DNA of 44,300 nt from positions 1-44,300 of the IMG/VR virus record IMGVR_UViG_3300024059_000009, one strand, 5' to 3'. Made by a program: the position numbers and the translations under genes. Under the pieces are notes generated by a model that was given only the letters and a program-made list of their open reading frames with translations, was not told the origin of the DNA and ran no database searches. Source of the stretch: a virus. Each line of letters opens with the position of its first letter. The first letter of the stretch is position 1. Below, one piece after another: positions 1-44,300 of this stretch.

Positions 1-126
1 AGTATGTTATATTATTGTAGGTTTGATGATACTGGTGATACTAGATGTTAGTATATAGTTACTTGCTAATGATTGAAGTAGCTCAAGCAACAGTCGAAGC
101 CCTTAAGGGTCTTCTTAGTGTTGGTC
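1..126. repeat. Direct terminal repeat, left copy
   Basis: Bases 1-126 are identical to 44164-44289, by direct reading. After the match the copies diverge: the left goes on into an open small ORF, while the right ends in 11 bases that do not match. The simplest reading is the overlap of a circular or circularly permuted assembly, giving a unique length of 44163. A true short terminal repeat of the virion DNA is also possible. The repeat holds most of a 21-codon membrane peptide ORF and the start of the ORF at 69. Confidence 0.9.
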
Positions 127-185
127 CTTATTTCCCTACCGCCGTCCTTATGGTAATCCAAAACTATATGGTTGTCAACCCCTAA
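69..185 (+). CDS. Small hypothetical protein, 38 aa
   Basis: A 38-codon ORF from ATG at 69 to TAA at 183, beginning MIEVAQATVEALKGLL. It lies 10 bases after the stop of the 21-aa membrane peptide ORF that crosses the contig junction, in line with the rightward genes that follow. There is no clear Shine-Dalgarno site, so it may depend on coupling from upstream. The second half is moderately hydrophobic. I do not recognise it, and the start is uncertain. Confidence 0.4.
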   Translation: MIEVAQATVEALKGLLSVGPYFPTAVLMVIQNYMVVNP

Positions 186-206
186 TACCAAAGGTTTTTA
201 ATATTT

Positions 207-413
207 ATGAACGCTAGATTGAAAATGACTGACTTTGACCATTCTTGTTGTTGGTGTAACAGTATTATAGATGACGGTAATCGTGCAGTTGTATTGAGTA
301 ATATCAGGGGTTTTCGTGGTTATTTAAGGTTACATCAAGATTGCTTTGATCGTATGACAGATAAGATAAAAAGAGAACAAGAAGAGGTAGCATGCTTAAA
401 GCACACGCAATAA
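207..413 (+). CDS. Small zinc-ribbon-like protein, 68 aa
   Basis: This short protein has an N-terminal CCWC knuckle (about residues 14-17) and a second possible metal pair in HQDC (about 43-46), a pattern that suggests a small treble-clef or zinc-ribbon fold. Metal binding is inferred from residue spacing only. The start has a plausible AAAGG site about ten bases upstream. The stop overlaps the next gene by 22 bases, so the two are probably translationally coupled. It belongs to a block of small genes leading to the terminase. No specific function can be assigned. Confidence 0.6.
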   Translation: MNARLKMTDFDHSCCWCNSIIDDGNRAVVLSNIRGFRGYLRLHQDCFDRMTDKIKREQEEVACLKHTQ

Positions 414-673
414 CAGGGATACAAAAAGTAGCGGTTGAGAAGGGTGACATTATTACAGGCATGATAGCTAAAAGCCCGATATACAGTAGAATGAAGTTTA
501 TTTATAAAGCAAAGGGAGAGAAGCCCTATACTTTATCTATGGTAGAAAATGCTAACACGATACAATTCAAGCCCGATTTTACTGGATTTACGATAGGCAA
601 AGATGGGGTTATATCTTCACCTAATGCTGTTAGGTTAGGAGTTCAATTAATTAGAGAGGATAAGGATGAATAA
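392..673 (+). CDS. Hypothetical protein, 93 aa
   Basis: Starts inside the previous gene with a good AGAGG site just before the ATG, and ends in TAATG shared with the next gene. The product is basic in its first half and acidic at the C-terminus (ending REDKDE). It has alternating hydrophobic residues suggesting a small mainly-beta protein. No membrane segment, cysteine cluster or known motif is visible. The close overlaps on both sides argue that it is a real gene of the pre-terminase block. Function unknown. Confidence 0.6.
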   Translation: MLKAHAITGIQKVAVEKGDIITGMIAKSPIYSRMKFIYKAKGEKPYTLSMVENANTIQFKPDFTGFTIGKDGVISSPNAVRLGVQLIREDKDE

Positions 674-957
674 TGCACAACACTAAAACAATACAAGAGT
701 TAATGCTACTTGACGATTCAAAGATGATAACAGGGAAGTACGTTATTCATTGCCTTAGCCATAGTTTACCTGAAACAGTCGTTACATTGACCGTAGATGG
801 ACGTACTGAGCATTGCGGTAGTGTAGCATCAATAGAGTCGTATAAGGAGCCTGACGAGGAGTTAGAGTCTCTGTTTACCAATGGATTAATTGTGGATGAG
901 TGGTTCAAAGTAGATTCACCTGACGCACATACAAGGATAGTATATGAGGTATTATAA
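673..957 (+). CDS. Hypothetical protein, 94 aa
   Basis: Start ATG overlaps the preceding stop (TAATG), which supports it through coupling. The product is acidic overall, with a beta-rich centre and a negatively charged patch (EPDEELES) near residues 58-65. An antisense ORF of 77 codons covers most of it, but that one has no coupling to neighbours and is a shadow. I recognise no family. Its position just before a zinc-ribbon gene, in a run of overlapping small genes, is the only context. Confidence 0.6.
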   Translation: MHNTKTIQELMLLDDSKMITGKYVIHCLSHSLPETVVTLTVDGRTEHCGSVASIESYKEPDEELESLFTNGLIVDEWFKVDSPDAHTRIVYEVL

Positions 958-960
958 GCA

Positions 961-1197
961 ATGGGTATGTTTAACTGCATATGCGGTAATGAGGTAATAT
1001 TTCAAGAAGACAATACTTGGGGGCCATGCTCTATTTGTTATAGAGACTGGGTAAGGAATGACGATAACGCTGACATTTGGACTTCACCAGTTGAAACCAC
1101 AGAGAGCGTTAGGTCTAGGAATAAGAATAAAAAGAAACAAAGAATAGAGAGGTTTAAGAAGTATGACAACCATAAAGAAACTAATAAAGTTCCTTAA
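961..1197 (+). CDS. Small zinc-ribbon protein, 78 aa
   Basis: The N-terminal half has two cysteine pairs, CICG near residue 6 and CSIC near residue 23, the spacing of a compact zinc ribbon. The C-terminal half is a strongly basic helix (RSRNKNKKKQRIERFKK). A zinc ribbon followed by a basic tail fits nucleic-acid or protein binding, but this is inference. It begins three bases after the previous stop, and its end overlaps the next gene by 35 bases. No specific function is known to me. Confidence 0.65.
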   Translation: MGMFNCICGNEVIFQEDNTWGPCSICYRDWVRNDDNADIWTSPVETTESVRSRNKNKKKQRIERFKKYDNHKETNKVP

Positions 1198-1414
1198 AAC
1201 CCTAGACCCAGCTACGGAGGTAGATGTATTGTGTGTAGATTGTGTTGGTGAAGAATCAGCTATAACCTACGCGCCATTGATTCCTAGCTTTAATAGTGGT
1301 CATTTAAGGATCGGCGTAGACGGTGAAGACAAGAAGTTCCTATCGATAGGAGCAGTAACTGAAATAGAGCCACCAAAGATATTGGTGCCAAATAACATTA
1401 AAACAGTAAATTAG
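1163..1414 (+). CDS. Hypothetical protein, 83 aa
   Basis: Starts within the basic tail of the upstream gene in another frame, with a purine-rich stretch (GAGAGG) before the ATG. Patterns such as TIKKLIKFLKTLDPATEVDVLCVD at the start are seen in small phage proteins of unknown role: an N-terminal helix, then a beta strand after an acidic turn. That resemblance is an impression from memory, not a search result. It contains two neighbouring cysteines (CVDC). Function unassigned. Confidence 0.55.
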   Translation: MTTIKKLIKFLKTLDPATEVDVLCVDCVGEESAITYAPLIPSFNSGHLRIGVDGEDKKFLSIGAVTEIEPPKILVPNNIKTVN

Positions 1415-1426
1415 AAAGATTAAAAC

Positions 1427-1789
1427 ATGGCAGAACTATTACATTTAACACAACCTTGGGCATTTGCATATGTAGATAATCATGGTAAGGAAGTACATGG
1501 TAACGGTAGATTTAACTCTAAGATGGAAGCATTAATTGCACTATGCAAGAACGCTAACTTGCCATTGACAGAAGAAGTTAAAGAGGACTTTGGCGTAGCT
1601 GGTGAGCCTGATGATCTAAGTGCTGAAGTCATGTATCTTAAGGAAGAGCTAACCAAACTTAAGGAGATGCAGTTAAAGACATTTGATTTAGCTAGCGAGA
1701 AGCAGAAAACAGAGGGCAAAAAGACCCCTGCAAAACAGCCTTCAAAAGGTCAAAAGACCATTGTAAAAAAGAAAGTAAATGCTAAGTAA
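1427..1789 (+). CDS. Hypothetical protein with charged C-terminal tail, 120 aa
   Basis: The product has a folded N-terminal part (about residues 1-60), a predicted helix or coiled coil around 63-90 (VMYLKEELTKLKEMQLKTFDLA), and a lysine-rich, low-complexity tail with repeated KKTPAKQ/KGQKT patterns. The tail resembles flexible nucleic-acid-binding or linker tails. The 3' end overlaps the cupin gene by 11 bases. The position before the terminase could suit a packaging or head-assembly helper, but nothing in the sequence proves this. Confidence 0.6.
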   Translation: MAELLHLTQPWAFAYVDNHGKEVHGNGRFNSKMEALIALCKNANLPLTEEVKEDFGVAGEPDDLSAEVMYLKEELTKLKEMQLKTFDLASEKQKTEGKKTPAKQPSKGQKTIVKKKVNAK

Positions 1790-2258
1790 AAAGGATAACC
1801 AGTTAGAGAAGCCATTTCGCAAGAAGATAATGGACTTTGAATATGCACTCGCCCAGACTAAAGGAGCTGTCTTTGGCAATGCGTTTCCCTTAAAGCATAC
1901 TTTCTCTGATGGTATATATGTCAGGGAGATTACGATACCTGCTGGTATATTCATGACAGGAAAGATACACAAGCATGACCACCCCAACTTCCTCTTGAAA
2001 GGGTCTGTGACCGTAATAACAGAAGAAGGAGGGGAGGAATATTTAGAAGCACCTTGTAGCATGATAAGCCCTAAGCACACTAAAAGAGCATTATATACTC
2101 ATGAAGAGTGTGTATGGACAACTGTACACCTTAATCCAAGTAATATAACTGACATTGATAAACTAGAAGAAAAGATAGTTTATGAGTCTTATGAGGAGTT
2201 AGAGATGGGGCCAGTTAAGAGATTAGCTAATAAGATATGGAAAATGATTAAGCAATGA
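1779..2258 (+). CDS. Cupin-fold protein, 159 aa
   Basis: The centre of the protein matches the cupin pattern: a GKIHKHDHPNFLLKG stretch with H64, H66 and H68 as likely metal ligands, then a second conserved block (CSMISPKHTKRALYTHEE) carrying further histidines. Cupins are small beta barrels used as enzymes or binding domains, and single-domain versions occur in phage genomes beside packaging genes. The substrate cannot be read from the sequence. The stop overlaps the terminase start by four bases, so translation is coupled. An alternative start at 1830 (MDFEYAL) would remove 17 charged residues and is possible. Confidence 0.75.
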   Translation: MLSKKDNQLEKPFRKKIMDFEYALAQTKGAVFGNAFPLKHTFSDGIYVREITIPAGIFMTGKIHKHDHPNFLLKGSVTVITEEGGEEYLEAPCSMISPKHTKRALYTHEECVWTTVHLNPSNITDIDKLEEKIVYESYEELEMGPVKRLANKIWKMIKQ

Positions 2259-4033
2259 AACTAACTAAACAACAAGCTGATTCCCTTAACGCAGTAAGGA
2301 CTAGACCTGATGTATTTGGGGCTACTAACTGCTTTATTAAGACTAAGCGTGGTGGTGAGTTAGTGCTATTTAAACCTAATGAAGTACAACGTATCTTAGA
2401 TGCTTTCATTGACATACAGTTCTCTCGCAATAAACAGGCGTGGTTCATTGTGTTAAAGGCTAGGCAGTTTGGTGTGTCTACTTGGGGTATTAAACAGCAG
2501 TATTCAAGGATTAACTTTAAACGTAACCATGATACCCTGTTTGCTGCCCATGATGACGATAGTACAGAAAAGCTATTTGAACGTGCTAGGATCATGCACG
2601 ATCATAACCCAGAGAAGTACCCTACAAAGTACAGTAGTAAGCGTGAAATCAAGCTAGAACACCAGAATAGCTCAATGTCGATTCAGACTATGGGTAAGGG
2701 TGAATTAGGTAGGTCTGCTGAGTACAAGGATGTGCATTTAAGCGAATTGGCGTTTGCTAAAGATGCTGACCTTGTAATGACCTCTATTGCTGCTACATTG
2801 CCACAGGAACACATGAACCATGATAGTATCTTCTGTATTGAAAGTACTGCTAATGGGCAAGGTGGTACGTTCTATGACCTATGGTGTGAGTCTACACCTT
2901 TGTTTGTAGAGAACTATTGCACACTGCCTAAGTCTAATTCTAATAGAGTAGGTATATTCTTTCCTTGGTTCATATTTGAAGATAATCAGCTAGAGATACC
3001 TTATGGGTTTAAAGAGAACCTTAAGGACTTTGACGATGATGTATTTGGAAATGAAAGAGAGTTGATGGAACTGTTCAATCTAAATCTAAGACAAATGGCT
3101 TGGCGTAGATGGCAGATCAAAGACTTGTACAACAGTAATCTTAATAAGTTTACTCAGGAAAACCCTGCAACTGACTCTGAAGCTTTCTTAGCGACTGGTA
3201 GACCAGTATTTGCGCAGAATGGCCTTACATTTCAGCGATCTAAGTGTCATGACCCTTTATACAGATGCGTGATCTCTGATGACGGTACGCACAATAAAGG
3301 CTCTCACGCTATGATTGAGATATTTGAGCCAGTGTGTTCTGGAGCGCATTATGTAATGGGCTTTGACCCAGCAGAAGGCTTAGATAAAGAAGAGAAGAAC
3401 GATCCAGATGCAGGTTCGTGCCATGTGATAAGAGTAGATACCAAGGCTATTGTAGCCAAGATAAATACACAGGTAGAACTCTCTATTACATGCGCACAAG
3501 TTGATAAGCTAGGTAGATATTATAACGATGCCTACCTAGCTTTTGAGATTAACAACACTATGGGGGGTGGTGCTAGGGAGATATTCAAGCAATTAGAATA
3601 TCCTAACCTATATATGAGAATGGAGCGTAGCCGTATTACTGATGAAATGACTGAGGCTGTTGGGTGGCGTACAGACATATCGTCTAGAGGGCTATTGATT
3701 AGTGGTTTACAAGAGGTTATCAGGGAACGGATCATTAGGGTTGTATCTAAAGAGACTTGCGACCAAATGGCCTACTTTATCACTAATAAGAACGGTAAGG
3801 CTGAAGCTAAGGCAGGGGAACATGATGATGATGTCATGAGCCTTGGTATAGCGGTTCAGATGCTATTGAAGCTATTGGACGAAGGTAAGGTCACTGAGAT
3901 CATAGAAACACCTGAACAACACTATACAGATCGACCAGATTACGATGGAACTTTAACTTTCTACACGAATACATTGGCGTTCAATGATGCGGTAGATTTA
4001 ATGCAAGATATGGAAGTAGACGAAGAATGGTAA
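2255..4033 (+). CDS. terL: Terminase large subunit
   Basis: The motor and nuclease that packages phage DNA into proheads. ATPase domain: a Walker A-like KARQFGVST at residues 68-76, a Walker B-like strand ending in SE near 163-164, and a coupling motif ESTANG near 196-201. The C-terminal RNase H-like nuclease shows FDPAEG, a central FEIN, and HDDDVMSLG, supplying the acidic metal ligands. At 592 residues it has the usual length. The start overlaps the cupin stop by four bases, and the stop overlaps the next gene by seven. The likely small subunit lies at 43128-43586, not directly upstream on this linear map but less than 3 kb away across the junction. Confidence 0.96.
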   Translation: MKLTKQQADSLNAVRTRPDVFGATNCFIKTKRGGELVLFKPNEVQRILDAFIDIQFSRNKQAWFIVLKARQFGVSTWGIKQQYSRINFKRNHDTLFAAHDDDSTEKLFERARIMHDHNPEKYPTKYSSKREIKLEHQNSSMSIQTMGKGELGRSAEYKDVHLSELAFAKDADLVMTSIAATLPQEHMNHDSIFCIESTANGQGGTFYDLWCESTPLFVENYCTLPKSNSNRVGIFFPWFIFEDNQLEIPYGFKENLKDFDDDVFGNERELMELFNLNLRQMAWRRWQIKDLYNSNLNKFTQENPATDSEAFLATGRPVFAQNGLTFQRSKCHDPLYRCVISDDGTHNKGSHAMIEIFEPVCSGAHYVMGFDPAEGLDKEEKNDPDAGSCHVIRVDTKAIVAKINTQVELSITCAQVDKLGRYYNDAYLAFEINNTMGGGAREIFKQLEYPNLYMRMERSRITDEMTEAVGWRTDISSRGLLISGLQEVIRERIIRVVSKETCDQMAYFITNKNGKAEAKAGEHDDDVMSLGIAVQMLLKLLDEGKVTEIIETPEQHYTDRPDYDGTLTFYTNTLAFNDAVDLMQDMEVDEEW

Positions 4034-4263
4034 CTGAAACATTATTTTTGTGCGGAATGATGATCTTTGCTTTTATCGCAGGTAGTATAGCTACCTTGCT
4101 AGGGTCATGGCTAACACGCAGGGCTTATACTGCTGAACCTTTGTTTCCCAAAGAGATAGAGATCGAACCAGAGCCAGAAGAAGAAGAGGAAGAGCCTGAA
4201 ACGGAAGCAGAGCGCCTAAGACGAGAAGATGCAGAATTTAAAGAGTTTAGAGGATTTCTATGA
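4027..4263 (+). CDS. Small membrane protein with acidic tail, 78 aa
   Basis: A single hydrophobic segment spans roughly residues 5-29 (LFLCGMMIFAFIAGSIATLLGSW), followed by TRR, which suggests an Nout-Cin topology by the positive-inside rule. The rest is a very acidic cytoplasmic tail with a run of Glu and Pro-Glu repeats. It overlaps both neighbours (terL stop and next start), so it is co-translated with the packaging gene. Function is unknown. A holin role is possible for any small one-segment phage membrane protein, but the acidic tail is not typical. Confidence 0.65.
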   Translation: MVTETLFLCGMMIFAFIAGSIATLLGSWLTRRAYTAEPLFPKEIEIEPEPEEEEEEPETEAERLRREDAEFKEFRGFL

Positions 4264-4484
4264 TACCAAGGCATTTAGAGCTAGCAACCTACCTAGCAAA
4301 CGACTGGAGCCTTGTAGGTGAGGTTTGTGATGATATGAATATAAGTAAGACTAACCTTACTACCCTGATTACTAACGCCCAAAAGAGGGGTTTGGGCATC
4401 GAGAGGGAAGATGGTAAGATTAGGTTGAAGTTCAACACTTCAGTTAAACAGGTTGAGTTAGCACTCGCTTCTCAGAAACCTTGA
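4260..4484 (+). CDS. Small helix-turn-helix-like protein, 74 aa
   Basis: Residues 6-50 read as three helices, with the pattern of a winged-helix or tri-helical DNA-binding domain: HLELATYLANDW, a turn, then VCDDMNISKTNLTTLITNAQKRG, followed by a beta hairpin (LGIEREDGKIRLKF). It starts in an ATGA overlap with the membrane-protein stop. It might regulate late genes or act in packaging; both are inference. A gap of 63 bases with a possible promoter follows before the structural block. Confidence 0.55.
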   Translation: MIPRHLELATYLANDWSLVGEVCDDMNISKTNLTTLITNAQKRGLGIEREDGKIRLKFNTSVKQVELALASQKP

Positions 4485-4494
4485 CCCCCTATCC

Positions 4495-4523
4495 TTGCGC
4501 AACTTGTAATCGTCATGTATCTT
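4495..4523 (+). promoter_or_regulatory. Possible rightward promoter before the surface-protein block
   Basis: TTGCGC, a 17-base spacer, and TATCTT lie in the only gap (4485-4547) between the packaging genes and the beta-rich structural genes. The hexamers are weak matches to a sigma-70 promoter, and this could equally be plain spacer. A GAGG Shine-Dalgarno site for the next gene lies at the end of the gap. Confidence 0.3.
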
Positions 4524-4547
4524 TACAACTAAGATATAGAGGCGATT

Positions 4548-4751
4548 ATGAGTACGTACAGACACCCACCAATAGATTCAACCGTAGTCATAAAAGACGC
4601 TCATATCACTGAAGGTGGTAAAGTGAAAATACGTATGCACGATGCAACCCTACAGGCATTACTAGATGATGTTCTTGTAGAGATGAAGATAGCTAATTTG
4701 CATAACGCTTTAACTGATGATATTAATATAACTGAAAGTGATTTACCATAA
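4548..4751 (+). CDS. Small virion-associated protein candidate, 67 aa
   Basis: Preceded by a good GAGG ribosome site. It begins MSTYRHPPIDSTVVIKDAHITEGGKVKIRM and ends in an acidic segment. Its stop shares TAATG with the next gene. The short beta-rich start (STVVIKDA) resembles the opening of the next protein (STTIKDAD), so it may be a small member of the same structural block. No motif is diagnostic. Confidence 0.6.
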   Translation: MSTYRHPPIDSTVVIKDAHITEGGKVKIRMHDATLQALLDDVLVEMKIANLHNALTDDINITESDLP

Positions 4752-5329
4752 TGTCTACAACTATAAAAGATGCAGATACAGGATATGTAGCTCACGTTAC
4801 AACAGATGGAGAGTTGCTTACTCGCTCAGTTACTGAAAGCGAAGAAATAGCAGCTAATGAAAAAGGCAATGCCTACAACATTAATACTGGTGTAATAACG
4901 CTTACAGACGCCAATGAAACATCTGTTATGTACCTTAAAAACAACGAGAATGATAATTTGGTTATTTCGGGTATTGTTCTTGGTTTGTGGGCGAGTGATG
5001 GTGATGGTCTTGACATGATGACTACTTTTACCCGAAACCCTACAACTGGCGACATAATCACTAACGAGAATAACGTAGCAATAAACTCAAACAGAAACTT
5101 TGGTAGCGGTAATTCACTTCTAGCAGATGCTTATGTTGGGGCTTCTTCTGAGACAAAGACTAATGGTTCGGATCATATATTGGTAAGGATTACTGAAGAA
5201 TCAAGGTCTTTTATAGGTATTAACGAGATTTTGCCAAAAGGGTCATCTATGGGTATTAATGTTACGCCACCTACAAGCAATACAAGCATGAATATGTATG
5301 CTGCTGTTATATGTCACTTGGAGAATTAG
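4751..5329 (+). CDS. Beta-rich putative virion surface protein, 192 aa
   Basis: The protein has long alternating hydrophobic and polar stretches, many Thr, Asn and Gly, and no helices of note, as in jelly-roll or immunoglobulin-like capsid decoration and tail proteins. Layout is shared with the next two genes: a short N-terminal IKDADTGYVAHVTTDGELLT segment, then a central domain with VMYLKNNENDNLVISGI. The next protein has YVFYIKNDGDKVLHVSDI at the equivalent place, so I infer paralogy. It lies between terminase and portal with the tail spike. Probably a virion component, but which one is not shown by the sequence. Confidence 0.65.
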   Translation: MSTTIKDADTGYVAHVTTDGELLTRSVTESEEIAANEKGNAYNINTGVITLTDANETSVMYLKNNENDNLVISGIVLGLWASDGDGLDMMTTFTRNPTTGDIITNENNVAINSNRNFGSGNSLLADAYVGASSETKTNGSDHILVRITEESRSFIGINEILPKGSSMGINVTPPTSNTSMNMYAAVICHLEN

Positions 5330-5332
5330 AGC

Positions 5333-5875
5333 ATGGGATTTCAAATACAAGGCGTGAATGGCAAGATTGTTAAGGTTAATGGCGGTAATAGGCTGCTAGT
5401 GAACTCGATAACAAACCCTGTTGATGCTGATATAAATATAGAGTCTGGAAAAGTTTGGTCGTTACCTTTTGACGGTCTAAATCCAGCAGGTGCAAGTGAC
5501 TATGTTTTTTACATTAAAAATGATGGTGACAAAGTTCTTCATGTCTCTGACATTCGGATTACTGCTGACGCAACCACTCAAGTAGAGTTGCATGGAGTAA
5601 GTGGCACTGCTGCTGGAGGTAGTGCTTTAACGCCTGTAAGTCGAACTATTGGTTCTGCTGCGGTTCCTAGTGCTACTATTGAGACTGGAACCGACATAAC
5701 TGGGCTTACATCGCTAGGTACACTATTCTTTATCCAATGCTTAACAGCAGGTAATGAATACCACCTAACCACTAGCTCAAGAATAAGAATACCAAAAGGC
5801 AAGGCTGTAGCCATTCTTATAGAGACAGGCACAGCCAATGTAACAGGCGTAGTAAGCTTGGTGGAAGAAGAGTAG
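5333..5875 (+). CDS. Beta-rich putative virion surface protein, paralogue, 180 aa
   Basis: Similar build to the gene before it: a short N-terminal strand region (FQIQGVNGKIVKVNGGNRLLVNS), then a domain with YVFYIKNDGDKVLHVSDIRIT and a C-terminal Gly/Thr-rich sandwich ending in VVSLVEEE. Three such genes in tandem (4751, 5333, 5875) suggest duplication of a decoration or tail-surface module. The gene starts three bases after the previous stop, and its TAG overlaps a GTG start downstream. An antisense ORF of 104 codons here is a shadow. Virion location is inference. Confidence 0.65.
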   Translation: MGFQIQGVNGKIVKVNGGNRLLVNSITNPVDADINIESGKVWSLPFDGLNPAGASDYVFYIKNDGDKVLHVSDIRITADATTQVELHGVSGTAAGGSALTPVSRTIGSAAVPSATIETGTDITGLTSLGTLFFIQCLTAGNEYHLTTSSRIRIPKGKAVAILIETGTANVTGVVSLVEEE

Positions 5876-6312
5876 TGCCCGCTAAGACTCAAATCGTTGA
5901 TGGTTCGGGCAATACTAGCTCAACTGCGAAAGTAACAACTATAGGGCAGTTGGTTACATCGCCATACGATTACAATGACGCATCGCATCAAGAGCTTGGA
6001 GTAGCTGATGTAGCTTATAACTTTTATGAGCCTAGACATGGTATGCAGTTCGTTGTATCTGGGCTTGTGTATAGCGCAGATCAGCAAGTGTCTAATACTA
6101 CAGGTGCTACAGTAGTAATATATGAATCAGATAGTGATGATTCAACAACTGTGGATAAAGTATTGCATCAGGACGACTTAGTAAAGAATGACAGAGTGGC
6201 CTTGATAGGAATAAACCTACTTGTAAATGCAGGAAAATTTGTAAACGCTAAGACGGACGATGATGATATTCATATGACGATCTTAGGTTACTACATACCA
6301 GAATTAGAATAG
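5875..6312 (+). CDS. Beta-rich putative virion surface protein with GTG start, 145 aa
   Basis: GTG start in a TAGTG overlap with the previous stop. The opening PAKTQIVDGSGNTSSTAKVTTIGQLVTSP resembles the N-terminal segments of its two upstream neighbours, and the middle (MQFVVSGLVYSAD) matches their VISGI and VSDI strands. It is probably the third member of a tandem family. The acidic loop ESDSDDSTTVDK could bind metal ions, as often in phage surface proteins, but no defined site is visible. No exact role can be assigned. Confidence 0.6.
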   Translation: MPAKTQIVDGSGNTSSTAKVTTIGQLVTSPYDYNDASHQELGVADVAYNFYEPRHGMQFVVSGLVYSADQQVSNTTGATVVIYESDSDDSTTVDKVLHQDDLVKNDRVALIGINLLVNAGKFVNAKTDDDDIHMTILGYYIPELE

Positions 6313-6336
6313 TACAGAATAGATTAGGAGCCAATT

Positions 6337-6708
6337 ATGGCAGTAACAACAAATGATTTAAACAGTTATGGTGGAATTGTAGAGTACTCGTGGTCAGGTG
6401 GCACTGGCGACAACGTAGCTCAAACAATCTCAGCAGTAGGTGCGCACTTTCAAATTCTACAGATTGCTTTCAACCTAGTTGGTACAGGTTCAGCATCGTT
6501 AGAAATGACAGGCACTATTGACCATAACACAAGTTCAAGTATTGATACAGAGTTCTTTGCTCAAAACATGAGTGGGCAAACTGAAGTATTACAACGATGG
6601 GCTAATGACGCAGGTATTTACATTCCTAAAGATTCAGATGCAGACTTTGCGTGGACTAATACAGATTCATTGGCTTGGGGTTTGAGTGTTATGGTGAGGG
6701 CCGAGTAA
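6337..6708 (+). CDS. Putative virion protein, 123 aa
   Basis: Strong AGGAG site upstream. Same spacing and CCAATT context as the site before the major capsid gene, so both may be highly expressed. The product is Ser/Thr/Gly-rich with alternating strands, typical of small decoration or fibre-associated proteins. The stop overlaps the start of the beta-helix protein (TAATG), which suggests the two are made together, perhaps as parts of one tail appendage. No family recognised. Confidence 0.6.
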   Translation: MAVTTNDLNSYGGIVEYSWSGGTGDNVAQTISAVGAHFQILQIAFNLVGTGSASLEMTGTIDHNTSSSIDTEFFAQNMSGQTEVLQRWANDAGIYIPKDSDADFAWTNTDSLAWGLSVMVRAE

Positions 6709-8318
6709 TGGCAGATTATTTCGTAGCAACATCAAGCAACGGGGGATCGGACTCTAATGATGGTTCTCAGATAACCGATGCAGGTGGTGGCGTAGGCCCG
6801 TTTGAAACTATCCAACACGCCGTAAATCAATGTACAGGTTCCACTACCCACTCTATCAGTATTGGGACTGGTACTTATGCAGACACTAATGGTGTAAGGT
6901 TTCAAACAGGGCAGAATGGCAGTACCATTACCGTAAAACCCGTCGCTGGCAACATTGTGACGATTAATAGTGATGGAACTGATACAGCCTTCTATTTGTA
7001 TACTATAGTCGGCGGTCATATAATAGTGGAAGATATTATTATAGATGCGGTATCTGGCACAAATAGCTGCGTCAGATCGCTTACGTCAGCAGGTGATACT
7101 AACCTAACAATTACTAGATGTACGTTAGGTAATGACAGCGTGGCTGCTATAGGTATAAACTTATTCTCAGAAACATCAGCAACTAGGGAGATTGTAGTTA
7201 CTGATTGTATTTTTAATAATGTTAAGCAAATAATCGAATGCTCGTCTGCGGCCTTATTGCAAATGACAGGAGGCACTTACACTACTGCTACTGCTGCCAA
7301 TGCCTTGCACGGTTTTAATTTGAGTGGGGTGATTGAAGTCATCATTATAGATGATATAATATACAACTTTAATACGGTTTCAACAACCCATATACCTATA
7401 AGATTACAAAGCAGTATAGACCCCAACTACCTACAAATATCTAACTTAACGTGTTCTTCTACTACGGGATTTATTACTATAGCGGAAACAGCCAATGCGG
7501 ACAGTATTATTAACTTCTTCAATAATGACGTTACTGTCAATGCGCCTGTTACAGCAACCCATGCTTTCTTTATCGGTGGCGATGGTACAGCAGGGACAGG
7601 CTTTGGTTACCTTAGAGTAGAAAATAACTCAGTTGAATATACTGGAGCAGGTACAGCCCATGCTTACTTGATAGGGCAAGGTGTAGATGGTGCTACAATA
7701 TCCAGCAATCACTCTAAAAACGGTAACGCTCAGTATGTTTTAAAGGGAGATAACCTTGTATTCTTTAACAATACAGGTTACGGCCCTATTACATTATTAA
7801 TAAAAGGTTCTCAAAGGTGTGACGTTCATAATAATTCGTTCCATTCTACAGACAGTGGAGCCTTGAATATTAGTGAAGAGAACTTGCCCGGCCCAGACGT
7901 AGACCCTCAAGACGTAAATCTTTCAAACAATATATTCCTATATGATGGTACAGGTCATCTTATAAAAGGTGATGTTGGTGAAATACCAGACCCATTATCT
8001 TTCTTCTTTGATAGTAATTGCTACTTCAATACGCAGACATTAACAGCATTTGCTAATGTTTCTGCTCCTGCTTCTGATCCTGCAAACTTTACTGAATGGC
8101 AGGACTTGTGGGCAACTTGGGGTAGTTCACCTTTCTCAGCGAACAATGAAGATAACTCTTTGTTTCATAATCCTAGCTTTAAAAACTCTGCTAACGGAGA
8201 TTTCACAGTACAGAACGCAGCTATTCCATCTACTTTTGGAGCAGTATCTACATCGGGTTCTGCATCGGGAACAGCTTACAGCAGTATTGATGGTGGTGGT
8301 TACAAACATCTTTCATAG
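6708..8318 (+). CDS. Right-handed beta-helix tail spike or fibre protein
   Basis: About 536 residues from the ATG at 6708, which sits in a TAATG overlap with GAGGG eight bases upstream; the longer in-frame start at 6675 has no such support. The opening YFVATSSNGGSDSNDGS and GPFETIQHAVN are the usual start of pectate-lyase-like beta-helix proteins (the X-G-SDSNDG and P-F-x-TIQ-A motifs). The rest shows repeated short strands with stacked Asn and Ser (VEDIIIDAVSG, LTITRCTLG, IVVTDCIFNN, FFNNTGYG, VHNNSF). Such proteins bind or degrade host surface glycans. No catalytic residues can be named. Its place between terminase and portal, away from the other tail genes, is unusual. Confidence 0.8.
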   Translation: MADYFVATSSNGGSDSNDGSQITDAGGGVGPFETIQHAVNQCTGSTTHSISIGTGTYADTNGVRFQTGQNGSTITVKPVAGNIVTINSDGTDTAFYLYTIVGGHIIVEDIIIDAVSGTNSCVRSLTSAGDTNLTITRCTLGNDSVAAIGINLFSETSATREIVVTDCIFNNVKQIIECSSAALLQMTGGTYTTATAANALHGFNLSGVIEVIIIDDIIYNFNTVSTTHIPIRLQSSIDPNYLQISNLTCSSTTGFITIAETANADSIINFFNNDVTVNAPVTATHAFFIGGDGTAGTGFGYLRVENNSVEYTGAGTAHAYLIGQGVDGATISSNHSKNGNAQYVLKGDNLVFFNNTGYGPITLLIKGSQRCDVHNNSFHSTDSGALNISEENLPGPDVDPQDVNLSNNIFLYDGTGHLIKGDVGEIPDPLSFFFDSNCYFNTQTLTAFANVSAPASDPANFTEWQDLWATWGSSPFSANNEDNSLFHNPSFKNSANGDFTVQNAAIPSTFGAVSTSGSASGTAYSSIDGGGYKHLS

Positions 8319-8325
8319 GTAAAAC

Positions 8326-10239
8326 ATGATACACGAAACAGCAAAAACACCTGATGATAAACTGCGAGTCAGAATTGACGAAATGCGGGATGCGTCTAAG
8401 AATCAACTTAGAAGTATGCGTAGTCGATGGTTAGACTCTGCAAGAGATTATCGCCCACAAATGAGTACACAGAATCATCGTGACGGTGTGGGTCATAATA
8501 AGCTACAGAAGAAACGTGCTGGCAACGAGCTAGTTCAAAACGGTTCTGGCAATAGAATATCATCAATTATAGATCAGCAAATATCAATGATCTATGAAAA
8601 CAATCCAAGAGCGTTCTTTCTACCTAAAGAGACAGACGACCTAACCTTTGCAAAAGACTTAGAATCACTTACGAAGTGGCGAATGGATAGAATCCAGTTG
8701 CGCCAAAAACTCATTAAAGGTGGTCTTTATTCAAAGTTATTTGGTTTCCAAGCTTTTCATGTGTATTGGGACGACTCACTACCTGACGATGCTGATGTAA
8801 ACGCACGTATCTTATGGCCTGAATCTTTAATCATCGATCCTAAGCTAGAGTCACAGAACCCTGAAGAGGGTGACTATGTAGGCTATGATCGCATGGTTAA
8901 TATGGAATACGCCAAGAGAAGGTGGCCCAGAAAAGCTAGCAAGATCAAAGACGAGATGCGCATTGTGAATGAAGGTTCTGCTATTGGCAGTGACGGTCAC
9001 AATTCAAATCAGTTAGCTGCTGAGTTAGGTCATGACACACAAGGTACTCTTGAACAGCCAATGACCGATAAAGAGAAGCAAGTCGAAATGACTGTAATAT
9101 GGTTTAAAGACTATGCTCAAGACTCTTATAAGGTCAAGAAGCCTCTACAAATGCTTATCGAAGAAGGTAAGGTCGTACGCAACGAATTACAGCGTTATGT
9201 GTGGGCAGAAACAGGTCAAGAATGGACTGAAGAGTCTAGTCCTGAAGAGACTGTTAAGGTGCCTAAGTACCCTTATGGTAGACACGTAATCAAGGTAGGT
9301 AATACTATACTTGAAGACTTCGCATGGGGCTACGATGCTAATACAGACCAAGTTAGACGCAGATCATGGCCTATTGCTATTGCAGTTAATAAGCTTATTC
9401 CCGGCGCTTGGTTTGGGCAAGATGAATGTGAAGGGTTACGAGCAGATCAAAACACTGCTGACGTATGCTTACAAAACATCACAGAACACGCTTACTCTGC
9501 TGCTCATCCAGTACGAGAAGTAGATACAACTAAAACAAGCAAAAACAAGGGTGACATACAGAAACAGCTTAGTAATGGTTTAATACCTACTAAGGGTAAG
9601 AACGCTGTAACAACACACAGCGCAGGAAACATTAATACTGACGTATTTAGCTTGCTTAAGATTTCTCAGACTAACATGGAGATTTCAGCAGGTATATCAG
9701 GTCAAAGCATCGGTCGAGAAGGCTCAAGCCAACAGACAGCTACAGAGATTGCTGCCCTCCAAAGAGCAAGTAGAGGAAAGGTTGGTATCACATCATCATT
9801 CGTTGATGAACTAGTGAACCGCCTATACGTTCTCGCTGCCGAAGCTATCCAATTCAATTATGACGAAGGACGCATTGTGCGTGTTCTAGGTGAGAACAAC
9901 GATAGCAAAATGACAGCTATTCAGATCACCAGACAGCTAAAAGATGTGAAGTTCGATGTAGAGGTAGAAGCTGGTTCAACCCTTCCAAACGACAAACAAC
10001 AAAACAAAGTAGATGCTCAAGAGTTGTACGGAATAGTTGGACTACCTTCATTGCCTAATTTATTAGACGCATATGAAGTTAAGAATAAAGAAGAGATGTT
10101 ACAAAAACATCAAGAGTTCCAGCTATTTCAACAGTTTGGGCCACTCTTGCAAGACCCTAATGTGCAAGCAATGTTACAGCAATATGCTCAACAGCTAGAA
10201 GCACAGCAAGGGCAGCAACCACAACAGGCTGCTCAATAA
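8326..10239 (+). CDS. Portal protein
   Basis: At 637 residues, this follows the layout of podovirus-type portals: a helical N-terminus (DKLRVRIDEMRDASKNQLRSMRSRWLDSARDY), a stem and wing region with WPESLIIDPKLE, a hub segment WPIAIAVNKLIPGAWFGQDECEGLRADQN, the conserved GISGQSIGREGSSQQTATEIAALQRAS, and a Gln-rich helical barrel at the C-terminus (residues 595-637). The ATG at 8326 has a GGTAAAAC leader only. It is followed by a 101-base gap holding two related stem-loops and then the scaffold gene, the usual portal-scaffold-capsid order. The portal forms the dodecameric DNA entry ring. Confidence 0.88.
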   Translation: MIHETAKTPDDKLRVRIDEMRDASKNQLRSMRSRWLDSARDYRPQMSTQNHRDGVGHNKLQKKRAGNELVQNGSGNRISSIIDQQISMIYENNPRAFFLPKETDDLTFAKDLESLTKWRMDRIQLRQKLIKGGLYSKLFGFQAFHVYWDDSLPDDADVNARILWPESLIIDPKLESQNPEEGDYVGYDRMVNMEYAKRRWPRKASKIKDEMRIVNEGSAIGSDGHNSNQLAAELGHDTQGTLEQPMTDKEKQVEMTVIWFKDYAQDSYKVKKPLQMLIEEGKVVRNELQRYVWAETGQEWTEESSPEETVKVPKYPYGRHVIKVGNTILEDFAWGYDANTDQVRRRSWPIAIAVNKLIPGAWFGQDECEGLRADQNTADVCLQNITEHAYSAAHPVREVDTTKTSKNKGDIQKQLSNGLIPTKGKNAVTTHSAGNINTDVFSLLKISQTNMEISAGISGQSIGREGSSQQTATEIAALQRASRGKVGITSSFVDELVNRLYVLAAEAIQFNYDEGRIVRVLGENNDSKMTAIQITRQLKDVKFDVEVEAGSTLPNDKQQNKVDAQELYGIVGLPSLPNLLDAYEVKNKEEMLQKHQEFQLFQQFGPLLQDPNVQAMLQQYAQQLEAQQGQQPQQAAQ

Positions 10240-10260
10240 CGCGTAATACTCATGCCAACT

Positions 10261-10321
10261 AAAGGGCTACGGCCAAACAGTCAGGTAATGAGTTGTAATA
10301 GTAAAGGCCCACGGGCAAACA
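10261..10321 (+). ncRNA. Two related stem-loops with compensatory change
   Basis: In the portal-scaffold gap, two 19-base copies occur at 10261-10279 and 10303-10321. Each has AAAG, a three-base-pair stem, a YACG loop, the stem partner, then AAACA. Copy 1 is GGC-TACG-GCC and copy 2 is GCC-CACG-GGC: the middle pair is swapped from G-C to C-G on both sides, so pairing is kept. UACG is a known stable tetraloop type. They might tune scaffold translation or mRNA processing; function is inference. Confidence 0.5.
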
Positions 10322-10340
10322 CTTATAGAGGTATGTAGTA

Positions 10341-10970
10341 ATGTCGGAACAAACAGTAGAAACACCAGAAGCAACACACGAGTTCAATAAGGAACTTCAA
10401 CAAGTGCAACAAGAGAAAGCTAACTTTGAAAAGAGATCGCAGACACTTGAGGCGCAGAATGAAGAACTTAGAGCAGAGTTATCTAGGGTGCCAGAGCCTG
10501 TACAGCAGACTGAAGGCGAATTAGATGCTTACGAGCAAGTACAGTTATTGACGCAGAAAGATAAGGATAAGGATGCAGTTATAAAAACCTTGCAAACTTC
10601 TCTGGATTCTCACAGTGCGACTATTAACAACATTAATCAGAAGGCTGACTATGAGAAGGTCTTAGGTCAGTTAGACGATCAGTATGGCGCTCAGAACAGA
10701 AATGCTGCTATTGCAAGGGCTACACAGCGTTGTAAGGACGCAGGTTACACTTTGCAAGGTACAGACCATCCTAAGTATGAGGACATGGTTACTGTGGTTA
10801 GAGAGTCTTTTATACATGAGTATTATCAAGGCAAAGAAAAAGCCAATGCTCCTGTTGAAAAACCTCAAACCGACAATGGTATTGGTGGAGGAAGTTTTGT
10901 TGATCTGGGTGACGGAATCCCAGAAGGTTCAATGGAAGAAGTAATGGCTGCAATGAGAGCAGCGCGGTAA
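10341..10970 (+). CDS. Scaffolding protein, 209 aa
   Basis: Located between portal and major capsid genes, the usual place. The protein is highly charged and mostly helical: a long coiled coil covers about residues 14-105 (NKELQQVQQEKANFEKRSQTLEAQNEELRAELSR and later heptads). The C-terminus has a Gly-rich hinge (NGIGGGSFVDLGDG) and ends with a basic helix (MEEVMAAMRAAR), as in scaffolds that touch the capsid protein through a basic tail. GAGG lies before the start, followed by ATGTAGTAATG. A scaffold helps prohead assembly and leaves before packaging. Confidence 0.8.
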   Translation: MSEQTVETPEATHEFNKELQQVQQEKANFEKRSQTLEAQNEELRAELSRVPEPVQQTEGELDAYEQVQLLTQKDKDKDAVIKTLQTSLDSHSATINNINQKADYEKVLGQLDDQYGAQNRNAAIARATQRCKDAGYTLQGTDHPKYEDMVTVVRESFIHEYYQGKEKANAPVEKPQTDNGIGGGSFVDLGDGIPEGSMEEVMAAMRAAR

Positions 10971-10989
10971 AATTTAGAAAGGGCCAATT

Positions 10990-12012
10990 ATGGCACAGAC
11001 ACTACCTGATGTGAGTCGATTAAAAGTCGATACACAGATCATGTACACGAAAACGTTGACTGATCAAATCCAAGAGCGTTATCCGCTCGTTAAGAAAATG
11101 AAAAAGTCCAACATTAAAATTTGGACTGGTGGTTCGGAAGTACAATCTCCTATTACCATCGCACGTAATAACCAATCTCAGGTGTACGCTAAAGGCGAAC
11201 AAATGGGATCAAGCACTGAGACTAAGCGTAGCTATACTAAGCATACACTTACTTACATGCAAACACCTATTAAGTATGATGTGGAAGATTTCACAGAAAA
11301 CAATGGTGAAGCTGTAACAGTTGAGACTATTGGCGCAGAAGTTGAAGCTGCACAGTTAGGTCAAATCTATACTTTAAGTCAATTTGGCTATGGTATTTAT
11401 GATGGCTCTACTGTAACTACTCCAACAGCTAAACAGCCAATGTCTATCAATGCTGCTTTAACTTACGATTCTACTAATAATCGTGGTGGCGTTGCTAACT
11501 ATGGTGGTATTACACGTTCGGCTCAAGGCGACATCTTTAGTGGTGTAGCAGGTACTTCAGCTAGTAATACAGTTCAAACAGCTACAGGCGTTACATACGC
11601 TCAATGGGATTACATGGTTGACTCATGCCTTAAGCATGGCGCTAAACGTGGTTCTCTATTAGCTGTATGTGGTTCAGCATTGTATCTTAAGTGGAAAGCT
11701 TTAGTACGAGCTAAGGAAAGTGGTTTATCTGCTCCTAGCGATATGTTTAAAGTTGGTTTCGCTGCGTTCTCTATTGATAATGTAGATATTGTGTTAGATG
11801 ATAATTGTCCTGCTAATACATTCTACATGCTAGATATGGATTCATGGCAATGGTACATTAGTGCTAAACGTAACTTCCTAGTCACCGATTTCGAATGGCA
11901 AGGTAGGCAAAACGATGGCATTGATGAATATCTGTCTCGCGTGTTACTTGCTCATACTGGTTTAGTATGTAGTAAACCACGTAATAACTACTTATCTCTA
12001 AACATGTCTTAA
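10990..12012 (+). CDS. Major capsid protein
   Basis: At 340 residues and preceded by a strong AAAGGG site, this fits an HK97-fold capsid protein. Visible features include an N-terminal arm and helix (TLTDQIQERYPLVKKMKKSN), an extended E-loop region (GGSEVQSPITIARNNQSQVYAKGEQMGSS), a long spine helix (AQLGQIYTLSQFG), and a C-terminal A-domain segment with DIVLDDNCPANTFYMLDMDSWQWY. It follows the scaffold directly and is followed by two small beta-rich genes with their own strong ribosome sites. I judged identity by position, length and layout, not by search. Confidence 0.85.
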   Translation: MAQTLPDVSRLKVDTQIMYTKTLTDQIQERYPLVKKMKKSNIKIWTGGSEVQSPITIARNNQSQVYAKGEQMGSSTETKRSYTKHTLTYMQTPIKYDVEDFTENNGEAVTVETIGAEVEAAQLGQIYTLSQFGYGIYDGSTVTTPTAKQPMSINAALTYDSTNNRGGVANYGGITRSAQGDIFSGVAGTSASNTVQTATGVTYAQWDYMVDSCLKHGAKRGSLLAVCGSALYLKWKALVRAKESGLSAPSDMFKVGFAAFSIDNVDIVLDDNCPANTFYMLDMDSWQWYISAKRNFLVTDFEWQGRQNDGIDEYLSRVLLAHTGLVCSKPRNNYLSLNMS

Positions 12013-12026
12013 GAAAGGAGACTACT

Positions 12027-12608
12027 ATGAGTTTACAACCTTATGGAATACCCAAAGATGGGTTCGCTGGCACAGGTGGCCCAAATAACTTCCAAACAGC
12101 AACGTCTGTTAGTGGACACAATAACTCCACAGCAGCCTTCCCTGTAGGCACTAAGATTCGTTATAATAACGAAACTATCGGTGGATTTGGTACTTGTATT
12201 TATTTGAAGTATGATGATGGTGCAGGAACAGTAACTATTGTTGCTGGTGATTCAGTTCGTACTACAACTACCTTTGGTTCGGTTACAGCAGATGTGACAG
12301 ATCAGGTCGTTATTGGTGCTACTGCTATCGCTATTGGCACTGTAGATGATGGCAACTATGGCTGGTTCTGGTGCGGTGGCGTATGCCCTGACCTTAACAC
12401 TGCTGCTAGTACTAAGTTATCTGCTACAAACAGTACTACAGATGGTACTGTTACTGCTGCTGCTGATTTTATTCAATCAGGCACAGATAAGACTATTAAG
12501 ATTGCTATTGTAACTGGCTTAGAATCGTCTATGGGCTATTCTATCGCTGCTGACACAAGTAATGACCTAGCCTTATCTAACATTGTCCTTTACGATCACT
12601 TCGGTTAG
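12027..12608 (+). CDS. Putative capsid decoration protein, 193 aa
   Basis: Starts 14 bases after the capsid gene behind a near-perfect AAAGGAG site, implying high expression. The product is Thr/Gly/Ala-rich and beta-stranded, with a tryptophan-rich turn (YGWFWCGGVC) near residues 111-120 and no helices of note. It resembles small head decoration or cement proteins encoded next to capsid genes, and the location supports this. I cannot place it in a named family. Two cysteines in the CGGVC turn are unusual for the virion block. Confidence 0.65.
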   Translation: MSLQPYGIPKDGFAGTGGPNNFQTATSVSGHNNSTAAFPVGTKIRYNNETIGGFGTCIYLKYDDGAGTVTIVAGDSVRTTTTFGSVTADVTDQVVIGATAIAIGTVDDGNYGWFWCGGVCPDLNTAASTKLSATNSTTDGTVTAAADFIQSGTDKTIKIAIVTGLESSMGYSIAADTSNDLALSNIVLYDHFG

Positions 12609-12622
12609 AAAGGAGCTAGATT

Positions 12623-12937
12623 ATGGCTAGAGACACTACTAATCAAAAAACTGCCAACTACGGCGGTTATGCTCATGACTTCGGTTTTGCTTCTTTTAGT
12701 GGGACTGGCGGTACACTAGAGGTAACTACTAACCTATCGGAAATCTTAGGTTATAGTATTACAGCAGCAGACGCTATGACTACAGGCAATACGGTAAACT
12801 ACTTCATTGATGAAACTATCTCTGGTGGTGGAATCACTGTTAGCGGTGGTACAGTAACGTTTACTAGAATTGCAGAGGGCAGTGGTACTGCGACTTCAGG
12901 AATGACTGTCACATACCACTTAATCGGTTACGAGTAA
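12623..12937 (+). CDS. Putative second decoration or minor head protein, 104 aa
   Basis: A strong AAAGGAG site precedes the ATG, matching that of the gene before it. The sequence is beta-rich and glycine-rich with repeated TVTF and TVTY strands at the C-terminus, compatible with an immunoglobulin-like or jelly-roll fold. It is the last gene before a clear terminator, so it ends the highly expressed capsid transcript. Exact function unknown. Confidence 0.65.
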   Translation: MARDTTNQKTANYGGYAHDFGFASFSGTGGTLEVTTNLSEILGYSITAADAMTTGNTVNYFIDETISGGGITVSGGTVTFTRIAEGSGTATSGMTVTYHLIGYE

Positions 12938-12951
12938 CAAGTAGACAAATA

Positions 12952-12983
12952 AGGGCAGGGTCTTTTGATTCTGCCCTATTTTT
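12952..12983 (+). terminator. Rho-independent terminator after the capsid genes
   Basis: A seven-base-pair stem (AGGGCAG at 12952-12958 with CTGCCCT at 12971-12977), extended inward by G-U and normal pairs to a TTTT loop, is followed by TATTTTT. It separates the capsid transcript from the adaptor and tail genes. Read-through must be allowed or another promoter used, since the next gene starts at 12994. Confidence 0.85.
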
Positions 12984-12993
12984 AGGACACATT

Positions 12994-13617
12994 ATGGGCG
13001 CAATGACAAGAACATTAATGAAGGACGAAGTAGAGACTATACTTACTCGTGCTGATTTAACTACGCAAATAGAGACAAGGCTTGACTGGGCTTATGAGAT
13101 CGTTGCAGACGCTAAGAATTGGAAAGTCCTAGAAACAGAGGACAAAACCACTACTTTAGTCACCGATACACAAGACTACGCCTTACCGTCTACTTTAAGA
13201 ACTGCTGAATATGTGGTTATGGTAGATGATTCAGGTAGTGACAACGTGTTCTACAAGGTTGACCCAGAAGATTTAGAGCAATTCATTGAGAATGGTAGGA
13301 ATAGGAATGAAGTTACAGGAATACCTAATACTTGGACTATCGTTAATAACCAGATTAGACTTTCTCCAATACCAGATAGCACTGCCAATGGTTTTAAGCT
13401 ATACATAATTGGTAAAGGTATAATTAGTTATTTCTCTGGTGATTCAAGTACAACCGTACTAGATAGAAAGCTAGATAGAGCTGTTATATATAAAGCAGCA
13501 GAGCTTTCATACAATGACTTACTAGAAGAAGGCCAAGAAGCCCAAAGGTATCGAGACTTAGCAGAAGATGCTATTAATGATACTTACATGGACGAATTAG
13601 CCTACTCTCAGATTTAG
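12994..13617 (+). CDS. Head-tail adaptor protein, 207 aa
   Basis: Helical protein with the layout of podovirus adaptors that sit below the portal: an N-terminal helix pair (KDEVETILTRADLTTQIETRLDWAYEIVADAKNWK), a beta insertion beginning with DTQDYALPSTLRTAEYVVM, and C-terminal helices (DRKLDRAVIYKAAELSYNDLL, then RYRDLAEDAINDTYMDE). The YxLP and RLxPIPD motifs (here RLSPIPD) are typical of this family. The start could be 12994 or the second Met at 13003; an AGGA lies nine bases before the first. Its place between capsid and nozzle genes fits. Confidence 0.78.
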   Translation: MGAMTRTLMKDEVETILTRADLTTQIETRLDWAYEIVADAKNWKVLETEDKTTTLVTDTQDYALPSTLRTAEYVVMVDDSGSDNVFYKVDPEDLEQFIENGRNRNEVTGIPNTWTIVNNQIRLSPIPDSTANGFKLYIIGKGIISYFSGDSSTTVLDRKLDRAVIYKAAELSYNDLLEEGQEAQRYRDLAEDAINDTYMDELAYSQI

Positions 13618-13625
13618 GACACATC

Positions 13626-13946
13626 ATGACTAAGGCAATAGATAGACCATCAACATTGTTCATAATGAACGTAGTTTTGGGTGTCGTAAGCACTTTAACT
13701 GTGGCTGTTGGCGCTTTAACCATAAACCAAGCAGAGAGTGAACGGGAATACATCAACTCATCCTTTAAAGAGTTTAAGTTGGTAGCAAGTGATAGAATTG
13801 AGAAGCTTACAATTAAGCTAGATAACTCAAACAATAAAATAAACGAAAATCAAATAATAATCCATGAGATGTTAACTGAGATGAAATGGGAAAAAGCCCA
13901 ATTAAATGATCTTAGTTCGCGTGTTAAAGAATTGGAGAAGGACTAA
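13626..13946 (+). CDS. Membrane-anchored coiled-coil protein, 106 aa
   Basis: An N-terminal hydrophobic segment (about residues 11-32, LFIMNVVLGVVSTLTVAVGALTI) is followed by a long coiled coil (about 40-105). That layout is shared by inner-membrane spanins and by some phage proteins of unknown role encoded among tail genes. AGGACACATC before the ATG gives a fair ribosome site, and the stop overlaps the next start in a TAATG. Location inside the morphogenesis operon is unlike a standard lysis cassette, so I leave function open. An antisense ORF here is a shadow. Confidence 0.65.
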   Translation: MTKAIDRPSTLFIMNVVLGVVSTLTVAVGALTINQAESEREYINSSFKEFKLVASDRIEKLTIKLDNSNNKINENQIIIHEMLTEMKWEKAQLNDLSSRVKELEKD

Positions 13947-14782
13947 TGGCTGGTACAGGATGGGACATAGCAGTTCCCGCAGATGGTGATAACGTATCGG
14001 CAGGTGCTGGTGAAATTAGAACTCTTAAAGAAGAGATTGAAACCAGACTTAATAAGGAACATGTAGACTTTGCAGGTTCTAGTGTAGGTGGTGAACATGT
14101 AGCTGGTTCAGCTATGTGTTACTATCAAGGGGCTTCCCCGACGACAGACCCTGCAGGAAACGCCTTAGATACTTCTGGTTCTACAGATACAGGAAGGTTG
14201 CATTGGGACACTGATTTTAACTACCTGTACGCATGGGACGGAACTGACTTTTTAACCGAACTTGCGTATGTACATCTTGGTGGAACATCTCAAAGCATAA
14301 CCACTGGTAATGGTATATCTATAAATAATAATGGGACAGGTGTAGGTATCTCTCTTGATGTTGGAGGGTCTAGTAACGGGAAGGCGATAGCGGTAACTCA
14401 AAGCGGTACTAATACTTCTTCAGACTTAGTGACTGTAACAACACTTGCTTCGTCTGCAACTAATGGTATTCTGGTAACTATGGGAGCCTCATCTACTGGC
14501 ACTGGAATATCTATTAATATGAGTTCCACTTCTATAGCAGCTATAAAGCTGTCTGGATTAAACGGCCCCGCCATCAATCTAAACACGACAAGTCACACGG
14601 GAACCGCAGCTAACGATATTTGGTCTGATGGAACGAACTTACACTTTTCAGACGGATCGACCAACTGGGATATACCTAATTCTGTAGGGTCTACTGGCTC
14701 TAACACTACCGCTAATGGAACTGTTGCTGTAGATATTGGTGGAACAACTTACTACTTACTTAAGGCTGCTTCAGCATCTTAA
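13946..14782 (+). CDS. Putative tail fibre protein, 278 aa
   Basis: Starts TAATG-coupled behind GAAGGA. The N-terminus (GWDIAVPADGDNVSAGAGEIRTLKEEIETRLNKEH) is the type of attachment segment found in many phage tail fibres, with a short coiled coil. The body is an extended, Gly/Ser/Thr-rich repeat of strands (GNGISINNNGTGVGISLDV, GILVTMGASSTGTGISINMSST) typical of triple-stranded beta fibres. The end (GTVAVDIGGTTYYLLKAASAS) could be a trimer tip. Receptor binding is inferred. It is coupled to the adaptor and nozzle genes, so it is likely part of the tail. Confidence 0.7.
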   Translation: MAGTGWDIAVPADGDNVSAGAGEIRTLKEEIETRLNKEHVDFAGSSVGGEHVAGSAMCYYQGASPTTDPAGNALDTSGSTDTGRLHWDTDFNYLYAWDGTDFLTELAYVHLGGTSQSITTGNGISINNNGTGVGISLDVGGSSNGKAIAVTQSGTNTSSDLVTVTTLASSATNGILVTMGASSTGTGISINMSSTSIAAIKLSGLNGPAINLNTTSHTGTAANDIWSDGTNLHFSDGSTNWDIPNSVGSTGSNTTANGTVAVDIGGTTYYLLKAASAS

Positions 14783-14783
14783 T

Positions 14784-16622
14784 ATGGCTAGACGACAACA
14801 ACTAAAAGAACTAACAGCGCCCTTCTCTGGTATTGACCAAAGTAGACAGTCTACGCTTATACCTGATGGAATGTCACCTTCAGCTCAAAACACGTTCTAC
14901 GACTATGGTGAGATTATCCAAAGAGAAGGTTCTATTGAGTTTGGAACTACAGCGACTACAGCTATGCCATTCTCAGAAGAAGTGCAAGGTATTGCTAACT
15001 ACTTCGCTGACGATGGTGGTACGACTTTACTATGTGTTACAGATACTAATATTTATACTTATGCTTCTGGTGGCGATAACTGGACTGCTATTACTCCTGT
15101 TGTTGATATGGAGTTTGTGGATAGTGGTACAGGCACTAATAAACATATGTGCTTCTTAACTACTGGCGGTGGTGGCGGTACAGAACCCGAGAACGCTGGC
15201 TATGCTACAAATTGGGTAACAACCCCATATTTAAACGATACCAAAGAAGCGTGGTCTGCAACTACGTATACTCAAGGAACAACCTTAACAGCAGACACAA
15301 CAGCTTACCTATCATTTACCCACGCTACGCACCTGCCACCTCTAACAGGAACATTAACAGCAGGTAAGTACCTTGTAATATGTAATGGAACAGACCCTAT
15401 AATGATTTATGATGGTACTACTCTGGTACCACTTAGGACATACGACACTGGTTCAACTTACACATACTATCAAGCTAAACAAGTTATATACTTTAATTCT
15501 GTATTGATTCAAATAGGTGTAACTGAAGTATCTTCAGGTGACGCTTCCCCACAGCAAATACTATGGTCGGCAGTAGGTGATATACTTGACTGGGATGCTA
15601 CAAGTTCTGCTAGTAATTCAGGTCTATTTATCTTGAATAGCACAGCAGGTGAGCTTGTAAGAGGCGAGATCATAGGTAACGAGGCTTTGGCTGTATATAA
15701 GTCTGACTCTATTTATCTATTAACTCCATCTGGTTCTAACAGCGTATTTAATGTATCTCTTAAAGTTAGAGGTACAGGTTTAATCTCCGCAGGTGCTTTA
15801 GCTATCCTTGAAGATCGTCATATTATTATTGGTAGTGATGGGTTTTACTCATACTCTGGTGGTAGCAATGTTAAACGAGAAGGTGATAATGTATGGCGTG
15901 AGTTTATCACTGATTTAGACTACGCAAATAAGCATAGAATTAGAGCTAGTGTAGATAGAGAGAATAGTAGGGTTAAATTCTACTTCCCGTCTATATCTGA
16001 AGTAACTAACGCAGGAAGCAATACAAGGGCTATTGTATACGATTACCGAGAAGATTGGTGGTCTATTCAAGAGTTAGGTGGTAATGTTACAGCTTTAGGT
16101 TCTGTTACTGACGTAGTAACTAGACCTTGGAGCGGTGAATCAACTACTTGGACTGACGCAGTAGGTACTTGGACAGAGGCCACACCTGCCCCAGCTTCGC
16201 CACTAACGCTCTTCGGAGACTCTGGGGGCTATATTACCAAGCTAGACCCGACAGTCACTACAGAGTACGTAGGAGGCGTTAAAACGAACATCACACAAGT
16301 GCATCAAACCAAAGACTTCACAAGCGTAGATATGGTAGGTCAAGACTATAAAGATCGCGAGATACTATGGCAAGGTCTAATCCTTGACGCTAAAAGTGTA
16401 ACCAGTGGCAATGTTAAGGTAGAATACAACACTGACGAAGGTAATGGCGCATGGACTGAGATTACAGCCTCCCAAGCCTTGACAACCACGTACCAACGCT
16501 ATAAACTAGACTTCAGAGTTAGCTCAAGGCAGATTAGATTTAGATTTACCAATAGCGATGCTTATGACTTCAAGTTGCGTAGCAGATTAGGTATACGATT
16601 CATAGCGAGAGGTAGGGTGTAA
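14784..16622 (+). CDS. Tail nozzle / packaged-DNA-stabilisation-like protein, 612 aa
   Basis: Read from ATG 14784, one base past the upstream stop; an earlier in-frame start at 14736 would overlap the fibre gene and lacks support. The start (LTAPFSGIDQSRQSTLIPDGMSPSAQNTFYDYGEIIQREGS) and the repeated beta-propeller blades (YFNSVLIQIG, NSIYLLTPSGSN-like, IVYDYREDWWSIQEL) match proteins that form the podovirus nozzle below the adaptor, comparable in place and build to P22 gp10. It closes the DNA channel. Identity is by pattern memory and gene order. Shadow ORFs at 14833 and 15149 are ignored. Confidence 0.72.
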   Translation: MARRQQLKELTAPFSGIDQSRQSTLIPDGMSPSAQNTFYDYGEIIQREGSIEFGTTATTAMPFSEEVQGIANYFADDGGTTLLCVTDTNIYTYASGGDNWTAITPVVDMEFVDSGTGTNKHMCFLTTGGGGGTEPENAGYATNWVTTPYLNDTKEAWSATTYTQGTTLTADTTAYLSFTHATHLPPLTGTLTAGKYLVICNGTDPIMIYDGTTLVPLRTYDTGSTYTYYQAKQVIYFNSVLIQIGVTEVSSGDASPQQILWSAVGDILDWDATSSASNSGLFILNSTAGELVRGEIIGNEALAVYKSDSIYLLTPSGSNSVFNVSLKVRGTGLISAGALAILEDRHIIIGSDGFYSYSGGSNVKREGDNVWREFITDLDYANKHRIRASVDRENSRVKFYFPSISEVTNAGSNTRAIVYDYREDWWSIQELGGNVTALGSVTDVVTRPWSGESTTWTDAVGTWTEATPAPASPLTLFGDSGGYITKLDPTVTTEYVGGVKTNITQVHQTKDFTSVDMVGQDYKDREILWQGLILDAKSVTSGNVKVEYNTDEGNGAWTEITASQALTTTYQRYKLDFRVSSRQIRFRFTNSDAYDFKLRSRLGIRFIARGRV

Positions 16623-16900
16623 TGGTAGCATCACAAGTTCCAGTTACTCACTTTTTGGGTGAAGATGTTAAAGATGTAAGTAATCAGTTAAACATATTGC
16701 TTAGATTTATAAAGAATGACAGTGACAACGGTGTAGATTTACACTTATTTGAGCAGATCACAGATATAGCAAGCGTAGATAAAGCCGACTTTGAGAACAC
16801 GCAGTTTAGGTTATACGAAGACACTGCAACAAGTACAGGTTTTTACTTAGTAACTAAGATTGAAGAAGTCTTATACAAAATACAATGGACAGCATTATGA
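16622..16900 (+). CDS. Small tail-region hypothetical protein, 92 aa
   Basis: Starts TAATG-coupled with the nozzle gene. Acidic, mixed alpha/beta, with a helix near the start (VSNQLNILLRFIKND) and beta strands at the end (TGFYLVTKIEEVLYKIQW). No membrane segment or known motif. Genes of this size between nozzle and ejection proteins are often minor virion parts, but that is context only. Confidence 0.6.
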   Translation: MVASQVPVTHFLGEDVKDVSNQLNILLRFIKNDSDNGVDLHLFEQITDIASVDKADFENTQFRLYEDTATSTGFYLVTKIEEVLYKIQWTAL

Positions 16901-16910
16901 GGTATATATT

Positions 16911-18983
16911 ATGACAGTAGCAGCAGCAGCAGCAGGGGCAGCTATTACAGGCGGTATTAACGCAGTTGCAGCCAATAATTCTGGCGGGGGCAGTGGTAGT
17001 AGCGGTCGTGTTCGGCGTGTAAGTCGCATGAACAAAGATCAAAAAGCAGCTTTCCTTATTCATATTGGTAGAGTATTAGATATAGACCCTAGCGTGCTTG
17101 GACAGAATAAGAACAATCTCATGAAGCTTGTACAGGCTGGCCAGTTCGACGATATATTGAGCATGGATCAGTTTAATCCTAGAGTTCAAAAGAGCGTATT
17201 TCAAGGAGATAGGGTTGCTGACCTTACCCAAACCCAGAAAGATGCTTTAACTGGTATATCTCAAGCAGATACAAGGGGTATAGATGCTAGGGCTACGCTA
17301 GGATTATTTGAACATGGCAAGGCTTTTGACCCTGCGAACATTCTCTTTGAAGACGCTAAAGATGTTGCAGCGCCTACGTTCGATGGTTTTAAATCAGGCG
17401 TTGATGACGCATTACCTACTGACGTTCAGGTTGTCGGCGAAGATGGGCCTGAAGTAATAGAGGCCGATGAAGACCTACAGATCATACCTAACGCAAGTGA
17501 TGGTTCTTTATTGGACAGGTTTCAAGACTTAGCTTCAATAAAGAAAGAGCAATTAATCGCTCAAGCTGACCCTCAAGTTGCAAGGGGTAAACTTAAAGCA
17601 ATGCAAGGTAACGTGCTTGCAGATGCTCAAACTGCTGGCTTTGATAAGAAAATAGCAAACTTTGATCCTGCACAAGGATTAAACGTGGCCATTGAGAACG
17701 CTAAAACAATAAACCCTAACAATCCTAGAGATGTAGATGAGCTTAGTATAGGAGGCGGTGCTAGAGACATAGCTATTGCCCAAAATCAAGTACCAGCTCA
17801 AGGTTTAACAGCAGGAACTCTATTTGATCCAACTGCAAGCCAAGATATTGCTAGAAATAATATGGGTATCGTTGGCGAGTTTAACCCGCTAGCAACTGAA
17901 TCAAACGCTATTAACGCTGACCCTAACGATTTATTAAGACGAACAGGATTAAGAGGGCTAGCTGACGGCGGTGCTTTAAACGAAGACGAGAAGGCTGTAG
18001 TGGGTGAGAATGGCCCTGAGTTAGCTGTGCCTAAGAGCGCATTGCATGGTGATATACAATCAGCTTCTAAGAGTGCATTAAGTGGCCAAGCATCGTCTAC
18101 GATCAACGAACAAACATCTACTGACTTTATTAACAAGAATATTGTAGACCCATCTAGGAATAGATTATTTGAAGATACATTACCTTCTGTAGCTGCTTCA
18201 GTTGCAGGTGTAGGTTTCTTAGGTTCACAGCGAGCTAAGGCAACTCAGAGAGCGACTGACTTAGCTGATAGAAACGTAGGTAGATTATCTGCTGACGTTA
18301 GATTACAAGATGAAAGAGCAAGGCGTGACTTAAACGAGTCTGCTGCTAATAGGGCTGCTAACTTTGTACCTACTGCTTTAAATGTTGAAAACAACCCATT
18401 AAAACAGCAACAAGCACAGGCTGACATTGAAGCTACTAGATCAGGAACAGCTAGGCAAGATGCTTTATTGGGTGGTGAGATTGCTCAACAGGGTGCCACT
18501 TTGGAAGGTACTCAAGCAAGTACTGCTGGTACTGAGTTTGAAACACGCAAAGGTGAGGCGTTGTTGCAATCAGATGTTGAATTTGCAAACGCTGCTGTAG
18601 AGCAAACCCTAGCCAATATAGAACTAGCAGGTGCCAACGTAGACAGACTTAAGACTGTTGCTGAGAGAGACATTGCTGAAACAGGCAAGCTAACAGCAGA
18701 AACAGAAGCCATGTTTAGAGAGGGTGGCGTTAGCGACTTAGAGATTGAGAAGCTTAAGAACGACATTAACCAAGGCAACATTGACTTCCTATCAAGTGCT
18801 AGAGAGACTGTAGCTGCTCAGGTTCAAGATAACCTCTCAGTATGGAACACTTTACTAGACGCTGGTGGCGTAGAACAAGACCAGAACCAAGCAGAGATTG
18901 ACGCTGCTTATGCTAAGTTCCAAGAAGCCAATGAAGAGCTAGCTAGAATTAACCAAGAAATATCTGATATATTTGCAACGTAA
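16911..18983 (+). CDS. Internal virion / ejection protein with GENGPEL motifs, 690 aa
   Basis: The ATG at 16911 has GAGG upstream; the longer ORF start at 16860 overlaps the previous gene and lacks a site. The N-terminus is small-residue-rich and amphipathic (MTVAAAAAGAAITGGINAVAA). Two copies of a motif common in tail tape-measure proteins are visible: VGEDGPEV (about residue 187) and VGENGPELAVP (about residue 380). The C-terminal third is a long Ala/Gln/Glu-rich helical region. Together with the next three genes it forms the block that in podoviruses encodes internal core proteins ejected with DNA into the host. Confidence 0.7.
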   Translation: MTVAAAAAGAAITGGINAVAANNSGGGSGSSGRVRRVSRMNKDQKAAFLIHIGRVLDIDPSVLGQNKNNLMKLVQAGQFDDILSMDQFNPRVQKSVFQGDRVADLTQTQKDALTGISQADTRGIDARATLGLFEHGKAFDPANILFEDAKDVAAPTFDGFKSGVDDALPTDVQVVGEDGPEVIEADEDLQIIPNASDGSLLDRFQDLASIKKEQLIAQADPQVARGKLKAMQGNVLADAQTAGFDKKIANFDPAQGLNVAIENAKTINPNNPRDVDELSIGGGARDIAIAQNQVPAQGLTAGTLFDPTASQDIARNNMGIVGEFNPLATESNAINADPNDLLRRTGLRGLADGGALNEDEKAVVGENGPELAVPKSALHGDIQSASKSALSGQASSTINEQTSTDFINKNIVDPSRNRLFEDTLPSVAASVAGVGFLGSQRAKATQRATDLADRNVGRLSADVRLQDERARRDLNESAANRAANFVPTALNVENNPLKQQQAQADIEATRSGTARQDALLGGEIAQQGATLEGTQASTAGTEFETRKGEALLQSDVEFANAAVEQTLANIELAGANVDRLKTVAERDIAETGKLTAETEAMFREGGVSDLEIEKLKNDINQGNIDFLSSARETVAAQVQDNLSVWNTLLDAGGVEQDQNQAEIDAAYAKFQEANEELARINQEISDIFAT

Positions 18984-18993
18984 GGATTAAATC

Positions 18994-20292
18994 ATGCCAC
19001 AAGTATTTGACATTATAAGAGAGCCTAGAGATCGCAAGAAAGATGCTTTAATGTCTTCTCTTTTAGGTATTGGAAACCAACTTGGCTCTTCTATAGCGAA
19101 GGCTGGCCAAGCCAAACAAAAGAAGGCTGATACTATTGAAGTCAATCAGGCTGCTCAAGCTGACGCATTAGAAGCTAAACTGATTCAAGATCAGATCAAC
19201 GCTGCTAGTGCCGACAGAATAAAACGACAAAACGAAGCATCTACATTCATGGAAGCTGCCAAGAGTAAAAGGCGACATCATGCTCAAATGCAAATGCATC
19301 CAGAGTTAGTAGCCAATCCTGAAAAGCGTAGCCAGTTAAAGTCTGCTTCTGATAAGGCTTGGAATACAGCTATGGCTGACCCTAGAGTTGCTGAGTTCTT
19401 TCCTGAGATGGTTATGAACGAGAAACAGCTAGACGAACAATGGTTATCTCAAACAACTAAGAGGAAGACAAGTACTGGCCAAGTAGGTAAATCTACGGCT
19501 GCCAACCTAAAAGACGAGAAGAAGCGCAAAGGGTTAATGTCTGTACTAGACAGTCAGTTATCATTGGGCGAACAACGTGCTAGTGGCAACTTTGAAGAGT
19601 CTGCTTTAAACAAATTCTCAAAACTGACACATCAACGATCTGACCTTGATATATCTCCACACACAACAGGTGTTCCAGAGATACCTTCAGGTTTACCTTC
19701 GGGTGCTGATAGGTTCTCTGAGCAGGTTGGAGCTGAAGCTGAAGCACTGGCCATAGGCGATCCTTTCAATCCCTTAAACATACCTGCCCAAGACCCTTCA
19801 ATCGCAGCCAAAGCAGGCGCCAAGCAACAAGAGATTGAAAACCTCATTGAGCTAGGCAAGCTTTCAAAGGGTCAAGCAGGGTTGTATTCGTCCGTAACGC
19901 AAACAGAACCAGCCTTAGTAGCAGAGCAGCAAAGGGCTATTAAAGCAGGGGCAACCGCTTCCAATAAGGCATTTGCATTGCTAAATGGTGGCACTGCTGA
20001 AAACACACCTGAGTCACAAGCCACTAGAGAGTTCAAGTTCAATACCAAGGCGATGAATAAAGTTAACGATTTATTTTCTCGTGGGGGTTTTAGCGGTCAA
20101 AAAACCAACCAGCCCGCAGGTGAATTTGACAATGTAGATAGACCATCTAACGGTTTCAACGCTGGCGCTTCAACGTCTGGCGCACCTGCTAACAAAGCAG
20201 AGTTTACTCAAACCATACAAGATATAGAATCTTTAATGGGTGCAGGAAAAGCTCAGGAATACTTCGAGAAATTCGGAAGCATGTTTAAATAA
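18994..20292 (+). CDS. Putative internal virion protein, 432 aa
   Basis: AAGGA site upstream. Almost wholly helical and charged, with Ala/Gln-rich stretches (KAGQAKQKKADTIEVNQAAQADALEAKL) near the N-terminus, a long Pro/Gly-rich middle, and a helical C-terminal end (FTQTIQDIESLMGAGKAQEYFEKFGSMFK). No enzymatic motif. The position between two other giant helical proteins points to a core or ejection role; this is inference from context. An antisense ORF of 75 codons is a shadow. Confidence 0.65.
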   Translation: MPQVFDIIREPRDRKKDALMSSLLGIGNQLGSSIAKAGQAKQKKADTIEVNQAAQADALEAKLIQDQINAASADRIKRQNEASTFMEAAKSKRRHHAQMQMHPELVANPEKRSQLKSASDKAWNTAMADPRVAEFFPEMVMNEKQLDEQWLSQTTKRKTSTGQVGKSTAANLKDEKKRKGLMSVLDSQLSLGEQRASGNFEESALNKFSKLTHQRSDLDISPHTTGVPEIPSGLPSGADRFSEQVGAEAEALAIGDPFNPLNIPAQDPSIAAKAGAKQQEIENLIELGKLSKGQAGLYSSVTQTEPALVAEQQRAIKAGATASNKAFALLNGGTAENTPESQATREFKFNTKAMNKVNDLFSRGGFSGQKTNQPAGEFDNVDRPSNGFNAGASTSGAPANKAEFTQTIQDIESLMGAGKAQEYFEKFGSMFK

Positions 20293-20301
20293 GGATAAGA
20301 A

Positions 20302-23300
20302 ATGCCAGAAAGCTATAAAGACTACTTGGCTTCTCAACAGGAACAAGCTGCAACTATTGAACCTGCGCAACCTAGCTATAAGAACTTCTTAAATGAACAG
20401 AAGGAGTCCACGCCTGAGTCTGGAAGTTATAAAGACTACTTGGATAAGCAATCTCCCGAGGCCAAGCGAAGCTCTTTTTTAGGCGGGGCAGAGCCAAGGT
20501 TAGCGATAGATAGCAGTATACATAATATAAAATCTGGCGCTCCAATAAAAGAAGACCCATTCATAGGCGCTCTTGACAAAGGACTTGAAACAGTCAACAG
20601 GGCAAGGCTTGGAATTGGTGGATATATAGGTGAAAACATAATACCTCCACTGGCCCTTGAATCAGAGTTCTTATCAGAAGAAGAGATACAAGCATTTAAA
20701 GCTAAGGATGCTGCCAAGTTAGAAGCTAAGAGAAAAGCACATAACGCAGTATTCAGAGAAGCTGACACTAGCCTAGACCCTTCATTTACAGATGCAGTAG
20801 GCAAGGGTGTTACGAGAGGTGTTCATGGTATTGGTTCAACCTTTGCTGGTTTACTAGGCATGGGTAGCGATGTATTAGGTGATACTGGCGCTAGAGACTT
20901 CATGAGTGAGTTATCTCAAGAACAGGCAGGATTTGCTCAAGATATTAAACCTGAAGTTCATCCTGACAGCGATAGGAGTCTAAAAGATAAGGCTGTAGGG
21001 GTTACAGAGCTGGTATCAGAACAACTACCCAACCTTGCTTTAACTGGTGGCGGTGGCTTTGTTGGTGGTACTGCTGCTAAGACATTAGTAACCAAGGGCA
21101 TGACTACTCTCGCTAAAAAGAAGATCATTGAAAAAGGCGCAATGCTTGGTACTACTGCGGTAGCTACTGCTATGGAATCTGCTGGTAATTATAACCAGAT
21201 ATTGCAAGAAACAGGTAAGCATGACGTTGGCACTTCTGCTGCTCATGGATTAGTCTCAGGTTGGCTAGAAGCATTGCCTGTTTCCAGATTGATGGGTAAG
21301 ACACCTTTGATGGATAAGATGGTTGGAGAAGTAACTGAAGATATAATACAAAAAGGATTCCTGCCTAAGCTAATGGACTTGGCTAAGGTTATACCAGAAC
21401 AAGGCTTAACTGAGGGCGTGACTGAGGGTATGCAAACTATTGTTGGTAGACACGCCTTAGAATGGATGGATAAGAATAAGTCTGAAATAGAACGAATTAA
21501 AGAGTCAGCATTCACCCCAGAAGCTAGGGCTGAAATAGCTGAGTCTGCTAAACAAGGTGCTACCGTAGGCGCTGTGTTGGGTGGCGCAGGTTCTCTTACT
21601 AATATTAAATCTCTTGAGAAGAAAACGCCTGAAAAGGAGTTAACTAAACTATTAGAGAACTCCCAAATAAGTCCTGACGATATAGGCCCAGCTACACCTG
21701 TAGTAACTGAGGGAGAATTTGACTCTTCGGGTATAGATGAATCAGAGTTAAGACTTCAAGAATCAGAGGCAGAAGCGCCTTTCATACCTAGTGTTACTGA
21801 ATCAATCGAACCAGAGGCTCAGATTGCCCCAGAATTAACCACAGAGACATTCACTGAAGGAGAGAGGGCGTTAGCTCCTAAAGAGGCTGAAGAGCAATCT
21901 AGAGCTATTCACAGCCCTACAAACCAAGAGAAGTTCTTTACCTTAAACCGTAAACCTTCAGACGGTATTCCTTCAGATGAAGAAGTAAAAGATTACGACA
22001 CACTGCCAGAGAGTGAAAAGAATCGCGGTAAGGTTAGATACGAGTTAATACAAAAAGAAAACCAAGAGGAACTTGTAGCTTTAATCGGGGCTAGAAAGTC
22101 TGCCCAGAAGAACTTGGAAGTAGCTAAGGGTAAACATATCAAAAAGGCTAAGGCTAACCTTGCGGAGATTGATTCTGCAATATCAGCTATAACCAAAAAC
22201 GATGTAATCAATATACCCCAAACGATAGATGAAGCAGGGTTAGGTAAGAAGGACTTTAAAGACCAACCTGTAGCTACTACACCTACACCTAAGAAACAAC
22301 CTATACCTGAAATACAATCCTTTGAAGCTAAGCCCTTCCAAACTGGAGAAGGTGTTACCCAGTCAATAGGTCAAGAATCACAGGTGTCGCCAGTTAGTAC
22401 TACTGAACAAACCATAAGAGGTACGTCACAACTATCTGCTAGCACTGTAACTAGGATGGAAGCGCTAGAAGCTGACTTAGTTAATATGTCACCTGTTATG
22501 GCGAATAAAGCCTTAAAAGTCATAAATATAGGAAAAGCACATGCTGGCCAACCATTATTAACTGAAATACCACAAAAACAGTCAGTTAAACCCGCTAAAA
22601 TTAAAAAAGACAGGTCATTAGATCAATCTAAGGCTATTAAGAACCTTGACACTACTTTACAGCAACTAGAAGATAGAGGGCCTATTAAGGTTGAGACTCG
22701 TACTATACCTGAAGTTGTACCTCCTATTACTCAAGAGGTTAGAGATGCTAAAGGTAAGGGCAAGACTCCAATTATAGAGGTCGCTGCGGAATTATTACCT
22801 GCTAGCTCTGAAGGCAAGCTAAAGAAGCCAACGGCACAGAAGCGAATAGAAGAGGAAGCGCAAAAGCGAATAGAGGCTACCTCTGAGAATATATCTATCA
22901 AGGCTATCAAGGACTCACCTTTTTACCATGAGTCTAATAAAAAAGAAAACATAGCCAAAGCTGTAGAGAGGGTTAATGAAGACCCTGAGCAAGCCTTTAG
23001 GGATTGGGTGGGTAATAAAGATTTAGGCGAAGTATTAAAGGGTTCGATGGAAATAGCCTTAACTGATTACGCTGTGCAAAATAAAGACTACGGGGCAGTG
23101 GCGAAAATAGCAAGGGTTGGGCAGATGATGCAAACTCGTTCAGGTCAAGAGGTTAGTATATACTCTGAGCTTGACGTAGATAGTCCTACGAGGTATATTG
23201 AAGAAGTAAGACGAGCTAAAGTGAAGGCGCTAGGCTCAGAACAATCTACCGACTTTGAAATCAAAGCCACAAAAGACTCTATTAATAAAGAGATCAAAAA

Positions 23301-23367
23301 GGCAATAAAGAAATCACCTGTAAGTAAAGGAGAAATGTCAGCTTTCCTTGCTGATATTAAGTGCTAA
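20302..23367 (+). CDS. Large internal / polyvalent virion protein, 1021 aa
   Basis: AAGGA site upstream. The N-terminus has three copies of a short motif: ESYKDYLASQ (residue 3), PSYKNFLNEQ (about 24) and GSYKDYLDKQ (about 41), which looks like a repeated docking or sorting tag. Then come a helical domain with Gly/Ala hydrophobic stretches (about 225-285, GGGFVGGTAAKTLVTKG and MLGTTAVATAMESAG) that could insert in a membrane, a long charged low-complexity middle, and a C-terminal domain with FRDWVGNKDLGEVLKGSM. Size and build suit an ejected core protein. The stop overlaps the next start (TAATG), so this gene and the next may be halves of one ancestral polyprotein. Confidence 0.68.
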   Translation: MPESYKDYLASQQEQAATIEPAQPSYKNFLNEQKESTPESGSYKDYLDKQSPEAKRSSFLGGAEPRLAIDSSIHNIKSGAPIKEDPFIGALDKGLETVNRARLGIGGYIGENIIPPLALESEFLSEEEIQAFKAKDAAKLEAKRKAHNAVFREADTSLDPSFTDAVGKGVTRGVHGIGSTFAGLLGMGSDVLGDTGARDFMSELSQEQAGFAQDIKPEVHPDSDRSLKDKAVGVTELVSEQLPNLALTGGGGFVGGTAAKTLVTKGMTTLAKKKIIEKGAMLGTTAVATAMESAGNYNQILQETGKHDVGTSAAHGLVSGWLEALPVSRLMGKTPLMDKMVGEVTEDIIQKGFLPKLMDLAKVIPEQGLTEGVTEGMQTIVGRHALEWMDKNKSEIERIKESAFTPEARAEIAESAKQGATVGAVLGGAGSLTNIKSLEKKTPEKELTKLLENSQISPDDIGPATPVVTEGEFDSSGIDESELRLQESEAEAPFIPSVTESIEPEAQIAPELTTETFTEGERALAPKEAEEQSRAIHSPTNQEKFFTLNRKPSDGIPSDEEVKDYDTLPESEKNRGKVRYELIQKENQEELVALIGARKSAQKNLEVAKGKHIKKAKANLAEIDSAISAITKNDVINIPQTIDEAGLGKKDFKDQPVATTPTPKKQPIPEIQSFEAKPFQTGEGVTQSIGQESQVSPVSTTEQTIRGTSQLSASTVTRMEALEADLVNMSPVMANKALKVINIGKAHAGQPLLTEIPQKQSVKPAKIKKDRSLDQSKAIKNLDTTLQQLEDRGPIKVETRTIPEVVPPITQEVRDAKGKGKTPIIEVAAELLPASSEGKLKKPTAQKRIEEEAQKRIEATSENISIKAIKDSPFYHESNKKENIAKAVERVNEDPEQAFRDWVGNKDLGEVLKGSMEIALTDYAVQNKDYGAVAKIARVGQMMQTRSGQEVSIYSELDVDSPTRYIEEVRRAKVKALGSEQSTDFEIKATKDSINKEIKKAIKKSPVSKGEMSAFLADIKC

Positions 23368-25199
23368 TGGCTAAAGGCGACTGCATACTACCAAGCAATC
23401 TGCAATTATTTGAGAACGACCTATCGAGCGGTAAGTTAAACGCTCAAGAACTAATAGAGATGGGGCCTGAAGCACGCACTAAAGTATTCAATAAATACGT
23501 TGGTTCCAAGCAAGCAGACTTTCTAGAAAAAGGGTTCAGTGAAAAACTACTTCTTAAGCGCCAGAAAGCTGGTTTAAGTAACTGGGCGAAAAGCTTAGGC
23601 GGATTGAATAAGAGTTCTGAATCAGAGATTAGGCGTGTAATATCTAATATGAATACTGCTCACGATCCTGACGCTGTAGTCGGAATAGTAGATGAGCTAA
23701 CTGACGCAAAATTAGGTATAGATGTTTCTAAAGAAGAAGTAGAGAGAATTGTAGAGCTTACAGATAGAATTGCAGAAACAAGTAAAGAAGATGATGTTAG
23801 AGAGTGGGGCAAGCGAAAAGTTGACCTTATTCTTTACATGCGAGAGATAACACCACCAGAAGACACTAAATGGGTTGCTGACACTCTGGGTATCATGAGA
23901 ACGATACAGACAGGCTTTGAAGCTTCCATGTTATTACGCCAAGGGCATGGGCTATTTCACACTAAAGAGTGGCGAGATGCTGCTGTTAAAGTGCCTAAAT
24001 TCTGGAATGGTGAATCTGCTATGAATGATCTATTAGTAGATATATATGGGAATAAGCATGTGGATAATGTGCTAAAGAATAAAAACGCATTAGGTCTAAC
24101 ATTGTTAGGGCAAAGCAAGATCAACAGAGCTGAAGAAGCCTCGTCTAAGTGGTCTAGAACAATGCCTTACCTGTCGCCTTCTGTTCGTGCTTATGAAGGG
24201 TTCTTAAATGACCTCAGATTAAATATGTTTGTTAACCAGCTCAATAACCTAGAGAAATCTGGCGCATTGGAGAGCATGTCAGAGAAATCAATAACTGATT
24301 TAGCTGAAGTCATATCAGCATCTACAGGTCGTGGTTCTTTAGGTAAGCATTTAGATAAAGCTTCGGGGCCACTAGCTGCTGTATTCTTTTCCCCTAAATG
24401 GGCTGCGTCTAAAGTTAGACAAATGATGAACCCTATCACGAAAATGGAGAGAGGCGGTAAGCTTGGGTTTAAATCAACCCCTGCCTCAAGACTAGCGACT
24501 AAATCTATTGCAATAAACGCTGGCTCAACACTAGCGGTGTTAGGGGCTTTAACCGCTGCTGGCGCTGACGTTGAATGGGATTTAGAAAGTACTGACTTTG
24601 GCAGTGTTCGCATAGGTAACACTCGAATGGATTTAACAGGAGGCTGGGCTTCATGGATAACCTTAATGGCTCGTATGTATACGATGAGAAGGGTGTCCGC
24701 AAGTAGTGGTAAGGCGACTGATCTTAATAGAGGGTATTGGAAAGACAATACAAGATGGGACTTAGCTGGCGACTTTATTGGCAATAAGAGTTCTCCCGCA
24801 ATGAGTATGATTGCTACGATTATGAAGGGTGGGTCTAGGGATGGTAACTTCTTTACAGAAACTGGCGATAAGCAAGAGTTTAGCGTTCAGGCCCTAAAAG
24901 ATAATCCTCTAGGGGTTGCAACAGAAGTACTTAAAGCATCTATTATCCCCATGATAGCTTCGGACGGTATAGATGCGTTCATTGACGGGGCTGGTGGAGT
25001 AGAGGCTTTGGAGGGCTACTTCAAAGGCACTAAGAAGATGACAAGTAAGGACTTCTTAAGGACTTTAGGAGTGGGTAGCTTGGCTACTATTGGAGCTGGG
25101 GTAGGCTTAAGTGCGCAAACATTCCCCGACAAATCTCTCGGTGGTGCTAAGAAACTTAAATCACTAAAGAAACTAAAACCCCTTAAACCCCTAAAATAG
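23367..25199 (+). CDS. Large internal / ejection protein, 610 aa
   Basis: Read from ATG 23367 in the TAATG overlap with the previous gene; a GTG at 23361 is possible but less likely. The first half is helical and charged. The middle has an LRQGHGLFHTKEWRD segment. The second half has hydrophobic helices (IAINAGSTLAVLGALTAAGA at about 380-400, and a Gly-rich GVGSLATIGAGVGLSAQ near the end) plus the strand pair TDFGSVRIGNTRMDLTGG, seen in very large phage virion proteins (from memory). The C-terminus is a lysine-leucine tract (KKLKSLKKLKPLKPLK). It is the last rightward virion gene. Ejection through the membrane is inferred. Confidence 0.66.
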   Translation: MAKGDCILPSNLQLFENDLSSGKLNAQELIEMGPEARTKVFNKYVGSKQADFLEKGFSEKLLLKRQKAGLSNWAKSLGGLNKSSESEIRRVISNMNTAHDPDAVVGIVDELTDAKLGIDVSKEEVERIVELTDRIAETSKEDDVREWGKRKVDLILYMREITPPEDTKWVADTLGIMRTIQTGFEASMLLRQGHGLFHTKEWRDAAVKVPKFWNGESAMNDLLVDIYGNKHVDNVLKNKNALGLTLLGQSKINRAEEASSKWSRTMPYLSPSVRAYEGFLNDLRLNMFVNQLNNLEKSGALESMSEKSITDLAEVISASTGRGSLGKHLDKASGPLAAVFFSPKWAASKVRQMMNPITKMERGGKLGFKSTPASRLATKSIAINAGSTLAVLGALTAAGADVEWDLESTDFGSVRIGNTRMDLTGGWASWITLMARMYTMRRVSASSGKATDLNRGYWKDNTRWDLAGDFIGNKSSPAMSMIATIMKGGSRDGNFFTETGDKQEFSVQALKDNPLGVATEVLKASIIPMIASDGIDAFIDGAGGVEALEGYFKGTKKMTSKDFLRTLGVGSLATIGAGVGLSAQTFPDKSLGGAKKLKSLKKLKPLKPLK

Positions 25200-25230
25200 A
25201 TAAGACGCTAATCCTTTAACGCCTTATCTA
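25197..25230. terminator. Inverted repeat between convergent operons
   Basis: TAGATAAG at 25197-25204 pairs with CTTATCTA at 25223-25230; one mismatch then CG/CG pairs continue the stem. It overlaps the stop codon of the last rightward gene and lies before the end of the leftward operon at 25249, the place for a shared bidirectional terminator. There is no long T tract on either side, so efficiency is uncertain. Confidence 0.55.
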
Positions 25231-25248
25231 CCACAAATTCTAATACAA

Positions 25249-25788
25249 CTATATATCCATTACAGCCACAGGCGGAGTGGATAGTTTTAAGGGTTGGTCG
25301 CAAAGCATATACTCGCCAGCCCATTCCACATAAGCACCTGAAGTAGTAAAGAAGAATACTCCATCGCCGTTAGTTCCATAGCTGCCATCTTCCGCAGGTG
25401 AAGGCATGACAAAGGTATGTCTTGACCCTCCAGATACATATCGTCGCATAACTGCCTGTTCTGGATTTGTTATTTGAGAATTAACAGATGATACTTTACC
25501 CTTGATTGGGTAGAACGCCATAATCCTACCAAAGCTTACTAGGTAGATATAACTAACCTTATTCTCATCGTTCCATAGCTCGGTACGCTTGTTAATGTTT
25601 TCTCGCTCCAGACTCCATGTTAACGCAACAGGTGGCTGAGTTTTAAGTAGTACTTGTTGATTAGCCTCCGTACGGGCTTGCTCTTGCTGCGCTGTAGAAG
25701 CGTTAGTTTCTTCGCACCCTGAGCATAAACATAATACAGATGCTGCCATAAATACTGCTACGATAAGTGTTAAATTTCTTGTCTTCAT
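25249..25788 (-). CDS. Putative lipoprotein, 179 aa
   Basis: Read from ATG 25788, with AAGGA twelve bases upstream; the longer frame has no site. The N-terminus is a lipoprotein signal: MKTRN, a hydrophobic core (LTLIVAVFMAASVLCL), and a lipobox LCSGC with lipidated Cys about residue 24. A Gln-rich linker follows, then a beta-rich domain ending in GVFFFTTSGAYVEWAGEYMLCDQPLKL. It would be attached to the periplasmic face of a membrane. This supports a Gram-negative host. It is paired with a membrane-anchored gene just upstream. Roles could include superinfection exclusion or envelope attachment, neither shown. Confidence 0.75.
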   Translation of the reverse strand: MKTRNLTLIVAVFMAASVLCLCSGCEETNASTAQQEQARTEANQQVLLKTQPPVALTWSLERENINKRTELWNDENKVSYIYLVSFGRIMAFYPIKGKVSSVNSQITNPEQAVMRRYVSGGSRHTFVMPSPAEDGSYGTNGDGVFFFTTSGAYVEWAGEYMLCDQPLKLSTPPVAVMDI

Positions 25789-25801
25789 TGTTTCTAATTC
25801 C

Positions 25802-26263
25802 TTAATTCGGGTTAATGTAATCTGGACAATCATTGCCCATAAATATTTTTCTATTAGCCATGTTAGCTTTAGCGTTGTAATTAGCTATCATATCTTGTCT
25901 TTGTTGCTTTAATCCAATCTCTATCGACCGAAGCCTTGACAGCTCGTCTTTATCAGAGTATGTCCAATCAGACCTGTCTCCTGCATCTTCTTTAAATATA
26001 ACCACTGCTTCGGCCTGAGACTTTATCTTGCTGTCGATAGCGCCAACAGCTCTGAACTGCTTCTTAAACCATTCATAGTTATAGATAACATTGTCTGCAT
26101 CAATGGTTTTATTTACAATTCTAGCCCCTTGTTTGAGAGGGTTTCCGATAAACATCAATACAGATGCGCCAATGATTAATACCATTATAGGTACTACCAC
26201 TTTTAACAAGAGAGACATTGGCCCTTTCTCTACTGCTTCCTCATACTTCTTCCATTCACTCAT
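25802..26263 (-). CDS. Membrane-anchored protein, 153 aa
   Basis: One transmembrane segment at about residues 19-40 (LLLKVVVPIMVLIIGASVLMFIG) is preceded by a short charged cytoplasmic end. The remainder (about 45-153) is helical and charged, with coiled-coil character (LSRLRSIEIGLKQQRQDMIANYNAKANMAN), presumably periplasmic. It is encoded just upstream of the lipoprotein gene, so the pair might act at the two membranes together. AAAAAGGAAT precedes the start. It could also be read as an inner-membrane spanin-like protein beside a lipoprotein, but the lipoprotein is longer than usual outer spanins. Confidence 0.7.
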   Translation of the reverse strand: MSEWKKYEEAVEKGPMSLLLKVVVPIMVLIIGASVLMFIGNPLKQGARIVNKTIDADNVIYNYEWFKKQFRAVGAIDSKIKSQAEAVVIFKEDAGDRSDWTYSDKDELSRLRSIEIGLKQQRQDMIANYNAKANMANRKIFMGNDCPDYINPN

Positions 26264-26277
26264 TTTGCGATTCCTTT

Positions 26278-26787
26278 TTAATAATTCTCGCTAGGAAACA
26301 ACGATTCACCATCTAACATAGAGATGTAAACGTCTAATAACCTATAGTAATGTTCTTCTGCTGTTGTTGTTGGTTGCATCTTCTTAAATCCTTCGGAGTT
26401 AAACCAGTCATTCCTATGTTTAAGATGATCTTCAGTCTCCATCTTAGCTACAAACCCTGCTATGCTAACCATGTCATAATGTGGGCTATGATCCCTACTG
26501 TACATATGGCAACCCTTACATAAGCACACGCCGTTATTCAGCGAGTATCTATGCAGAAAGTTCCTACGCCCGACTAAATGATGTGCGTCCGTACCTTTAA
26601 CTTGTCTACCATACTTATCAAAATCAGCTTCCTTATTGCATAACTCACATCCACCTGCACGTTGCCTAACGATAAGACTCCATAGCTTGAGTGCCATTTT
26701 ATCCCAATCAGTCTTACCTGACTTCTTTTTAGTATGTTTCTTGGTAAAGTGACACCTTGCCCTAGCTTCTATTTCCCATGTTTCCAT
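26278..26787 (-). CDS. HNH endonuclease-family protein, 169 aa
   Basis: A zinc-stabilised HNH fold is readable: CELC (about residues 47-50), the ADAHHLVGRRN-like catalytic block here TDAHHLVGRRN (about 66-76), and CLCKGCH (about 88-94), followed by an N/H-rich segment. The arrangement CxxC, DAHH, CxxC is like recombination endonucleases carried beside phage annealing proteins (NinG-type) more than a free-standing homing enzyme. The 5' end overlaps the next gene upstream by 26 bases. It closes the recombination block with SSB, annealing protein and exonuclease, so a Holliday-junction or branch-cutting role is a fair inference. Confidence 0.75.
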   Translation of the reverse strand: METWEIEARARCHFTKKHTKKKSGKTDWDKMALKLWSLIVRQRAGGCELCNKEADFDKYGRQVKGTDAHHLVGRRNFLHRYSLNNGVCLCKGCHMYSRDHSPHYDMVSIAGFVAKMETEDHLKHRNDWFNSEGFKKMQPTTTAEEHYYRLLDVYISMLDGESLFPSENY

Positions 26788-27079
26788 TAGAAGTCTCCTT
26801 GCTTAAATACTTCCTATAAGCGTTCATAAATCTAATAGCAGTACCTCTATTAGGAAGGCCAGTATCGGGTTCCATGTCGTCAGAAATCCTGCTACAGCTA
26901 GCGTATGGATGGTTTGCTATCCATACAGTCATTCCGTTAAACAGGCATCGATGCTCGCTTACTTTTGAAAACGTAGGGTCTTTAAGACCTTCATTAACTA
27001 CCTTATTCCATGCCTTATCTCTGTAACCAACTCTAATCCAACAATGAGGCGTCATTAGTACTCTTAGCAAATCTTTCAT
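26762..27079 (-). CDS. Hypothetical protein, 105 aa
   Basis: Read from ATG 27079, which has AAGGAATAAG upstream; the longer ORF start at 27130 lies across a terminator and is rejected. The protein has mixed alpha/beta character with a patch WIRVGYRDKAWNKVV near the start and a C-terminal basic helix (RGTAIRFMNAYRKYLSKE). The 3' end overlaps the HNH gene by 26 bases. It comes just after a strong terminator, so its transcription needs read-through or a promoter not seen. No family recognised. Confidence 0.6.
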   Translation of the reverse strand: MKDLLRVLMTPHCWIRVGYRDKAWNKVVNEGLKDPTFSKVSEHRCLFNGMTVWIANHPYASCSRISDDMEPDTGLPNRGTAIRFMNAYRKYLSKETSNGNMGNRS

Positions 27080-27094
27080 TATCTTATTCCTTAT

Positions 27095-27126
27095 AAAAAA
27101 CCCACCACCCCAAAGGAGCGATGGGT
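27095..27126 (-). terminator. Rho-independent terminator downstream of the SSB gene
   Basis: On the leftward transcript, ACCCATCGCTCC and GGGGTGGTGGGT pair around a TTT loop (with some G-U pairs), followed by TTTTTT. On the given strand this is AAAAAA at 27095-27100, then the two arms. It lies 19 bases past the SSB stop and before the next gene, so it would limit expression of the HNH end of the operon. Confidence 0.8.
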
Positions 27127-27144
27127 ACAAAAAGGTTCATGTTA

Positions 27145-27516
27145 TCAAAACGGTATATCAGCGGTAGGCACAGGAATACTAGCCACTGGCTCACTCTTAG
27201 GCTTTGCCTTGCCACCACAGAAGTCAGCCTTCATCACGCTTAATACTATCTTGCTACGCTTCTGACCATCCTTCTCCCAGTTTTCTTGCTCTAAAGTACC
27301 AGTAGCAAGCATCTGACTACCCTTCTCAAAGTAGTTCTTAACAAACTCTGCGTTCTTACCCCATGATTTACAGTCCATAAATACTGTATTCTCATAGTCA
27401 CCTTTACCGTTAGAGCAAGCAATGGTGTAGGTAGCTAACGCAGTACCTTTATCACCAATATGCTTGAGTTCTACATCTCTTACTAGGTTGCCTTGTAGTG
27501 TTGCATTGTTTAGCAT
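27145..27516 (-). CDS. ssb: Single-stranded DNA-binding protein
   Basis: An OB-fold SSB of 123 residues. The start LNNATLQGNLVRDVELKHIGDKGTALATYTIACS matches the first strands of bacterial SSB, DCKSWGKNAEFVKNYFEKGSQMLATGTLEQENW the middle, and the tail ends in ADIPF, like the host-partner-binding SSB tip (usually DDDIPF). It protects and organises ssDNA during replication and annealing. It lies in the same leftward operon as the annealing protein and exonuclease, with a ribosome site AAGGAATAAAAC before the ATG. Length is shorter than host SSB, mainly in the linker. Confidence 0.9.
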   Translation of the reverse strand: MLNNATLQGNLVRDVELKHIGDKGTALATYTIACSNGKGDYENTVFMDCKSWGKNAEFVKNYFEKGSQMLATGTLEQENWEKDGQKRSKIVLSVMKADFCGGKAKPKSEPVASIPVPTADIPF

Positions 27517-27527
27517 TGTTTTATTCC

Positions 27528-27890
27528 TTATATTAAAGGTGGGTTAATTTTTAAGTCTGCTACAAGATATTCCACCACACTATCTATAAACTTAGCAAAC
27601 TTTACTTTACTTATATATCTCAAAGATGGCAACACTAATATCTCTTTGCCATTAATCTTTATTGTCTCTACATCTAAGAACTTAGTCTTAAAGTGAGCAT
27701 CACACTCAGTTTCAGTATAACCAGTGTACTCTTTAAGGCAATCAATTAACGGCCCTCTGTAGTACTTCATCTGCTGGTTAGTCTTACAACCATCATCAGT
27801 GATCTCTACGGTGTAGTGACCATCTTTGGTTGGCATAGGTATATCAGTACGACATATGCCATCCCTAATTGTTATGTGATGTTTACGCAT
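27528..27890 (-). CDS. Hypothetical recombination-operon protein, 120 aa
   Basis: Starts within the end of the upstream gene, with GAGAAAGA before the ATG at 27890; an in-frame ATG at 27908 is an alternative. The centre has QQMKYYRGPLIDCLKEYTGYTETECDAHFKTKFL, a pattern (Gln...YY.G...TGYT..E....K..FL) that I recall in small phage proteins encoded beside recombination and replication genes, without a firm function. The N-terminal part is beta-rich. It lies between SSB and the annealing protein, so a DNA-metabolism role is likely by context only. Confidence 0.6.
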   Translation of the reverse strand: MRKHHITIRDGICRTDIPMPTKDGHYTVEITDDGCKTNQQMKYYRGPLIDCLKEYTGYTETECDAHFKTKFLDVETIKINGKEILVLPSLRYISKVKFAKFIDSVVEYLVADLKINPPLI

Positions 27891-28194
27891 CTTCTTTCTC
27901 GATTTCACCGATCTTTTTAATCAGTTGTGTAATCAAGACCACTATCTCATCGTGGCAATCGTCACTAACCCCATAACCGCATCCATGCCCAGCAGGTTCA
28001 TCTACCTTTTCGCATACTGTAGCTAAGATGTCTTCTACTGAATGAGATATTTCGTCGTCGATCTCTTCTTGTTTTTGAAGTGGCGCTAATGCATCTCCGT
28101 ACCACTCCCAGTTATCAACACCACCTGCTTCAAGCGCATTTAACTTAGCCTCTGATCGTTCTAATTCTTTTAATCTCTTTGGGTCAATTTTCAT
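27883..28194 (-). CDS. Hypothetical acidic protein, 103 aa
   Basis: Acidic helical protein: an N-terminal helix (LKELERSEAKLNALEAGG), the sequence VDNWEWYGDALAPLQKQEEIDDEI, a Cys/His-bearing segment (GHGCGYGVSDDCHDE) in the middle, and a C-terminal helix (IVVLITQLIKKIGEIEKED). AAAAGGATTATATC precedes the start. Overlaps the next gene downstream by eight bases. I do not recognise it; the operon suggests a recombination or replication accessory. Confidence 0.6.
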   Translation of the reverse strand: MKIDPKRLKELERSEAKLNALEAGGVDNWEWYGDALAPLQKQEEIDDEISHSVEDILATVCEKVDEPAGHGCGYGVSDDCHDEIVVLITQLIKKIGEIEKEDA

Positions 28195-28221
28195 GATATA
28201 ATCCTTTTTGTTATGTGATGT

Positions 28222-28893
28222 TTACGCATCTTTAGTATACTCTTGTACTGCCTGATCGCTCAGTTTAGCCCACAGCTTGCTATCATCTTCAATGTCCTTA
28301 ATAGACACTATTTTCTCTCCAAGTGCATCACAAAGCGGTTTGATGTAGTTCTGCCAGTCTTCACCAGTTTTAGGTGCTGTATCACTCATCATGGCTTTAA
28401 CGCCTTGGATAAACTTAACCTTTTCAGTGGGTTCTGGCTCTGGTTCTTTTTCGTCTTGAATACGATCATTGACATACTTATTATCATCATACTTGCCTAA
28501 AAAGATGTCAGCATTAAAGCCAAGCTTTGATAATGCTTTAGTCAAAGCGTCAGTCTCAACCTTCTTAGCAAAGTCTGCATCTGGCTTAGTTCTGGCACCG
28601 TCACGATATGCGCTAATAGATGAGCTGATAGGGAATCTCCCATCTGGGTAGTAAAACATACCGCAGAAGTTGACAATCCCAGTAGCTTCAAATAGATCAA
28701 AGCTTATATTAATATCACTGAATCCCCACCTGTGGCCATAAGCTCCAAACAGCCTAGTGGCTTCCATGATCTGACTTTGAGGGCAAATAGCTGTTATCTT
28801 ATTGCCTCTTACGTTGGCGTCTTTAGTATTACTATGCTTAGTAACGCACACCTTGTCCCAAATAGCCATATTGTCATTCTTTGTTTCACTCAT
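28222..28893 (-). CDS. Rad52/Erf-like single-strand annealing protein
   Basis: The core (about residues 10-150) resembles phage annealing proteins of the Rad52/Erf superfamily (DUF1071 type): IWDKVCVTKHSNTK at the start, a beta-rich centre (RWGFSDINISFDLFEATGIVNFCGMFYYPDGRFPISSS), and the hallmark VETDALTKALSKLGFNADIFLGKYDDNKYV. This last stretch is strongly conserved in that family, from memory. A Glu/Pro linker and a helical C-terminal domain follow. The protein pairs complementary strands exposed by the exonuclease encoded directly upstream; the two genes overlap by four bases. Shadow ORFs on the other strand are ignored. Confidence 0.82.
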   Translation of the reverse strand: MSETKNDNMAIWDKVCVTKHSNTKDANVRGNKITAICPQSQIMEATRLFGAYGHRWGFSDINISFDLFEATGIVNFCGMFYYPDGRFPISSSISAYRDGARTKPDADFAKKVETDALTKALSKLGFNADIFLGKYDDNKYVNDRIQDEKEPEPEPTEKVKFIQGVKAMMSDTAPKTGEDWQNYIKPLCDALGEKIVSIKDIEDDSKLWAKLSDQAVQEYTKDA

Positions 28894-29516
28894 GATATAA
28901 CACCTTTCAAATTTAATTCATCAACTTTTTGTTTAATAACTTGTTTAAATTCATTCATTCTATAGAACAACCTTTGCTCTAACTCAATATCCTTATCAAA
29001 TCTACATAGAAAGTTCCTATCGCTACCTTCTATGTCTGGGCAGTAAGTAAAGAAATCACAGTATTCTTTACCTGAAGCTAACAGATGACCGACAACTTGC
29101 CATTTATAGGCTGGATCAACTGTACCTCTTTTGATATTCTTTCTTTGTACATTCTCAACAACGACCTTGATCTCCAAGCACCCATCGTCACCAATGAGGC
29201 CGTCAGGAGAATCACCATACCACCCATGACTAAAGAATCCACCATTTGTAACATCATTGAATGACTCGTACTCATATGCTTTCCTAGCTTCATCTTCAAG
29301 TTCATTACCTCTTTCCATGTGTTCGTTGGTATAATCATCTTTCTCATACTTCTTTCCTGTTATAATCTCGTATGCTATTTCACCTGCATACCTTAAAGCT
29401 GGTTTACCGAAGTCTTTACCTTCATGAGCCATAATGGTCTTGAAGTTGCTTGAGGTCATTAGTCCGACTCTTAGGTTAAGCCACTCTTCAGTGTTCTGTT
29501 GTATGTCAGTCCACAT
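28890..29516 (-). CDS. YqaJ/lambda-type exonuclease
   Basis: PD-(D/E)XK exonuclease of the YqaJ/lambda Exo family. Visible: the start QNTEEWLNLRVGLMTSSNFKTIM (W..R.G..T.S), ERGNELEDEARKAYE (the conserved G.E.E..A..AYE block), SPDGLIGDDGCLEIKVV (the catalytic D...E.K) and YKWQVVGHLLASGKEYCDFFTY (QV...L...). About 208 residues from ATG 29516, supported by GGAG just upstream inside the previous gene; the longer start lacks a site. It resects dsDNA 5' ends to give 3' overhangs for the annealing protein. Confidence 0.9.
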   Translation of the reverse strand: MWTDIQQNTEEWLNLRVGLMTSSNFKTIMAHEGKDFGKPALRYAGEIAYEIITGKKYEKDDYTNEHMERGNELEDEARKAYEYESFNDVTNGGFFSHGWYGDSPDGLIGDDGCLEIKVVVENVQRKNIKRGTVDPAYKWQVVGHLLASGKEYCDFFTYCPDIEGSDRNFLCRFDKDIELEQRLFYRMNEFKQVIKQKVDELNLKGVIS

Positions 29517-29706
29517 TAGGAGTCTCCGCTTGGTCATTCATGCGTTCATTAACACTTAACCGTCTAACCTTACGTTGCAATGTTCTAATGCTACGATGTG
29601 CTTCAGTAAGATCATGTTCAACCTTAGCGTTATTAGCCATACTTAGTATGTAGTTAACCTCTAACTGTTCACGCTTGATGTCTTGTACTTGCTTGAATAA
29701 GTCCAT
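29506..29706 (-). CDS. Small coiled-coil protein, 66 aa
   Basis: Nearly all helix with heptad-like hydrophobics (MDLFKQVQDIKREQLEVNYILSMANNAKVEHDLTEAHRSIRTLQRKVRRL), basic in the second half. Its end overlaps the exonuclease start by 11 bases. AAAAAGGATGTAATACA precedes the ATG. It comes right after the Gly-X repeat gene in transcription order. No family is known to me; a small partner of the exonuclease is possible. Confidence 0.6.
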   Translation of the reverse strand: MDLFKQVQDIKREQLEVNYILSMANNAKVEHDLTEAHRSIRTLQRKVRRLSVNERMNDQAETPNVD

Positions 29707-29739
29707 TGTATTACATCCTTTTTGTTTGGTTAATTATTA

Positions 29740-29979
29740 TCAGCCATAGCCATAGCCATAGCCATTGCCAGTGCCAGTGCCAGAGCCATTGCCAGAGCCA
29801 TTGCCATTGCCATAGCCATAGCCATAGCCATTGCCAGTGCCAGTGCCAGAGCCATTGCCAGAGCCATTGCCATAGCCATAGCCATTGCCATAGCCATTGC
29901 CATAGCCATAGCCATTGCCATAGCCAGTGCCATTGCCAGAGCCATTGCCAGTGCCATTGCCAGAGTTTAAACTTGACAT
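29740..29979 (-). CDS. (Gly-X)n low-complexity protein, 79 aa, encoded by hexanucleotide repeats
   Basis: ATG 29979 has a fine ribosome site (GAGGTGATAGT) and overlaps the upstream gene by 13 bases, so this frame is the likely translated one. After MSSLN, the whole protein is 37 pairs of X-Gly, with X only Asn, Thr, Ser or Tyr, and the TGA comes directly after the last pair. Each pair is one hexanucleotide. A ten-pair block (S/N/T/Y order NSNSTTNYYY) occurs twice near the C-terminus. Such sequences resemble adhesive, silk-like or phase-separating Gly-rich proteins. The other frames give Met-Ala or His/Cys/Gln repeats without ribosome sites. A second repeat ORF of the same design lies at 40676-40912. 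Confidence 0.65.
   Translation of the reverse strand: MSSLNSGNGTGNGSGNGTGYGNGYGYGNGYGNGYGYGNGSGNGSGTGTGNGYGYGYGNGNGSGNGSGTGTGNGYGYGYG
29743..29964 (-). repeat. Hexanucleotide tandem repeat, 37 units
   Basis: Thirty-seven uninterrupted six-base units, on the leftward strand GGC preceded by AAT, ACT, TCT or TAT. GG therefore recurs every six bases for 222 bases on the coding strand, a spacing that could form two-layer G-quadruplexes in RNA or ssDNA. A ten-unit block is duplicated, a sign of slippage or unequal recombination. Confidence 0.95.
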
Positions 29980-30332
29980 ACTATCACCTCTGCAATAGTT
30001 TTTGCAGCTTTCTTAGATATAGGTATAAACTCAATTACCTCAGTAAGTGTAACTTCAGGAACTTCTCTTGTGAATTTGCACTTTTCAGGCTTTTTGGTGC
30101 CGTCAATCGCCAACTGTGATAAATCCATAGCTCCTTCCCAATATCTCATCCTGCGAGCATTGACAAGAGTCACATCTTTGCCATTTCTTCGCTGTATGTA
30201 ACCTGCAAAAACACCAGCAGAGTAAGTCCTTACCATACAGTAAACCAATCCATCATCTACTACTTGGGTAATCAGAGAGTCTTTTCGGACATACTCAACT
30301 TTATTAATCATCATTGTTTCGGGTTCAGTCAT
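29967..30332 (-). CDS. DUF6948-like small protein, partner of the Gly-X repeat ORF
   Basis: Read from ATG 30332 with AAGGATAG upstream (longer start at 30359 has no site), 121 residues. Core pattern: YCMVRTYSAGVFAGYI, a charged turn RRNGKDVTLVNARRMRYWEGAMDLSQLA, then CKFTREVPEVTLTEVIEFIPIS. This matches, from memory, the phage family DUF6948. Its V.L..A....Y..G and ..IE order recurs in the gene at 40909-41175, and both genes overlap an ORF of hexanucleotide repeats. Predicted small beta barrel; function unknown. It is the first leftward gene after an intergenic control region. Confidence 0.7.
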   Translation of the reverse strand: MTEPETMMINKVEYVRKDSLITQVVDDGLVYCMVRTYSAGVFAGYIQRRNGKDVTLVNARRMRYWEGAMDLSQLAIDGTKKPEKCKFTREVPEVTLTEVIEFIPISKKAAKTIAEVIVCQV

Positions 30333-30359
30333 AATACTATCCTTTTTAATTGTAAACAT

Positions 30360-30410
30360 AACAGGTGATTACTATTAGGTCGCCAAACGAAGATGTGTAA
30401 TACACCTGTT
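30360..30410. promoter_or_regulatory. Inverted repeat, operator candidate
   Basis: AACAGGTGATTAC at 30360-30372 and GTAATACACCTGTT at 30397-30410 form an imperfect inverted repeat (one extra base in one arm). It sits in the 236-base control region between the leftward DUF6948-like gene and the rightward genes starting at 30569. The rest of the gap is AT-rich. It could be a repressor site or an RNA hairpin. Confidence 0.5.
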
Positions 30411-30511
30411 ACGTTTTATTTATATTGTGAGTGTTTGGCAACTCAACTATAAGATAACACTTATTTTCACTATTGCAAGAACTTTCTTTATTATTTTCAA
30501 TAATTTATTAT

Positions 30512-30539
30512 TTGACAATAAGGATTAATGATGTATCTT
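30512..30539 (+). promoter_or_regulatory. Rightward promoter for the two-gene island
   Basis: TTGACA at 30512-30517, a 16-base spacer, and TATCTT at 30534-30539. A perfect -35 hexamer and a fair -10 lie 30 bases before the start of the rightward gene at 30569, which needs its own promoter because it is surrounded by leftward genes. AAAGG precedes the ATG. Confidence 0.6.
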
Positions 30540-30568
30540 ATACATAACTCTAACTGAAAGGTTGCCAA

Positions 30569-31231
30569 ATGAACACAGATTATCCGAAATTGTACGATTA
30601 TTGCGATGAAATGCTACGTGCAAACTATCCAAACTCAAAGAAGTTCACTCCATTCCTCAAGAATAAGACGCATAAGATGCTAGAAGAGATCGAATGCACA
30701 CTTGATGACTTTGATAAAGGATTAGCATTATATGAAGAAACCGAAGAGTATGGAGACGCGTACTCGCCTAGCGCAAAGATGTTAAAGAAGTATATAGTGT
30801 CATCTAGGGGTGACAAAGAGTTAAGTACAGACAATAATAAGATGGTTAAGTACTTCGCAGCTATGGTTAAAGATCATGGGTGGGAGGAAGCTTATAGTCG
30901 GTTTAGTCATGGTACATCAGAGGAAAAAGATTGGATGAGTAAGTTTAGCGTAGATGCTAAATATTGTTGCTTTCCATCTTGGTATAAAGAGTATTTGGAG
31001 ATATTCTTTACTGGTGATATAATTGAATCACAGCGATATTACATAGAACATACCGATAAAGCCGATAAAACGGCACTATACCAAGAGCTTGACAATTACA
31101 TAAGAATTGGTAATAATAGAGCAAAGAAGTCGTTTGTGGTGTTTAGACCAAAAGTAAAGGCTACACCTAAAACCCTTGAACAACTACGCCGATTTAAGCT
31201 AAAAGGGCGTTTAAGTAAGGATAGAGTGTAA
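30569..31231 (+). CDS. Hypothetical protein of the rightward island, 220 aa
   Basis: Good AAAGG site. Helical and charged, with aromatic patches (YPKLYDYCDEMLRANYPNSKKFTPFLKNKTHKMLEEIE at the start, WMSKFSVDAKYCCFPSWYKEYLEIFFTGDI in the middle) and a strongly basic end (RPKVKATPKTLEQLRRFKLKGRLSKDR). I see no known motif. It precedes a permuted papain-like gene by two bases, so the two form an operon with its own promoter and terminator, opposite to their surroundings. That isolation suggests a separately regulated or acquired moron-like function. Confidence 0.65.
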   Translation: MNTDYPKLYDYCDEMLRANYPNSKKFTPFLKNKTHKMLEEIECTLDDFDKGLALYEETEEYGDAYSPSAKMLKKYIVSSRGDKELSTDNNKMVKYFAAMVKDHGWEEAYSRFSHGTSEEKDWMSKFSVDAKYCCFPSWYKEYLEIFFTGDIIESQRYYIEHTDKADKTALYQELDNYIRIGNNRAKKSFVVFRPKVKATPKTLEQLRRFKLKGRLSKDRV

Positions 31232-31233
31232 TA

Positions 31234-31749
31234 ATGGATGAAGTAAACGCAATATTCTATGTAGCTAGGTGTGGTAAGCCACATTCTTGGCTAATTGGAT
31301 TGTTTACTAAAAGTAAGCAGCATACAACCCAATACTCACATGCAGAAATACAATTACCAGATACATCATGTATAGGCTCAGATGAAGCAGACGGTGGTGT
31401 TAGGATGAGAATAGGACTAGACACTAACAATGGGTGCTGGGCTAAGATAAAGGTTCCTGTGCCTAACTTGTCTGGCGGTTTAGAGTTCTATATTGAAACT
31501 AAGAACGATAAATACGACTGGGGACATATAGGTTCATGTGTAACTAAGCCATTTAGGAAGCTATTTAAGTATGGCAAGGCTAAATGGATCAAAGATAGCC
31601 CTAATGAATGGGTATGCGATGAATGGCAGTATGAGTTTTTACGTAGATGTGGGTGTGATTTACCTAAATTAACTGACGTTGGCAACCCTAACGAAAACTA
31701 TGATATTATTAAAGCGTATGTTCTGAAACTAAGGCAGGTTAACCCTTAA
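31234..31749 (+). CDS. Permuted papain-like (NlpC/P60-superfamily) protein, 171 aa
   Basis: The order His before Cys is that of the permuted NlpC/P60 (YiiX-like) group: H36 in QYSHAEIQL, then YDWGHIGSC (94-102), then the probable nucleophile C128 in NEWVCDEWQYEFLRRCG, a WxCxE context typical of this group. These proteins are cysteine hydrolases acting on amide or ester bonds in cell wall, lipid or protein substrates. No signal peptide is seen. It is the second gene of the rightward island and is followed by a strong terminator. Substrate cannot be named; an inactive or lipid-binding version is possible. Confidence 0.72.
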   Translation: MDEVNAIFYVARCGKPHSWLIGLFTKSKQHTTQYSHAEIQLPDTSCIGSDEADGGVRMRIGLDTNNGCWAKIKVPVPNLSGGLEFYIETKNDKYDWGHIGSCVTKPFRKLFKYGKAKWIKDSPNEWVCDEWQYEFLRRCGCDLPKLTDVGNPNENYDIIKAYVLKLRQVNP

Positions 31750-31807
31750 CAGAGGTGAGCTATCTACTCTTAATTGAGTGCAGTATTCTTTTCATTCCTT
31801 TTGTTTG

Positions 31808-31843
31808 GCCCATGCTAGAAATGACACTAGCATGGGCTTTTTT
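31808..31843 (+). terminator. Rho-independent terminator ending the rightward island
   Basis: A perfect 11-base-pair stem (GCCCATGCTAG at 31808-31818 with CTAGCATGGGC at 31827-31837), an eight-base loop, then a T run. It lies 58 bases after the papain-like gene and just before the end of the leftward genes at 31846, so it insulates the convergent units. Confidence 0.92.
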
Positions 31844-31845
31844 AA

Positions 31846-32043
31846 TTAATACTTCAATTCATCATCTTCATGGCCAATCTCTCGGTATTGGGCGCAAGCG
31901 TCTGTATACAAACCATCTACGCAAACGCGAGGGTACTTTGACCTGCTATAGTTTATAGGAACAGGCGGACCCGCCCTACATCGGTAATCCACCCTATACT
32001 CACATACCTCACAAGTCTTATCTATCCATTCCCTACTCATCAC
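31846..32043 (-). CDS. Small Cys-rich protein, 65 aa
   Basis: Cysteine pattern C-E-V-C-E-Y-R-V-D-Y-R-C then CVDGLYTDAC, five cysteines in all, fits a small zinc-binding or redox knuckle. Two adjacent ATGs at the start (32043 and 32040) follow a GGGGGTAG site, and which is used cannot be told. The function is unknown; it is the last gene of a short leftward set with the 53-aa gene and the winged-helix gene. Confidence 0.55.
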   Translation of the reverse strand: MMSREWIDKTCEVCEYRVDYRCRAGPPVPINYSRSKYPRVCVDGLYTDACAQYREIGHEDDELKY

Positions 32044-32053
32044 TACCCCCTAA

Positions 32054-32215
32054 TTAACTCCCAGATCCATCACAATCCAATTCTAGCTCCTCAGCCACCT
32101 TAACTACCTGAGCGTAAGCCTCGTCCACTGTTGCCCCATTAGAACGTGCGGTAAGGTATTGTATGTACATTATGTCTGAAGAATCGGTTTCTTTTAAGAA
32201 TTGTTGTACGTTCAT
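32054..32215 (-). CDS. Small hypothetical protein, 53 aa
   Basis: ATG at 32215 with AAAGGATAAACCA upstream, a good ribosome site. The product begins MNVQQFLKETDSSDIMYIQYL and is helical and acidic, ending in DCDGSGS. The reading frame fills the gap between the Cys-rich gene and the winged-helix gene with normal spacing. Function unknown. Confidence 0.65.
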   Translation of the reverse strand: MNVQQFLKETDSSDIMYIQYLTARSNGATVDEAYAQVVKVAEELELDCDGSGS

Positions 32216-32235
32216 TGGTTTATCCTTTCAAATGG

Positions 32236-32781
32236 TTAGTCTCTTGTCAAGTCATATAATTCAGCATCTTCCCTTGTCATAAGCTTTCCAGCTCTATAAC
32301 AAGAATCAACTTCTTTAGTTTCTTTATAGTCTTTAATTTCTTTATCTTCTTCATTAGGTGTTAGCTCTTTGTTAGCTCTTTGTTGGCTGTCTGTTAGCTC
32401 TTTGTTAGAAACTGTGTTAGTTGGTTCTTCTTGAGATTGGTAAGTGTCCCATTTTACTATAGTTATGAGCCTTCCTGTCTTTGTTGATTCGTTTGTTAGA
32501 AATCCCCACTTTTCTAATTTTTTGAGTGTAGTTCGTATGTTTTGTTTAGAAACATCTTTTGCGCAGTTCTTTTTTAGAGAGTCTAAAGAAGTTATAAACT
32601 GGCCTTCCTTCGTTTCATATACCTGACCCAACCACTCCCACTTACTAGGCTTGAAATCTGCTAGCATAAGTATCTGCATCATCACATCTCTCTGTTTAGA
32701 GTCTAGTATCTCATACATCTCATTGTATTGCAGCTTACGCCACAACTTAACCCAGCCAACACGCTTGACTTTCTTATCCAT
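32236..32781 (-). CDS. DnaD-like winged-helix replisome organiser, 181 aa
   Basis: ATG 32781 has AGGTGTTAAAG upstream; the GTG at 32790 is a weaker choice. Residues about 10-120 look like the N-terminal domain of phage replisome-organiser proteins: GWVKLWRKLQYNEMYEILDSKQRDVMMQILMLAD, the GQFITSLDSLKKNC segment, then a winged helix (SKQNIRTTLKKLEKWGFLTNESTKTGRLITIVKWDTYQ). The C-terminal part is a Glu/Lys/Gln-rich linker ending with YRAGKLMTREDAELYDLTRD. Such proteins bind origin DNA and help load host helicase. It is the only replication-initiation candidate. A strong promoter and structured leader precede it. Confidence 0.75.
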   Translation of the reverse strand: MDKKVKRVGWVKLWRKLQYNEMYEILDSKQRDVMMQILMLADFKPSKWEWLGQVYETKEGQFITSLDSLKKNCAKDVSKQNIRTTLKKLEKWGFLTNESTKTGRLITIVKWDTYQSQEEPTNTVSNKELTDSQQRANKELTPNEEDKEIKDYKETKEVDSCYRAGKLMTREDAELYDLTRD

Positions 32782-32811
32782 CTTTAACACCTACAAACAC
32801 AAATAGACCTC

Positions 32812-32884
32812 ATGCGAGGACCGAGAAGAGATCGCATAAAGCCTATTTATAATATTTTCTTAAGTGAGTTCTCGGTCACTTGTA
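32812..32884 (-). ncRNA. Structured 5' leader RNA, copy 1 (upstream of winged-helix gene)
   Basis: The leftward transcript from the promoter at 32891-32918 should begin near 32884. It first forms a nine-base-pair outer stem (32869-32877 with 32819-32827). The loop holds UUAAG and the shared motif GCUUUAUGCGAU (32831-32842 on the complement). AUGCGA in that loop can pair with UCGCAU just past the stem (32812-32817), giving an H-type pseudoknot. Two related leaders lie at 34.3 and 35.6 kb. I cannot match it to a known RNA class. Confidence 0.55.
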
Positions 32885-32890
32885 CTGCTA

Positions 32891-32918
32891 ATTATACACA
32901 ACTAAAATAAGAAGTCAA
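32891..32918 (-). promoter_or_regulatory. Strong leftward sigma-70-type promoter
   Basis: On the leftward strand, TTGACT, a 16-base spacer, and TATAAT (a perfect -10). It lies about 110 bases upstream of the winged-helix gene and precedes a structured leader, so it probably drives early expression of the replication gene. Confidence 0.82.
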
Positions 32919-32944
32919 CCCCCCACACGCAAAAAACATAAAAA

Positions 32945-33142
32945 TTACCAATAATAGTTGCCCTTTTCGCACTTATGCAACAAAGGCATAGAATCATAAT
33001 CATGATGTGACATACAACCCTTAGTACGACTCCTGAATACTACCTCATAAGCTTTACGCCAAGACTTATCGTTCTTTCCCCAATGATTATGCCGTCTTTT
33101 GCGGTACTTATTGGACTTTGCATGATGGTTTATCTTAAACAT
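32945..33142 (-). CDS. Small basic protein, 65 aa
   Basis: Excellent AGGAG site before ATG 33142. Very basic in its first half (HHAKSNKYRKRRHNHWGKNDKSWRKAYEVVFRSRTK), with His and Trp, and two cysteines later. This composition is typical of small phage nucleic-acid- or host-protein-binding proteins, but no fold is certain. It lies between the strong promoter and an iteron-like region, next to the replication gene. Confidence 0.65.
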   Translation of the reverse strand: MFKINHHAKSNKYRKRRHNHWGKNDKSWRKAYEVVFRSRTKGCMSHHDYDSMPLLHKCEKGNYYW

Positions 33143-33222
33143 TGTTTACTCCTAGGAAACTTTTGTTCTTGCATGAAGAAACTTATCTAGTCGTCACTGA
33201 TTAATCTAGACATTACACACAT

Positions 33223-33283
33223 AATGTTAATTATAGTTTACATAATGTTGTGATTTATGGGTTAATGTTGACTATAGTTGACA
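33223..33283. repeat. Pair of 20-base direct repeats in AT-rich control region
   Basis: Bases 33223-33242 and 33264-33283 match at 17 of 20 positions, with starts 41 bases apart (about four helical turns). Both carry AATGTT and TATAGTT. They sit in the 181-base gene-free stretch 33143-33323. Such spaced repeats suit an operator or replication-initiator binding sites. Confidence 0.5.
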
Positions 33284-33320
33284 ATAGGTTGCTACTTATT
33301 GGCAATTGTCAACGTATTGT
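33284..33320 (-). promoter_or_regulatory. Conserved leftward control element, copy A
   Basis: A 37-base element matching copy B (33812-33848) at 34 positions. Read leftward it contains TTGACA, a 17-base spacer, and ACCTAT, a possible promoter for the small basic gene at 33142. A weaker related copy may be at 41222-41253. The duplication of a control element argues for coordinated regulation. Confidence 0.5.
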
Positions 33321-33323
33321 ATT

Positions 33324-33599
33324 CTAATCAGCAAAATGTCTTAATATATTCATAATCTCGTCTTCACGCTCAACAGGCTCTGGCCCCATATTCATATTCC
33401 ACAAATCGTGGTCTATTCCGTATTCGTCAATATAGTCATTGCCTAAAAACCCTGACTGCATCTCTGACAACTCGTCAACCTTGTGCTTATAACACGTTCG
33501 CTTCTGCAAATAACGCTTAGACTTAAGCTCGTTAGGCTCGTCACGCTGAGGCTTGTATGTGGGGTGATGCCTATAACTTGTTCTTAACCGATATTTCAT
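33324..33599 (-). CDS. Hypothetical protein, 91 aa
   Basis: Basic first half with His/Tyr-rich start (MKYRLRTSYRHHPTYKPQRDEPNELKSKRYLQKRT) and an acidic second half ending in a short helix (EDEIMNILRHFAD). It overlaps the upstream zinc-finger gene by four bases. Some phages encode similar basic-then-acidic small proteins, but I recall no function. Confidence 0.55.
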   Translation of the reverse strand: MKYRLRTSYRHHPTYKPQRDEPNELKSKRYLQKRTCYKHKVDELSEMQSGFLGNDYIDEYGIDHDLWNMNMGPEPVEREDEIMNILRHFAD

Positions 33600-33793
33600 A
33601 ACACTTCCCCAAATGCTTGCTTAACGCCATCATTACGGTCATGTATTAATAATCTATGAGTTTGCCAACAATTAAAACAAAGTAAGCAAAACTGCCCTAT
33701 TTGGCGATTGTTCATATCTGGATCAATCTCTAAACCTTCTATTTTAGTGTCGCACTTGTCGCATAGTACTTGTAGTTTTATATCTTCAGTCAT
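33596..33793 (-). CDS. Small zinc-finger-like protein, 65 aa
   Basis: CDKC (about residues 11-14) and CLLC/CFNC (about 36-42) give a two-knuckle zinc-ribbon pattern with the spacing of treble-clef proteins. GGAGAG lies before the start, and the conserved control element copy B lies 19 bases upstream. It is probably a nucleic-acid- or protein-binding accessory; that is inference. Confidence 0.6.
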   Translation of the reverse strand: MTEDIKLQVLCDKCDTKIEGLEIDPDMNNRQIGQFCLLCFNCWQTHRLLIHDRNDGVKQAFGEVL

Positions 33794-33811
33794 CTAAAAC
33801 TCTCCAATTTG

Positions 33812-33848
33812 ATAGGTTGCTACTTATTGATAATTGACAACGTATTGT
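33812..33848 (-). promoter_or_regulatory. Conserved leftward control element, copy B
   Basis: Differs from copy A at three of 37 positions. Leftward it shows TTGTCA, a 17-base spacer, and ACCTAT. It lies directly upstream of the zinc-finger gene, in the gap 33794-33854. The same position relative to a gene start as copy A supports a regulatory role. Confidence 0.5.
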
Positions 33849-33854
33849 GTAAGT

Positions 33855-34250
33855 CTATACACTTTTATACGGAATAATGCTATAATTACTTCCTTTTTTA
33901 GCGTATATCCAATCTTTATTATTGAAGATGCCAGTAGTTATATCCGCTATAAGGTTAAACATCTCCTTGAGCGTCATATAGTACTTTTGACCATTAGATA
34001 GGTCTTCTAGCAAAAAGTTAACAGCACTGCGACCCTTGATGTAATCTACTATGGTTAATTGGGCGTTGAATGGCTCGTTCTTGATCCATTTAATATCATC
34101 TTTTATGCAAGGGTTATCAGGCTCCCACCCTCTTACCCACTGAACCATAGAGTAGTGACCATGAAAGATTCTCTTTTCTTTACCGTCTTCGTCCTTCTCC
34201 CATCCCATAAACTTTCTTTCAAGCGGGATTAATCCTTTGTAATACTTCAT
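33855..34250 (-). CDS. Hypothetical protein, 131 aa
   Basis: Start ATG 34250 is supported by AAAGGAATATATT, a ribosome-site module that recurs before several leftward genes (for example 37088). The longer start would cross the leader hairpin. The protein is mixed alpha/beta with aromatic residues (WVRGWEPDNPCIKDDIKWIKNE), a region MTLKEMFNLIADITTG and a C-terminal WIYAKKGSNYSIIPYK. Not recognised. A structured leader with a terminator-like U run is located directly upstream, so it may be under attenuation control. Confidence 0.62.
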   Translation of the reverse strand: MKYYKGLIPLERKFMGWEKDEDGKEKRIFHGHYSMVQWVRGWEPDNPCIKDDIKWIKNEPFNAQLTIVDYIKGRSAVNFLLEDLSNGQKYYMTLKEMFNLIADITTGIFNNKDWIYAKKGSNYSIIPYKSV

Positions 34251-34263
34251 AATATATTCCTTT

Positions 34264-34321
34264 AAAAAAAAGAGCATATCGCATTAAGCTAATCTCAAAT
34301 AAACTTAACACAACATGCTCT
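34264..34321 (-). ncRNA. Structured 5' leader RNA, copy 3 (terminator-like)
   Basis: AGAGCAU (34315-34321) pairs with AUGCUCU (34271-34277) and is followed by a U8 run. The loop carries UUAAG, able to pair with CUUAA in the shared motif GCUUAAUGCGAU (34278-34289 complement). A weak promoter (TTGTAT-17-TTTTAT, 34329-34357) would start the RNA at the stem. The U run makes it a possible attenuator. It resembles the leaders at 32.8 and 35.6 kb. Confidence 0.5.
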
Positions 34322-34346
34322 AGCGCCTATAAAAGCCTACGTTGGC

Positions 34347-34535
34347 TTAATATACAATCTTAGAGTTAACACCACACCTGTTACGCTCTCTTACAAATGA
34401 TAGCAGGAAAGTCATTGCGTGTGATTCCATCTTGAACTTACTATATTTTCGCCATATTGGCGTATACCAGATACCGAACATTTGGCTTTGCACATGGTAC
34501 CTATCGTCTATCTTTCTAATTCTATACCTATTCAT
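34347..34535 (-). CDS. Small basic protein, 62 aa
   Basis: GAAGGATAACAGT precedes ATG 34535. Strongly basic, Arg/Tyr-rich (MNRYRIRKIDDRYHVQSQMFGIWYTPIWRKYSKFKME), with a helical C-terminal half. The stop codon overlaps a short hairpin (34333-34348) followed by U residues on the leftward RNA, which may be a weak terminator or part of the promoter for the next leader. Function unknown. Confidence 0.6.
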   Translation of the reverse strand: MNRYRIRKIDDRYHVQSQMFGIWYTPIWRKYSKFKMESHAMTFLLSFVRERNRCGVNSKIVY

Positions 34536-34768
34536 ACTGTTATCCTTCTCTAGCTAAGCTAGTTTGTCCTAAATTAATACAACATTTACCAAGAAAAACA
34601 ATTAAGAAAAACAACATAACCCTAAATAAATAATAATTAATGTAACCTGTTTATGTGTCGTTAGTTAGGGGTGTTGAGTTTCTTAATTTCGTATGTTTTC
34701 TTGCCAACTATTTCTTACAATTGACACACTCTCCAACAGGCTTATAAATATGCCTATCTTGACATAAA
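34536..34768. other. Gene-free 233-base AT-rich stretch
   Basis: No convincing ORF on either strand. It holds A-rich runs near 34590-34615 and a leftward promoter-like pair (TTGTTT, 16 bases, TATTAA) near the 34535 end. It also holds a rightward promoter-like sequence at 34721-34748, described separately. Transcription signals for the small basic gene and possibly an antisense RNA are likely here. Confidence 0.5.
34721..34748 (+). promoter_or_regulatory. Rightward (antisense) promoter candidate
   Basis: TTGACA at 34721-34726, a 16-base spacer, and TATAAA at 34743-34748, a close match to the sigma-70 consensus. It faces into leftward genes (34769-35573), with no rightward ORF of note downstream, so the product would be an antisense RNA. 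It may also be chance in AT-rich DNA. Confidence 0.45.
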
Positions 34769-35035
34769 TCAGCTCTCGTCTTTATTTATCCAATTCTCTA
34801 CTAAAGTAGCAAAGCCTGCTATATCATGCCAGCTATCGTCATAGTTAGGGTCTCCATTAACGATACGAGCTATTTTCTTAAAGATATAGTCTAAACCTTC
34901 GATGTGAACAACACTTAACTTGCCTTTATCGGCTTCTAACGCTACGTCAAGCAACATTCTAGACACCCTTGCGTTATCCTCAAATGACCCATAACGATTA
35001 CCTCTTTCTTCTAATGTCTTATCTAAATCACTCAT
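34769..35035 (-). CDS. DUF6378-like small protein, 88 aa
   Basis: The start SDLDKTLEERGNRYGSFEDNARVSRMLLDVAL and the block YIFKKIARIVNGDPNYDDSWHDIAGFATLVENWI match, from memory, small phage proteins with the ERG.RYG.F..NA and D.W.DIAGYA patterns, annotated as DUF6378. All helical. Related to nucleotide-pool or NTP-pyrophosphohydrolase-like helical proteins by look only. Overlaps the HNH-AP2 gene by eight bases. Function unproven. Confidence 0.65.
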   Translation of the reverse strand: MSDLDKTLEERGNRYGSFEDNARVSRMLLDVALEADKGKLSVVHIEGLDYIFKKIARIVNGDPNYDDSWHDIAGFATLVENWINKDES

Positions 35036-35573
35036 AATTATTCTTTATCCTTTCTTTGGATAGTTTGGTTTGTCCTGAGTTTAATTCTTCACCGTAGTGG
35101 GATACAAATGCCCTAGCCCTACAGATTCCAGCCTCTCTCTCATCTTTGTATCTTCCAACATGCTTAGATTTACCATCTATATGAATTCTAGCTCGCCACT
35201 TTCCCGAATACGTCTCCCAAAAAACTCCCAAATACTTAGAAGTTGCGCCTCTATCTGATTCTCTATTAAGGCTATTCAATAAAGCAGAAGCAACTCTTAG
35301 GTTACTCCTTCGATTATCTAATCCATCCCTATTAATATGGTCTATCGGGAACCCTTTAGGGTCTCCCATAAGAACACGGTGCATTGTTTTCTGCTTAAGC
35401 TTACCGTTAATCCTTATATGGGTTGCTGCGTAGAAACGATTATTATCAGCACTAGAAGAACACCATTGATGAATCCTTAATTTATTCATGTCTTCAACAT
35501 CTATTACACATTCTTGACCTCGCGTTAGCTTGATGTAGCATAAGTCGCCTTCAATTCTATACTCGTTCTTCAT
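35028..35573 (-). CDS. HNH endonuclease with AP2 domain, 181 aa
   Basis: A typical phage homing-type nuclease: an N-terminal beta region (YRIEGDLCYIKLTRGQECVID), the HNH core MHRVLMGDPKGFPIDHINRDGLDNRRSNLRVAS at about 72-104, with the DHIN catalytic His-Asn and RRSNLR, then an AP2 DNA-binding domain (about 113-160: TSKYLGVFWETYSGKWRARIHIDGKSKHVGRYKDEREAG). It sits outside any split gene, so it is probably a free-standing mobile gene. Preceded by its own strong promoter and structured leader. Compare the degenerate relative at 37156-37569. Confidence 0.9.
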   Translation of the reverse strand: MKNEYRIEGDLCYIKLTRGQECVIDVEDMNKLRIHQWCSSSADNNRFYAATHIRINGKLKQKTMHRVLMGDPKGFPIDHINRDGLDNRRSNLRVASALLNSLNRESDRGATSKYLGVFWETYSGKWRARIHIDGKSKHVGRYKDEREAGICRARAFVSHYGEELNSGQTKLSKERIKNNYE

Positions 35574-35591
35574 GATAATACCTCAAATACA

Positions 35592-35668
35592 CCTCACTCC
35601 ACACTGAACCTAGCGGGGAATGCGTAAAGCAAGGTGCTTAAATTTGATTGTTTGAGTCGCTAGATTCA
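35592..35668 (-). ncRNA. Structured 5' leader RNA, copy 2 (upstream of HNH-AP2 gene)
   Basis: The transcript from the promoter at 35675-35702 should start at about 35668, where an outer ten-base-pair stem begins (35658-35667 with 35606-35615). One pair is G-U only in the leftward RNA, so pairing is by RNA in this direction. Inside are AAGCA-CCU-UGCUU and the shared GCUUUACGCAUU (35619-35630 complement). CAUUCC of the loop can pair with GGAGUG past the stem. Confidence 0.55.
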
Positions 35669-35674
35669 TGATAA

Positions 35675-35702
35675 AGTATACAACATATTCTAGCTTTGTC
35701 AA
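35675..35702 (-). promoter_or_regulatory. Strong leftward sigma-70-type promoter
   Basis: Leftward TTGACA, 16-base spacer, TATACT: a perfect -35 and five of six at -10. It lies in the 132-base gap between the 61-aa gene and the HNH-AP2 gene and ends directly at the start of leader copy 2. Confidence 0.8.
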
Positions 35703-35705
35703 GGG

Positions 35706-35891
35706 TTAATCGTTAAAGTCTTCGTCTGGATATCTAATATCCTCTAGGACTACCTCAAGCTGCTTTAGGCATTTTCTTAGTTTTTCTTTATGCTCAGAAT
35801 AATCACTCCCGCCCGAAGCTTCCTTCCAGCACGTTGAACCAAGTTCAGCCTGTAAAAACCCCATAACCTCTTCTATTAAATCTTCACTCAT
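35706..35891 (-). CDS. Small acidic protein, 61 aa
   Basis: AAGGAATAATATA precedes the ATG. Acidic and helical (MSEDLIEEVMGFLQAELGSTCWKEASGG), ending in DIRYPDEDFND. No motif is recognised. It ends just upstream of the strong promoter for the next gene. Confidence 0.58.
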   Translation of the reverse strand: MSEDLIEEVMGFLQAELGSTCWKEASGGSDYSEHKEKLRKCLKQLEVVLEDIRYPDEDFND

Positions 35892-35902
35892 TATATTATT
35901 CC

Positions 35903-36193
35903 TTATTTAATGTTTTTACGTGGAGAATACAATCGCCACAATACGTTAGTTAAATCTTCAGCCACTTGTATAACCTTTTCCTCAGTCATACCCCAATCAG
36001 CACCATGCAGTAGCTCATGAACTACAAGATACATGCTCTTCTTAGTCTTTTTAAACCCACTAGGTAGAAGTATGTCACCTACTAACCCTTCCTTGCTAGG
36101 TGCAAAAGGATTCATGTTAATCCCTTCAAAACCTTCAAGGTCTAGTCGGTAAGGGTGGCCGTCAAGCTGTATTTTCATCCATTGCTTAGGCAT
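35903..36193 (-). CDS. HELLH small zincin-like protein, 96 aa
   Basis: Read from ATG 36193, which overlaps the stop of the phosphoesterase gene (TAATG) behind GGAAGG. The middle has MYLVVHELLHGADWGMTEEKVIQVAEDL, whose HELLH is the HExxH zinc and catalytic motif of metallopeptidases, followed by a helix that places a Glu or Asp where a third ligand is expected. Small one-domain proteins of this kind occur in phages and are annotated as zincin-like. Whether it cleaves a peptide is unknown. The N-terminal part has a short beta hairpin (KIQLDGHPYRLDLEG). Confidence 0.7.
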   Translation of the reverse strand: MPKQWMKIQLDGHPYRLDLEGFEGINMNPFAPSKEGLVGDILLPSGFKKTKKSMYLVVHELLHGADWGMTEEKVIQVAEDLTNVLWRLYSPRKNIK

Positions 36194-36900
36194 TATAATA
36201 CCTTCCCACACCATCGGCCATTTGTCTTAAGAACCATTGGACATAGTAATGGTTGCGCGTTACCTATATTAATATAGTGAGAGTCAGCCCATTCCCAGCC
36301 TTTGCCAACACCTAAGTTATCATTATATGATTTAAGGCTTTCAATAGGTATGCCCAATGTTTTAGCCTTACGCTTACTTAAGCTGTCGTGATTACCTTCG
36401 GATATTTTCATCTTTGGCATGTGTGACTCTAATTCTTGACAAAAGTCCCTAGCTCTCTTTAGCTCTTCTTTAGCTGATAGTGAGCCATACTCTACCTCAT
36501 GATAAGATGGGATATGATTCTCTTGAATATCGCCAACATGGAGAACGTGATCTAATTCTAACTCTTCTCTAACAGCTAAAAGAAATGGGATTGTATCTTT
36601 ATGGTGATATGGAGCGTGCGTATCTGATATTACCAACGCTCTATACTTAGACCCAATAACAGCACCGCAACCCGATATAGGGCGTTTCTTCTTGTGTTGC
36701 TTGTTATATTCAAATACTACTGCCTTTGGGTCGCCTAACCAGCCAGTTATCATCGACCAGCGCAGGTTATAATGGTCTGCATGGTGAGCAGTTTCAAACG
36801 AGCTATGAATATGACCACTAACAGTACAATGGCTAAATGACGCAGCATTGTTTTTCGCGCTGGCCCCTAAATTATGCGTTAAATATAAGTTTTGATTCAT
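36193..36900 (-). CDS. Calcineurin-like metallophosphoesterase, circularly permuted motif order
   Basis: GGAGG lies upstream of ATG 36900, and ATGA overlaps the previous stop. In the normal family order the motifs are DxH, GD, GNHD, then H and GHxH. Here the order is TH9, GHIH 29-32, DTH 93-95, GD 123-124 and GNHD 169-172: the usual C-terminal part comes first. The segment ending about residue 86 (KKKRPISGCGAVIGSKY) would be the normal C-terminus, followed directly by the normal N-terminus (RALVISDTHAPYHH). All metal ligands seem present, so it may be active on phosphodiesters. Partner genes are small and unknown. Substrate not deducible. Confidence 0.78.
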   Translation of the reverse strand: MNQNLYLTHNLGASAKNNAASFSHCTVSGHIHSSFETAHHADHYNLRWSMITGWLGDPKAVVFEYNKQHKKKRPISGCGAVIGSKYRALVISDTHAPYHHKDTIPFLLAVREELELDHVLHVGDIQENHIPSYHEVEYGSLSAKEELKRARDFCQELESHMPKMKISEGNHDSLSKRKAKTLGIPIESLKSYNDNLGVGKGWEWADSHYINIGNAQPLLCPMVLKTNGRWCGKVL

Positions 36901-37088
36901 TTTGACACCTCCGATATACAGTCAAAGTAAGTATCTAACTCTATCTCAGACATATCGCTAAACTCAATAGTAAGTCTTATGCTTTCACCGCAATGCGCTT
37001 GATAATGATTCGCTGCTGTGATATCGCACTTATACTTATATAGCAACTCTTTAAAATCTCTAATAAAACCTTCGTGATCTGCTTTCAT
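36897..37088 (-). CDS. Small hypothetical protein, 63 aa
   Basis: AAAGGAATATATT before the ATG. Contains DFKELLYKYKCDITAANHYQAHCGESIRLTIEFSDMSE, an alpha/beta pattern with two cysteines. The stop overlaps the phosphoesterase start (ATGA), so the two are coupled. Sequences starting with HEGFIRDFKELLYKYKCDI are frequent in phage small genes from memory, but unassigned. Confidence 0.6.
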   Translation of the reverse strand: MKADHEGFIRDFKELLYKYKCDITAANHYQAHCGESIRLTIEFSDMSEIELDTYFDCISEVSK

Positions 37089-37155
37089 AATATATTCCTT
37101 TTGTTGTTAATAGCTCTATCGGCTATACCTTAATATACTACATACAATAGGTTAA

Positions 37156-37569
37156 TCAATCAATATTATCATTAATATTACTCATAATTCTATATGTGCT
37201 ATAACATTTCTGATTACAAGTGATCTTATTAGGTCGTCTTGACTTAAATTCCTTACCACAACCACAGCAAACCTTAGTTATTAAGCGGTTAAAAGTCTTT
37301 GATTTAAGGTTACTACGCCGTATATTTAGAGTGTCGCCGTCAATATTAACAACCTTTGAGCCTCTTCTAGCATTTGCAATAAGGCGGTTTAAGTATATTG
37401 TTGAGCCTTTATAACAAGACTGAATATATACATGCTCACTGTCGGCTTTAAGAGCTGCTGACCAGTGATGCTTCTTTGCTATGTCTATATCTTCAGTATT
37501 AATAGTAGCTATAGACCCATCTTGTAAATGGATGGCCGTTAAATCGCCGTTAATTGTGTATTTATTCAT
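37156..37569 (-). CDS. Degenerate HNH-family protein with zinc finger, 137 aa
   Basis: The first 95 residues align by eye to the HNH-AP2 protein at 35028-35573 (Y.I.GDL..I.L..G, ED......H.W, the GS.....R...A block, and IRRSNLK for RRSNLR). The catalytic DHIN stretch is replaced by VVNIDGDTLN, so the nuclease is probably dead. In place of the AP2 domain it has a CCGCGKEF and CNQKC zinc finger (about 101-125). The stop lies at 37156, and the gene overlaps the next one by four bases. Likely a domesticated DNA- or protein-binding derivative. Confidence 0.7.
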   Translation of the reverse strand: MNKYTINGDLTAIHLQDGSIATINTEDIDIAKKHHWSAALKADSEHVYIQSCYKGSTIYLNRLIANARRGSKVVNIDGDTLNIRRSNLKSKTFNRLITKVCCGCGKEFKSRRPNKITCNQKCYSTYRIMSNINDNID

Positions 37570-37790
37570 TGCTTTATATCCTTTAAATCGTCAAGGTTAA
37601 CCACATTACCAATAACCAACATATCAATCATGTCAATATGTCTACACTTAGTACACGTATGCAAGAAAGTAATACCGCCCTGCTGCCGTAGCTCTTCATG
37701 CCTGATCTTTATAGGTTGCCCATCAACTAAGATGAAGAAAGGCACCTTTAAAGTCAGCCACAAAGTAGCTATAATTGATACACTATTCAT
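37566..37790 (-). CDS. Small protein with hydrophobic N-terminus and CxxC, 74 aa
   Basis: The N-terminal half is hydrophobic (VSIIATLWLTLKVPFFILVDG), possibly one membrane-associated strand or helix. A CTKC pair sits near residue 47. It overlaps both the HNH-like gene (four bases) and the next gene upstream (eight bases), which supports the frame. No family is known to me. Confidence 0.52.
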   Translation of the reverse strand: MNSVSIIATLWLTLKVPFFILVDGQPIKIRHEELRQQGGITFLHTCTKCRHIDMIDMLVIGNVVNLDDLKDIKQ

Positions 37791-38058
37791 TGCTATCTGT
37801 CCTTATATCTACAACTGGTTCATAGTGTTTGATTTCATTCATGACCACCAAACCGCACATAGCTTCTTTGATATGCGCTACTTTGCAATCGGTGTAGATG
37901 TAATCATTCTCAGCCTCTGCAGTTGATGATAGGGTTATACACGCATGCCCATACATATCGTGCCTTAGCTCTGTAGGGCTAATCTCAACTATATGGTCAG
38001 TGTTAATCATACACTCTTTACGCTCTTCGCCTACGATCTTATCTAGTACTATAAACAT
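37783..38058 (-). CDS. Hypothetical protein, 91 aa
   Basis: AAAGGAATAATCAA before the ATG. Starts MFIVLDKIVGEERKECMINTDHIVEISPTELRHD, with beta strands typical of small phage alpha/beta proteins that bind a ligand, and an ITLSSTAEAENDYIYTDCKV segment. There are three cysteines. No enzymatic motif. Function unknown. Confidence 0.58.
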   Translation of the reverse strand: MFIVLDKIVGEERKECMINTDHIVEISPTELRHDMYGHACITLSSTAEAENDYIYTDCKVAHIKEAMCGLVVMNEIKHYEPVVDIRTDSNE

Positions 38059-38070
38059 TTGATTATTCCT

Positions 38071-38625
38071 TTATTTGCTATAATCGATTAATTGTTCAAT
38101 TTCTTGTACAAACTTCTCGGTAACACATGACATATCTCGAAGGTGTCTAACATTACCCTCAACCCATAGGCCAGTTTTATCTGTTGTAAGTATAGATAAC
38201 TTTCTACCGTTACGCATACCTGACATATACACTTCAAGCAAAGACTCACCGCTATTCTCAGAGTCTACAGTGCGAAATACATACCTTTCGCGCCTTCTCA
38301 TGCCCTTAATGAGATCATATAGGCTTTCTACGTCTTGGGGTTTAGGAGTCTGTATAACTACCGCGTCAGCCCTGTCTACAATCTGTTGTAGCGCCTTGGT
38401 AGACTCTACGTGCGCCCATTTTTCGGTTGGGTCTGTTATGACCTCAATCATTGCGTTATTAGCCTCAACTAGCCAAGCAAAATAATCTTTTAACCCTTGG
38501 AACTCAGTGCTTATTGGTGGCGGGGGGCTAACTATATCTTTAATCCTGTTGGCAGCAATGGGGGCGTTATTGCTCTTTTTGCTTAGTCTTCTTTTTGCTC
38601 TTTGTAATTTTCTTTTTGATGACAT
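38071..38625 (-). CDS. Hypothetical protein, 184 aa
   Basis: AAAGGAATTAATC before ATG 38625. Very basic N-terminus (SSKRKLQRAKRRLSKKSNN), a Pro-rich linker (VSPPPP), then a helical domain (LKDYFAWLVEANNAMIEVITDPTEKWAHVE) and a C-terminal alpha/beta part with VVIQTPKPQDVE and LSILTTDKTGLWVEGN. The basic tail suggests nucleic-acid or membrane contact. It lies in the run of genes between lysis and phosphoesterase groups. Not recognised. Confidence 0.6.
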   Translation of the reverse strand: MSSKRKLQRAKRRLSKKSNNAPIAANRIKDIVSPPPPISTEFQGLKDYFAWLVEANNAMIEVITDPTEKWAHVESTKALQQIVDRADAVVIQTPKPQDVESLYDLIKGMRRRERYVFRTVDSENSGESLLEVYMSGMRNGRKLSILTTDKTGLWVEGNVRHLRDMSCVTEKFVQEIEQLIDYSK

Positions 38626-38627
38626 GA

Positions 38628-38855
38628 TTAATTCCTTTGTGTTTGTTTTAATTCTTTTTTAACTCTATTAATAACCGCTTTGTCCAGAATCCACTCGACT
38701 AGCTCTTTGATCTCTGGGTCTTTATCTATCCTAGCTTCTATCTCGCTATCGCTTAGACCTAATTCTTTGAACTGTTTTACCTTATGGGCTTTAATTCTAT
38801 CTTTAATACCGATAGCATCGTTCATGGTGCAATGACATTTCTTTTCATCTAACAT
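38628..38855 (-). CDS. Small helical protein, 75 aa
   Basis: AAAAAGGAATTAATATC before ATG. The start has a Cys/His set (KKCHCTMND), and the rest is charged helix (DRIKAHKVKQFKELGLSDSEIEARIDKDPEIKELVEWIL). It starts two bases after the next gene's leader. Could be a small regulator; no evidence beyond helicity. Confidence 0.58.
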   Translation of the reverse strand: MLDEKKCHCTMNDAIGIKDRIKAHKVKQFKELGLSDSEIEARIDKDPEIKELVEWILDKAVINRVKKELKQTQRN

Positions 38856-38859
38856 GATA

Positions 38860-39096
38860 TTAATTCCTTTTTGTAGATTTCTTTTTGCTTAATGCCTTTA
38901 AACCCAACACCGCCAACATAGGCAATACGATTTTAAGCGTAGGATTGTATGTTTTATGTTGCAAGTACTTCCGAGCGCCTTCATGCTGAAACCCATAAGC
39001 TACCTTCAGTAACTTGTAAACCGTCCATCCTTTAGCTTTGCGTTCTTGCTCTATGCGTTGTTTAATCCAATCTATCTCTACATTTTCCAGTTTCAT
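38860..39096 (-). CDS. Helix-turn-helix (Xre-like) small protein, 78 aa
   Basis: Helices at about residues 7-20, 24-34 (TVYKLLKVAYG), 36-47 (HEGARKYLQHKT) and 51-65 follow the order of a lambda-repressor-like helix-turn-helix, with YNPTLKIVLPMLAVLGL as the closing helices, and a basic tail (KKKSTKRN). Adjacent to the lysozyme gene (one base overlap). It could be a transcription regulator or a DNA-binding accessory. Medium confidence. Confidence 0.58.
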   Translation of the reverse strand: MKLENVEIDWIKQRIEQERKAKGWTVYKLLKVAYGFQHEGARKYLQHKTYNPTLKIVLPMLAVLGLKALSKKKSTKRN

Positions 39097-39494
39097 TATT
39101 TAGTCCTTTCTTTGTATAGCTTGGTTATCTTCTTGGCGTAAGGTAAAGTAGCTTTCTTTTTGTAGCCTTGTGGGCCACCGTTCCACATACGCCCTAATAT
39201 TACAAGGTTTTCAAGTTCGGTGTTGTCTTTGATTATTCGCTTGGGGCCATAGTGATTCATATAGTCCTCACACATCATTTTTGATGTTACGCGGTCAAGC
39301 CTGTCTTTATATCGGTAATAGTCTTCAGAGCAGTCTTTAAACTTTAGTGATTGTATTCTATTAATATCGTCAACCATGATCTTATGTATCTGCAAGCAGC
39401 CAACAGCATCGCCATTATCACCAATAGCAAGATTATCTCCACCAGATTCAATCTGAATCAATATGGGTATTAAGATTTTAAGTAATACTTCCAT
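39096..39494 (-). CDS. Lytic transglycosylase-type lysozyme (endolysin), 132 aa
   Basis: AAAGGACTAACG before ATG. The lysozyme-like signature is IQIESGGDNLAIGDNGDAVGCLQIHKIMVDDIN (about 14-46), with catalytic Glu 16 in IESGGDN and the GCLQIH block that follows in SLT-type and goose-type enzymes. Later NLVILGRMWNGGPQGY (about 100-115) is the usual substrate-cleft segment. At 132 residues it is one domain. The hydrophobic N-terminus (VLLKILIPILIQI) belongs to the fold rather than a signal. It is three bases after a small membrane protein gene, giving a holin-endolysin pair. Confidence 0.82.
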   Translation of the reverse strand: MEVLLKILIPILIQIESGGDNLAIGDNGDAVGCLQIHKIMVDDINRIQSLKFKDCSEDYYRYKDRLDRVTSKMMCEDYMNHYGPKRIIKDNTELENLVILGRMWNGGPQGYKKKATLPYAKKITKLYKERTK

Positions 39495-39496
39495 CG

Positions 39497-39637
39497 TTAG
39501 TCCTTTCTATTCGTTATTAATAACCTTGTATACCATATAAAAAACATAAACATTATAATCCCTAAAGAGAATAAAAACCCATAGCTACAGGATAACCCGC
39601 CAGCTTCAAGGTTAAAATTGTTTGTTAGTAGTTGCAT
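39497..39637 (-). CDS. Small membrane protein, holin candidate, 46 aa
   Basis: Found by direct reading: ATG 39637, TAA 39497-39499. One hydrophobic segment at about residues 20-41 (GFLFSLGIIMFMFFIWYTRLL) with a short polar start and a basic end (TNRKD). It sits three bases before the lysozyme gene, inside the same operon. Holins have one to three such segments, so a holin role is a sensible inference, not shown by sequence. GGGTAACACA before the ATG is a fair site. Confidence 0.6.
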   Translation of the reverse strand: MQLLTNNFNLEAGGLSCSYGFLFSLGIIMFMFFIWYTRLLITNRKD

Positions 39638-39641
39638 TGTG

Positions 39642-39815
39642 TTACCCTTCTATTTTTTCTGTCACTGTGAAAGAGTATGACATTGATTGGCGCTTTATGT
39701 CGTTACCTGTAACTTGTTTGTATATATCGATTTGGTCGTCAATTGTTGCTTTCGATAAATGCGCCATGATATGTGCTATTATTTCATTCATTTCTATTGT
39801 GTATGTTTTGTTCAT
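39642..39815 (-). CDS. Small hypothetical protein, 57 aa
   Basis: Read from ATG 39815 (after GGAATTAAAGCA) to TAA 39642. Amphipathic helical start (MNKTYTIEMNEIIAHIMAHLSKATIDDQIDIYKQ), polar end. The gene lies between the holin candidate and the 64-aa gene with normal spacing and ribosome site. No family known. Confidence 0.6.
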   Translation of the reverse strand: MNKTYTIEMNEIIAHIMAHLSKATIDDQIDIYKQVTGNDIKRQSMSYSFTVTEKIEG

Positions 39816-39832
39816 TGCTTTAATTCCTTTTG

Positions 39833-40027
39833 TTAAGGGGCTATTCCTATGTTCCAGTTTTCGTAATATTCATCCGAATTAAAGTTGTCTATAAATTCAT
39901 TGTACCTCCCACCAAGCAATACTCTCAGGGCTTGGTCTAGCGTGTATTGCTTATGGTGGCCTCCATCATATACTCCCCATTCCATGATAATCTCTATTGC
40001 TACTCTTATTTTGTTTGCATCGTTCAT
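39833..40027 (-). CDS. Small hypothetical protein, 64 aa
   Basis: AAGGAATCAAAGCA before ATG. Sequence NKIRVAIEIIMEWGVYDGGHHKQYTLDQALRVLLGG resembles small phage proteins with the pattern IEI..EWG..DG..HK.W.LDQ.VR.LTG that I recall as common but unassigned. The GGHHK turn might bind metal. Overlaps the next upstream gene by four bases. Confidence 0.62.
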   Translation of the reverse strand: MNDANKIRVAIEIIMEWGVYDGGHHKQYTLDQALRVLLGGRYNEFIDNFNSDEYYENWNIGIAP

Positions 40028-40302
40028 TGCTTTGATTCCTTAGTAATTTCTTTATTCCATTGTAGGTTCCAATCCCAAATTGCCTTGTCTGGCGTTGAGC
40101 CGAATCCTGCTATCCCTGTTTGAATATCATCACCATACAGGCAGCACCATTGATCCCCGTCTATAAATATCTTAGGTCTAAGCAAGTTAAATCTTCCGAG
40201 TTCTTCTTGCTCAATGGTGTAAGCTAATCTTGATTGGTTAAGCATAACTTCATTATGTTGCCTCGCACTGCTTTCTACTTGTAATAATTCTTCGTGTGTC
40301 AT
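40024..40302 (-). CDS. Hypothetical protein, 92 aa
   Basis: AAGGACTCAACACA before ATG. A helical first part (THEELLQVESSARQHNEVMLNQSRLAYTIE), then a beta domain with KIFIDGDQWCCLYGDDIQTGIAGFGSTPDKAIWDWNLQW. The C-terminal block (W....G.....G.G.TP..A..+F) is a frequent small phage domain seen from memory, function unassigned. Overlaps the 64-aa gene. Confidence 0.62.
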   Translation of the reverse strand: MTHEELLQVESSARQHNEVMLNQSRLAYTIEQEELGRFNLLRPKIFIDGDQWCCLYGDDIQTGIAGFGSTPDKAIWDWNLQWNKEITKESKQ

Positions 40303-40351
40303 TGTGTTGAGTCCTTAAAAAATGGGCATCCGTTCCCTGTTTGCAATCCTT

Positions 40352-40555
40352 TTAGTCTTTACGCTCGTTTTCACGATATGAAGTGTACCCACTGCCAGTT
40401 GTGCGACCTGATGCCCTTGATTTATACGGGTCGTCGTCGCCTTTATAATACCAGCGTGTTGTATAGCTATGATCCACAGTGGTTTCACAACCTGTTAAAG
40501 CTATAACAAATCCTATTAGCAACGAGCTAATCAATATCATTCTTACATATAACAT
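40352..40555 (-). CDS. Small lipoprotein, outer-spanin candidate, 67 aa
   Basis: ATG 40555 has AAAGG six bases upstream; earlier Met codons lack sites. A signal (MLYVRMILISSLLIGFVIALTGC) with lipobox ALTGC gives a mature protein of about 45 residues, Tyr/Ser/Gly-rich and without a coiled coil. Small lipoproteins near an endolysin gene are often outer-membrane spanins; the lysozyme is 0.9 kb away in the same direction, but no matching inner spanin is adjacent. The function is therefore tentative. Confidence 0.6.
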   Translation of the reverse strand: MLYVRMILISSLLIGFVIALTGCETTVDHSYTTRWYYKGDDDPYKSRASGRTTGSGYTSYRENERKD

Positions 40556-40574
40556 ATTAAACCTTTCCATTTGC

Positions 40575-40632
40575 ACGACGATTGATTTCAAGAGACTTTA
40601 GCCGTTCTATAGTCTTACGGTGCTATCGTCGT
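40575..40632. promoter_or_regulatory. Eight-base inverted repeat between repeat ORF and lipoprotein gene
   Basis: ACGACGAT at 40575-40582 and ATCGTCGT at 40625-40632 are perfect complements 42 bases apart, just after the end of the repeat ORF in transcription direction. It could form a hairpin in the leftward RNA, perhaps protecting an end; there is no U run. Confidence 0.35.
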
Positions 40633-40675
40633 TCGTTTTGTCCTTGTTGGCCATTGTGACGCAATTTAAAGGACT

Positions 40676-40912
40676 TTATCTTGACCATGACCTTGACCTT
40701 GACCATGACCATGACCCTGACCTTGACCTTGACCCTGACCTTGACCCTGACCTTGACCATGACCTTGACCCTGACCTTGACCATGACCCTGACCTTGACC
40801 CTGACCCTGACCTTGACCCTGACCCTGACCCTGACCTTGACCCTGACCATGACCTTGACCCTGACCCTGGCCATGACCTTGACCATGTGACGGCGCTAGC
40901 TTGAATTATCAT
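40676..40912 (-). CDS. (Ser-X)n low-complexity protein, 78 aa, encoded by hexanucleotide repeats
   Basis: ATG 40912 overlaps the upstream stop (ATGA) behind GGAGTG, so this frame is probably translated. After MIIQASAVT, the product is alternating Ser with Arg, Trp or Gly, ending right after the repeats at TAA. The RS-like pattern with Trp and Gly would be basic and RNA-binding in type; that is analogy only. Other frames give Val-Lys/Arg and Asp-X repeats without sites. Same arrangement as the Gly-X ORF at 29740-29979. One odd unit yields Trp-Pro near the N-terminus. Confidence 0.6.
   Translation of the reverse strand: MIIQASAVTWSRSWPGSGSRSWSGSRSGSGSGSRSGSGSRSGSWSRSGSRSWSRSGSRSGSRSRSGSWSWSRSRSWSR
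40681..40884 (-). repeat. Hexanucleotide tandem repeat, 34 units
   Basis: Thirty-four six-base units, NGGTCA on the leftward strand, where N is T, A or G and never C. One unit carries a second change (CTGGCC on the given strand at 40867-40872). GG or GGG recurs every six bases on the coding strand, G-quadruplex-capable and telomere-like in look. Sequence unrelated to the 29.74 kb array, but design and unit length are the same. Confidence 0.95.
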
Positions 40913-41175
40913 TTCATCACTCCGTAAGACTCAATTGACGCCATAGTCACACGCCACTCTTTATGGGGTAGCTGCTCTGCGTTTTCCCAATCCTTATCCT
41001 TAAAGTCCCCTGTCTCATATACTATGCTCGGGGCTTCAAGTAACACAAAGGTGTCATTTACGCCTGTAAGTTTTCCTGTGTATATATATCTACAGCAAAA
41101 TAGCGTAATTACCTCACCAAGTAGTGATTCCATGCCTTGTCCTTCTACTTCTTGAACTTCTACTAACTTCTTCAT
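40909..41175 (-). CDS. Small protein, partner of the Ser-X repeat ORF, 88 aa
   Basis: AAAGGTTAAATT before ATG. Core: LLGEVITLFCCRYIYTGKLTGVNDTFVLLEAPSIVYETGDF, then AEQLPHKEWRVTMASIESYG. This resembles a small phage family I have seen without function. Its order of beta strands and the VxLxxAxxxxYxxG and IE motifs matches the DUF6948-like protein at 29967-30332, so I infer distant paralogy. Both directly precede and overlap a hexanucleotide-repeat ORF. Sm/SH3-like barrel possible. Confidence 0.65.
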   Translation of the reverse strand: MKKLVEVQEVEGQGMESLLGEVITLFCCRYIYTGKLTGVNDTFVLLEAPSIVYETGDFKDKDWENAEQLPHKEWRVTMASIESYGVMK

Positions 41176-41214
41176 AATTTAACCTTTCAAATGGTTGTTG
41201 TGCCTTATTTGGCG

Positions 41215-41322
41215 TTATCTTAGTTGCTCAGTGATTATAATTGACAAGCTTGTATCTTGAGTTACTATAAAGAGTATGGTTATAGCGGATAGTATTAGTG
41301 ATGATATAATTATAGTTCGCAT
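41215..41322 (-). CDS. Small membrane peptide, 35 aa
   Basis: Read directly: ATG 41322 inside the end of the upstream gene, with AAGGG nine bases before, and TAA 41215. MRTIIISSLILSAITILFIVTQDTS is one transmembrane segment followed by a short polar-hydrophobic end. It might be a small inner-membrane effector. It overlaps its neighbour by 13 bases, so coupled. Confidence 0.55.
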   Translation of the reverse strand: MRTIIISSLILSAITILFIVTQDTSLSIIITEQLR

Positions 41323-41489
41323 TTTATTACCCTTGCTGCTATTTCGTTAGCTTCGCTTATGCCTATAGACTTACCTTTCTCTATAGATAAATTGATTAAT
41401 TGGTCTAACATAGACTCTTTAATATTTAAGGGATAATCACCAAGTATTATCTCTTTTGATAGTGTTGTGGCGTCTTTGTGCGTAGTCAT
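41310..41489 (-). CDS. Small hypothetical protein, 59 aa
   Basis: ATG 41489 after GGAGCTAATACA. Helical (SKEIILGDYPLNIKESMLDQLINLSIEKGKSIGISEANEIAARVI), perhaps a small helical bundle or helix-turn-helix. Stop overlaps the membrane peptide start. Lies in a regular chain of small leftward genes. Not recognised. Confidence 0.58.
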   Translation of the reverse strand: MTTHKDATTLSKEIILGDYPLNIKESMLDQLINLSIEKGKSIGISEANEIAARVIKCEL

Positions 41490-41501
41490 TGTATTAGCTC
41501 C

Positions 41502-41816
41502 TTAGTTTAAGTTAGCAAGTGTATATTCACCTGATTTAATCTTTTTACGTGTTTCTGCGATGCCTTCGTCTAGAAACTGGTTGCGATACTTGCCTGTCGT
41601 GGTGCTATAATCCCACTTCTTAGCGTCTAGGAATACTTTATAACAATTACCAGTGTTACCACATTCGTACGCCTTAAATGCAATTACTGTATCATAGCTT
41701 TGAAATGCTGTTCCGGTGTAGCTGTCATCGGGCTGAATAAAAGTAGATTCATCGATGATAAATTGATTAGCTACTTTGTTGCCGTTGTTGCTTGTCATTT
41801 GTTGTACTTTAATCAT
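41502..41816 (-). CDS. DUF8033-like small protein, 104 aa
   Basis: AAGGAAATAATACC before ATG. The pattern VQQMTSNNGNKVANQFIID, SYDTVIAFK, VFLDAKKWDYSTTTGKYRNQFLDEGIAETRKKIKSGEYTLANLN matches, from memory, a small family common in phages (DUF8033) with a WDYS.TT..YR..FL motif. A small beta domain with C-terminal helix. Function unknown. It is followed by the holder of TMTDKFMSGWG, a usual neighbour. Confidence 0.68.
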   Translation of the reverse strand: MIKVQQMTSNNGNKVANQFIIDESTFIQPDDSYTGTAFQSYDTVIAFKAYECGNTGNCYKVFLDAKKWDYSTTTGKYRNQFLDEGIAETRKKIKSGEYTLANLN

Positions 41817-41848
41817 GGTATTATTTCCTTGTTGTTTGAGTTTAGTTA

Positions 41849-42127
41849 TTAAAATGCACCGTCTTTATACCATGTGCCATAGTCTTCAATTGTCTTGGTT
41901 TGGGCATAATAGCGGTCTTTGTTGTAATATGGGCGATTGGAGCATATGTTTATATACTTCATCTCTGAGCGTTTACTTGCATTATCTGCAACGATTCTAG
42001 CTTGACTGTAGCTGTCACATTCAAATATAAGCTTATTAGTCTTGTTATCAGCCATGCCCCAGCCACTCATAAATTTATCGGTCATTGTTACGTAGCATAC
42101 TGGCTTAGTTGTTGTTTTAGTTGTCAT
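41849..42127 (-). CDS. Conserved small phage protein, 92 aa
   Basis: AAAGGATTAAAACA before ATG. Sequence YVTMTDKFMSGWGMADNKTNKLIFECDSYSQARIVADNASKRSEMKYINI is a recurrent phage small protein, often beside the DUF8033-like gene (from memory). The motif TMTDKFMSGWG is typical. Alpha/beta fold with no catalytic residues. No role assigned. Confidence 0.68.
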   Translation of the reverse strand: MTTKTTTKPVCYVTMTDKFMSGWGMADNKTNKLIFECDSYSQARIVADNASKRSEMKYINICSNRPYYNKDRYYAQTKTIEDYGTWYKDGAF

Positions 42128-42155
42128 TGTTTTAATCCTTTTTGTTGTTTAGTTG

Positions 42156-42317
42156 TTATTTTATAATCACGTTATAGTGTTTTTTAAGTTTATCTATTTG
42201 ATGCAGGTTAAAAGTCTTACGTCCCATTAAATCAAGTATAAGAGCAGAAATAGGGCATGATGGGTAATATAGCGTGTTGCCGTATACTTCTTTGGGTTGT
42301 AGTGTTATAGTTTGCAT
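42156..42317 (-). CDS. Small hypothetical protein, 53 aa
   Basis: Found by direct reading: ATG 42317 (weak GGACGCC upstream), stop 42156. MQTITLQPKEVYGNTLYYPSCPISALILDLMGRKTFNLHQIDKLKKHYN reads as a compact alpha/beta peptide. Position and spacing fit the row of small leftward genes. Unassigned. Confidence 0.58.
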   Translation of the reverse strand: MQTITLQPKEVYGNTLYYPSCPISALILDLMGRKTFNLHQIDKLKKHYNVIIK

Positions 42318-42343
42318 TGTTTGGCGTCCTTGTTTAAGTGTTA

Positions 42344-42490
42344 TTAGATTAGGTTTAATTTAGTGGAATGACTTGGCTCTATCTCTTTTCCGCATTCAGG
42401 GCATTCATCATTGCTTTTTGAATCAGCGGTATCCATCCATACTATACCACAATGGATATAATTGTTAATATATATGTCTTGAATCTTCAT
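42344..42490 (-). CDS. Small zinc-ribbon-like protein, 48 aa
   Basis: ATG 42490 after ACGGAGCGATACT, stop 42344. Contains HCG near residue 13 and CPECGKE near residue 30, a half zinc ribbon with a likely second knuckle in HCG and a later His. Found by reading, not a long ORF. Function unknown. Confidence 0.6.
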   Translation of the reverse strand: MKIQDIYINNYIHCGIVWMDTADSKSNDECPECGKEIEPSHSTKLNLI

Positions 42491-42515
42491 AGTATCGCTC
42501 CGTTAAAATATGGGG

Positions 42516-42698
42516 TTATTTAAAGTTATCTGATGTTACAATCTCTTGTACCCAAACCTTAGAAGACCAATTGCCTTCACTCATACACTCAGGGCAACAA
42601 TCATCTAGTGTAGTAGTTATTCCAAAGGTAGAATCAAGTATCGTGTTGTGTTCACAACTATTGCATTCTAAGTAAGGTGTTTTAGTTCTGGTAATCAT
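42516..42698 (-). CDS. Small zinc-ribbon protein, 60 aa
   Basis: Read from ATG 42698 with AAGGAATACAAGACA upstream; an earlier start at 42734 has no site. CNSCEH and CCPEC provide a two-knuckle zinc site. It is the first leftward gene after the divergent promoter region, so it is likely expressed early. Beyond zinc binding nothing is known. Confidence 0.65.
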   Translation of the reverse strand: MITRTKTPYLECNSCEHNTILDSTFGITTTLDDCCPECMSEGNWSSKVWVQEIVTSDNFK

Positions 42699-42741
42699 TG
42701 TCTTGTATTCCTTATTAAGTGTTATTAGCTTCATTGGTTAA

Positions 42742-42769
42742 ACTATACTATATCAATCGGGCATTGCAA
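42742..42769 (-). promoter_or_regulatory. Leftward promoter of the divergent pair
   Basis: Leftward TTGCAA, a 16-base spacer, TATAGT. It begins about 45 bases upstream of the first leftward gene (42698). Its upstream side faces phased A-tracts (42783-42808), which could act as an UP element. Confidence 0.62.
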
Positions 42770-42782
42770 ATAGAAACTTGAT

Positions 42783-42808
42783 AAAAAACAATAAAAAACA
42801 TAAAAAAA
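42783..42808. promoter_or_regulatory. Phased A-tracts, likely curved DNA
   Basis: Runs of A6, A6 and A7 start at 42783, 42793 and 42802, about one helical turn apart, in the gap between divergent promoters (42735-42896, no gene). Phased A-tracts bend DNA. They may raise activity of both promoters or host a regulator site. Confidence 0.65.
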
Positions 42809-42819
42809 CAATAATCGCC

Positions 42820-42847
42820 TTGCATTGGCTTAAAATAGGGGTATATT
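42820..42847 (+). promoter_or_regulatory. Rightward promoter of the divergent pair
   Basis: TTGCAT, a 16-base spacer, TATATT. It lies about 50 bases before the 58-aa gene at 42897 and would drive the small terminase gene and the block crossing the contig junction. Confidence 0.58.
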
Positions 42848-42896
42848 TAATCCATACCAAATTAGTAGGGATTAAATAGTTAAGGATTAAATAACA

Positions 42897-43073
42897 ATGA
42901 ATGATAAAGAGATACACAATGCAACATTAGCAGAACTAGAGACTGCTCTTGCAGGTATGGGAAATAGATACGAGCTAGGTTTAGATTGGGTTGCAGTATA
43001 TGACAAGATGGATAATGAAATTAAGGATAGATATAAGACTATTAGAGAATGCAAGTCGTTAACGGGTAAGTAG
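42897..43073 (+). CDS. Small helical protein, 58 aa
   Basis: Found by reading: ATG 42897 with AAGGATTAAATAACA upstream, TAG at 43071. MNDKEIHNATLAELETALAGMGNRYELGLDWVAVYDKMDNEIKDRYKTIRE is charged and helical. It is the first rightward gene behind the divergent promoter, so its frame is credible. No family recognised. Confidence 0.62.
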   Translation: MNDKEIHNATLAELETALAGMGNRYELGLDWVAVYDKMDNEIKDRYKTIRECKSLTGK

Positions 43074-43075
43074 TT

Positions 43076-43138
43076 ATGTTTAGGATAGTGGATAGAATGT
43101 TTAGTATAGTATATCGAGGTATTAGGTTTGGCTTATAA
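43076..43138 (+). CDS. Possible 20-aa leader peptide
   Basis: ATG 43076 opens MFRIVDRMFSIVYRGIRFGL and stops at 43136-43138, covering the TTG start of the next gene (43128). Such a short overlapping frame could couple translation of the small terminase gene. The ribosome site is weak. It may be chance. Confidence 0.3.
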   Translation: MFRIVDRMFSIVYRGIRFGL

Positions 43139-43586
43139 TCCAAAATCATTGGAGAACTTTAAGAACGTTGGAAAGGCTGAATCAGGCAATCCTAGTGGTA
43201 GACCAAAGGGTTTGGCTATCTTTGCTAGTGTTAAGGATATGCAAGACTGGACTAAGGAAGAGTTAGAGACTTACATTGCTGATGGTAATAGTACTGCTTT
43301 AAGATTAATTGGTGCTAACTACTTACTCAGGGCGTTGAATGGTGATGCTAAGTGTGCTGAGTATCTAATAGATAGGGTTGAGGGTAAACCTACTATAACA
43401 CAAGACACCAACGTCAACGTGCAAGGCTTACAACAAATAGGTCAAGACGTAAGCACTAACGACACAAAGCAAGTACAATCAATCGTCAATACAATCACTG
43501 AGGCTAGTAGCGCAAAGGATGAACTAATGAATAGAATGAATACAGACATAGTAGATACCAATACCGCTAACCCTACTAAAGACTAA
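43128..43586 (+). CDS. Probable terminase small subunit, 152 aa, TTG start
   Basis: TTG start with GAGG about 11 bases upstream; no in-frame ATG precedes it. The N-terminus NPKSLENFKNVGKAESGNPSGRPKG has the basic GNPSGRPKG patch of proteins that precede terminases in many phages. Helices (VKDMQDWTKEELETYIAD, ALRLIGANYLLRALNGDAKCAEYLIDRVEGKPTI) follow, resembling a DNA-recognition domain, then a Gln/Thr/Asn-rich oligomerisation-like tail. It lies under 3 kb upstream of terL across the contig junction. The job would be to recognise packaging DNA. Identity is by pattern, not search. Confidence 0.65.
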   Translation: MAYNPKSLENFKNVGKAESGNPSGRPKGLAIFASVKDMQDWTKEELETYIADGNSTALRLIGANYLLRALNGDAKCAEYLIDRVEGKPTITQDTNVNVQGLQQIGQDVSTNDTKQVQSIVNTITEASSAKDELMNRMNTDIVDTNTANPTKD

Positions 43587-43681
43587 CAGCATTATTTACG
43601 TAGACTAACATCACAATAGTATTAAGCTCTTTTGTGTACCTTTTTGTTTGTTCTCTGTAATAATTACGCGAAAGATAATCA

Positions 43682-43933
43682 ATGAATAAATACATAAAAA
43701 CTAATGAGATTATAAGGTGGTCATTGGCTGAGGCAGCACGTAGAGCCAGTAGCGTAGGCACCCCACCCCCCGAGATGGATAATGGGGAGGGGAGAGAGGA
43801 ACCCCAAACACCCCGAACCCTATATTTCAACTGTAGCCAATCAGATATACCATTAGGATTAACTTATTCAATGGACACAACAGGTTACAAATACGATGTA
43901 TATAGTTTATTGAAATTAACACATGCACTTTAA
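43682..43933 (+). CDS. Possible small hypothetical protein, 83 aa
   Basis: ATG 43682 with only a weak GAAAG upstream. The first part is helical (KYIKTNEIIRWSLAEAARRASSV), the middle is Pro/Glu/Gly-rich because it lies on a GC-rich block (43761-43792), and the end is beta-like. Lies on the rightward strand between the small terminase and the 54-aa gene. Composition of the middle is unlike the neighbours, so part of this may be a DNA or RNA element rather than coding. Confidence 0.4.
   Translation: MNKYIKTNEIIRWSLAEAARRASSVGTPPPEMDNGEGREEPQTPRTLYFNCSQSDIPLGLTYSMDTTGYKYDVYSLLKLTHAL
43761..43792. promoter_or_regulatory. GC-rich hairpin in an AT-rich region
   Basis: CCCCACCCC at 43761-43769 faces GGGGAGGGG at 43784-43792: eight G-C pairs with one A-A mismatch, loop of 14. 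It stands out strongly against the AT-rich surroundings. It could be a terminator-like hairpin for the small terminase transcript or a packaging-related site. No T run follows. Confidence 0.45.
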
Positions 43934-43987
43934 AATAAAAAAAATAGCGATTGCTATATAACCGACATAGACTTAAAGGAATAGACA

Positions 43988-44152
43988 ATGAATTACAATG
44001 ATGTAGTCAAGGCTAGGAATCTTGTAGAAGACTTATATTTAGAATGTGGAGATTCTATGCGTGAGGATAGATATATGCTTACTATGGAGGTTTTAGACAA
44101 GTTTTTTGACGTTCTATTAACTGGAAGCTACAAGATAGACTCAAAGGAATAG
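43988..44152 (+). CDS. Small hypothetical protein, 54 aa
   Basis: Found by reading: ATG 43988 with AAAGGAATAGACA upstream, TAG 44150-44152. MNYNDVVKARNLVEDLYLECGDSMREDRYMLTMEVLDKFFDVLLTGSY is helical and acidic. The 21-base ribosome-site segment before it (43970-43990) recurs at 44138-44158 before the next ORF with two changes. Function unknown. Confidence 0.65.
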   Translation: MNYNDVVKARNLVEDLYLECGDSMREDRYMLTMEVLDKFFDVLLTGSYKIDSKE

Positions 44153-44155
44153 GCA

Positions 44156-44221
44156 ATGGATATAGTATGTTATATTATTGTAGGTTTGATGATACTGGTG
44201 ATACTAGATGTTAGTATATAG
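44156..44221 (+). CDS. Small membrane peptide, 21 aa, crossing the contig junction
   Basis: ATG 44156 after AAAGGAATAGGCA, stop 44219-44221 (equal to 56-58 on the left copy). The product MDIVCYIIVGLMILVILDVSI is essentially one hydrophobic segment. A good ribosome site that duplicates the one before the 54-aa gene supports it. Very short phage membrane peptides can act as lysis or exclusion factors, but nothing here says so. Confidence 0.55.
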   Translation: MDIVCYIIVGLMILVILDVSI

Positions 44222-44289
44222 TTACTTGCTAATGATTGAAGTAGCTCAAGCAACAGTCGAAGCCCTTAAGGGTCTTCTTAGTGTTGGTC
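44164..44289. repeat. Direct terminal repeat, right copy
   Basis: Exact copy of bases 1-126. The final 11 bases (44290-44300) do not match the left sequence after the repeat; with a short insertion and deletion they resemble it, so they may be an assembly end error or a variant. Confidence 0.9.
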
Positions 44290-44300
44290 TCTCTTATCCC

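Follow-up and report, generated by a model that had tools for sequence, protein, structure and literature searches.

Phage modules pairing a predicted Sm-like core protein with a hypervariable two-residue repeat protein

Among the closest described counterparts of the locus reported here are Sm and LSm proteins with low-complexity tails. RG-rich or other low-complexity tails occur on SmB, SmD1, SmD3, and LSm4, and bacterial Hfq has a disordered C-terminus. The likeness lies in the predicted Sm-like strand order of the phage cores, in their best solved-structure matches, and in the low-complexity repeat that is tied to the core; the phage modules differ in that the tail comes from a gene of its own, which overlaps the core gene, and has other residue alphabets, and in that the cores show no Sm match at the level of sequence. 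FET-type (FUS) domains rich in Gly, Ser, and Tyr, and SR-type domains, resemble the phage tails in composition and in sticker-and-spacer character. The phage tails, however, alternate strictly between two residues, consist of repeat over the whole protein, are encoded by hypervariable hexanucleotide DNA, and are of phage origin.

Gly-rich low-complexity stretches have been reported in phage proteomes, and aromatic residues and Arg have been described as under-represented in prokaryotic and phage low-complexity regions (PMC6821194); in the tails considered here, by contrast, Tyr, Trp, and Arg are selected. Neither a partner gene nor a rule of alternation nor a fold is described in the passages of that paper on such regions. 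One of the two cores belongs to a Pfam family, DUF6948 (PF22253), whose entry records only a domain of unknown function and which no paper in the open-access set searched mentions; the predicted fold, the coupled repeat partner, and the relatives termed F2 to F4 below are additions to that entry. Searches of the open-access literature for the core/repeat pairing, for such arrays, for glycine-rich or dipeptide phage proteins, for phage-encoded Sm proteins of this type, for phage condensates, and for the Rheinheimera and Pectobacterium phages returned nothing on point. We found no open-access paper describing this widespread phage module; because the search covered open-access papers, priority is not certain.

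Two modules in one viral genome

The window (the whole stretch of viral DNA that was analyzed, 44,300 nucleotides) carries two modules, each with a small core gene overlapped by a repeat ORF. The features are as follows.

29740..29979, minus strand: Gly-X ORF of 79 aa, an MSSLNS leader followed by (Gly-[Tyr/Asn/Ser/Thr])37
29743..29964, minus strand: Gly-X hexanucleotide array, 37 perfect NNTGGC units in which NN is TA, AA, AC, or TC
29967..29979, minus strand: 13-base overlap between the end of the DUF6948 gene and the beginning of the Gly-X ORF; the same offset in 66 of 115 homologues
29967..30332, minus strand: DUF6948 gene, core of module 1, ATG at 30332 and stop at 29967; predicted Sm-like fold
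30490..30518, minus strand: promoter-like site upstream of module 1, a consensus match only
40676..40912, minus strand: Ser-X ORF of 78 aa, leader MIIQASAVTW followed by Ser-[Gly/Arg/Trp] units; net charge +14
40680..40887, minus strand: Ser-X hexanucleotide array, about 34 TCA-NGG units
40909..40912, minus strand: ATGA stop/start overlap of the F2 core and the Ser-X ORF; ATGA or GTGA in 35 of 57 F2 and 36 of 54 F4 homologues
40909..41175, minus strand: core of module 2, family F2, 88 aa; predicted Sm-like fold

The layout that the original prediction had assigned to module 1 is present in full: the 13-base overlap, a ribosome site (AGAGG) a few bases 5' of the Gly-X ATG, the 37 perfect units, and a TGA stop directly after unit 37. 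The gene it had called DUF6948-like is DUF6948 by Pfam (E 5e-28; 97.5 bits, above the curated cut-off of 27 bits), and the Gly-X product is net neutral. The layout given for module 2, a four-base ATGA overlap and some 34 six-base Ser-X units, was likewise recovered; its core has no family match in Pfam, PHROG, or NCBIfam, nor does the DUF6948 profile match it. The arrays of the two modules are the strongest tandem arrays of the window, with Tandem Repeats Finder scores of 244 and 284-293 against at most 79 for all others.

Module 1 stands at the head of a leftward operon with YqaJ-type exonuclease, exonuclease/RusA-like, SSB, and HNH/NinG genes. No near relative of the window's 8-32 kb stretch was found among 50,697 phage records. 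Elsewhere in the window, positions 31234-31749 match a PHROG called enoyl-CoA hydratase-like in the host takeover category (E 4e-13), and positions 36193-36900 match a metallo-phosphoesterase (E 3e-36).

Core/repeat pairing and array turnover across phages

Related loci were gathered from contig collections and phage records with the partner sequence as the sole query, the repeat playing no part in the choice. Including the window, this yielded at least 133 distinct DUF6948 loci (family F1) and at least 69 distinct loci of the module-2 core (family F2); the scans retained the best 80 loci, and neither set was sampled at random. Pairing was scored where a dipeptide-periodic stretch of at least 8 units lay within 600 bases, counting loci with at least 150 bases downstream. 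On this measure, a repeat array follows the core at 115 of 119 F1 loci and 59 of 61 F2 loci, as against 15 of 1165 other ORF ends at the same loci (among the matches listed), and two of the four F1 misses (L013, L075) hold a short or decayed Gly-X stretch. The pairing is near-obligate: the repeat ORF accompanies its partner in 97% of related-phage loci, as expected of the two-gene unit originally proposed, and partners lacking one, which would have told against that unit had they predominated, are the exception.

The reverse comparison, in which arrays were found by DNA patterns and the upstream gene was then identified, placed an F1 gene upstream of 67 of 98 Gly-X arrays and an F2-type gene upstream of 59 of 98 Ser-X arrays, counting arrays for which upstream sequence was available. 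Many of the remaining arrays sit after two other small proteins, F3 in the case of Gly-X and F4 in the case of Ser-X; an F4 core is followed by a Ser-X array at 54 of 61 evaluable loci. An F3 core with Gly-X is present in the RcapNL prophage of Rhodobacter capsulatus SB1003.

A hexanucleotide repeat shows periodicity in every frame, and the coupled start was used to tell the frame. In all 115 F1 arrays it is the Gly frame, and in 57 of 59 F2 arrays the Ser frame, that is entered from the start codon coupled to the stop of the partner gene. Because the coupled starts of homologues open these same frames, the frames given above for the window ORFs are real; by the same F2 count, a Gly-Gln/His or Val-X reading of module 2, in which other frames are also open, was rejected. 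Among complete cases, the stop of the ORF lies no more than 6 residues from where the array ends in 100 of 111 (F1) and 54 of 57 (F2). The repeat is preceded by a short leader (in F1 'MESL..' or 'MSKLNKP..', in F2 'MIRGKKQKY..', in F4 'MNxAILRTGFD'), and the overlap between core and tail is conserved. A programmed frameshift fusing core and tail was considered as a general rule and set aside: start offsets vary by lineage (−17, −16, −13, −4, +1), and at no locus do core and tail share one frame. The whole is almost certainly a conserved, translated two-protein module.

Comparison of close relatives shows how rapidly the arrays change. The partner genes of Pectobacterium phages Ymer and Abuela are identical to those of Amona, as are the 330 bases after the array, whereas the array ORFs have 37 and 34 hexamers, respectively, and differ by 13 mismatches and 18 gap columns. 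Across the Pectobacterium phage set, the array ORFs range from 27 to 45 hexamers; the leader is kept, and the last residues mostly so. Between isolates of Rheinheimera phage, the arrays vary by a single unit and at individual X residues. The repeat changes fast and in frame, in both sequence and length, and slippage clearly alters array length.

Several loci show further variation. Some contain two successive repeat ORFs (L008:2255-2632, L012:2219-2580, L011:2264-2801); in L008, the first is followed, in another frame, by a peptide, LNPLGF, resembling one at the end of the partner gene, which suggests that the stop/start junction was duplicated along with the array. Contigs in IMG/VR commonly end inside the array (e.g., L071, L077, L079, L082, L083, L100, L119), indicating that short-read assemblies break there and that repeat lengths and linkage are under-reported. 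In MW202613 (L562:1131-1445), the Gly-X ORF is annotated as 'lamprin', a name probably carried over by low-complexity similarity.

Predicted fold and family relations

AlphaFold models were built from alignments of 91 (F1) and 67 (F2) sequences, the F1 model being that of the translation of 29970-30338, and reached pLDDT values of 94.5 and 91.7. Foldseek comparison with the PDB returned, for F1, only Sm/LSm structures among the top 50 matches (e.g., 1i4k, TM by target 0.68, rmsd 2.1) and, for F2, nearly only Sm/LSm structures (9dtr_r, TM by target 0.82; archaeal Sm 1i8f, TM by target 0.80, rmsd 1.8). The E-values of the Sm/LSm matches to the window partners run from 2e-3 to 6e-2. Both models form, by prediction only, the bent five-strand antiparallel barrel of the Sm fold, which points to a Sm-like fold for both window cores, with Sm/LSm ahead of any other solved fold. 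The proposal that the two partners might be compared by structure prediction thus bore fruit: the same fold is predicted for both, rather than two unrelated ones.

At the level of sequence profiles, there was no Pfam LSm match, in a search for LSm/Hfq likeness, and the F1 and F2 profiles find no Sm chain in the PDB; the label used here is therefore 'Sm-like fold, predicted' and not 'Sm family'. The Sm1/Sm2 signature residues (Gly-x-Leu ... Asp/Asn-x-x-x-Asn; Arg-Gly in loop 5) were looked for by eye: the F2 alignment conserves Gly-x-Leu and an Asn in loop 3; the usual second Sm1 Asn and the Sm2 (loop 5) Arg-Gly were not seen by eye in the F1 or F2 alignments. Among viral models, those retrieved with the F2 model include DUF6948 proteins and, from a Rheinheimera phage, a 104-aa protein that is as long as the F3 partner in that phage.

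Profile comparison joins F1 with F3 (E 5.5e-7) and F2 with F4 (E 3.6e-9), so that F3 is homologous to F1 and F4 to F2. The cores accordingly fall into two superfamilies, and a different repeat type goes with each. Between them the comparison is weaker, at P 0.14 (not significant) for F1 against F2 and P 0.006 for F1 against F4. The original description of the window as holding two paralogous two-gene units accordingly stands for the two-gene unit; paralogy of the two modules is unproven, their link being the predicted fold and, weakly, F4.

Selection on the repeat and possible roles of the modules

The DNA units of the arrays differ in their consensus codons. In F1 arrays, the Gly codons are GGC 89, GGT 19, GGA 5, and GGG 2, and in F2 arrays, the Ser codons are TCG 22, TCT 17, TCA 8, AGC 7, AGT 2, and TCC 1, a tally in which at least two F1 arrays (L206, L207) are read in the wrong frame; the residue fractions below use the coupled frame. 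Since the consensus codons differ between arrays, one protein type is spelled by unrelated DNA units. The 16 F1 arrays with the most decay depart from the array consensus at 38% of Gly third bases but at only 4-5% of Gly first and second bases. The repeat is under selection at the protein level, as all six Ser codons serve and Gly is kept despite third-base drift. X is Ser (35%), Tyr (28%), or Asp (23%) in F1, together 85%, and Gly (37%), Trp (28%), or Arg (27%) in F2, together 91%; Ala (GCY), which free combination of the same bases would be expected to produce, is nearly missing. The tails have the biased composition of FUS/SR-type domains, with aromatic and charged stickers on Gly/Ser spacers: the median charge is −8 for the acidic, Tyr-bearing Gly-X tails and +11 for the basic, Trp-bearing Ser-X tails, with about 13-14% aromatics in each. 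Median core charges are −3 (F2) and −4 (F4), opposite to the basic tails, and +1 (F1), weakly opposite to its tail.

These data bear on two readings in which the encoded peptide would matter little. The repeat could act as RNA or DNA, its G-rich (GGN4)n sequence being bound by the barrel or forming quadruplexes while translation is incidental; the original prediction had allowed such a role for the repeat RNA. GG does recur at six-base spacing along the coding strand of both arrays, and in Ser-X arrays nearly every X codon is NGG; as Gly, Trp, and Arg here are exactly the NGG codons, some nucleotide constraint may act on the Ser-X arrays. However, Ser codons alternate between TCN and AGY from array to array, Gly persists as its third base drifts, and in F2 arrays X1 varies in 55% of units as compared with 4% for the synonymous Ser third base. 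The coupled frame, moreover, is the Gly or Ser frame, and Gly-X runs in two frames occur in only 3 of 115 F1 loci. A role as nucleic acid is accordingly disfavored and seems rather improbable. It is very improbable that the arrays amount to no more than meaningless microsatellites that gene ends can tolerate: slippage plainly changes their length, but the two partner superfamilies nearly always carry their own array type, and the codon test, with its signal of codon-level purifying selection, contradicts this reading.

The reading we prefer, with a probability of roughly 0.4 and resting in part on structural models, is that a Sm-like core and a co-translated, multivalent low-complexity tail form an early nucleoprotein assembly or condensate. 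The first gene would encode the small barrel protein, whose fold is predicted, and the second, from its overlapping start, a short conserved leader with a two-letter repeat tail, in an acidic, Tyr-rich version, (Gly-[Ser/Tyr/Asp])n, or a basic, Trp-rich version, (Ser-[Gly/Arg/Trp])n. The leader may dock on the core, which would oligomerize and/or bind nucleic acid, while the sticker-and-spacer tail would supply multivalent contacts, so that core and tail might together build the assembly early in infection, in the manner of eukaryotic Sm/LSm cores and their RG-rich or other low-complexity tails. The tail would here be a separate hypervariable polypeptide for which composition and alternation count, and exact sequence does not. 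The acidic F2 and F4 cores with their basic tails fit direct core-tail contact, and the presence of RecT, Erf, Sak4, exonuclease, HNH, and SSB genes nearby speaks for an assembly. Against it stand the confinement of the Sm likeness to the predicted fold, the weakly opposite charge of F1 cores and tails, and the strict alternation, which is also compatible with a beta-strand or fiber structure. A more specific version is doubtful: that in acidic Gly-X and basic Ser-X modules alike, a separate tail made hypervariable by hexanucleotide slippage drives an early infection condensate, as a counterpart of the eukaryotic Sm core with its low-complexity tail.

Two further roles for the peptide seem unlikely. 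The tail could be an effector, either a host inhibitor or an anti-defense decoy, with the barrel as its chaperone or neutralizer. In its favor, Ser-Arg/Trp tails look like cationic peptides rich in Trp and Arg, F2 and F4 cores bear a charge opposite to that of their tails, the operon position is early, and the tails are hypervariable between otherwise identical phages, as an arms race would predict. It is the core, however, and not the tail that is conserved; the acidic Gly-X tails are unlike cationic peptides; tail composition is conserved where sequence is not; and PADLOC profiles for phage-defense and counter-defense systems gave no match. An equally unlikely role is that of silk-like or polyglycine-type fiber proteins, covering a surface or becoming part of the virion. 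With strict alternation, each face of a beta-strand would show a single type of residue, and in some gut phages Gly-X is fused to a globular domain of 155-170 aa, but the genes around the modules serve recombination, replication, and regulation and are not mainly structural, the exception being the Pectobacterium phages, where a tail fiber gene adjoins the module on the opposite strand. The fused C-terminal domain follows Gly-X downstream of DUF6948 in L014, L193, L199, L201, L203, L204, and L205, which are gut/rumen-type loci (Bacillota, Bacteroidota); it carries '...GxxVYxIDxxPTII...FAHGETL...WHHxLTGSC...AYGGDIIRKL' and matches no Pfam or NCBIfam family.

Whatever the role, a domain of unknown function found in phages and prophages of many bacterial phyla now has a predicted fold, together with a constant partner and a rule of selection. 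Phages evidently keep fast-slipping hexanucleotide repeats for two-letter proteins by protein-level selection, and low-complexity sequence rules may consequently be read from natural variation among close phages. If the assembly model is true, it would provide a system of Sm core and low-complexity tail outside eukaryotes that is open to simple phage genetics.

Host contigs come from Bacillota, Bacteroidota, Pseudomonadota, Acidobacteriota, Chlamydiota, Planctomycetota, Cyanobacteria, and others, labels that are provisional because many of these contigs are metagenome bins. Outside the window, F1 neighbors include exonuclease VIII, RecT, Erf, Sak4, HNH, and repressor genes, and F2 neighbors include integrases, regulators, methylases, and nucleotide-metabolism genes. 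Few F1 records also hold F2 or F4, and F1 is rarer still in F2/F4 records; the window is among the few with both types. Since F1-type and F2-type modules rarely occur in one genome, they are alternatives that run in parallel, not complementary halves of a single device, and the idea that acidic and basic modules act as partners in one phage is not supported, given this rarity. In one phage (G013), an F4 Ser-X module lies about 1 kb upstream of an F1 Gly-X module (L041:921-1238 and 2001-2366). DUF6948-like genes also occur in Neisseria: the chromosome-sized PLSDB records NZ_CP119142 and NZ_CP119140 (Neisseria gonorrhoeae) match in three places each, the best match lacking an annotated gene, and Gly-X ORFs lie beside such genes in L222 and L219.

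Follow-up and report, generated by a model that had tools for sequence, protein, structure and literature searches.

Chain order in phage metallophosphoesterases

The metallophosphoesterase fold is among the commonest enzyme folds, and its solved members YfcE, MJ0936, LpxH, Mre11/SbcD, and Vps29 have a canonical chain order, with motifs following one another as I-II-III-IV-V; Vps29 is often held to be a non-catalytic binding protein. Among phages, the closest described relatives of the protein reported here are the enzymes of PHROG 221 (phage metallo-phosphoesterase), which are found in Autographiviridae and many other phages, including Vibrio phage VEN and phage Phi NF-1. Mycobacteriophage Gp48, from a different phage group, is a metallophosphoesterase with the five motifs; its authors showed phosphodiesterase activity, and it acts in counter-defence (PMC12287305). 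Natural rearrangements that spare the active site test how far folds depend on the order of their parts, and we describe a probable case in a viral contig (IMG/VR record IMGVR_UViG_3300024059_000009, positions 1 to 44,300; hereafter the window, all 44,300 nucleotides of it), where a phosphoesterase gene carries its motifs in the order IV-V-I-II-III.

A phosphoesterase gene with two exchanged blocks

An initial annotation made from the sequence alone proposed that a gene of the window codes for a metallophosphoesterase with a permuted motif order and all of its ligands kept. The gene, whose start codon overlaps the stop of the upstream ORF 36897-37088, has the following features:

36193..36900, minus strand: permuted metallophosphoesterase gene, ATG to TAA, 235 aa, blocks in the order B-A-C
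36649..36900, minus strand: block B, residues 1-84, which in normal enzymes is the C-terminal half and carries motifs IV and V
36874..36876, minus strand: motif IV histidine H9 (in LTH), unchanged across 20 permuted proteins and 22 B fragments from normal relatives
36805..36816, minus strand: motif V, GHIH, residues 29-32; G, H, and H invariant
36259..36648, minus strand: block A, residues 85-214, the N-terminal half (motifs I, II, and III) in normal enzymes
36616..36624, minus strand: motif I, DTH, residues 93-95; D and H invariant
36529..36534, minus strand: motif II, GD, residues 123-124; invariant
36385..36396, minus strand: motif III, GNHD, residues 169-172; N170 and H171 invariant
36196..36258, minus strand: block C, residues 215-235, the normal C-terminal tail, in its usual position

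The motifs thus lie in the order first described, with H9 and GHIH ahead of DTH, GD, and GNHD, and family profiles together with a block comparison bear out the assignment to the metallophosphoesterases. PF00149 (Metallophos) matches the window protein with 24.6 bits (curated cut-off 21.5) over residues 87-180 only, and scores 31.1 bits and 20.5 bits (just under the cut-off) with two other permuted proteins, L126 and L131; in all three permuted proteins tested, the best Pfam match is confined to block A. The PHROG 221 profile matches the window protein with an E value of 2.9e-36, split into two stretches, and also matches 6/6 permuted members tested. A search of PDB sequences with the window protein gave no match. 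Because the Pfam match spans only block A, annotation tools and structure searches that follow chain order under-recognize permuted proteins.

We compared the window protein, block by block, with the ORFs of the 19 viral-contig relatives identified first and of cultured-phage genes, and this alignment to normal phage enzymes, which the initial annotation had proposed as a check, makes the exchange of A and B directly visible. Every relative complete enough to judge has the order A-B-C, and the window protein has B-A-C. Normal relatives have DxH, GD, and [GS]NH in block A, a histidine and GHxH in block B, and a tail of ~20 aa, one strand of the LxPMxLxxxGRWxGK type, in block C; exceptions are a few such as L005 and L013, which are without most of the tail, and L025, which is truncated in B. 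Block A of the window protein aligns with the start of normal relatives and block B with about residues 140-216. In L001, the part matching the window's A comes first, that matching B second, and the final ~20 residues last, and window residues 212-234 are 65% identical to the L001 C-terminal tail over 23 residues. In phages Phi NF-1 and MKPT02, what looked like matches in a single piece proved to be extensions into unrelated N-terminal sequence, and both of these genes are A-B-C.

PHROG 221 phage enzymes are homologous to the window protein in all three blocks and share its metal-site motifs, but they are A-B-C in all examined and only about 36-47% identical to it. The nearest in sequence are IMG/VR contigs L201, L240, L241, L246, and others (45-49% in A and up to 44% in B), which share the EYGxLSxKEE and GNH features with the window protein but have the A-B-C order and ordinary topology. 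As both orders are found in phages, with such close normal kin, the two topologies of one enzyme can be set side by side. The window protein is very probably a member of PHROG 221 in which block B, with motifs IV-V, has been shifted ahead of block A, with motifs I-III, block C has stayed in place, and the predicted two-metal site is rebuilt.

The permuted order recurs in viral contigs

A scan of IMG/VR using an alignment with the window protein as its first row identified six contigs matching collinearly, in one segment each (residues 1-7 to 234, 35-43% identity, E 1e-46 to 1e-62). A second scan with those six proteins brought the total to 31 permuted contigs besides the window (L208-L236, L249, and L253), from 28 source datasets as counted from IMG/VR contig names. 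Their proteins are 34-43% identical to the window protein and share its B-A-C order, junctions, and block lengths, as does the viral protein A0A516M849 in order and junctions; the database search for the same order that the initial annotation suggested was thus productive. When 251 loci were classified by motif position with regular expressions, 38 were permuted (the window and the 31 contigs, with six contigs retrieved twice), 207 were normal, and six were untyped, five of the latter being missed by the motif-I pattern yet normal on reading and one having an altered GHxH. Each of 11 whole permuted records has a single copy of the permuted gene. Searches of viral contigs with the junction DNA and with a degenerate junction pattern gave no matches; this empty result is misleading because the codons were fixed and near kin of the window may be absent, and the alignment-led scans did find relatives.

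Cultured phages appear to be without the permuted order, which we found in 0/636 records encoding a relative, because their best matches to permuted queries are in two pieces with E values no better than 2e-25, against ~1e-46 or better expected for a permuted gene. The window portal protein has no clear match in the 20 permuted-contig records tested, and thus their phages are not close kin of the window phage. A literature search for a permuted metallophosphoesterase found no paper, which is weak evidence, as subscription journals lay mostly outside its coverage. The permuted phosphoesterase is real and recurrent, an old rearrangement that has been maintained.

Predicted structure

Structure prediction, also proposed at the outset, was done with AlphaFold2, giving a mean pLDDT of 94.6 and a pTM of 0.92 for the window protein and, for the normal-order control L201, a pLDDT of 89.6 and a pTM of 0.88. 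For the window protein, the input combined 20 permuted sequences at full length with A and B fragments of normal relatives as unpaired rows, and rows from cultured-phage records were left out of the alignments. The two models have the same strands and helices with the blocks swapped, such that window residues 3-82 correspond to L201 residues 130-209, 87-213 to 4-127, and 216-221 to 212-217.

The L201 model matches solved phosphoesterases over its full length (YfcE, Z 14.9 over 164 residues; 447 PDB chains at Z>=8; Foldseek E 8.6e-8), whereas the permuted model matches no PDB chain at Z>=8 with a chain-order aligner. Its best PDB match is Mre11 (Z 6.2, residues 86-224, or block A and the start of C), and its best Foldseek E value is 0.07. 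YfcE, MJ0936, LpxH, Mre11/SbcD, and Vps29 belong to the same superfamily by way of block A and the normal-order relatives, but essentially block A alone aligns sequentially with the permuted model. No solved protein with a B-A-C topology was listed by the aligners, which follow chain order only. Among predicted viral structures, the BFVD model of A0A516M849 (240 aa, unnamed in UniProt) matches the permuted model at TM 0.96/0.94 and 1.2 A over 233 columns, with 42% identity to the window protein in a whole-chain match; ordinary phage phosphoesterases reach a TM of 0.58 or less.

In the model, the chain would be cut at the hairpin turn where the final A strand leads into the opening B strand, which becomes the new N-terminus, and a four-residue turn just ahead of the first A strand would link B to A. 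The strand of block C, which in normal enzymes forms a hairpin with the last strand of B, would now be reached from the last A strand, probably keeping its position in the sheet. A coevolution analysis on the normal fold at the C-strand position had an effective depth of 57, and its signal is dominated by gaps. Because the model is confident, the ligands are conserved, and the secondary-structure elements match, we infer a shared metal centre, with A and B predicted to sit against each other as they do in normal enzymes, rebuilding the same two-metal site.

One origin or two

In a tree of A+B+C set in canonical order, the 19 permuted proteins besides the window's group in a single clade with support of 99/99, and the window protein falls among normal-order relatives of the EYGxLSxKEE type with support of 90/78. 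Its place is uncertain because it groups with normal-order relatives, away from the other 19. One reading is that the window gene was permuted independently and reached the same B-A-C order, and the free tree and two changes of state on block A alone speak for it. However, the breakpoints are the same in all permuted proteins, the window protein is a long branch, and AU tests do not reject a single clade of all 20 permuted proteins (p = 0.166 overall, 0.175 for block A, and 0.488 for block B), and we regard two origins as possible but rather unlikely. Identical junctions thus argue for one origin and the tree, weakly, for two. We think it likely that these proteins are a non-circular B-A-C lineage of the metallophosphoesterase fold that has kept its two-metal site, and the order may have arisen twice at the same junctions.

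Conservation and predicted function

An alignment of 20 distinct permuted proteins has block lengths of 80-84 residues for B, 130-131 for A (20/20), and 18-26 for C, with the boundary of block B constant; like the window protein, the other permuted proteins end in the block C tail. H9, G29, H30, H32, D93, H95, G123, D124, N170, and H171 are invariant throughout, all eight metal-site residues among them, which upholds the proposal that the ligands are kept. For ten pairs drawn from the permuted genes, with the window's left out, pN/pS is 0.04-0.34 for the whole gene and below 0.5 within each block, values that are upper-side estimates because most pairs have saturated synonymous sites; these genes are under purifying selection.

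The window protein has two changes of its own at positions that are near-invariant in relatives: W54 (36739-36741), which is C in all 19 other aligned permuted proteins, and E127 (36520-36522), which is D in all 19. These substitutions would suit a protein that folds but acts as a binding protein in the manner of Vps29, a reading we consider improbable since the eight metal-site residues are kept in the window and in every aligned permuted protein. We consider the window protein most likely to be a functional di-metal phosphoesterase whose connectivity has been rewired. Because A and B are inferred to rebuild the same two-metal site, its chemistry would match that of ordinary family members, i.e. 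two-metal hydrolysis of a phosphodiester or phosphomonoester, and our likeliest guess at the substrate is a nucleic acid or nucleotide. Other genes of the window phage code for a RecE-like exonuclease and an SSB. Gp48 offers, purely by analogy, a possible counter-defence role for the window protein. PADLOC anti-defence models gave no match.

A block swap and its possible routes

The initial annotation saw a circular permutation, in which a normal C-terminus is joined to a normal N-terminus. The junction does bring the end of block B to the start of A, but it does not involve the full C-terminus, as the last strand (...LxPMxLxxxGRWxGK) remains C-terminal in the window protein; a true rotation would give B-C-A, where the observed order is B-A-C. 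Because tail C did not travel with B, the change from A-B-C to B-A-C is a block swap rather than a strict circular permutation. Going beyond simple rotation, with one strand passed between hairpins, makes such a change rarer and harder to explain.

Tandem duplication followed by trimming, also put forward initially, is a possible route, although in its simple form it predicts B-C-A, and so the observed order would require that the second B also be lost through an internal deletion. The exchange of A and B is what a circular permutation would give, but only a short turn lies between B and A, C is at the C-terminus in permuted proteins, and none of the permuted proteins surveyed was seen to carry a C-like segment at the B-A junction; a true circular permutation of B-C-A type is therefore very improbable. 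The turns between A and B and between B and C are alike in sequence among relatives (NGQP and SQP in L001), a suggestive similarity that might ease recombination at those sites. The block swap itself is too old for the event to be read from the DNA.

That assembly or amplification mis-joined pieces of a normal gene in the window, as might be imagined for one metagenomic contig with a distant nearest normal relative, has a negligible probability, because the same order and junctions recur at 34-43% identity in 31 contigs from 28 source datasets, every junction is in frame, and no junction repeats of note could mislead an assembler; as the gene is not private to the window genome, read-level doubts about this contig are moot.

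Genome context

The window phage belongs to a poorly sampled lineage, as a tblastn search of 50,697 phage records gave no match to its portal protein (8326-10239). Two HNH-like ORFs that are alike in make-up flank the phosphoesterase region (35028-35573 and 37156-37569, minus strand), the first of which, and not the second, matches HNH_3. Downstream of the phosphoesterase, a small protein (35903-36214, minus strand) has a zinc-peptidase-like HELLH motif; it has no confident family match and no relatives in viral contigs by the patterns used. Elsewhere in the window there are two simple arrays, one at 40680-40887 with an 18-base unit, TGACCATGACCTTGACCC, in 11.4 copies with 89% matches, and the other at 29743-29962, where the hexamer GCCATT is present in about 37 copies with 83% matches and one frame is an ORF (29706-30119) of HS/HC/QC/QS repeats.
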